Part shown: positions 1 through 23,693 of the stretch, piece by piece | How the letters are laid out: each line of letters begins with the position of its first letter | Numbering within the stretch: the stretch's first letter is position 1 | DNA from: a virus | Strand: one strand, 5' to 3' | IMG/VR virus record: IMGVR_UViG_3300027971_000221 | Location: 1-23,693 of that record | DNA length: 23,693 nucleotides | The notes under the pieces: model-generated | Databases searched by the model: none | What the model was told of the DNA's origin: nothing | What the model saw: only the letters and a program-made list of their open reading frames with translations | Made by a program: the position numbers and the translations under genes

Positions 1-187
1 CGTGGTCGTTTGAAATAATTGCGTAGGCTTGTTTGCGTACCTCGTTGGTGACCGCGTGCCCCAGGTCATCTGGGTCCAGCAGGCGCTTGAGCAGCACAGT
101 CTTTTCGCGGGAGGAGTCGCGCTCCTGCTCCAACTGAGTGCCCAGCCAGATAATGTGTTCGCGCATGGTGCGCAGTTGGTCAAGCAT
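1..187 (-). CDS. Unknown phage protein, N-terminal 62 residues (cut by window edge)
   Basis: An open minus-strand frame starts at ATG 187 and runs off the left edge with no stop. It begins MLDQLRTMREHIIWLGTQLE and is rich in charged residues and Leu, so the N-terminal third is probably a helix or short coiled coil. A second part reads LLKRLLDPDDLGHAVTNEVR. The ATG overlaps the last 8 bases of the resolvase gene, and the stop TGA of that gene sits just inside, which suggests translational coupling in one operon with the resolvase and the HTH protein. I do not recognise the family. That it is a real gene is inferred from coupling, frame openness and coding-like composition. Confidence 0.6.
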   Translation of the reverse strand, partial: MLDQLRTMREHIIWLGTQLEQERDSSREKTVLLKRLLDPDDLGHAVTNEVRKQAYAIISNDH

Positions 188-659
188 TTTTCGTTATGTA
201 CCAGTAAGCAATCAAGCAGGCATCTGCGCGACCATCGTCCTTGGCACGCTTAAACAGGTCAGCTTTGGCTGGGAACAGTTCCATTGCACGCATCCGGCTG
301 GCATCCTTGCCTGCTGCGCGGCCTACAGCCTTCGTCCAGGTCTGCGGGGTGACGTAGGTGTGCGGAATCTTCAAACCCACCACAACGCCCTCAATCATGC
401 CTGCACTGCGCCCAAAGTTGAACATGGAAACTGACCCGTTCCCAGGGAGTGCGCCAACCTTTTCGATGACAACGTGCGAGTCAGGGTAGCCCTCCAAGAT
501 ATTGCGTAACCCTGCCGCGCTAATGTGGCGCTTCTTTGTCTTACCCGAGTCCACCTCTAAGGTGGGCATATCAATCACGTCAAACAAGGTGTAAGTGATT
601 GCGCTGAACACACTGATGGCTCCGCTGATGCCTGGGTCGATTCCGATGATAAAGCTCAC
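180..659 (-). CDS. RuvC-like Holliday junction resolvase
   Basis: The 159-residue product matches the phage RuvC-type RNase H-fold endonucleases that resolve or debranch DNA junctions during replication and before packaging. The first strand reads FIIGIDPGISGA, giving the catalytic Asp8. Glu66 lies in VVIEKVG, and the C-terminal acidic residues (Asp141, Asp142, Asp146) lie in DDGRADACLIAYW, so the DE(D)D layout of the family is intact. Length is close to bacterial RuvC (about 170). I chose the GTG start at 659 because it overlaps the stop of the upstream HTH gene in a GTGA arrangement, has an AGGAG box upstream, and places the first catalytic strand at residues 3-9. A longer in-frame start at 713 would only add residues encoded within the HTH gene. 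The next gene overlaps its 3' end. Confidence 0.88.
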   Translation of the reverse strand: MSFIIGIDPGISGAISVFSAITYTLFDVIDMPTLEVDSGKTKKRHISAAGLRNILEGYPDSHVVIEKVGALPGNGSVSMFNFGRSAGMIEGVVVGLKIPHTYVTPQTWTKAVGRAAGKDASRMRAMELFPAKADLFKRAKDDGRADACLIAYWYITKNA

Positions 660-886
660 TGCTGGCTCTCCTTCTGCAGCATCAGCAGCCTGGCTTCCAC
701 CAGGGCGTCGCAAGCCTCCTGCAGATTGATGACGGCGCTATACAGTGGAACGACCTTGCCGGTAGACCAGCGCGAGACCTGGGCCTTGTCAATGCCTGCC
801 GCGTAAGCGACATCAGACAAAGTGAAACCGGAGCGTTCCGCTTTCTCGCGGATGGCCCTGATGGCAGCTTGTGTGGTAGTTTCCAT
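656..886 (-). CDS. Small Cro/C1-type HTH DNA-binding protein
   Basis: A 76-residue protein with a single helix-turn-helix at about residues 21-45: FTLSDVAYAAGIDKAQVSRW, followed by STGKVVP. This is the XRE/Cro-C1 pattern, with Ala at the turn and Ser-Arg-Trp at the recognition helix end. The remainder is helical. The start ATG at 886 is favoured over an upstream in-frame ATG at 916 because a very strong AGGAGGTGAT ribosome site lies at 895-904, between the two. It is the first gene of a minus-strand operon with the resolvase and faces the plus-strand cluster across a 156-base gap, the usual position of a repressor or Cro-like switch protein. Its operators are not proven. No integrase or second repressor is visible, so a lysogeny role is not supported here. 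Confidence 0.82.
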   Translation of the reverse strand: METTTQAAIRAIREKAERSGFTLSDVAYAAGIDKAQVSRWSTGKVVPLYSAVINLQEACDALVEARLLMLQKESQQ

Positions 887-1042
887 GATTAGATTATCAC
901 CTCCTAGATGACGCATTCTACACCAAAAAGACTAGGTGTTTTCCCTAATGCATTTCGCAACTGCTGTTGTTGGTCTAGTCGTCATCTGTTGTATGATTCA
1001 CTCATCAACAACCCGCCGCAAGGCACTTTCTTTGGAGGTCTT
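887..1042. promoter_or_regulatory. Divergent intergenic control region
   Basis: This gap separates the minus-strand HTH operon from the plus-strand small-gene cluster and should hold both promoters. For the plus strand, a TATGAT -10-like box at 992-997 lies 16 bases after TTGGTC (970-975) or 19 bases after TTGTTG (967-972). For the minus strand, a TAGAAT -10-like box can be read around 915-920 with no convincing -35. Short inverted matches occur: AGATGACG at 906-913 with CGTCATCT at 980-987, and GACTAG at 930-935 with CTAGTC at 975-980. These could be operator half-sites for the HTH protein but are short enough to be chance. Confidence 0.4.
967..997 (+). promoter_or_regulatory. Candidate sigma70-type promoter for the small-gene cluster
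   Basis: TATGAT at 992-997 differs from the -10 consensus at one position. The possible -35 boxes are TTGTTG (967-972, 19-base spacer) or TTGGTC (970-975, 16-base spacer); neither has the ideal spacing. Transcription would begin near 1004, about 40 bases before the first start codon at 1043. This is by-eye matching only. Confidence 0.35.
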
Positions 1043-1231
1043 ATGACCGATTTCACTTTCTCTCCCGCAGACTTCGCAGCTACCGAAATCACGGTAGTCG
1101 CTAACACTCCGGACGCCAAGCAATACCTTGCGGAGCGTTATGGTTTTGGCTGCGTCTCCATCAGCATTCGCAAGTCTGCTGCTCCGGAATTCGCTGACTC
1201 GTTTGAGTTCCAGGGTTTGTCTTACCAATAA
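1043..1231 (+). CDS. Small conserved-type phage protein, unknown function
   Basis: A 62-residue product starting MTDFTFSPADFAATEITVVA. The ATG at 1043 is preceded by a GGAGG box at 1034-1038, which rules out the longer in-frame start at 908 that would run through the promoter region. The sequence has a Phe-rich N-terminus, a central TPDAKQYLAERYGFGCVSISIRKS stretch in two parts (helix then strand pattern), and ends near LSYQ. No known domain is recognised. It is the first gene of the plus-strand cluster and is separated from the next gene by a small hairpin at 1237-1250. Confidence 0.68.
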   Translation: MTDFTFSPADFAATEITVVANTPDAKQYLAERYGFGCVSISIRKSAAPEFADSFEFQGLSYQ

Positions 1232-1236
1232 TCAAC

Positions 1237-1250
1237 GGGGCTACGGCCCC
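1237..1250 (+). other. GC-rich hairpin with UACG tetraloop between two genes
   Basis: GGGGC (1237-1241) pairs perfectly with GCCCC (1246-1250) around the loop TACG. In RNA this is a C(UACG)G loop, one of the exceptionally stable UNCG tetraloops. There is no real U-tract after it (CATCTTT follows), so it is a weak terminator at best. It could protect the 3' end of the upstream message or attenuate transcription. It lies 6-19 bases after the stop at 1231 and just before the AGGAG of the next gene. Confidence 0.5.
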
Positions 1251-1270
1251 CATCTTTAGGAGATACCACA

Positions 1271-1555
1271 ATGAAACTCACCAACTACCAACGCAGCCAG
1301 CTCAAGGCTGCCGCCTGCTTCGGCTGCGGCCAGATTGACAAGGTCGCCGCCTCCTTGCAACGCGAGAACCCAGAGGCGTTTTTGCGCGAATCGGAGTTAG
1401 CCGACCGCGACTTCTACCACCAGCCAATGGCCGTTCACCGGTCCTACGTTGAGCGTTTCCTGCCGCGCCGCCGTGAGCTGGACAATGAGCAGCGCCAGGT
1501 CATGGAGCAGAACCACTATTTAACCACCACCTACCAAATCGGAGTCGGAGCATGA
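1271..1555 (+). CDS. Small phage protein, unknown function
   Basis: A 94-residue product beginning MKLTNYQRSQLKAAACFGCG. AGGAG at about 1259-1263 sits 7 bases before the ATG, a good start. The N-terminal half looks helical with a CFGCG motif (a single Cys pair, not a full zinc finger). The middle has FLRESELADRDFYHQP, and an Arg-rich segment (FLPRRRELDNEQRQ) follows. I do not recognise the family. The stop overlaps the ATG of the next tiny gene by four bases (ATGA), indicating coupling. Confidence 0.65.
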   Translation: MKLTNYQRSQLKAAACFGCGQIDKVAASLQRENPEAFLRESELADRDFYHQPMAVHRSYVERFLPRRRELDNEQRQVMEQNHYLTTTYQIGVGA

Positions 1556-1638
1556 AATCCTTAATACTTGACGCGGCACTCTCTGTCGCCATCCTCGCAG
1601 CACTTTCCTATGTCTTAACTCAGTGGTGGTTCGCATGA
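1552..1638 (+). CDS. 28-residue putative membrane peptide
   Basis: An ORF of 28 codons translating to MKSLILDAALSVAILAALSY followed by VLTQWWFA. Almost the whole length is a single hydrophobic segment (about residues 9-23), with an aromatic WWF end typical of a membrane interface. It overlaps the previous gene by ATGA and the next gene by ATGA, so its boundaries fit perfectly in a coupled chain; this spacing is the main argument that it is real. Function is unknown. Small phage membrane peptides can act on host membrane processes or serve as accessory lysis or exclusion proteins, but nothing here shows which. Confidence 0.5.
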   Translation: MKSLILDAALSVAILAALSYVLTQWWFA

Positions 1639-1880
1639 CTCCTTTAGAAATTGAAATCAAAAAGACCGTGTTCGCACACCTTCCTGCCGTTGGTAATGTT
1701 GGCCTGATTTCGCGTGAAGAGTTGGCGACTATGCTGCATACCGCTTGCACCGATGCCGCACTCGCAGGCTGGGCGCGTGGCGCTGAGACCGCACAGAAAC
1801 GTCTGGACCAGGAGCTGGAGATCCTGCGCCAGGAGTTGAAGTCCATCCAGATTGAGCTGGACTATGCCAAGGCGAACTAG
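1635..1880 (+). CDS. Small coiled-coil phage protein, unknown function
   Basis: An 81-residue product starting MTPLEIEIKKTVFAHLPAVG. I chose ATG 1635, which shares ATGA with the stop of the 28-codon gene, over a GTG at 1623 that would lie inside that gene. Residues about 25-50 form a helix (REELATMLHTACTDAALAGW). The C-terminus (about 52-78, QKRLDQELEILRQELKSIQI) has heptad-like Leu/Ile spacing and should form a coiled coil, suggesting an oligomer. No enzymatic motif is seen. Its last 17 bases overlap the next small ORF. Confidence 0.6.
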   Translation: MTPLEIEIKKTVFAHLPAVGNVGLISREELATMLHTACTDAALAGWARGAETAQKRLDQELEILRQELKSIQIELDYAKAN

Positions 1881-1992
1881 CCTGCTCGTTGTGGCGCTCT
1901 GCGCCATGCTGTTTGTGTTTGATTCACCGGAGTACGCATCATGGATACAGACGATGAAATCGAGTCCTGGGCAAGCATTGCCATTGGCCTGA
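1864..1992 (+). CDS. 42-residue putative membrane or exported peptide
   Basis: The ORF encodes MPRRTSLLVVALCAMLFVFD and then a polar tail to residue 42. The basic N-terminus (Arg3, Arg4) followed by a hydrophobic core at residues 7-19 looks like a signal anchor or signal peptide. The Cys at 13 is preceded by VAL, which is not an acceptable lipobox, so a lipoprotein is not supported. It overlaps the upstream gene by 17 bases and the downstream gene by 52 bases in another frame. The ribosome site is weak, so it may be an overlapping gene or a chance ORF. Confidence 0.35.
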   Translation: MPRRTSLLVVALCAMLFVFDSPEYASWIQTMKSSPGQALPLA

Positions 1993-2120
1993 TAGCCAGC
2001 ATATTTTTCTTTATTGGTTTGGCGTCAGTGGTAGCTGCCGCCTGCATGGCATGGGGCTACTACACATATGAGCCTATCTGCGGCAGCATCGCCGCCTTAT
2101 TTACCCAGGAGTGCAAGTGA
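1941..2120 (+). CDS. 59-residue single-pass membrane protein
   Basis: The product starts MDTDDEIESWASIAIGLIAS. Residues 1-9 are acidic, then a long hydrophobic stretch at about 11-36 (ASIAIGLIASIFFFIGLASV) gives one clear transmembrane helix, followed by an aromatic region and two Cys residues in the tail. GGAG at 1929-1932 lies 8 bases before the ATG, supporting this start. The acidic N-terminus and uncharged tail make orientation uncertain. The stop TGA overlaps the next start (TGATG). Function is unknown. Confidence 0.6.
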   Translation: MDTDDEIESWASIAIGLIASIFFFIGLASVVAAACMAWGYYTYEPICGSIAALFTQECK

Positions 2121-2353
2121 TGACCGGATTTAATTCAAAGCGTGACGCGACTGCTGATAAGCAGCGCACCATGAGCAAAAAAGATTTGGCTTTAGATAGT
2201 CTGACGCGCATCTGCGAGATACAGCAGCGCCTGATTAACCAACTGATTGCTATGGAGCAAAACTCTTATGCTCGTGGGTATGAAGATGGAATGGCGGCGC
2301 AGGCTGAGGTGGACATTGCATTAAACGAAATTGCGTCTGGCGAGTCCAAATGA
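2120..2353 (+). CDS. Small phage protein, unknown function
   Basis: A 77-residue product starting MTGFNSKRDATADKQRTMSK. ATG 2120 was chosen because it overlaps the previous stop as TGATG and has AGGAG at 2106-2110; a GTG nine bases earlier lies within that spacing. The protein is helical and charged, with LALDSLTRICEIQQRLINQL and then ARGYEDGMAAQAEVDIALNE, compatible with a small coiled-coil or partner-binding protein. No family is recognised. Its stop overlaps the next ATG as ATGA. Confidence 0.6.
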   Translation: MTGFNSKRDATADKQRTMSKKDLALDSLTRICEIQQRLINQLIAMEQNSYARGYEDGMAAQAEVDIALNEIASGESK

Positions 2354-2574
2354 TTTGCGACACCTGTAAAGCATGGACCCGTTGCCTTGAGACTAGGCAC
2401 AAGTACGACAATCAAACCTATCGCCGGTATGAGTGCGCTAACGGCCACCGGTTTTCGACGATGGAGAGAGTAAAACTTAAAGAGGTGAAAAATGCAGATA
2501 ACAGCAACATTCCAAGACGAACAGGAGGCGATCAAAGCGATCCACTCGGAACGCGCTTGGCAGACCCTGTATGA
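2350..2574 (+). CDS. Small zinc-ribbon protein resembling the NrdR N-terminal domain
   Basis: A 74-residue product starting MICDTCKAWTRCLETRHKYD. Cys3-x2-Cys6 is followed by RRYECANGHRFSTMERV, which resembles the NrdR zinc ribbon (CxxC, then RRREC, then RFTT-E). In NrdR the second pair is CxxC; here it is Cys29-x3-His33, so the fourth ligand is probably His. The ATP-cone of full NrdR is absent, so this is a stand-alone ribbon, likely a nucleic-acid-binding protein. It is coupled to the previous gene through ATGA. Its last 83 bases overlap the next gene in another frame; the C-terminal tail from about residue 48 lacks any recognisable motif. The DNA-binding role is inferred from the fold only. 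Confidence 0.65.
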   Translation: MICDTCKAWTRCLETRHKYDNQTYRRYECANGHRFSTMERVKLKEVKNADNSNIPRRTGGDQSDPLGTRLADPV

Positions 2575-2683
2575 GATCAATCATGTGCTGCGCCAAAATA
2601 GAAAACACGGCCTACCTTTTGAGCAGGCCGTGTCTGAGATACAGGCATCTGTAAACGATGCCCTGGCGCTGATTCCGGATTAA
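2492..2683 (+). CDS. Small phage protein, unknown function
   Basis: A 63-residue helical protein starting MQITATFQDEQEAIKAIHSE and continuing with a Trp-Gln-Thr-Leu helix and EQAVSEIQASVNDAL. An AGAGGTG box sits at about 2480-2486, 5-9 bases before ATG 2492, so the start is well supported despite the 83-base overlap with the zinc-ribbon gene. The gene ends the plus-strand cluster; its TAA shares bases with the stop of the converging hyperacidic gene. A terminator serving the minus strand lies inside its coding sequence. Function is unknown. Confidence 0.65.
   Translation: MQITATFQDEQEAIKAIHSERAWQTLYEINHVLRQNRKHGLPFEQAVSEIQASVNDALALIPD
2596..2633 (-). terminator. Intrinsic terminator for the phosphoesterase/acidic-protein operon
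   Basis: ACACGGCCT (2605-2613) and AGGCCGTGT (2625-2633) form a perfect 9-bp stem with an 11-base loop. Read on the minus strand, the stem is followed by TTTTC and TATTTT, a fair U-tract; on the plus strand no T-run follows. It lies about 50 bases past the stop of the minus-strand acidic gene, as expected for its terminator, and inside the converging gene at 2492-2683. Confidence 0.65.
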
Positions 2684-2952
2684 GCAGCCTCGGCTTCTTC
2701 TTCCTCTTCGTCGTCGTACTCTTCCTCGTCGTCGCCCCAATCTGCCTCGTCGTCTTCGACCAGGAGCCACTCGCCGGTCTCTTCGTTCAGCCAGTACCAA
2801 GCGTCGTACTCAGCGTCGAACCAGCAGTAGCAATCTGCCTCATCGTCGTACTCGTACTCTTCGCCTTCTTGAAAGCAATCGACTAACGATTCGCAATCGC
2901 TGTTGATTTCTACTTCGGTGGAATTGTTGATGATAAATGTGAATGAATACAT
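2680..2952 (-). CDS. Hyperacidic Trp/Tyr-rich small protein (possible DNA mimic)
   Basis: A 90-residue protein starting MYSFTFIINNSTEVEINSDC. I count 23 Glu and 14 Asp (41% acidic) and no Lys, Arg, His or Pro, giving a net charge near -37. The middle is rich in aromatic residues in a repeating acidic-aromatic pattern (CYCWFDAEYDAWYWLNEETG), and the C-terminus is a run of Asp/Glu. AAGGA at 2961-2965, formed by the stop region of the upstream phosphoesterase gene, is its ribosome site, so the two are co-translated. Strong negative charge on a small phage protein is the hallmark of DNA mimics such as T7 Ocr, but no homology to Ocr or ArdA is seen, so that role is a hypothesis. It could also be an acidic chaperone. 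Confidence 0.72.
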   Translation of the reverse strand: MYSFTFIINNSTEVEINSDCESLVDCFQEGEEYEYDDEADCYCWFDAEYDAWYWLNEETGEWLLVEDDEADWGDDEEEYDDEEEEEAEAA

Positions 2953-2962
2953 GGTGAAGTCC

Positions 2963-3931
2963 TTAAACGTTGATGATTTGACCGCGAAACTCTACCTGAT
3001 CGTCGGACCACTTATGAACCAACTCAGGCCACAAAATCCTACCACCTTTGAATGTCAGGACCGCAAATCCGGACCGGTGGTTCAGAGGATTCCCTTCTCC
3101 ATAATCAAACTGAGCGCCATAGGGTTCGGCAAGCGTTCCAGTATCTACGCCATACCTGTTGCCCTTGTAATCAGCAAATGGCGTTACCTTCAGCGAGTGC
3201 AGATGGCCGGTGACAATCGAGATACCGGCGTTCACCGTATTGTTGTGCGCGGCATGGACGCCGGATCGATAGCGGTGCTTGATGATGCAGTCCGGTGTAG
3301 GCCAGACAGACCAGGCAAACTCCCAGGCTGGCAGATGGTCCTGCAGCTTAAACCCATGCACCTCGCGGTACTGAGGAGCTTGGGACGCCAGCTTGTTGGC
3401 AAAGCGCGTGTCGTGGTTGCCCCATGTAAACAGCAGCTTGCAGTTGTGCCTGGCTGCCTTGGCCGTCTCCTCGATCTCGCCAAGGTGGGCCTGCACCGCC
3501 TTCAGCTCTTCAATTACGGATGGAGTCTTGGACCAGCCCAGCGGGTTGTGCCTGCTGATAGTAGCCCCGTCGAATGCGTCACCATTGCTGATGACGGCGT
3601 GCGGTTTCAGTTCCTTAATCGCCCACAGCAGGCCACGGTACGCGGTGGTGTACTCGCCAGGCCAGAAGTGCGCGTCACTGAAAACGATTATGGTCTGGTC
3701 AAGGATGCCAAGATCCACTCGGTTCAGCGAGGTCTGAATTGGCTGGAACTGAGAGTATTTTTGCGCCCTCATATCAAAACCAATTAGGGGCTGGTTCATA
3801 TCCTTTTCAATTCTGCGCCGTCTGTTGTTCACAGAACGCTCAGAAACATCCAAGTGTTCAGCGACTTTAGAACAAGATCCAAAACGCTTCCAGACATTGA
3901 TAAACTCTTCACGGGAAACTTTAGGTTGCAT
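2963..3931 (-). CDS. Calcineurin-like metallophosphoesterase with N-terminal HTH
   Basis: The 322-residue product has two parts. Residues about 5-42 form a helix-turn-helix (FINVWKRFGSCSKVAEHLDV then SERSVNNRRRR). Residues about 80-250 carry the metallophosphoesterase motifs in order: Asp86-x-His88 (FSDAHF), Gly-Asp118 (NGDAFDG), Gly-Asn172-His173-Asp174 (WGNHDTR), His226, and Gly242-His-Leu-His245 (TGHLHS). All dimetal ligands are present, so an active phosphohydrolase is expected; substrate (phosphoprotein, nucleotide or DNA end) cannot be told. ATG 3931 is favoured over the longer frame to 3964 because GGAG lies 6 bases upstream. The gene is followed after ten bases by the hyperacidic gene and is divergent from a plus-strand HTH gene. 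Confidence 0.88.
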   Translation of the reverse strand: MQPKVSREEFINVWKRFGSCSKVAEHLDVSERSVNNRRRRIEKDMNQPLIGFDMRAQKYSQFQPIQTSLNRVDLGILDQTIIVFSDAHFWPGEYTTAYRGLLWAIKELKPHAVISNGDAFDGATISRHNPLGWSKTPSVIEELKAVQAHLGEIEETAKAARHNCKLLFTWGNHDTRFANKLASQAPQYREVHGFKLQDHLPAWEFAWSVWPTPDCIIKHRYRSGVHAAHNNTVNAGISIVTGHLHSLKVTPFADYKGNRYGVDTGTLAEPYGAQFDYGEGNPLNHRSGFAVLTFKGGRILWPELVHKWSDDQVEFRGQIINV

Positions 3932-3964
3932 GGTGACTCCACAAAGTTGCGTGGAATCTAACAC

Positions 3965-3979
3965 TTATTGATGCAATAA
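3965..3979. promoter_or_regulatory. Perfect 6+3+6 inverted repeat between divergent genes (candidate operator)
   Basis: TTATTG (3965-3970) and CAATAA (3974-3979) are exact reverse complements around ATG. The dyad sits in the 50-base gap between the HTH-phosphoesterase (start 3931, minus) and the winged-HTH-like gene (start 3982, plus), two bases before the latter's start codon. Both flanking proteins have predicted DNA-binding domains, so an autoregulatory operator is plausible. A small RNA hairpin is the alternative. Confidence 0.45.
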
Positions 3980-3981
3980 AC

Positions 3982-4353
3982 ATGAAACCCACCAGACTGA
4001 AACAAATTGAGCAGGCGCTGAAGAAACGCCCCATGACGCGCAAGGAGTTGGCGGCTGCCGTTTTCCTGTCCGAGCGTGCTGTTGAGTACAACATGAAGAG
4101 GATGCATGAGCGCGGCCAGGTGTACGTCGCAGGCTGGTCCCGCACCAAGGGGACGATTGCCAGGGTCTACGCTTGGGGAATAGGTGTTGACGCTCCCAAG
4201 CCACCGGCTTACTCAGGGTATGAGCGCGTTAAGAAAGTGCGTGCGAATGAGTCCCAGGAGGACAAGGACTTCCGTCGAGCGCGTGAGCGTGCCGCTAGAC
4301 GGAAGATAAAGGTGCACCCGCTGATGGCAGCTTTCTACTCAATCCCCAAGTAG
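3982..4353 (+). CDS. Basic winged-HTH-like DNA-binding protein
   Basis: A 123-residue product starting MKPTRLKQIEQALKKRPMTR. Residues about 5-50 fit a winged helix: a first helix, then MTRKELAAAVFLSERAVEYN as the HTH, and a wing-like GQVYVAGWSRTKGTIARVYAWG. The C-terminal third is strongly basic (RRARERAARRKIKVH), probably contacting nucleic acid. The start has no clear Shine-Dalgarno; the spot is occupied by a perfect dyad, and an earlier ATG at 3971 is followed at once by a stop. The gene is divergent from the HTH-phosphoesterase and its 3' end overlaps the last virion gene by 15 bases on the opposite strand. It may be a regulator of the early-late boundary, which is inference. Confidence 0.75.
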   Translation: MKPTRLKQIEQALKKRPMTRKELAAAVFLSERAVEYNMKRMHERGQVYVAGWSRTKGTIARVYAWGIGVDAPKPPAYSGYERVKKVRANESQEDKDFRRARERAARRKIKVHPLMAAFYSIPK

Positions 4354-6399
4354 TCCAGGTACAAGTTGTCCGGCGGTTGCTGATCCACCGGCCTGCCTAA
4401 CTTGTTGCTGCAACGCTCTGCGGCGCAACTCATCCATGATGGGCGCAACATTCAGCAGTGCCTGCTGCTGCACGTTAAAGCTAGGGTTCAGCAGAATGTC
4501 AGATAACTCCTGCGCGACGTTCTCGTTTATGCCTTGCAGTCGCGGAGCCAGTTGACGCGCCATGCTCATGCCGCCACCCAGCAAGTCACCACGCGCCATC
4601 TGAGCGCCGGAGGCTATGATCTCAGTCGCTGACGGTCCTTGCAATTCTGCAATGTCTTGTTGAATAGGAGCAGTCGGGGAACCACCCTCAATTCTTGCCC
4701 TGGTTACACCCATCTGGCGCTCACGCTCCAGGTTCTTTATGAAAGTCTCGTACTCACCAGTTGAGTTAAAGATGGTGCGCATACGGTCACGCATCTCACG
4801 CGAGTTCAAGAACTTATCCGCAATATTCCCTGTTTCGCGCATCCCATAAATTTCATCGCGCAAAGACTGAACCGCACCCAAACGGTACATCTGCTGCTCG
4901 GCTTCACCTGAGAATTTTTTAAGTTCGCGGTTGATTTCTGATGGTGACTTCTTCAAGAAGTTTTTAGAGCCAATTTCTAGCGCATCATTAAGCAGTGACT
5001 CATCCGAAAATGTACTGAGCGCCTTGCCATAAACAGGGACTTTTTCAGTTATGGCATCGCGCAAAGATATGCGCAAGTTATCTAAATCATTGGCTTGTGA
5101 TGTTTTGCCAGAAATTTTCGCGTTGTTGGCAAGGCCGCCAATGTACTTGTATGCCTTGTCCAGCATAAGCATTGAGTTGTCAGGCAGATCAGCATAATCA
5201 GGCAATCTGCGAGCCTCGCTGATAGCGTACTGAATGTCTTTTGACTTCTTCAATAAATTGTCGATGGCAAATGAGTTGATCTGACCAGCAGCATATGCCT
5301 GGTCATAAAGTGGAGATGCCAGCATAGATCTGCGCTTCTTGATCTCATCAGCCACCTCGTAGATGTCACGCTCACCAATGGCCGTCAGGTCAGTGATGTC
5401 CTTCGTGATCCTTGGGCCAGCCGCCACTGCACGCTCTGTAAGCATCTGACGCACGTCAGTCTGGCTGGCACTAGGGATAGCCATCGCTCCACGCGCAAGG
5501 CGTCTCATGGACTCGCCGCCGTAGTCCGCAAGCGTCTCATCCCGCGGCCCATAAGTCTTGATGATCTGAGCCTGGCGCTGGGCTAGTTCTGCTGGTGCTA
5601 CACCCTCCTGTGCCAACTTCTTAGCTAGCAACTCCTGCGCTCTCTGGGTAGCGGTTTGCGGAGTAATAAGGCCAGCGGCTTCCAACCCAGCCCTTCCACC
5701 TCCAACCACTGCCTTGCTCACCACTGGTGACCCTGCGCCCAGCACTGTGCCTACAGTGCCTCCAACAAGTGCGCCCATTGCGCGGTTGCCTAGTCCACCC
5801 TCAGACGCACCAGCACCTGACAATGCGCCAGTCGTTGCACCGACCTTTGCTCCGGTCATGATCTGACGGCCAAGACCTGGTATCGCGGCGACTGTTCTAG
5901 CGACGTTGGATGCAGCGACTGGTGCAGTGGCTCCACCAGTGAACGGGGCAGCAGCAATCGCGGCCACTGTAGGAATCAGGCCACCAACTAACTCACCAGT
6001 GAATGCCCGTCCAGGATACTGCTCCTCGTAGGCTTTAATGCCTGCTCGAACCCTTGCAAGTTCTTTCTCATATTGCGACTGAGGCTTTGCGCCAGTGACC
6101 AACCCACTCAGGGTCTGCTGCGCGTCAAATGCGCTCATGCCAGAACTCATCATGGCTTTTGCTGCAGCTTCGATCTCATCTGCCGTGTTGAACGTCAAGC
6201 CTTGCAGCAATGAGCGACCAAAGCCAGCATTGACAGCAGGACCGCCAAGGTCCTTCATCTTCCTAGACGCCTCTTCGTACCTAGTCGGGGTGTAACCCTC
6301 AGTCTTCAAATACTCAGCAAGTGATGCGTTATCAACTCCCTGCGCTTGCAGCCTACGCACATTCTCTTGTACCCGTTCAAGGTTTGTCATATCAGCCAT
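4339..6399 (-). CDS. Large internal/ejection-type virion protein
   Basis: A 686-residue protein starting MADMTNLERVQENVRRLQAQ. The N-terminal 130 residues are helical. Residues about 130-265 are a Gly/Ala-rich stretch with glycine-zipper-like segments (LVGGLIPTVAAIAAAPFTGG and GALVGGTVGTVLGAGSP), as in phage ejection proteins that insert into host membranes. The rest is long charged helices. It is the last gene of the late block, following other large Ala/Gly-rich proteins, the same general location as the ejection proteins of P22-like phages. No lytic transglycosylase or peptidase motif is seen. The stop of the upstream gene provides the AGGGG ribosome site. Specific function is inferred from composition and position. 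Confidence 0.8.
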   Translation of the reverse strand: MADMTNLERVQENVRRLQAQGVDNASLAEYLKTEGYTPTRYEEASRKMKDLGGPAVNAGFGRSLLQGLTFNTADEIEAAAKAMMSSGMSAFDAQQTLSGLVTGAKPQSQYEKELARVRAGIKAYEEQYPGRAFTGELVGGLIPTVAAIAAAPFTGGATAPVAASNVARTVAAIPGLGRQIMTGAKVGATTGALSGAGASEGGLGNRAMGALVGGTVGTVLGAGSPVVSKAVVGGGRAGLEAAGLITPQTATQRAQELLAKKLAQEGVAPAELAQRQAQIIKTYGPRDETLADYGGESMRRLARGAMAIPSASQTDVRQMLTERAVAAGPRITKDITDLTAIGERDIYEVADEIKKRRSMLASPLYDQAYAAGQINSFAIDNLLKKSKDIQYAISEARRLPDYADLPDNSMLMLDKAYKYIGGLANNAKISGKTSQANDLDNLRISLRDAITEKVPVYGKALSTFSDESLLNDALEIGSKNFLKKSPSEINRELKKFSGEAEQQMYRLGAVQSLRDEIYGMRETGNIADKFLNSREMRDRMRTIFNSTGEYETFIKNLERERQMGVTRARIEGGSPTAPIQQDIAELQGPSATEIIASGAQMARGDLLGGGMSMARQLAPRLQGINENVAQELSDILLNPSFNVQQQALLNVAPIMDELRRRALQQQVRQAGGSATAGQLVPGLLGD

Positions 6400-6408
6400 T
6401 TTTTACCC

Positions 6409-8493
6409 CTATGGTTTCGGTAGCAAATCAAACTTTTTCCACCAATCATTTGCCTTGATTGGAGTCGCACTCTTGACAACTTCGCCTGGTGCTTTGATGC
6501 GCTTAAATGGGTCAAAGACAATTTGCTCTGGTTTTAAGCCATATGATTGAGCAAGTTCGCTGTAACGGTCTCTTACATCATTAGCCATTGTCCGTTGAGA
6601 CTCAACTATGAGCCTTGCCTGATTTAAGAAATCAGCACGCACATTCGGGTCTAACTTTTCACCGCCAATAATTGAGTTGTACTTAGCCCGAATTGCCTCT
6701 GGTACGCTTCCAGCATTTTGCGCAGTAGCTTGCTCTCCCTGCATAACCGTAGAGTTAGGATCAAGGATCTTCATGTATCCATAGATAAGCGAAATGTCGC
6801 CAGCGCCTGATGGGTTTAGAGCCGCAACTTGTACCTTCTCAAATGCTTGGGCAAGTTTTACAAATGGTTCCATGTTTCTGGTGTACTCACCACGCAACTG
6901 CTCATCATTCTTGAACGATGTGCCAGGGATAATTTGAGTCATCCCTGGTGCAGCTTGACGCCCACCAGGTGGAGGTGCTGCACCAGCAGCGCCAGCCACA
7001 GCAGGCGCTTTGCCTCCTACCGTAGTCCCACCGCCTCCACCGCCTCCATACACATAGAACCCTGTATCGGCGCTTCCAACAATTTGCGGAGCCAGTCCTT
7101 TGGTGAAAGATGTTCCAGGTGTAAGTTTGTCTTCGTCAATAAATTTGATTGAGCCACCGACATCAACTTGCACCATATTACGCGCTGGTCCAATTCCTGT
7201 AGCTGTTTTGAATGTGCCGTCATCCATCTGGTTAACCAGCACTTGTTTGCCAGATACATCTGTCACCTTGATGGGAGCGCCCATGGGTTTAGCCGCTGGC
7301 GTTACCGTTCCTTCGCTAAACAATACAGTCCCGCCTGATTCGGTACGCTGGTAATATCTGCCATCATTCCCTCTGAACGGTTCACCAACTGGCTTGTCTA
7401 TTGGAGATACGCCACTGAATGGCTTAGTCCCGCCAGACTTAAGACGTGAGTAAAAGTTTCCATCACTACCTCTGAACGGCTCTCCAACAACCTCATCTAA
7501 TGGGCGAATTTGCTTTGCCAAATCAGCGTATTTTTTTGCTGTTTCAGCATCACCATACTGAGCCGCAATGCTTGACGCGTTCATGTACCTATCGTGCAAT
7601 ATATCTGCCTGACTCATAGGTGCAGCAGCACCAGGAGTACCAATCAGTGCAGCGCGTGCCACTGTAGGGCCAGCGGGTAACCCTGGTGCATTGATAGCCT
7701 GCTCTGGAGAAATGGCTGCACCAGGCATAGCCGGAGCGCCTTCTCCAATTAATGCACCACTGATGCGTGCTTGAATATCTTTTAGACGCTTCGCCTCATC
7801 CATCTTCTGCTTCATCGTCATGCTCGCAAGCAGATTCTGCTGCGCTGCCGTGTAGCCTTTCTGACCAGCACCATATGCCTCACCAAGCGCCTGGCCGAGT
7901 CCCACAGGTGTCCGGCTTGGGCCTGATGCCGCAAGCAATTGCATGGCCGCTGCCATGACGCCCTGGTTCTGTAGCTGCGCTCGTTGCTCTGGCGTCATGT
8001 ACTCGTCCAGCGCGGATGCACCGCCAAACATATCACCCAGCAGTCCGAGTGTGCGGCGTGGTGCAGCTCCAGCTTGCTTAGATAGGTCAGGGTAAGCCTC
8101 CTCAAATGTCTGCAATGGCGCTTCTTGCATTGGCGCAGCTTGCGGTGCTGCCTGAGCCTCTGCTGTACTCAATGGATAAAACGGCTCATCCATCATTGGA
8201 GGAGATATAAGACCCTCGCTAGGAGTGAATCCCATACCAGGCACATTCGGATACAGATTAGCCCCTAGTGGGTCACGTCGCTTTTGGTAAAAAATGTCAG
8301 GTCCGGTGCGTGAAACGTATTGCGGGGCTGACATCTGATCGATGTAAACGCCTTGCCCTGGCATACCCGTAATCTCGGGTCGGTTCATACGCGCCAGAAT
8401 GTCCTGGATTTTGGGACGATACGGCTGGTTGAATCTGCCTACACCGAGTCCGCTACCGAGAAAGTATTGGGTTGGGTCAAATTGTGTTGCCAT
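6409..8493 (-). CDS. Large internal virion protein with repeated PFRG motifs
   Basis: A 694-residue protein starting MATQFDPTQYFLGSGLGVGR. ATG 8493 is chosen over the in-frame 8577 start because AAGGGGA lies about six bases upstream, and the longer frame would overlap the previous gene. Residues about 330-395 contain two copies of a module, VGEPFRGSDGNFYSRLKSGG and VGEPFRGNDGRYYQRTESGG. Near residue 500 there is a long Gly run. The last 170 residues (GDISLIYGYMKILDPNST through NDVRDRYSELAQSYGLKPEQ) look like a C-terminal domain shared by internal virion proteins of many environmental podoviruses. Its place between two other Ala/Gly-rich virion genes supports an ejectosome or tail-associated role; the exact function is unknown. 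Confidence 0.8.
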   Translation of the reverse strand: MATQFDPTQYFLGSGLGVGRFNQPYRPKIQDILARMNRPEITGMPGQGVYIDQMSAPQYVSRTGPDIFYQKRRDPLGANLYPNVPGMGFTPSEGLISPPMMDEPFYPLSTAEAQAAPQAAPMQEAPLQTFEEAYPDLSKQAGAAPRRTLGLLGDMFGGASALDEYMTPEQRAQLQNQGVMAAAMQLLAASGPSRTPVGLGQALGEAYGAGQKGYTAAQQNLLASMTMKQKMDEAKRLKDIQARISGALIGEGAPAMPGAAISPEQAINAPGLPAGPTVARAALIGTPGAAAPMSQADILHDRYMNASSIAAQYGDAETAKKYADLAKQIRPLDEVVGEPFRGSDGNFYSRLKSGGTKPFSGVSPIDKPVGEPFRGNDGRYYQRTESGGTVLFSEGTVTPAAKPMGAPIKVTDVSGKQVLVNQMDDGTFKTATGIGPARNMVQVDVGGSIKFIDEDKLTPGTSFTKGLAPQIVGSADTGFYVYGGGGGGGTTVGGKAPAVAGAAGAAPPPGGRQAAPGMTQIIPGTSFKNDEQLRGEYTRNMEPFVKLAQAFEKVQVAALNPSGAGDISLIYGYMKILDPNSTVMQGEQATAQNAGSVPEAIRAKYNSIIGGEKLDPNVRADFLNQARLIVESQRTMANDVRDRYSELAQSYGLKPEQIVFDPFKRIKAPGEVVKSATPIKANDWWKKFDLLPKP

Positions 8494-8503
8494 TCTGTTC
8501 CCC

Positions 8504-9241
8504 TTATCCAAAGTATCCAAGCAGACCGCCGATGCCAGCACCGATTGGTCCACCAAACTGGTAGCCAGCAGCAGCACCGCCCAACGCTCCAGCGGTCTGG
8601 TTCCGGTAGTACGGTTGCGTTTGCGTCATGCCGAGGTTGGGTAGCGACGCTGTAAGCCCACCAGATGCAATCCCCAGCTTCTCCACGCCAATGTTGCGCA
8701 GTGCGTCCAACTGAGCCTGCTCCAGCGCCTGACGCGCACCGCCCAGGCCCAAAACAGCTTGGCCGCCTGAGATGTTTGCGCCCTTGGCGTACTGCGCCAA
8801 CTGAGCAGCCTGGCCGTAACCAGATGCACGCAACTGAGCAGCGGTATCAGCCGCCTGCTTCAGTGCAGCGGCATTCGTAAGTGACTCCTGCACGCCCTGG
8901 CGAGATCCACCGAATGCGCGTGCAGCGGTAGCCGCCTGCCTGTCTCGCAGTCGCTGAGTCTCCAGTGCGCCACCTACATCAGCCAGTGAACGCTGGACCA
9001 CCTCGTTCTCGTAGGGGTTCATAAACTGCTGGATGGACTCGCCAGTAAACGGGGTCAGAGCCTCGTTTGTGACTAGCTGCTCACCCGCCGTATACAGAGG
9101 ATTGAAACCGGCAAATTGCCGTACCGGCAACGCACCGGCTACGCTCTGGGCCTGGCCGATGTTGGCTAGATAAGCCGCCTTCAGATCAGGGTCGATTGAT
9201 GTGGTTGCAGTAGTGCTACCGGATGCGCCGCCTTTAGACAT
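8504..9241 (-). CDS. Ala/Gln-rich virion protein with C-terminal glycine zipper
   Basis: A 245-residue protein starting MSKGGASGSTTATTSIDPDL. A segment IQQFMNPYENEVVQRSLADV (about residues 69-88) is followed by long Ala/Gln/Arg helices, and the C-terminus (GALGGAAAGYQFGGPIGAGI then GGLLGYFG) is a glycine-zipper-like membrane-active hairpin. Similar short proteins occur beside ejection proteins in many podovirus-like genomes. An AAGGAG site is formed by the stop region of the upstream gene, 8 bases before ATG 9241. A role in the internal virion or ejection complex is likely from position and composition, not from a diagnostic domain. Confidence 0.78.
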   Translation of the reverse strand: MSKGGASGSTTATTSIDPDLKAAYLANIGQAQSVAGALPVRQFAGFNPLYTAGEQLVTNEALTPFTGESIQQFMNPYENEVVQRSLADVGGALETQRLRDRQAATAARAFGGSRQGVQESLTNAAALKQAADTAAQLRASGYGQAAQLAQYAKGANISGGQAVLGLGGARQALEQAQLDALRNIGVEKLGIASGGLTASLPNLGMTQTQPYYRNQTAGALGGAAAGYQFGGPIGAGIGGLLGYFG

Positions 9242-9252
9242 ATCGTTTCTCC

Positions 9253-11043
9253 TTACATTTCGAGCAAGCCGCGTAGCTTGCCCTTTGAAATCTTGCCCGA
9301 GTTAATGGCCTCCATCAACTCGATACCGTACTTCTTGACCGCGTTGTCGTTGATGACGTACTCGCCATCCTTGAGCGCGGCATAGCCGTCATCAGGACCA
9401 GCGGGGTTCGGGCCTTGCAAACGCTGCATGGAAACATGACCGCCTTTGGCAAAGCCAGCGCCACCACTATTGAATCCTGGCGTACCTGGCCCCATTCCAA
9501 ACTGACCAGATGCCGCTGCTGCTGCCGCTTGCGAACCAGGTGCGTACCCACCGACGGTATAACCGCCTCCAGAACTACCCTGCCCACCGCCAATGCCTAA
9601 TATGGAATATCCTGCTCTTTGAAGTGCCCCAAAGTCAACATTTCCCTCACTGTCAACAAAGCTAGACACGGCTACAGGAACTGCGCGAACCCATCTAGTT
9701 GCATCCCTTGCACCGTATCGTTCCTGAGTCCATCCTTGTCCTGGGTCCGGAGAATCTTCCCCTTTCCATGTCTCTTTAACAGTCATCATTGGCACTGGTG
9801 CAGGGGCTGGTGCTGGAGCCACAACGGGTGGCGCAGTAACAACTGGCACTGGAGCCTCAACGATTGGCGTACTCAATAAACCTTCAGTGATAGCTGGAGC
9901 CACAACGGGTGGCGCAGTGACAACTGGAGTAGAAACTACCCTCTGTGATGGGTCAAGGCTCATAGGGTTAGCTACAAGACCAGTGTTTGCATTTGCTGCT
10001 GCTATAGCACCTTGCAAAGCCTGAGATTGAGCTTGTGAATCTAATGCCCTTTGCATTGCCTCACCAGCAAGCGTATTTTGATTCTCCAAGCTAATGGTTG
10101 GATTAACACCCATTTTTTCTAGCCTTGAGTCGTACCAATTATCTGCACCCAAATACTTCGTTGCCTGCCCCGTTAGGGTGATGTTGCCAAATAAATCCTG
10201 AACACCCAACGCAAGACTTCCCTCAATTGGGTTTGCAGCGTAATAGGCAGCACGCTCCGCTGGAGTCATCTGAGAAAATGCGCTTGGGCCTTCTCTGTTT
10301 GCATTATTACCACCGGCACTGCCAGTAGTCGATGTAGTTGGGATTTCTACTGGCAATGCTGGTGCTGATGCTGAACGCTGGTACGGTGTAAAGCCTCCGG
10401 TGTAGGTGGGCGGCATACCAAAGAACGAAAACGGCTGCGACTGTCCAAATTGAGACATGATCTCAGCGTAACGGTTACGCCCACCAGATGATGGCGTTGG
10501 GATATAGGGCATTGGTGCAGACGTGTAAGGTTGCCGTCCAGGATAGGAAATTGGAACTCCAGCAGGAGGCGACATAGTGGGATTACTCACACCAGCGTTT
10601 CTAGCTTCAGCAGGGCTGCCATATGCGCGTCCATCTGGGCCATATGTGATTACCGCCGCAGATGCTTCACCCATTGGGTTAAATTGCTGAATTACAGGTG
10701 CAATTGTCTGAGGCGCTGGCGTGTAAGGCTGAATTACAGGTGCAATTGGCTGAGGCGCTGGCGTGTAAGGCTGAATTACAGGTGCAATTGGCTGAGGCGC
10801 TGATTGTATCCTCGACTCGAACAAATCTGGACCCAGCAACGAACCTTCAAAATCTGATGGTGATCGGGCCGGATTTCGTGGTGTAGCTGCCCGACCAAGC
10901 GGGATAACTGGAACTCCAACAGGGGGCTGGTTTAGTGGGTTTTCTACGCCAGCGGCTCTAGCTATGGCAGGATTTCCATATTCCGTTCCATCAGGACCAT
11001 ACACAACATTTTGTGTGGATATATCTCTACCACCTAGACTCAT
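9253..11043 (-). CDS. Pro/Gly-rich modular virion protein with tape-measure-like C-terminus
   Basis: A 596-residue protein starting MSLGGRDISTQNVVYGPDGT. It is built from repeats: a module of about 38 residues with YGPDGxxYGxPAxARxAGVxNP at 13-51 and again at 131-170; three tandem copies of a 14-residue unit (APQPIAPVIQPYTP) at 81-119; and two PVVTAPPVVAPA segments near 370 and 400. The C-terminus (about 540-596, GGHVSMQRLQGPNPAGPDDG and then a DGEYVINDNAVKKYG motif) matches the short domain found at the ends of phage tape-measure and related tail proteins. In a short-tailed phage it more likely belongs to the internal or tail-tip structure. The strong AAGGAG site precedes ATG 11043. Confidence 0.78.
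   Translation of the reverse strand: MSLGGRDISTQNVVYGPDGTEYGNPAIARAAGVENPLNQPPVGVPVIPLGRAATPRNPARSPSDFEGSLLGPDLFESRIQSAPQPIAPVIQPYTPAPQPIAPVIQPYTPAPQTIAPVIQQFNPMGEASAAVITYGPDGRAYGSPAEARNAGVSNPTMSPPAGVPISYPGRQPYTSAPMPYIPTPSSGGRNRYAEIMSQFGQSQPFSFFGMPPTYTGGFTPYQRSASAPALPVEIPTTSTTGSAGGNNANREGPSAFSQMTPAERAAYYAANPIEGSLALGVQDLFGNITLTGQATKYLGADNWYDSRLEKMGVNPTISLENQNTLAGEAMQRALDSQAQSQALQGAIAAANANTGLVANPMSLDPSQRVVSTPVVTAPPVVAPAITEGLLSTPIVEAPVPVVTAPPVVAPAPAPAPVPMMTVKETWKGEDSPDPGQGWTQERYGARDATRWVRAVPVAVSSFVDSEGNVDFGALQRAGYSILGIGGGQGSSGGGYTVGGYAPGSQAAAAAASGQFGMGPGTPGFNSGGAGFAKGGHVSMQRLQGPNPAGPDDGYAALKDGEYVINDNAVKKYGIELMEAINSGKISKGKLRGLLEM
10687..10802. repeat. Tandem 42-bp in-frame repeat, about 2.8 copies
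   Basis: Units begin with CTGAATTACAGG at 10687, 10729 and 10771. Copies one and two differ by one visible base (GTCTG versus GGCTG after CAATT), and the third breaks off after 32 bases. Being a multiple of three, the array adds or removes 14-residue units without breaking the reading frame of the 596-residue virion protein. Near identity suggests recent duplication by slippage or unequal recombination. Confidence 0.92.
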
Positions 11044-11044
11044 A

Positions 11045-11404
11045 TCACAACTCCTTGCTCAGAATATGCCACTTAGGTTCATATCCCTCATCTGCTAAAA
11101 ATGTCCTTGCCCAACCCTTACGGCCAGCCAAGGTAACTCGCGTGCAACCATTCTGCTTTCCCCAAGACTCGATGTGTGGTCGCATCAGCTTGAGTTCATC
11201 TAGGTCGCCGCCAGCAAGAAAATAGTGCAAATTCTTGAGTCGCGGATAGACAATGATCTCAGTGATAACTGCGCTATTTGTCCCAGCCCATAGCTGGAAC
11301 CGTCCTACCTCTACACCCTGCGCAACATCTTGAAGAGTGTGAGTGCCTTCCGAGTATTCTAAGGCCGCTTCGATGTGTTGTGCCAGACGCCAGAAATCCT
11401 CCAT
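11045..11404 (-). CDS. GNAT-like phage virion-region protein
   Basis: A 119-residue product starting MEDFWRLAQHIEAALEYSEG. It resembles the short GNAT-fold proteins found next to tail or internal virion genes in many podoviruses: a helix, then QLWAGTNSAVITEIIVYPRL, a hydrophobic strand LHYFLAGGDLDEL, and a C-terminal WGKQNGCTRVTLAGRKGWAR with a final GYEP segment. The classic acetyl-CoA loop (Q/RxxGxG/A) is not clear, so catalytic activity is doubtful. ATG 11404 shares a base with the stop of the upstream gene (TAATG), which decides the start; the longer frame to 11455 lies inside that gene. A structural or host-modifying role is possible. Confidence 0.72.
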   Translation of the reverse strand: MEDFWRLAQHIEAALEYSEGTHTLQDVAQGVEVGRFQLWAGTNSAVITEIIVYPRLKNLHYFLAGGDLDELKLMRPHIESWGKQNGCTRVTLAGRKGWARTFLADEGYEPKWHILSKEL

Positions 11405-12882
11405 TACCGTTTCCCTGCCGACGTAGCCTCCAGCCGCATCACGCCGACCCGCCAATCGTCCAGCACATTTCCGGTCACCTTCATCTTGACTGACCGACCC
11501 GAGAACCTGGCGTCGGTTGGCTGCTTGGCGCTGAACGGGCCATAACTTGTCTCTGTCGATGTCGGATACATCCTGGCCGTGAAAGAGATGGCGACCTCAC
11601 CCAAACTTTGCTCGTCAGGAATAACCGATCTCACGGCCATCACGTTGTCCCCGTTACCGAGTTCAATCGGGCCTGACTGCGCGTAGGGAGAGACTGAGTC
11701 GTAGGTAAATCCCACCTCGTGGTCGTAGATGTACCCGTCAGTTCCAACCATCATAGGATTAACAAAGACGCCTCGGTCTGTTCCAGCGGTGCGAGCCAAC
11801 ATACCGATAGCCCAATGCCCCTCACGGTAGCTGTAGGTTACATAAGAATCATTCTCATTTGATGACAACGACGGGTAAAACCAGGTCACCTCACCAAATG
11901 CTGAATTGTGGACGGCGTACACCTTGGACGCCTGATTCAGATTCATGTTGTTGAAGACGTAGTCTCCGACATCACAAGTCATGGGCTTGACGTAACCATC
12001 GTATGACCAGAAGCCTGATTTAGACATCCACATCGCGGAAGTGTCAATGGCCGCCACTGCCTGCGCTGATATGACGCCGCACCCGCTTCCCACCTTCTCA
12101 AAACTGTAGACGTAGGGCAAGCCGATGTAGCTGGCAACGTGCGCGTCCACATCTGTCAATATAAGGTTTACACCTCGCACGCGCTTGCCGCACTTCAGAG
12201 ACCCTGGCGTTGCTAGTTCAAAGTCACCAGCCTGGTTGTTGGCTGCCGCCGTCCAAAGCGTGTTGTTCTCCTGGTCCGACCACTTCACTAAGCGCGGGTT
12301 GCCCGACGCTCCCAAAGCAAACATGATGCGCTCACTGGTGACCATTACCGCCGCACAACTTGTCGGTGCGTTGGTGATTGCAGCCGCAAGGGTAGGAGTC
12401 GTGAACCCTAACTGCCACTCGTAAATCTTGCCGTCGGTGCTGCTGCACGCCACCAGGTACTCGCCCCAGGTGTCTAGGCTCCAGGTAGTGGCCGGTACTG
12501 ATCCAACATCTGGACGCGCAGTGCCATAGGACAGACTTCCATAGGTGTAATAGCCGTATCCGGTTGTAGCAGTCGCATCAGCCGATCCAGTTGTAAATCC
12601 AGTAGGTGTTATGTCCTTCAGCGTACCACCGACATCCATCGCGTACAGCTTGGACTGAGTACCGGCTGCAGCCCAGCGGGTTGCGCTGTTATCTCGCCAG
12701 GTGATGATGCCTCTGCACTTACCCGTCATAGCAGACTGGGATTTTCTCCTCCATCCTCCAATGGGTCGCAGGGTATTCTCAAACCAGCGAACTAGGTTGG
12801 AGTCGTACCAGCGGCCAGCCGACTGATATTCAGTGCCGTTGCGGTAGACGCCTGGTGGAATTTTTAAGGGGATGAGTGCCAT
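11404..12882 (-). CDS. Tail nozzle-like/stabilisation-type virion protein
   Basis: A 492-residue protein starting MALIPLKIPPGVYRNGTEYQ. The N-terminus (SAGRWYDSNLVRWFENTLRP then IGGWRRKS) and the many short blades with TWRDNS, TQSKLYAMDVGG and Trp/Gly-rich strands suggest a beta-propeller-like fold, as in nozzle or DNA-stabilisation proteins of short tails (P22 gp10-like role). Cys residues and WFYPSLSSNENDSYVTYSYR are consistent with beta structure. It lies just downstream of the C1q-like fibre gene and precedes the internal virion genes. Family assignment is from general resemblance and position; a beta-rich tail attachment protein is a fair alternative. Confidence 0.7.
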   Translation of the reverse strand: MALIPLKIPPGVYRNGTEYQSAGRWYDSNLVRWFENTLRPIGGWRRKSQSAMTGKCRGIITWRDNSATRWAAAGTQSKLYAMDVGGTLKDITPTGFTTGSADATATTGYGYYTYGSLSYGTARPDVGSVPATTWSLDTWGEYLVACSSTDGKIYEWQLGFTTPTLAAAITNAPTSCAAVMVTSERIMFALGASGNPRLVKWSDQENNTLWTAAANNQAGDFELATPGSLKCGKRVRGVNLILTDVDAHVASYIGLPYVYSFEKVGSGCGVISAQAVAAIDTSAMWMSKSGFWSYDGYVKPMTCDVGDYVFNNMNLNQASKVYAVHNSAFGEVTWFYPSLSSNENDSYVTYSYREGHWAIGMLARTAGTDRGVFVNPMMVGTDGYIYDHEVGFTYDSVSPYAQSGPIELGNGDNVMAVRSVIPDEQSLGEVAISFTARMYPTSTETSYGPFSAKQPTDARFSGRSVKMKVTGNVLDDWRVGVMRLEATSAGKR

Positions 12883-12884
12883 GA

Positions 12885-13538
12885 TTACACCGATAGGTTG
12901 GAGACAAACGACAGTGTAACGATGGCCGACGGTACTGCTGGCCTGGTTGGGGAAGTGCCTGCCGGATACTGCTCAATCGACACTCCGACATCAGTAGGCC
13001 GCCACATGATCTCCACATAGTCGTTTGCGTTAAGGCTTACAAAATAGTTTATTGCTGCAATTGTGTGAAACGGATCGTTGGCGCCTTTTCTGGGTGCAAA
13101 CCCAAACCTTGAGTTCGACTTGTCAATGTTTGTCCCATTCTTTCTGAACCAAACGTCAACGTCTTGGGATGAATTTGTCGTGTTCGTAAACTGGATGGAA
13201 AACTGGACGTTGTATATGCCCGACTGCGATACGTTCAGCCTGGATGAGTTTGAGAGAGTGACACCGTTGTTGAAGTCGGTTGTGTTAAAGGTGACGGCGT
13301 AGGCCGTGGTGGTGTTAGCCGCGACCTGGTCTGTGGAGTCCTGGAACGCTCCATAAGGTGCGTTGAGGTACTTGCCTCCACGCGGTCCGAATAACGCTGC
13401 CAGAGCGTTTGTGACGCGGCCTGCATAGTTCCCGATGTTGCTGAATGTTTGACTGAAAAACAGGCGGTCATACACCTCACCAGGGTTGCCGAGATTCGGC
13501 TGCGCTGGCGTTGTGATCTGGCCGCTGTAGTCGCTCAT
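12885..13538 (-). CDS. Fibre protein with C-terminal C1q-like jelly-roll
   Basis: A 217-residue protein starting MSDYSGQITTPAQPNLGNPG. The N-terminal 70 residues (VYDRLFFSQTFSNIGNYAGR) look like an attachment region. Residues about 75-217 have the pattern of a C1q/TNF-like jelly roll: TTAYAVTFNTTDFNNGVTLS, then SGIYNVQFSIQFTNTTNSSQ, DVDVWFRKNGTNI, and SLNANDYVEIMWRPTDVGVS. Such domains form trimers at the tips of phage fibres and bind host surface sugars or proteins. The start overlaps the stop of the endolysin gene by ATGA. It is a second receptor-binding candidate, separated from the S74 fibre by the lysis cassette. Confidence 0.75.
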   Translation of the reverse strand: MSDYSGQITTPAQPNLGNPGEVYDRLFFSQTFSNIGNYAGRVTNALAALFGPRGGKYLNAPYGAFQDSTDQVAANTTTAYAVTFNTTDFNNGVTLSNSSRLNVSQSGIYNVQFSIQFTNTTNSSQDVDVWFRKNGTNIDKSNSRFGFAPRKGANDPFHTIAAINYFVSLNANDYVEIMWRPTDVGVSIEQYPAGTSPTRPAVPSAIVTLSFVSNLSV

Positions 13539-13873
13539 ACGTTCCGTTCAAAGTGTGGGCAGTCCACCAAACTCTTGAAGTTACCACCCCAGCGATTCTT
13601 CGGGTGCAGGCTCTCCCAATACGCGCCTAGAGGAGCCAGGATACCCTTGTCCCAGATAATCTTCCCATCCTTGAAAAAGTTGAGGTCGGCGGCGCAACGC
13701 TTGAGGTGGATGCTGTTCATAGTCTTTGACCGGCCAGTCTTGAAGTAGATGGCCTGCTGCTCTGGTGTACGCGCCAACTCGCCGCCAGTGACTAGAAAAC
13801 CCTGGTCGGTGGCGTACTGCACCAACTTGCAGAAATCCAGCAGGAAAGCCGCTTGTTCTCGACTAAGACTCAT
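13535..13873 (-). CDS. Endolysin, M15-type (VanY-like) L-Ala-D-Glu peptidase
   Basis: A 112-residue protein starting MSLSREQAAFLLDFCKLVQY. Zinc ligands of the M15 fold are in place: His56 in NSIHLKRCAADLNF, Asp63 in the same stretch, and His107 in DCPHFE, with Asp104 just before it. WGGNFKSL precedes that last motif, as in M15C/VanY endolysins that cut the cross-bridge of peptidoglycan. Length (112) is shorter than T5-type endolysins (about 137) but includes all catalytic residues. ATG 13873 with AAGGGG upstream is preferred over TTG 13894. It lies after the holin gene and a small Cys-containing protein, so it belongs to the lysis cassette; no signal peptide is seen. Confidence 0.87.
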   Translation of the reverse strand: MSLSREQAAFLLDFCKLVQYATDQGFLVTGGELARTPEQQAIYFKTGRSKTMNSIHLKRCAADLNFFKDGKIIWDKGILAPLGAYWESLHPKNRWGGNFKSLVDCPHFERNV

Positions 13874-14063
13874 ACAAACCCCTTTTTTGGACAACTAGCT
13901 CAATGCAAGTGGAATCCACTACCGCGCCCATCTTGGCGAATTCTCCTTGCTTTGCCACAACAACTTCGATGCATTTCTGCCGGTCAGTGTAATACGCGTG
14001 CTGCTGAAAGAACTCGCAGTGTCCGTTCATGCAGATGTAGAGTACGGGGATGAAGATGCTCAT
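13863..14063 (-). CDS. Small Cys-containing lysis-cassette protein, unknown function
   Basis: A 66-residue product starting MSIFIPVLYICMNGHCEFFQ. A short hydrophobic start (residues 2-11) is followed by a domain with four Cys (11, 16, 31, 53), perhaps an exported disulfide-bonded domain. Similar small proteins beginning with a hydrophobic stretch and CMNGxC are common beside phage lysis genes, without known function. Its start overlaps the holin stop by ATGA, and its 3' end overlaps the endolysin start by 11 bases, so it is part of the coupled chain. A spanin role cannot be supported: there is no long coiled coil or lipobox. Confidence 0.7.
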   Translation of the reverse strand: MSIFIPVLYICMNGHCEFFQQHAYYTDRQKCIEVVVAKQGEFAKMGAVVDSTCIELVVQKRGLYES

Positions 14064-14572
14064 TTGTTACTCCTCATTTCTGCCAGCTTCTCGACGGTAC
14101 GTCCACCAAAGTACGCACCCATAATCAGCATTCCCCAATTACCCAGCAAGGTCACATAGGACTCATTGGCGTTGTATCCAAAGGCAGACATCATGGCAAA
14201 CAGGAAATAGCCGCAAAAGATGGCAATTAGCGACATTGGCCGGATGTTTTTTGACAGCCATGAGTCGCTAGACATATCAGCTTTCCAGCGGTCTGTGATG
14301 TTGTTGGCGTCAGCCTGTGCCGCTTTTGCGTACAGCTCCAGTTCAGCCATCTCCAGCTTGGCCTTCTCGATGCCCAGCTCAATCAGGCGCTCTTCGTGGT
14401 CGTACTGCAACTCGCGCAGCTTCTCGACATCAGCCGGTGTTGGGTTATCGGGGATCTTCACGCCAAGAGTGTTCTCGACCACCTCTTTGCCTTTGGCCTG
14501 AATGGCGCTAGATAGCAGCCCCAGGCCGCTTTCCGCAAGAGTGCCGAGTAGTGCGCCGAGTATTGGAATCAT
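14060..14572 (-). CDS. Holin of the three-segment (GTA_holin_3TM-like) type
   Basis: A 170-residue protein starting MIPILGALLGTLAESGLGLL. A hydrophobic N-terminal segment (residues 1-23) is followed by a soluble charged helix (about 45-90, VEKLRELQYDHEERLIELGI) and then TDRWKADMSSDSWLSKNIRP, a signature of this holin-like family. Two transmembrane segments follow at about 111-131 (SLIAIFCGYFLFAMMSAFGY) and 140-158 (TLLGNWGMLIMGAYFGG). Such proteins form the membrane lesion that releases the endolysin. It lies immediately upstream of the small Cys protein and the endolysin in transcription order. Its start overlaps the stop of the frameshift gene (TGATG). Confidence 0.83.
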   Translation of the reverse strand: MIPILGALLGTLAESGLGLLSSAIQAKGKEVVENTLGVKIPDNPTPADVEKLRELQYDHEERLIELGIEKAKLEMAELELYAKAAQADANNITDRWKADMSSDSWLSKNIRPMSLIAIFCGYFLFAMMSAFGYNANESYVTLLGNWGMLIMGAYFGGRTVEKLAEMRSNK

Positions 14573-15062
14573 CAGAAACCCCTGTTCATAATTACGTTAA
14601 ACGTGATGCTCACCAGTGGGACAACGATAGCGGATGCGCCGGAGATCCAGAGTGTGTTCATAATGATTGCCACTTTCGCTTCCTTGTCCTTCTGCTTTCT
14701 CTCTGACTCTTCTCTTTCAAGTGTGTTGCGCTCCTTAATCATCCTGGTGCGCTCTGCCATCATCTCTTCCCACACTGGCGCATTGCCACTATAGAAAAGG
14801 ATGTCTTTCAGCTCCTTCTCATGCTCTCTCAGTGCCTTTGACGCCAGTGCAATCTGGAGAGCCTCAGAACTGATCTGTGCATTCGTCTTTCCTATTGACG
14901 CAATCCTGGCCTTGCTGCTTGCTAGGTGTACCGTGTCTGCCGCTTGATAGAAACTGCTGAATTCTTTGTATAGGCCGTGTATATCTTTACCAAGGGCTAC
15001 CGCTTTTTTATGCCTGCCACCGCACCCTGGGCAATAGCAAAGGCCGTAAACGGATCAATCAT
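14572..15062 (-). CDS. Putative membrane protein encoded by two frames joined by -1 frameshift
   Basis: The zero frame starts at ATG 15062 (coupled by ATGA to the upstream stop) and encodes MIDPFTAFAIAQGAVAGIKK, Arg, then TAG at 14997-14999. The slippery heptamer A AAA AAG (15009-15003) lies just before that stop. After a -1 slip the reading continues as AVALGKDIHGLYKEFSSFYQ and stays open to TGA 14572, giving a 163-residue product. Residues about 20-100 are helical, a Glu/Lys/Arg-rich segment follows (TRMIKERNTLEREESERKQK), and a C-terminal transmembrane helix (ISGASAIVVPLVSITFNVIM) ends the protein. The joined sequence resembles a family of phage proteins that begin MIDPFTA and that I recall as continuous frames. 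Alternatives are an A7-to-A6 deletion in the sequence or an inactivated gene. Function is unknown; lysis-cassette position suggests membrane action. Confidence 0.72.
15003..15009 (-). other. Slippery heptamer A AAA AAG (candidate -1 frameshift site)
   Basis: In the zero frame the codons are ATA AAA AAG CGG TAG, so the heptamer is in exactly the phase needed for tandem -1 slippage (the same heptamer is used in bacterial dnaX). The zero-frame stop comes only one codon after it. An AGGGTG lies about 17 bases upstream; I see no strong stem immediately downstream. Confidence 0.6.
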
Positions 15063-15226
15063 TTCTTGTTCACAACTACCCAGCGGCAGATGCGTCCGTC
15101 TTTGTCCATAAATTCATTTGCGCCCATCGTCTTGTCCTCATCTTTCTTAGGGATACGACAAACCAAAACCGTCTTTGTCTCAGTGCCAGGCCACGGGCTT
15201 TCCGCTGATGCAAGCAGAGAAATCAC
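15059..15226 (-). CDS. 55-residue small protein, GTG start
   Basis: The ORF starts GTG at 15226, overlapping the previous stop as GTGA, and its own stop overlaps the next ATG as ATGA. The product begins MISLLASAESPWPGTETKTV and continues with VCRIPKKDEDKTMGANEFMD and RICRWVVVNKK. The first eight residues are hydrophobic but too short for a firm membrane call. AAGG lies about 8 bases before the GTG. Overlaps on both sides and a coding-like composition support it as a real gene in the lysis cassette. Function is unknown. Confidence 0.6.
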   Translation of the reverse strand: MISLLASAESPWPGTETKTVLVCRIPKKDEDKTMGANEFMDKDGRICRWVVVNKK

Positions 15227-15456
15227 TTGTCTACCTTGGAGTCCAGCCGGTCGAACAATCGCTCTAGGGTCGCGTCGATCCTGTCAAACCGATTCTCAAT
15301 GTCTTTCTTGGTAACGTAGTTCTTTGGCAAGTCAACTTGAATTGCCTGGATGTCTTCTTTTAGAGACTTCACAGAATTCCATATTTCCTTGCACCACCAT
15401 CCAACAGCGACCAGGATTGCGCCACCCACGAAGTTGAATAAAGGCTGGAATTCCAT
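15223..15456 (-). CDS. Small membrane protein with coiled coil
   Basis: A 77-residue protein starting MEFQPLFNFVGGAILVAVGW. One transmembrane segment (about residues 6-21) is followed by an amphipathic helix (EIWNSVKSLKEDIQAIQVDL), a break at PKNYVTKKD, and a second helix (IENRFDRIDATLERLFDRLD). This N-in or N-out membrane anchor plus coiled coil is common among phage proteins next to holins, and could act as an accessory holin or spanin-like scaffold. It lacks a proline-rich spanin region. ATG 15456 directly follows the stop of the upstream gene. Exact role unknown. Confidence 0.72.
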   Translation of the reverse strand: MEFQPLFNFVGGAILVAVGWWCKEIWNSVKSLKEDIQAIQVDLPKNYVTKKDIENRFDRIDATLERLFDRLDSKVDK

Positions 15457-15753
15457 TTATGCGCTCCAGGGTACGCCAGCGGCAATTACAGGGGTTTTTA
15501 GCAGCCCAATTTGTGCAGCAAGGCCAATTTCAACAGCAGTCTTGTCCACGCCGTTGGCCCAGCACCAGTTCAGCACTTCCTGCTGAGTCACGCTGGCGTA
15601 GGGAATGGATGGCGTAGCAGCCGCAAAACCGCAAGTGCCATAAGCGCCAGCGGTGTATGCTCCATCAACAGCGGTTGCTGTCCAGTGCGCGGTGGTGATA
15701 AATCCGTCTGCTACCAAGTAGTCAGTTTGTACAATGTTCCAAGTTGTGGTCAT
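15457..15753 (-). CDS. DUF7936-like small phage protein following the fibre gene
   Basis: A 98-residue product starting MTTTWNIVQTDYLVADGFIT. The pattern of an N-terminal beta-rich part (TTAHWTATAVDGAYTAGAYG) and a C-terminal helical part (VTQQEVLNWCWANGVDKTAV, then an Ala-Leu helix and VPW at the end) matches a widespread small phage protein family located beside tail-fibre genes. I recall it as DUF7936, without known function. AAGGA lies upstream of ATG 15753. It follows the S74 fibre gene by 8 bases and precedes the lysis cassette. A fibre assembly role is possible but unsupported. Confidence 0.72.
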   Translation of the reverse strand: MTTTWNIVQTDYLVADGFITTAHWTATAVDGAYTAGAYGTCGFAAATPSIPYASVTQQEVLNWCWANGVDKTAVEIGLAAQIGLLKTPVIAAGVPWSA

Positions 15754-15761
15754 GGCAGTCC

Positions 15762-17378
15762 TTATTTAGATTCAAGCGCCGCAATACGGGCGGTCAGGGA
15801 TTCGATAGTTGCCAGTGCTTTTTGTAAGGACATAACAGTTACAGCTAAGACAGAACGGTCATAGTAGCCCCAAGGTTTTCCTTCTTCTGGAACTGGCGCA
15901 GCTTCTGGGCCAATGGCAGCGTTTACGTTTTGAGCGTAAAAACCTAGCTGCCTATCAGTTCCAAAAGTGTCTTTCTTTTCATTGTTGTAGTACCAATATC
16001 CAGGCTGCAACTTGTTAAGCATTAAATCAGGGTCAATAGGCACACCGTCTTTAATTTTCCATGTTTCATCAGAAACAGAAGATATAACGCCAGCCGCTGA
16101 AAATGTTGCTGCACCCGCACCGTATGCATTCATGGTGACAATGCCGTTGGTAGCAATACGCATCCGTTCTGTGTTGGATGTTCGGATAACAAGCGGATGT
16201 GCGCTAAACGAACCAATGATAGACGCGCTACTTGTTGCGTCTGCATTTACTTGAGTTTTAACAGTACCGTTTTGCACATATAGCTGGACATCGCCGCCAG
16301 CAGCTTGGAAGTTTGCCAGCAATGGCGCACCAGTAGATGCGCTACTTTGCACATCCAACTTGTATCCCGGTGAAGAAGTACCAATCCCCACGTTGCCGCT
16401 GGAGTCGAGACGCATCCGTTCTGAGTAGCCCGTAACACCATTGGTTGATGTAGCCGAACCAAATCTTAAATCACCTGTATAAATGATTGATGGGTTATCA
16501 GCCGAAGTCAGGCCAGAATACAAGCTAATTGACCTTGTTGCATCTGATGAGACAGCCGCAATGTATCCAGCAACAGTACCACTTGAACCTTGTACTGCAA
16601 ATGTTTTCTGAGCAGAGCCATATGTTGTTGGCGAACTTGTGCCAATCCCCACGCTGCCGCCGGCATCGATACGCATCCGTTCAGTTAAAGTAGTATCTGC
16701 ACTAGCATTGCGAGTTGAAAATGCTAATGCTCCAAGTGTATTATTTGAACCATCTGTTAAAAGACTTTTTATTGCGGCCCAAGCACCTTGAGTTGCTCCA
16801 AACATGACAGCACCGCCATTCCCTGCTCCGCCAGACCCATCTCTGACATATAAAGTTCCACCCAATCCTGTTGATGTGGACATTGCCGCAGTCGTTTGAC
16901 CAACTCCAGAAACGGCTAGTTGCGCTACGGGAGAAGTAGTGCCAACTCCCACGTTTTGGCTTGTGTCTACAGTAACCGCCGTAGTTCCTGCGCTTTGCAA
17001 CGTGAGTGCGGTAGCTGCCGCAGAAGTCAGTTGGCTGATTGTTGGCGTTGTCAGCGTCTTGTTAGTCAGCGTATCTGTAGTGGCCCGACCAACCAAGGTA
17101 TCTGTAGCCGCTGGCAACGTAAGAGTTGTAGTTCCAGCAACCGCAGTTGCCTGCAACGTAGTAGTGCCTGACGTAGAGCCTGCGAACTTAGTCGTACCAG
17201 CAAGCGTAATCGTCTTGCCAGATCCAACATTGAGACCGACGCTGGTTCCATTACCAGCCGCAGCAAACACCGCGTCAACCGAGTCCAGGTCGGTGTTGAT
17301 CTTTGTGCCCCAGGTGTCGGTGGATGCACCTACCTCGGGCTTGGTAAGAAGTAGGTTTGTCGTTGTCGTATCAGCCAT
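15762..17378 (-). CDS. Tail fibre with C-terminal S74 intramolecular chaperone
   Basis: A 538-residue protein starting [20 protein letters not shown]. The N-terminus ([20 protein letters not shown]) is the usual attachment head of this fibre type. The shaft is Thr/Gly/Ala-rich with repeated units of the type [18 protein letters not shown] (three ERMR copies and three VG(I/V)GT(S/T)SP copies). The last 103 residues (from Ser436, [20 protein letters not shown]) match the Peptidase_S74 chaperone that trimerises fibres and cuts itself off at the Ser; the SD...K dyad is present, and a heptad-like [16 protein letters not shown] ends the protein. It is the likely main receptor-binding fibre. GAGG precedes ATG 17378. 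Confidence 0.85.
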
Positions 17379-17387
17379 GATGTACCT

Positions 17388-18092
17388 CTATGCGGCTTCT
17401 TGCCACGTTGTTGCATTATCGGATATATCTGCCCATGTTTCACTGGTGTCAGATACCGGCGTCCAGGTCTCGGATGTGTCGGCAATAGCCGTCCACGTCT
17501 CCGATGTATCGGGTATCGCACCCCATGATTCGGAGGTGTCAGGTATCGCGCCCCATCCGAATCCAATCACTGTCCCAACAGCACCAGTTGCGCCGTTCCC
17601 AATTATCTCAATTGATGTGACATTTGAAACAGTGCCAACCGATCCAGTTCCGCTGACTCCGGTGATGGCCTGGAACGATATGACATCGGCAAGTACAGTT
17701 CCAACCGATCCGGTGGACGCATTGCCAGTTACGGCCAGACTTCTGCTGCTAGTGACAGTGCCTGGTGAAAGTGTCGCGCTGTTACCAGTTGCGTCTATGG
17801 CCGCGCTCTGAGTGACGCTACCAATTGACAAAGTGGCCGAATTACCCGTGGATGATGCCGTAGTGCTTGGCGCTACAGTGCCAATAGATGCCGTAGATGC
17901 GTTGCCGGTGATGGAGACTGAATACGTTATCCCTACAGTGCCGACGTTGCCGGTTCCAATCGTCCCATCCTCTTGGATTGAAACATCACCCAGCAGTGTC
18001 CCGATGGCAAGCGTGGAGGCGTTGCCAGAGATGACAACATTGCCTATGCCATAGACACCAATGCCGTAGTAGCCTGTACCGTATGCAGCCAC
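17388..18092 (-). CDS. Repeat protein of the fibre region (two repeat classes)
   Basis: A 234-residue protein with GTG start 18092, selected because AAGGAG lies 9 bases upstream; it begins MAAYGTGYYGIGVYGIGNVV. Residues about 20-176 are eight units of about 20 residues of the form (I/V)TGNASTxSIGTV, Ser/Thr/Gly-rich and predicted all-beta. Residues 180-229 are five exact-length decapeptides of the form WGAIPDTSES, each with Trp at position 1 and an Asp at 7, ending in TTWQEAA. The product has almost no Lys or Arg. It lies between the S74 fibre and another structural gene, so a fibre-associated or decoration protein is likely. I know of no characterised homologue. Confidence 0.76.
   Translation of the reverse strand: MAAYGTGYYGIGVYGIGNVVISGNASTLAIGTLLGDVSIQEDGTIGTGNVGTVGITYSVSITGNASTASIGTVAPSTTASSTGNSATLSIGSVTQSAAIDATGNSATLSPGTVTSSRSLAVTGNASTGSVGTVLADVISFQAITGVSGTGSVGTVSNVTSIEIIGNGATGAVGTVIGFGWGAIPDTSESWGAIPDTSETWTAIADTSETWTPVSDTSETWADISDNATTWQEAA
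17406..17555. repeat. Five tandem 30-bp units encoding Trp decapeptides
   Basis: Read on the minus strand, the units code for WGAIPDTSES, WGAIPDTSET, WTAIADTSET, WTPVSDTSET and WADISDNATT. The first two are nearly identical in DNA, later ones diverge, and length is conserved. This suggests expansion by duplication from one end with the frame always kept. Confidence 0.82.
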
Positions 18093-18108
18093 GGCGCTGC
18101 TCCTTCAG

Positions 18109-18570
18109 TTATGCCAGCCGGATCAGGCCGGTGCTGGAGTCGTTGGTTGGCATAGTCAGAGTGAACGTACCAGCGGTAACAGTCTGCGATCCAAATGTGT
18201 GGACGCTCACCGCCTTGTTGCTCTGGGTCGAGTTGTAGATCAGGACCGCGTCAAACGCCGTGGATAGCGTGACTGCGCTGAACGTAATGGACGCGCTGGG
18301 CGTGATAAACGCCGTGGTGCTTGTGGAGGACGGTGCAGTGCCAAAGGTGACTGTTACGCCTCCCGCGGTATAACCAGTACCGGATACCTCGTTGGTGCTG
18401 CTGTAGGCGGTTGTGGATGCGTTAACGGTGGCGCTTGCCAGGTACAGCGCGGCCTTGAAAGTGTCGGCGGTAGATGCGGTGTGGGCTGGCACTCCGGTTC
18501 CATTAAATGCGTGAACAGCGTTGAGCAAGTCAACCTTGAACGATGTACACATTGCTTGCGTGTTAGCCAT
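18109..18570 (-). CDS. Conserved small structural protein of the fibre/neck region
   Basis: A 153-residue product starting MANTQAMCTSFKVDLLNAVH. A helical N-terminus is followed by TFKAALYLASATVNASTTAY, STNEVSGTGYTAGGVTVTFG, and a beta-rich C-terminus with ALIYNS-like (AVLIYNSTQSNKAVSVHTFG) and FTLTMPTNDSSTGLIRLA. I recognise this arrangement as a common phage protein found beside tail-fibre and adaptor genes; it is predicted to be a beta-sandwich and sometimes labelled a minor structural protein. Its start follows the upstream stop by a few bases with GGATAAG as ribosome site. Exact role unknown. Confidence 0.76.
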   Translation of the reverse strand: MANTQAMCTSFKVDLLNAVHAFNGTGVPAHTASTADTFKAALYLASATVNASTTAYSSTNEVSGTGYTAGGVTVTFGTAPSSTSTTAFITPSASITFSAVTLSTAFDAVLIYNSTQSNKAVSVHTFGSQTVTAGTFTLTMPTNDSSTGLIRLA

Positions 18571-18573
18571 GTC

Positions 18574-18765
18574 TTATCCAATCATTTGAGTTATGCCCTC
18601 GCTGAACACATTGCGCTTCAGCACAACATGGACAGACCGATGCACCATTTCACCATCTAACCAGTATTCGGTGAACGAAATTGTTTCGTTGTCAGTCTCG
18701 TCTGAACCCTCGCGCTTTTCCAGCAGCGAGTCATCCATCTCACCCTTTGTCGTGGTAACTATCAT
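18574..18765 (-). CDS. Small conserved-type protein, unknown function
   Basis: A 63-residue product starting MIVTTTKGEMDDSLLEKREG. The region FTEYWLDGEMVHRSVHVVLK forms two strands with a turn. The same start and YWLDGEMVHRSVH-type motif occur in small proteins encoded next to phage adaptors, with no known function. ATG 18765 overlaps the adaptor stop by ATGA, so it is coupled to that gene. A virion or assembly role is possible. Confidence 0.7.
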   Translation of the reverse strand: MIVTTTKGEMDDSLLEKREGSDETDNETISFTEYWLDGEMVHRSVHVVLKRNVFSEGITQMIG

Positions 18766-19385
18766 CCGAATGTCCTTGCTCTTGCCATCAGAGCGCCGCC
18801 CGTCATGGATCCGCGTTCATCAGACAGGTTAAGTGCGTCGATTCCCTTCTGATACAGCCCAGCCCATACCTGGATTCTCGCATCATCTTGGAGGTACGGC
18901 GCGGCCTGAAGCAGCGAACCATAAAGGTAAACGTCGGGCGAAAGAGTCAGCAGCCAGTTGGTCGTGTTTGAGTTGGATAGCTTGCTGAGTTTCGCGTAGT
19001 AGATCAACTCGGAGACGTAGGATGTGTCGGGTACTGGTAGGACGCGAATCTGTCCACCAATCACGCAAAAATACTTAGGCTGGCCGCTGGCCGTGTAGCT
19101 GACTTGCAAGTCATCCATCGCGTTGATGCTTTGAAATACCAGCGGGGAGATGGGGTTCGTACCGGTCAGCTTGAACGACTTAGCCTCCAGGTAGTCATCA
19201 GGCAGTGCGCTGTACTCGGTGTTTACAGTGGCGTTGGCTCTGACAATCATCTGCCTGGTGCGCAGATCGCGCTCCATCTGTGATTCCGCGAGAGAGACAA
19301 AGTCGGTGATGGCAGACGTGAGATCGCTACGGTTGAGCCAGTCGGCCACCGAGGCTTTCAGTTCAGCGTAGGTGCTAAGTGCCAT
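18762..19385 (-). CDS. Head-tail adaptor, SU10-type
   Basis: A 207-residue protein starting MALSTYAELKASVADWLNRS. The opening (YAELKASVADWLNRSDLTSA, then ITDFVSLAESQMERDLRTRQ) is a signature of the SU10 adaptor family, which forms a ring on the portal of short-tailed phages. Further segments (DYLEAKSFKLTGTNPISPLV, YASGQPKYFCVIGGQIRVLP-like, and SELIYYAKLSKLSNSN) and the C-terminal helices (DVYLYGSLLQAAPYLQDDAR) agree with it. Length is as expected for the family (about 200). The start overlaps the glycosyltransferase 3' end by 11 bases, with AAGG-rich sequence upstream. Confidence 0.82.
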   Translation of the reverse strand: MALSTYAELKASVADWLNRSDLTSAITDFVSLAESQMERDLRTRQMIVRANATVNTEYSALPDDYLEAKSFKLTGTNPISPLVFQSINAMDDLQVSYTASGQPKYFCVIGGQIRVLPVPDTSYVSELIYYAKLSKLSNSNTTNWLLTLSPDVYLYGSLLQAAPYLQDDARIQVWAGLYQKGIDALNLSDERGSMTGGALMARARTFG

Positions 19386-20040
19386 TTTCTGCCTTTTCCT
19401 TTTCGATGTCGCGCATCATCCAGGTGTGATCGTGCTTGAACTCAAAAGTCCCGATATGGCCGATCTCTTTGCTCACGTCGTGGTCTATGTAGATTTTATA
19501 CCCTGCCGCCTGCGCCTTCCGGCAGAAGAAGATGTCCTCACCGATGTAGCCGCGCTTGTCGGTGCGCCAGGGAGTTTCGAACCACGGCTCTGTCAGCTTC
19601 TCAAAGACGTTGCGCTTGATTAGCATCACGCCCATTCCGATGCTGCCAACTTCCTCAATGCCGGTGGATTCGGGCATCGTGTAGACCAATTCGCGCTCGC
19701 CATCTGGCCCGTATTTTTGGGCAGTCGGGCCTGTTGGAATTCTACGCCGAGCGCAGTTTGTTGCCACGATGTCCAGGTCATGTTTTAGCAGGCGCTCGAC
19801 CATGTCCTGCGGGAACGTCATGTCTGAGTCGATGAACAGGATGTGGGTGCAGCCTTCGCGCATCGCATCTAGCGCTAGGTCAGCACGCTGGTTTTGGATC
19901 AGCGTGCCCTGCATGATCTTGAGAGACACTGCGTCTGTCGTGTTGAGCGTGTGGTAGCAGACCATATTCACCAGGCAATAGGTGAAATTGGCGTGGACCA
20001 TGTCACGCGCTGGGGTGCAGACTGCAATGTAGTTGTTCAT
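19375..20040 (-). CDS. GT-A-fold glycosyltransferase
   Basis: A 221-residue protein starting MNNYIAVCTPARDMVHANFT. The strand IAVCTPAR, the helix RADLALDAMREGCTHILFID and the metal-binding DSD (residues 71-73, FIDSDMTFPQ) are the GT-A nucleotide-sugar-binding layout. Later, YIGEDIFFCRKAQAAGYKIY and IDHDVSKEIGHIG give the ED...H acceptor and metal pocket of family 2-type enzymes. It is phage-typical in length. It lies between the capsid and adaptor genes, coupled by ATGA to the small protein upstream. It may glycosylate a virion protein or host surface structures; substrate is unknown. No membrane segment. Confidence 0.83.
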   Translation of the reverse strand: MNNYIAVCTPARDMVHANFTYCLVNMVCYHTLNTTDAVSLKIMQGTLIQNQRADLALDAMREGCTHILFIDSDMTFPQDMVERLLKHDLDIVATNCARRRIPTGPTAQKYGPDGERELVYTMPESTGIEEVGSIGMGVMLIKRNVFEKLTEPWFETPWRTDKRGYIGEDIFFCRKAQAAGYKIYIDHDVSKEIGHIGTFEFKHDHTWMMRDIEKEKAENGT

Positions 20041-20351
20041 ATTTGTCCAGGTCTCGTTCTAAAAAATCGGTTGTCGGGGTCATTGAGCCAGCGTTTCATG
20101 TACGCCTGATCGTCCAGCTTGCCCTCGGCCTTGAGTTTGTAGTAGACGCCCTCCGGAATGCTGGCGACGTGATGCCACTCGCCCCTCCAGTTTGCGCGCT
20201 CGTTTACCTTGTTGAAATCTGCCTTGTTTGCTTCAACGACTGCTGTGACATCCTGCTGAGTCTGAATCGTTGCCTGGCCGGTTTCATCGTTGTAATGCCA
20301 AAAACGGGTGATACCCGCTTCCTTGTTTTCGTCAAATATTTGATTGTTCAT
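20037..20351 (-). CDS. Small conserved-type protein after the major capsid gene
   Basis: A 104-residue product starting MNNQIFDENKEAGITRFWHY. It has strands (TRFWHYNDETGQATIQTQQD) followed by helices (VTAVVEANKADFNKVNERAN) and a conserved-looking WHHVASIPEGVYYKLKAEG, ending in LNDPDNRFFRTRPGQI. Similar proteins follow capsid genes in other podoviruses; function unknown. No Shine-Dalgarno is visible upstream of ATG 20351: the preceding bases are TTTTTTAACGC, the tail of the capsid terminator. No alternative start with a ribosome site was found. Its expression therefore relies on read-through transcripts with unusual initiation, or on coupling. Confidence 0.7.
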   Translation of the reverse strand: MNNQIFDENKEAGITRFWHYNDETGQATIQTQQDVTAVVEANKADFNKVNERANWRGEWHHVASIPEGVYYKLKAEGKLDDQAYMKRWLNDPDNRFFRTRPGQI

Positions 20352-20356
20352 GCGTT

Positions 20357-20387
20357 AAAAAAGGGACCAGGTTTCCCTGATCCCTTT
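20357..20387 (-). terminator. Strong intrinsic terminator after the major capsid gene
   Basis: On the minus strand, AAAGGGATCAGG (20387-20376) and CCTGGTCCCTTT (20371-20360) form a 12-bp stem with one G-U wobble, closed by a GAAA tetraloop and followed by TTTTTT. It starts 7 bases after the capsid stop (20395) and its T-run ends 5 bases before the next start codon (20351). Downstream late genes must be transcribed by read-through or their own promoter. This resembles in position the terminator after T7 gene 10. Confidence 0.87.
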
Positions 20388-20394
20388 AGGTTGA

Positions 20395-21357
20395 TTACGA
20401 AGTAATCAGGTCAGCAGCCAGGCCGTGGGCATTTTCTGCCAGCACCTTGTGACCCCACTCGACCAACAGCATACGCTTCTCAGCGTCGCCGGTCTTAGCG
20501 AGTTCAATTTGCTGGTAAGGACGCAGCACAACCATCTTGGCGTACTCGGGATCGAGCACCCAAGCATCACGCTCGCGCTGGAAACGGTTAGCGATAACGC
20601 TGACGTTTCCAAAGTCGCTAACGTAGACATCAACCGCGCCGATCAAAGTCGCAGGCTTTTCACCGCCGTTGATGTTGAAACGGCTGGAGGCGATACCAGA
20701 GAAACCGCTGACGCGCTGCTTGTTAACAGGTCCGGTCATCAGGATCTTTGGAGTGCCGCCAGCAGACCACACTTGCTGAATCACATTCTTGAGAATGGTC
20801 TCAGTGAAAGTGCGAACGGTTCCGTCAGTACGGGCGCTGTTTGGCAGCGTGGTGTACGACGGGTTAGTGCCGTTGGTTTGCATATCGACGTTGGTCTTGA
20901 CCCACGCGCCCAAAGATGCAGTTCCGCGTGCAACGCTGGTGCTACCAGCAGCAGCCACAGCGCCGTTCAGCATGGTGAACTCTTGGTCGCGTTTCAGTTC
21001 GGCGCTACGCTTGGCGATCTGGTAAGCCAGTTCGCTGCGACGGCCAGCCTTGTTAACCACCTCTTCAGTAGCGGACAAGATGATGGTTTTGCGCGAAATC
21101 TGAGCGTAGTTTTGCAGGCGAACGGTTGCGGTAACAGCGTCAAAAGAGGCGACATCGTCACCCTCAATCTGCTTGTTGGCCGCAGCTGCTGCCAGGGTAT
21201 CGCTTTGGAATTCAAACAGCGAATTGCTGATTGACTCACGCCCGATGTTGCTCATGTAAGGAGTTTCTTCGGGTGCGATATTGGTGATGATGTTGGACAG
21301 GTCTTCACGGATACCTTTGGCGTCAAAGGTGGTGAAAGTATTGGTTACGATTGCCAT
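20395..21357 (-). CDS. Major capsid protein, SU10-type (HK97 fold)
   Basis: A 320-residue protein starting MAIVTNTFTTFDAKGIREDL. The opening (IREDLSNIITNIAPEETPYM, then SNIGRESISNSLFEFQSDTL) and the central QISRKTIILSATEEVVNKAG and RSELAYQIAKRSAELKRDQE are typical of the SU10-type major capsid family (DUF5309-related), with a P-domain-like TVRTFTETILKNVIQQVWSA and a C-terminal RPYQQIELAKTGDAEKRMLL. No protease or delta-domain is visible, in line with a separate scaffold gene just upstream. Start ATG 21357 has only a weak AGTGAG box formed around the scaffold stop. Transcription after it is controlled by the terminator at 20357-20387. Confidence 0.9.
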   Translation of the reverse strand: MAIVTNTFTTFDAKGIREDLSNIITNIAPEETPYMSNIGRESISNSLFEFQSDTLAAAAANKQIEGDDVASFDAVTATVRLQNYAQISRKTIILSATEEVVNKAGRRSELAYQIAKRSAELKRDQEFTMLNGAVAAAGSTSVARGTASLGAWVKTNVDMQTNGTNPSYTTLPNSARTDGTVRTFTETILKNVIQQVWSAGGTPKILMTGPVNKQRVSGFSGIASSRFNINGGEKPATLIGAVDVYVSDFGNVSVIANRFQRERDAWVLDPEYAKMVVLRPYQQIELAKTGDAEKRMLLVEWGHKVLAENAHGLAADLITS

Positions 21358-21364
21358 GATGTAC

Positions 21365-22321
21365 TCACTTTAATAAAAGTTCAATTGCGGAGACGGCGTC
21401 TTGGACGCGGCCAGTTTTTGCAAGACGTTGTTTTGCACGCGTTGACTCGCTTGTCGTAGAGACTCGACCCGCTGCACCTGGCTTGGCTGGTCTTGGGCCA
21501 TTGTTGGTCACCGGCTTGATGTTGCCCCGCTTGGACATCATCTGTTCGTAGAGTGCCGCTTTACGCAGCACGTTCACGACGCGGTGATCAAAAATGTTCT
21601 TCAGTTCATCAGGCTGGAATCCGGCTTTCTGTCCGAATTCAATGAGTAGCGCTTTCTCTGCCTTGGCCTTTGCTGGGTCCTTCCACTCGGGTAGGACTTC
21701 CATCAATCTTTCCTGCTCTGTGGCAAGAAACGCCTGCATAGACTGCGCCTGTTCCTGGCGTGAGATTTCTGCAAGTCGCTGCTGTTCGCTCTGAATAGCC
21801 GCGTACTTAGTCTGGTTCTCACGCACTAACTCTTTCTGCCTCACCCACTCGATGGGGTCCTCTTGGTAGAGGCGGTCCCAATCGATCTGAGGCTCTGCCG
21901 CCTGCTGAACCTGTTGCTCCAATGCTCCTAACAATTGAGCGTACTGCGCACGCTCGGCGCGGATGGCCTGGCTCTCTTGCTCGACTTGCTTGCGCACCTC
22001 GGCAATTTGCTGGGTCTTCCGCGTGTAGTCTTGAGTGCGTGAGTAACCTTGCTGGAGTTCGTCAAGCGTTACAGTAACTTCCTTGCCATCTACTTTGACG
22101 GTGAAAGTCTGCGGCTCTTCGTTCTCCTCTGATTCCTCATCTTCCTCTGACTGTTCGGTAGGTGTTTCATCGTCCGATGCGTCTGCATCACCGGACAATT
22201 CCTCATCCACCGCCGCCTCAGTTTCCTGAGCTAACGCCTCGTCGGGTAACTTTTCTCCGTCTTCCGGAAGTATCGCCGTGAGTGCCTGGACTGCTGCGTC
22301 CATATTGAGTGATTCTGTCAT
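21365..22321 (-). CDS. Capsid scaffolding protein
   Basis: A 318-residue protein starting MTESLNMDAAVQALTAILPE. Residues about 20-70 are a very acidic low-complexity stretch (TEQSEEDEESEENEEPQTFT). Residues about 85-215 are a long coiled coil rich in Gln and Glu (EVRKQVEQESQAIRAERAQY). The C-terminus is basic (RVSTTSESTRAKQRLAKTGR), probably binding the capsid protein. This acidic, coiled-coil, basic-tail build and its place right before the capsid gene are the scaffold hallmarks. A GYSRTQDYTRKTQ motif near residue 92-104 recurs in podovirus scaffolds. Start overlaps the upstream stop by ATGA. Confidence 0.87.
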   Translation of the reverse strand: MTESLNMDAAVQALTAILPEDGEKLPDEALAQETEAAVDEELSGDADASDDETPTEQSEEDEESEENEEPQTFTVKVDGKEVTVTLDELQQGYSRTQDYTRKTQQIAEVRKQVEQESQAIRAERAQYAQLLGALEQQVQQAAEPQIDWDRLYQEDPIEWVRQKELVRENQTKYAAIQSEQQRLAEISRQEQAQSMQAFLATEQERLMEVLPEWKDPAKAKAEKALLIEFGQKAGFQPDELKNIFDHRVVNVLRKAALYEQMMSKRGNIKPVTNNGPRPAKPGAAGRVSTTSESTRAKQRLAKTGRVQDAVSAIELLLK

Positions 22322-22569
22322 TTGTTAACCCGTTCTGCCGCACGCTGCGCCACTTTTGCGTTGTCGATGGTCTTGGTCAGTTCAATCTTGAGGCTGTCTA
22401 TCGCCTTAATCATGGACCAGGCCATCTCGCGTTTTGCTGTCTCTTCGGGTTTGCTGCTCTTAAAAACCCAGAGTTGATCGTTTTCAACCTTGGTCAGTGC
22501 CATGTTGAATGTCTCGTTCTCTAAGAGTTCCTGTGCCTTGCGGCCAGCGCGGATTACTTGTTCTGTCAT
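22318..22569 (-). CDS. Small protein between portal and scaffold
   Basis: An 83-residue product starting MTEQVIRAGRKAQELLENET. It is helical (AWSMIKAIDSLKIELTKTID followed by NAKVAQRAAERVNK), with a short strand-like DQLWVFKSSKPEETAKREMA in between. Similar proteins lie between portal and scaffold genes in many phages, and function is unknown. ATG 22569 overlaps the portal stop by ATGA and its stop overlaps the scaffold ATG in the same way, so all three are coupled. Confidence 0.72.
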   Translation of the reverse strand: MTEQVIRAGRKAQELLENETFNMALTKVENDQLWVFKSSKPEETAKREMAWSMIKAIDSLKIELTKTIDNAKVAQRAAERVNK

Positions 22570-23693
22570 GCCATTCCAGGTTGGTTGATGGTTGCCTCTC
22601 GATTCATGCTGGTGACAGCTTGAATCTCAGCGTTGCTAATTTGTGCGTTGTACTTTAACTCAATTTCGTATTTCTTTAGTAGTCCATCCTGCGCCAGTTG
22701 GTCGCGCCGGAAGTCATCATCACGAATCATCTGCTCGCGCTTGAGTTCCAACTCGGCGGCCTTCTTCTGGATGTCGGCCTCAATGGACTTGGCCTGGACC
22801 TCGGCCAACACTTCTTCTGGTGTCGGCTTGGGTGCTGGCGCTGGTGGCGGCTGGTAGTCGGCGGGGATGTCGTTAAAGAACTGGCTGGAGTCCTTGAATC
22901 CGCTAAGTTCCACAATTTTGCGCAGAGTGCTGGCGTACATAGACGGGCTTACCAGCGGGTTCTGTGGACCGAGCTGGGTCAGCGCCTCCTGCTGCTTGGC
23001 GCTAATCATCATCAGAGCCTGTAGGCGCTCGTTGGTGTCGCCGTTGCCTAAACCGATGTTGATGCTCACATCCATGTTGGCGTTCCAGGCGCGCGGGTCG
23101 ATCTCCACAAACTGGTCGCGCAGGCGAATCATGCGGGGCTTGTCCTGGTGCGTCACCATCAAGAACAGGATGCCTTTGAATAATTTTTTCATGCCCTCGG
23201 CCATCATCCGCGCCGTGAGTTCGATGCGGCCCTGCGACGCGCTGATGGTGGCGGCCACTGCAGCCTTGGTGCTGGACTGCAAGGCGTCGGCGTTCAGACC
23301 CATCGCCGCCTTGCTCATTCCGGTGCGGTCTTCCTTGATCTGGTCGATGTAGTCCAGCATGGGGAACGCGGCCTGGCCGACAAACGGGCTAGAGAATGGC
23401 TGCACCATGCCAGGGGCACGCATACGGATGATGGCTCCGGTCTCGTTGTTCAGCACGTCGTCCATGTTGACTTGGCCCTCGACCACCGCAGTGCGTGGGT
23501 GGATGGACTGCGCCAAGGAGTCCAGCGTGTTGCGCAGGATTTCGGACTTGATTTCCTGGATGTCGTGGGTGATGTCGAAAATGGACATCGCCTCGATGGG
23601 GCTGGTGTGTGGCTCGGGGTCGCAGGGGAAGTCCACGAACGGGATGTAGGACGCTGGCAAATTCCGCACCACCTTGTAGCCGGAACCCATGCA
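22566..23693 (-). CDS. Portal protein, C-terminal part (cut by window edge)
   Basis: The frame continues past the right edge; 375 C-terminal residues are visible. A region EAMSIFDITHDIQEIKSEIL, then RNTLDSLAQSIHPRTAVVEG, MLDYIDQIKEDRTGMSKAAM and the long helices after it match the stem-to-crown part of P22-like podovirus portals. A Pro-rich hinge (DYQPPPAPAPKPTPEEVLAE) precedes a long charged coiled coil (AELELKREQMIRDDDFRRDQ) as in crown/barrel domains. It is the first gene of the visible late block; the terminase should lie beyond the edge. It ends MNREATINQPGMA at the TGA coupled to the next ATG. Confidence 0.88.
   Translation of the reverse strand, partial: CMGSGYKVVRNLPASYIPFVDFPCDPEPHTSPIEAMSIFDITHDIQEIKSEILRNTLDSLAQSIHPRTAVVEGQVNMDDVLNNETGAIIRMRAPGMVQPFSSPFVGQAAFPMLDYIDQIKEDRTGMSKAAMGLNADALQSSTKAAVAATISASQGRIELTARMMAEGMKKLFKGILFLMVTHQDKPRMIRLRDQFVEIDPRAWNANMDVSINIGLGNGDTNERLQALMMISAKQQEALTQLGPQNPLVSPSMYASTLRKIVELSGFKDSSQFFNDIPADYQPPPAPAPKPTPEEVLAEVQAKSIEADIQKKAAELELKREQMIRDDDFRRDQLAQDGLLKKYEIELKYNAQISNAEIQAVTSMNREATINQPGMA

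Follow-up and report, generated by a model that had tools for sequence, protein, structure and literature searches.

Introduction

Small hyperacidic phage proteins have repeatedly proved to inhibit restriction enzymes, RecBCD or RNA polymerase, and new hyperacidic inhibitors are hard to find by homology. T7 Ocr contains 34 aspartate and glutamate residues in 117 amino acids, together with 6 lysine and arginine residues. T7 gp5.9 has a pI of 4.0 and forms a coiled coil (PMC9836394). In Gp44 of phage SPO1, residues 56–122 are disordered, consist of aspartate and glutamate to 57%, and contain no arginine, lysine or histidine; this acidic stretch, devoid of lysine and arginine, acts as a mimic of single-stranded DNA and contacts the beta and beta' subunits of RNA polymerase (PMC8208478). 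The OCRE domain is built of imperfect octamer repeats with aromatic triplets, and its twisted beta-sheet binds proline-rich tails (PMC5127646).

The gene analyzed here lies in a stretch of viral DNA of 23,693 nucleotides, referred to below as the window. It encodes a 90-residue protein in which one feature of the DNA-mimic class, strong negative charge with few basic residues, is present.

Results

The acidic gene, its product and its surroundings in the window were annotated as follows.

2680..2952, minus strand: gene of the hyperacidic 90-residue protein (open reading frame, composition, 141 viral relatives, purifying selection)
2863..2952, minus strand: N-terminal segment, residues 1–30, short version (alignments; the models are of low confidence here)
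2743..2862, minus strand: core, residues 31–70, four decapeptide repeats (period 10, AF2 strands, near-invariant residues)
2683..2742, minus strand: low-complexity polyacidic tail, residues 71–90 (alignment; repeat number differs between relatives)
2963..3964, minus strand: gene of an HTH and calcineurin-like metallophosphoesterase, MPE (Pfam Metallophos, 1.7e-06; phrog_221, 1.1e-28)
2960..2963, minus strand: ribosome-binding site AGGA, overlapping the MPE stop codon (sequence)
2603..2635, minus strand: intrinsic terminator (stem of 14 pairs, 7 of them G-C, and a T-rich tail)
2492..2683, plus strand: convergent small open reading frame, the stop of which overlaps that of the acidic gene

Composition and repeats

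The reading frame at 2680-2952 on the minus strand starts with ATG. Recomputation of the composition gave 23 glutamate and 14 aspartate residues, reproducing the count of 37 acidic residues in 90, with no lysine, arginine, histidine or proline, that was reported in the first-pass annotation. The protein also contains 16 aromatic residues, being rich in tryptophan and tyrosine, and has a pI of 4.05 and a charge of about −37 at pH 7. Net acidity reached 0.41 per residue, against a maximum of 0.175 among 5,935 other open reading frames of at least 60 amino acids from related loci. Across 112 open reading frames of the family, mean net acidity was 0.38 per residue, with a mean of one lysine or arginine per protein.

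The core consists of the decapeptides EEYEYDDEAD, CYCWFDAEYD, AWYWLNEETG and EWLLVEDDEA, in this order. Self-similarity of the protein peaked at a period of exactly 10 (z = 3.2, p ≈ 0.0015), and offset 10 was also the best in two diverged relatives, which bears out the earlier description of spaced aromatic-acidic repeats; in two of these three members, offset 8 came second. The N-terminal segment is longer in many relatives, where it was modeled as a beta-hairpin followed by a helix. In the tail, aligned relatives differ in carrying one or two EEEYDD units, and others carry EDEA repeats. Tail length thus varies while acidity stays, which points to charge being kept rather than sequence.

Relatives and selection

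Successive searches of viral contigs yielded 41, 122 and finally 141 loci encoding relatives. In the 33-residue core, mean pS was 0.66 and mean pN 0.11 (pN/pS ≈ 0.17), indicating purifying selection on the reading frame, with the core conservation exaggerated because the loci had been retrieved partly through core patterns. A search for the DNA leader described below was independent of these patterns, and it also recovered variants without the first conserved cysteine. An antisense artefact or low-complexity noise had been considered and was dropped, as the reading frame is conserved. Judged from the substitution pattern, the 90-residue product is a real protein and its coding is not due to chance.

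No relative was found by sequence in Pfam, PHROGs, NCBIfam, PADLOC or the PDB, and none was found in 84,980 bacterial and archaeal genomes. Weak PHROG matches obtained for relatives (best 0.005) were taken as composition matches. Cultured phages likewise gave no relative in tblastn, an absence that is not firm, since the low-complexity filter of BLAST may mask the core; blastn matches in Gordonia and Streptomyces phages were 24–46 nt long and were attributed to chance. A structure search of viral proteins led to uncharacterized proteins of uncultured Caudovirales phages with identities of up to 63%, so that relatives have already been deposited without a function. The earlier statement that no homolog is characterized agrees with all libraries searched. 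On the strength of these searches, the family is coherent, widespread in viral contigs and undescribed in the libraries covered. One copy of the acidic gene was detected per contig in 20 contigs chosen for carrying it. These contigs, which may be incomplete, gave no match to a phage integrase; this suggests virulent phages and makes use of the protein in the lytic cycle likely.

Operon of the window

The acidic gene is the last of a minus-strand run that includes capsid, tail-fiber and other late genes. The stop codon of the MPE gene lies 10 nt upstream of it and overlaps the AGGA site, and coupling of the two genes is therefore plausible, as the proposal of co-translation had it, although only one branch of the family is arranged in this way. 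The product of the MPE gene is basic (pI 8.6), as is its HTH. A terminator had also been assigned to the acidic gene as its own: a stem and T-run are indeed present at 2635-2603 on the minus strand, 45–77 nt past the stop codon, but they terminate the whole late operon and not the acidic gene alone. The view of a compact accessory unit was upheld as far as the unit is accessory, its form as a co-operon with MPE being confined to one branch. A convergent open reading frame of 62–76 amino acids occurs at the same place in many close relatives.

Some further observations concern the window itself. It contains no tRNA genes. At 990-1045 on the plus strand, a promoter-like TGTATGAT and TTTGGAG precede a small plus-strand gene at 1043, and this element resembles the leader of the relatives without its stem. 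At 180-916 on the minus strand, a weak RuvC-like match (Pfam E = 0.06) adjoins a gene for an HTH_31 protein.

A leader specific to the acidic gene

In relatives from two groups, one convergent with MPE and one linked to the capsid gene, the acidic gene is preceded by a leader in which TGTARGAT, a stem of TGCAGC-loop-GCTGC, TTTGGAG and the ATG follow each other in this order.

L174:9953-10003, L125:9951-10003, L041:5802-5853 and others: gene-specific leader with a -10-like TGTARGAT, a 5' stem-loop and a strong ribosome site

The stem was supported by covariation: 97.4% of the cells were paired and three pairs had changed on both sides, while versions slid along the alignment reached at most 63%. 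With a covariance model, 34 copies were detected in 46 sources (728 kb); every one lies upstream of the acidic gene, and they include sequences outside the training set and L041, the most diverged member. A scan of 2.9 million viral contigs with a DNA pattern gave 22 matches, all at genes of the family; 21 precede a full-length member and the remaining one an N-terminus cut by the contig end. The window gave no convincing match to the leader, the best covariance-model hit (E = 0.27) lying at another gene; in the window's branch, which lacks the leader, the acidic gene is read with MPE.

The conserved TGTARGAT box is promoter-like and represents a -10-like candidate promoter in the relatives. 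A hairpin with a T-run is also seen in their sequences straight after the stop codon of the acidic gene. By this sequence organization, the gene is in these relatives an autonomous cassette composed of a -10-like box, stem-loop, ribosome site, gene and terminator. This cassette, together with its dedicated leader, stands on firmer ground as a new finding than DNA mimicry does.

In L125, the acidic gene and an HNH gene lie behind the capsid gene (L125:9874-10830). The same site is empty in L283 (contig G013; 2206-2461), the capsid protein of which is 96% identical to that of L125, and G013 carries its copy of the acidic gene beside its MPE. The contrast between these phages indicates alternative sites for the acidic gene within one capsid lineage, and the gene often passes from one phage to another as a self-contained unit of expression.

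Genomic settings of the relatives

Settings were counted for 111 gene copies from non-redundant loci. In 46 copies, the group to which the window belongs, MPE lies on the same strand and usually ends 9–11 nt upstream of the acidic gene; the two genes are convergent in 32 copies, and no MPE occurs in the locus in 33. Within the last group, a Mu gpT-like major capsid gene lies upstream in 29 of the 33 copies and a convergent HNH endonuclease gene downstream in 30. No MPE was detectable in 12 contigs of this group of up to 63 kb, which may be fragments; as a control, the same query matched 16 of 16 MPE-linked contigs. In three loci, the capsid gene is separated from the acidic cassette by tRNA genes for Pro and His, in one also for Trp (L097:573-828, L145:8852-9021, L146:9724-9893).

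In L170, the acidic gene facing MPE occurs twice, with 61% identity between the acidic copies and 75% between the MPE copies; an endolysin-like gene lies between the two pairs (L170:1009-4388), and the pair has apparently been duplicated. In L172, a convergent acidic-MPE pair sits between endolysin and holin.

The slot behind MPE was occupied by an acidic protein in 31 of 31 resolvable loci with an MPE at least 78% identical, and two loci with an MPE at 65–67% identity carried an unrelated 47-residue gene instead. In some phages, the acidic protein in the slot is a different one of about 60–70 amino acids, with 34–45% aspartate and glutamate and without the aromatic core. Such swapping in of a core-less protein indicates that an acidic protein is what persists behind MPE. 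The alternative protein (MYQFEMLIESGSITI...) is encoded at L207:4011-4214 and in about 20 other MPE loci, and its N-terminus is possibly homologous. Comparison of the N-terminal segments of the window protein, the long form and the core-less allele by hhalign gave local E-values of 0.0009 and 0.026 and weaker values globally, which makes their homology only suggestive.

Predicted structure

The AF2 model of the 90-residue protein had a mean pLDDT of 56.6, with values below 50 over much of the sequence outside the core. Strands were placed at residues 34–36, 41–46, 51–56 and 61–65, with a pLDDT of about 70–77, and the core is accordingly predicted to be a four-stranded beta-meander. Disorder throughout the protein, which would speak against a DNA mimic, was thus not seen, the core being predicted as ordered, and no homology to a protein unrelated to DNA was found either. 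Given the low overall confidence, the spacing of surface charges cannot be judged.

In fold searches against solved structures, nothing was matched significantly, Ocr, ArdA and Ugi included. The best Foldseek row for Ugi had E = 4.3, and the rows for Ugi, OCRE (2mxw) and a WW domain, with E of 4–7, were at chance level and were rejected as evidence of kinship. Fold comparison with VIA gave Z of at most 3.0 for every chain. Concerning a fold that places carboxylates in a DNA-like manner, the matches were all non-significant and the model carries the mean pLDDT given above. For the proposal of a DNA mimic, extreme acidity and repeats were thus confirmed, but a significant fold match to Ocr or ArdA was not obtained and confidence in the model is only moderate.

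Discussion

The explanation tentatively favored, at somewhat less than an even chance, is that of a small cytosolic phage protein acting as a polyanionic decoy. In this picture, the core of repeats would fold into a small aromatic beta-meander with clusters of carboxylates on its turns, and the disordered polyacidic tail would add charge. Core and tail together would bind to the basic surface through which a host protein contacts nucleic acid during lytic infection, with RNA polymerase, a nuclease or a nucleoid protein as candidate targets, and the bound decoy would keep nucleic acid off that protein. We infer this action from several properties: a net acidity far above that of all other open reading frames in related loci, high acidity across the family combined with strong purifying selection on the core, and the persistence of an acidic protein behind MPE even without the core. 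The dedicated leader and terminator of the relatives are also what would be expected of an independently expressed effector. SPO1 Gp44 (PMC8208478), Ocr and gp5.9 (PMC9836394) provide precedents for such a decoy. Several points stand against the decoy. No DNA mimic was matched significantly in structure; the window gene ends a late operon, which is late timing for an anti-restriction protein; core conservation is unusually high for a protein engaged in an arms race; and the core aromatics point to a binding face that is hydrophobic and not purely electrostatic.

Those aromatics are central to one of two serious rivals, a peptide-recognition module, in which the aromatic face of the meander, with acidic turns on its flanks, would bind a basic or proline-rich tail on a protein of host or phage, as in OCRE and WW domains, while the polyacidic tail steers electrostatically. 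The decad repeats, with aromatic triplets in consecutive predicted antiparallel strands, parallel the OCRE domain (PMC5127646). OCRE and a WW domain also appeared among the Foldseek rows, but at chance level, the period is 10 and not 8, and Pfam gave no match. OCRE and WW domains are not known to be this acidic, and the module is considered rather unlikely. The other serious rival, a partner or regulator of the neighboring MPE that shields its basic HTH or controls its activity, draws on the presence of MPE beside the gene in 78 of 111 copies, the basic character of MPE, the constant occupation of the slot behind closely related MPEs, and the pairs of L170 and L172. It has to contend with the 33 copies without MPE in the locus, including the 12 possibly fragmentary contigs without a detectable one, with the unrelated gene behind more distant MPEs, and with the gene's own leader in two branches, where the gene is consequently not co-regulated with MPE; we regard it as unlikely.

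The capsid-linked group brings in two further explanations. An acidic decoration, scaffold or charge-balancing component of the virion or of head assembly would suit the group in which the gene immediately follows the major capsid gene (29 of 33 copies), as well as the place of the window copy at the end of a structural operon. The gene is nevertheless far from capsid genes in other groups, its site is empty in the phage with a 96% identical capsid protein, where it lies beside MPE, and it has its own promoter-like leader; polyacidic tails are not known in decoration proteins, and such a role appears improbable. The gene might also be carried along by a homing endonuclease as neutral or selfish cargo, persisting because the neighboring HNH gene moves it: 30 of the 33 copies in this group are followed by the convergent HNH gene, and an otherwise similar phage has neither gene at the capsid site. 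Purifying selection, the single copy in each of the 20 contigs (chosen for having the gene), the retention of the gene without HNH in L169, and the lack of an HNH gene directly adjoining it in the MPE-linked branches examined make this highly improbable.

For the favored decoy, DNA mimicry remains a plausible mode of action. Its most far-reaching form would be a new class of beta-meander nucleic-acid mimic, in which a decapeptide acidic-aromatic sheet with a polyacidic tail, spread across capsid types in a cassette of one gene and a dedicated 5' stem-loop leader, disarms a common host DNA- or RNA-binding protein; this is regarded as doubtful. If it held, a beta-meander would be added to a class known mostly from helical folds. 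Even if the protein is not a mimic, the family illustrates well how a single-gene effector can be mobile in phages that appear to be virulent, an interest founded on a cassette that occurs once per contig and at alternative sites. The repeat core is also amenable to testing, and the gene-specific leader serves as a marker of the family at the DNA level.

Comparison with known systems

The nearest functional analog of the 90-residue protein is SPO1 Gp44, which likewise has an N-terminal module, disordered acidic sequence and an acidic stretch that lacks lysine and arginine. The Bacillus phage protein differs in its size of 27 kDa and its DNA-binding, Xis-like N-domain (PMC8208478). No description of Gp44 includes an aromatic decad core, and the PDB sequence search gave no Gp44 match.

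T7 Ocr (gene 0.3) and T7 gp5.9 are likewise small hyperacidic phage proteins, but their folds are helical, unlike the predicted beta-meander. Homology to Ocr was not detected by blastp (E = 39) or by hmmsearch (0.3 bits after bias correction), and no PDB profile chain was obtained at E ≤ 10. Ugi, the uracil-DNA glycosylase inhibitor of PBS2, is a small acidic phage protein with a beta-sheet, from which the 90-residue protein is set apart by the lack of a sequence match at E ≤ 10 in the PDB profile search as well as by the Foldseek result.

With the OCRE domains of RBM5 and RBM10, the protein has in common consecutive repeats with aromatic triplets and antiparallel strands, in its case predicted, after an N-terminal extension. 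OCRE has an octamer period, belongs to eukaryotic splicing factors and is not hyperacidic. Octamer repeats of the OCRE kind were not found, with a best offset of 10 and no Pfam match; concerning a small antiparallel sheet with aromatic surfaces, the model gave a predicted four-stranded meander and the OCRE row in Foldseek had E = 4.1.

In its organization, the cassette resembles phage morons, which likewise combine a promoter-like box, ribosome site, single gene and terminator and occupy different sites in related phages. Both an own terminator and presence or absence at a given site (L125 against L283) were found here. The family probably differs from lysogenic-conversion morons, as no integrase was found. 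It is further distinguished by its conserved 5' stem-loop, with the window copy representing the form without a leader.

Follow-up and report, generated by a model that had tools for sequence, protein, structure and literature searches.

A conserved A_AAA_AAG heptamer and a covarying downstream stem point to programmed -1 ribosomal frameshifting in a lysis-cassette gene of uncultivated phages

In tailed phages, most known cases of conserved programmed frameshifting concern tail assembly genes. In the tail assembly chaperone G/GT, a -1 frameshift conserved among tailed phages adds a C-terminal part to the product. The heptamer A_AAA_AAG followed by a downstream structure is a standard, efficient bacterial -1 signal, present in E. 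coli dnaX and in elements of the IS3/IS911 type (PMC4066793, PMC5009743). In E. coli it ranks in the top three motifs for efficiency when a stimulator is present (PMC4066793). Stimulatory structures usually begin 5–8 nt 3' of the slippery site (PMC4066793). Translation of the lysis gene of the RNA phage MS2 depends on ribosomes arriving at an overlapping stop and start (PMC5009743, PMC10885494).

The sequence studied (the window) is a 23,693-base IMG/VR virus record. A gene split between two frames lies on its minus strand, in a cassette with the order small protein with a hydrophobic N-terminus (15456–15223), short gene, split gene, holin, M15 peptidase. Features of the cassette are as follows.

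15062–14572, minus strand: split gene, zero frame and -1 frame joined.
14997–15062, minus strand: zero-frame reading frame MIDPFTAFAIAQGAVAGIKKR with its stop (21 residues; predicted helix 1), constrained in the zero frame over codons 2–17.
15003–15009, minus strand: slippery heptamer A_AAA_AAG, in phase; invariant in 89 of 89 distinct genes and in 276 of 276 fetched loci.
14572–15003, minus strand: -1 frame part, codons 21–163 and stop, AVALGKDIHGLY...NVIMNRGF; constrained in the -1 frame.
14983–14997, minus strand: 5' arm of the putative stimulatory stem, GCCCTTGGTAAAGAT, after a spacer of 5 nt; identified by pairing and covariation.
14939–14954, minus strand: 3' arm of the putative stimulatory stem, GTTTCTATCAAGCGGC; at third positions 9 and 63 the two partners change jointly between C-G and T-A.
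14579–14583, minus strand: AGGGG, Shine-Dalgarno-like, within the last codons of the split gene and 5' of the holin ATG; such a motif is present in 83 of 89 homologues.
14060–14572, minus strand: next gene, holin with three transmembrane segments (PHROG 3427, holin, E 1.4e-13); the holin ATG and the stop of the -1 frame overlap (TGATG).
15059–15223, minus strand: small upstream gene ending in ...WVVVNKK; its stop and the split-gene ATG overlap (ATGA).
13535–13894, minus strand: M15-type peptidase, the endolysin of the cassette (PF13539, E 5e-7; PHROG 465, endolysin, E 7e-16).

The zero frame ends in GGC ATA AAA AAG CGG TAG. The first-pass annotation, made from the letters alone, had described 20 residues and an Arg before TAG, a perfectly phased A AAA AAG and a -1 frame open for 143 codons up to the holin start, and all three are borne out: the zero frame occupies 15062–14997 and the heptamer 15009–15003 of the minus strand, and the 143 open codons run from the heptamer G (15003) to a TGA at 14574–14572, whose last base is shared with the holin ATG. 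Its remark that the heptamer supports efficient -1 slippage in bacteria agrees with published work (PMC4066793, PMC5009743).

The product of 15223–15456 (minus strand) has 77 residues, a hydrophobic stretch at its N-terminus and probably a coiled coil. Its matches are PHROG 462, which bears the name lipoprotein, and PHROG 937, which bears the name hemolysin; the protein is possibly a further membrane protein of the lysis cassette. Elsewhere in the window, a glycosyltransferase-like gene (19375–20040, minus strand; PHROGs 1574 and 34859) lies amid head and structural genes, and a 90-residue reading frame (2680–2952, minus strand) is very acidic, with a tail rich in Glu and Asp.

Heptamer and phase in the split gene are identical to those of the dnaX and IS3/IS911-type signals, and the structure likewise lies within the usual 5–8 nt spacing (PMC4066793, PMC5009743); gene and role are different. 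The shift in dnaX gives a shorter product, whereas here it would give the only full-length, conserved one. Addition of a C-terminal part is shared with G/GT, but the split gene is located between small membrane-protein genes and the holin and endolysin, encodes a membrane helix and gives no match to the chaperone families; by its lack of a family match and its place in the lysis cassette it is not assigned to the tail assembly chaperones. The MS2 lysis gene has no fixed slippery heptamer of this kind, and coupling in the split gene is presumed from the overlap. The literature searched yielded no report of conserved frameshifting in the lysis cassette of a tailed phage; this does not prove that none exists. 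As a mechanism, such frameshifting is known; this gene and its setting, the lysis cassette of freshwater phages, appear new in the searchable literature.

The preferred reading is that the full-length protein is made by programmed -1 ribosomal frameshifting at A_AAA_AAG (probability about 0.9, as judged from sequence evidence). The ribosome would initiate at the ATG at 15062 and read 20 codons. While its two lysine tRNAs occupy the AAA and AAG codons of the heptamer, it would move back by one base, aided by an mRNA hairpin that begins 5 nt 3' of the heptamer. Shifted ribosomes would continue in the -1 frame, produce an all-helical protein of 163 residues with a C-terminal membrane helix and terminate on the holin start codon. 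Ribosomes that do not slip would terminate one codon later and release a short peptide. The efficiency of slippage on the ribosome may set the dose of the membrane protein, and perhaps of a coupled holin, during lysis.

Break and heptamer recur at the same place in 79 of the best 80 relatives in IMG/VR. The same break is present in at least 119 virus contigs of that collection, drawn from at least 73 metagenomes. The pattern for the broken form permitted any Ile codon and either Lys codon ahead of the -1 frame; even with synonymous codons permitted, ATA AAA AAG (ATAAAAAAG) stands in every one of the 276 copies fetched, a set in which a contig could occur more than once. A parallel pattern for the unbroken form, applied to the whole collection, retrieved 5 contigs. 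Three of these represent a more distant relative (ATC AAA AAA GCA; 43% identical to the protein of the unbroken relative L090), and two are close relatives (L007/L284 and L090/L312). Among the 89 distinct complete genes, codons 18–20 are ATA AAA AAG without exception, while the surrounding codons vary synonymously and Ile and Lys codons elsewhere in the gene do vary. A heptamer of the X_XXZ_ZZN type is thus held in the correct phase within the overlap of two reading frames, with its synonymous sites frozen and the broken frame kept in homologues.

Synonymous divergence (pS) among the 89 distinct genes is about 0.6. The pN/pS ratio is 0.097 before the site in the zero frame (codons 2–17) and 0.093 after the site in the -1 frame; the most constrained part is codons 21–46 in the -1 frame, with 0.05. 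The zero-frame continuation over codons 21–46 is unconstrained (ratio about 2). Constraint therefore passes from the zero frame to the -1 frame at the heptamer. The zero-frame product is 21 or 46 residues long, two unrelated lengths. Since this tail is unconstrained and of two lengths, the conserved product is taken to be the full-length protein, the only one visibly under selection in these alignments. The short peptide from non-slipping ribosomes is probably a by-product. It was considered as a conserved peptide and rejected on the same grounds, and the proposal in the first-pass annotation that a short and a long product are both made under regulation is unsupported.

A lost A, through sequencing or assembly error or in a pseudogene, would give the same picture in one genome as a single homopolymer indel. 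The break is common to contigs from many independent assemblies, as counted above, and synonymous divergence of about 0.6 is accompanied by purifying selection on both sides of it, so that this explanation, raised at first pass, can be discarded with near certainty. Two separate genes, one for the short zero-frame peptide and one for a -1 frame protein with its own start, would agree with the position of the zero-frame stop, which in 24 of the 89 distinct genes directly follows the site. The 79 copies checked, however, contain no ATG, GTG or TTG among the first 52 codons of the -1 frame past the site; the earliest possible start is at codon 52 or later, most often at codon 80. Separate initiation cannot supply the most conserved stretch, which precedes any such start, and an internal start in the -1 frame was rejected for this reason. 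Relatives with an unbroken frame also fuse both parts. The two-gene explanation is very improbable.

Transcriptional slippage, in which RNA polymerase adds one A and so restores the frame in part of the mRNA without any ribosomal shift, would give an identical picture at the DNA level, as had been pointed out earlier, and an A run does sit at the break. Every copy has a run of exactly six A and none a longer one, whereas polymerase slippage normally occurs on runs of more than seven A (PMC3711429); the call is therefore ribosomal frameshifting. Two further features, the unvarying last G of AAG and the stem downstream, likewise belong to ribosomal sites. Slippage of the polymerase is improbable, if somewhat less so than two genes. 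For ribosomal frameshifting at the heptamer, as first proposed, the evidence legible in the sequences themselves (the site and its conservation, the switch of constraint between frames, the covarying stem) gives strong support.

With the heptamer G as nucleotide 1, nucleotides 7–21 can pair with nucleotides 50–65 after a spacer of 5 nt. Paired cells amount to 96.6% in 59 distinct sequences and to 31–54% once the 3' arm is slid; none of 500 shuffles reached the covariation score of the stem. Positions 9 and 63, both silent third positions, are C-G or T-A in 86 of the 89 genes, and on a tree constructed with the stem region left out they change in concert approximately eight times. Among 325 site pairs tested, none is more strongly coupled; the neighbouring sites 54 and 66 also show partial linkage, so inheritance in blocks adds to the coupling. 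Stability of the stem is only modestly higher than in codon-preserving shuffles (mean z -0.46). A downstream structure at the expected spacing (about 5–8 nt) is present in most members, except for a clade of five (L105, L123, L255, L291, L359) that retains the heptamer but not the main stem and folds differently. Another hairpin (CCTTG...CAAGG) occurs in L105 at about the same spacing from the heptamer. The stem is likely to act as the frameshift stimulator, judging by pairing and covariation. A search of Rfam gave no match. An upstream Shine-Dalgarno-like stimulator, as in dnaX, is optional and not defining for -1 frameshifting. Unlike in the dnaX and IS3/IS911-type signals, none is conserved in the split gene, where codons 12–17 vary without a shared purine-rich motif.

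The predicted model of the unbroken relative L090 (19 sequences) is characterized by four helices and a mean pLDDT of 77. The zero-frame part forms helix 1, and the site of the shift lies in the loop that connects it to helix 2. The hydrophobic segment, modelled with low confidence, is at the end of the last long helix. A C-terminal hydrophobic helix, in line with the membrane helix noted at first pass, is strongly supported. The split-gene protein belongs to PHROG 32327 (function unknown). A fold search of the PDB gave nothing significant, matches in a viral structure library were to uncharacterised phage proteins only, and family searches gave no functional match. A role in lysis is inferred from position in the cassette.

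Unbroken homologues in PHROG 32327 (HMO-2011, CRP phages, Limnohabitans phage DC31) belong to the same protein family or its relatives. They share the MIDP.. start and the C-terminal membrane helix and are often located near lysis genes; unlike the split gene they have a single frame and lack the phased heptamer. Those examined, namely HMO-2011, two CRP phages and Limnohabitans phage DC31, together with spring-water phages, are unbroken, as are sister subfamilies, mostly KGIQAAIKLGKD-like at the site, in 80 of 80 fetched loci. One unbroken lineage, L007/L090 (approximately 2980–3060 in L007 and 205–290 in L090), falls inside the frameshift clade of the tree, where L082 and L077 are its sisters, and manages without the shift, a point against the frameshift reading. 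Its site reads ATC AAA AAG GCC. Around the site it is closer to the L105 group than to its tree sisters, and this resemblance suggests that the unbroken frame was acquired by recombination. Near the start of the gene an extra T is present in CCTTTTCG, and a TTG start overlaps the upstream TGA. A different frameshift at CCTTTTCG in L007 was considered and rejected: the gene is readable unbroken from the TTG overlapping the upstream stop, and L090 agrees. Prophage copies, or a host by way of bacterial genomes, were not found. The phages are presumed to be of freshwater origin, judging by neighbouring reference records and by the data sets involved.

The overlap with the holin start admits a lysis gate, in which only slipping ribosomes would reach the stop within TGATG and slippage efficiency would set the amount of holin and the timing of the burst. 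In its favour, shifted ribosomes would finish on the holin start, and stop and start lie within a few bases of each other in 86 of 89 homologues. Against it, the same overlap is found in 46 of 60 unbroken relatives and the holin carries its own Shine-Dalgarno-like sequence; coupling specific to the frameshift was rejected on the first of these counts, and both keep the gate a speculative and rather unlikely proposal. As a separate observation, the gene 3' of the split gene differs among relatives (MIPI.., MEWL.., MSEE.., MFDI.., MDWL.. in L025, L064, L067 and others), and the overlap of stop and start is mostly kept in these.

The phages carrying the split gene are abundant and uncultivated, and in their genomes the gene would be mis-annotated as truncated. 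Unbroken sister families and an unbroken lineage within the clade form a natural experiment on the gain, keeping and loss of a frameshift. The split gene would offer a route to test whether translational recoding tunes lysis.
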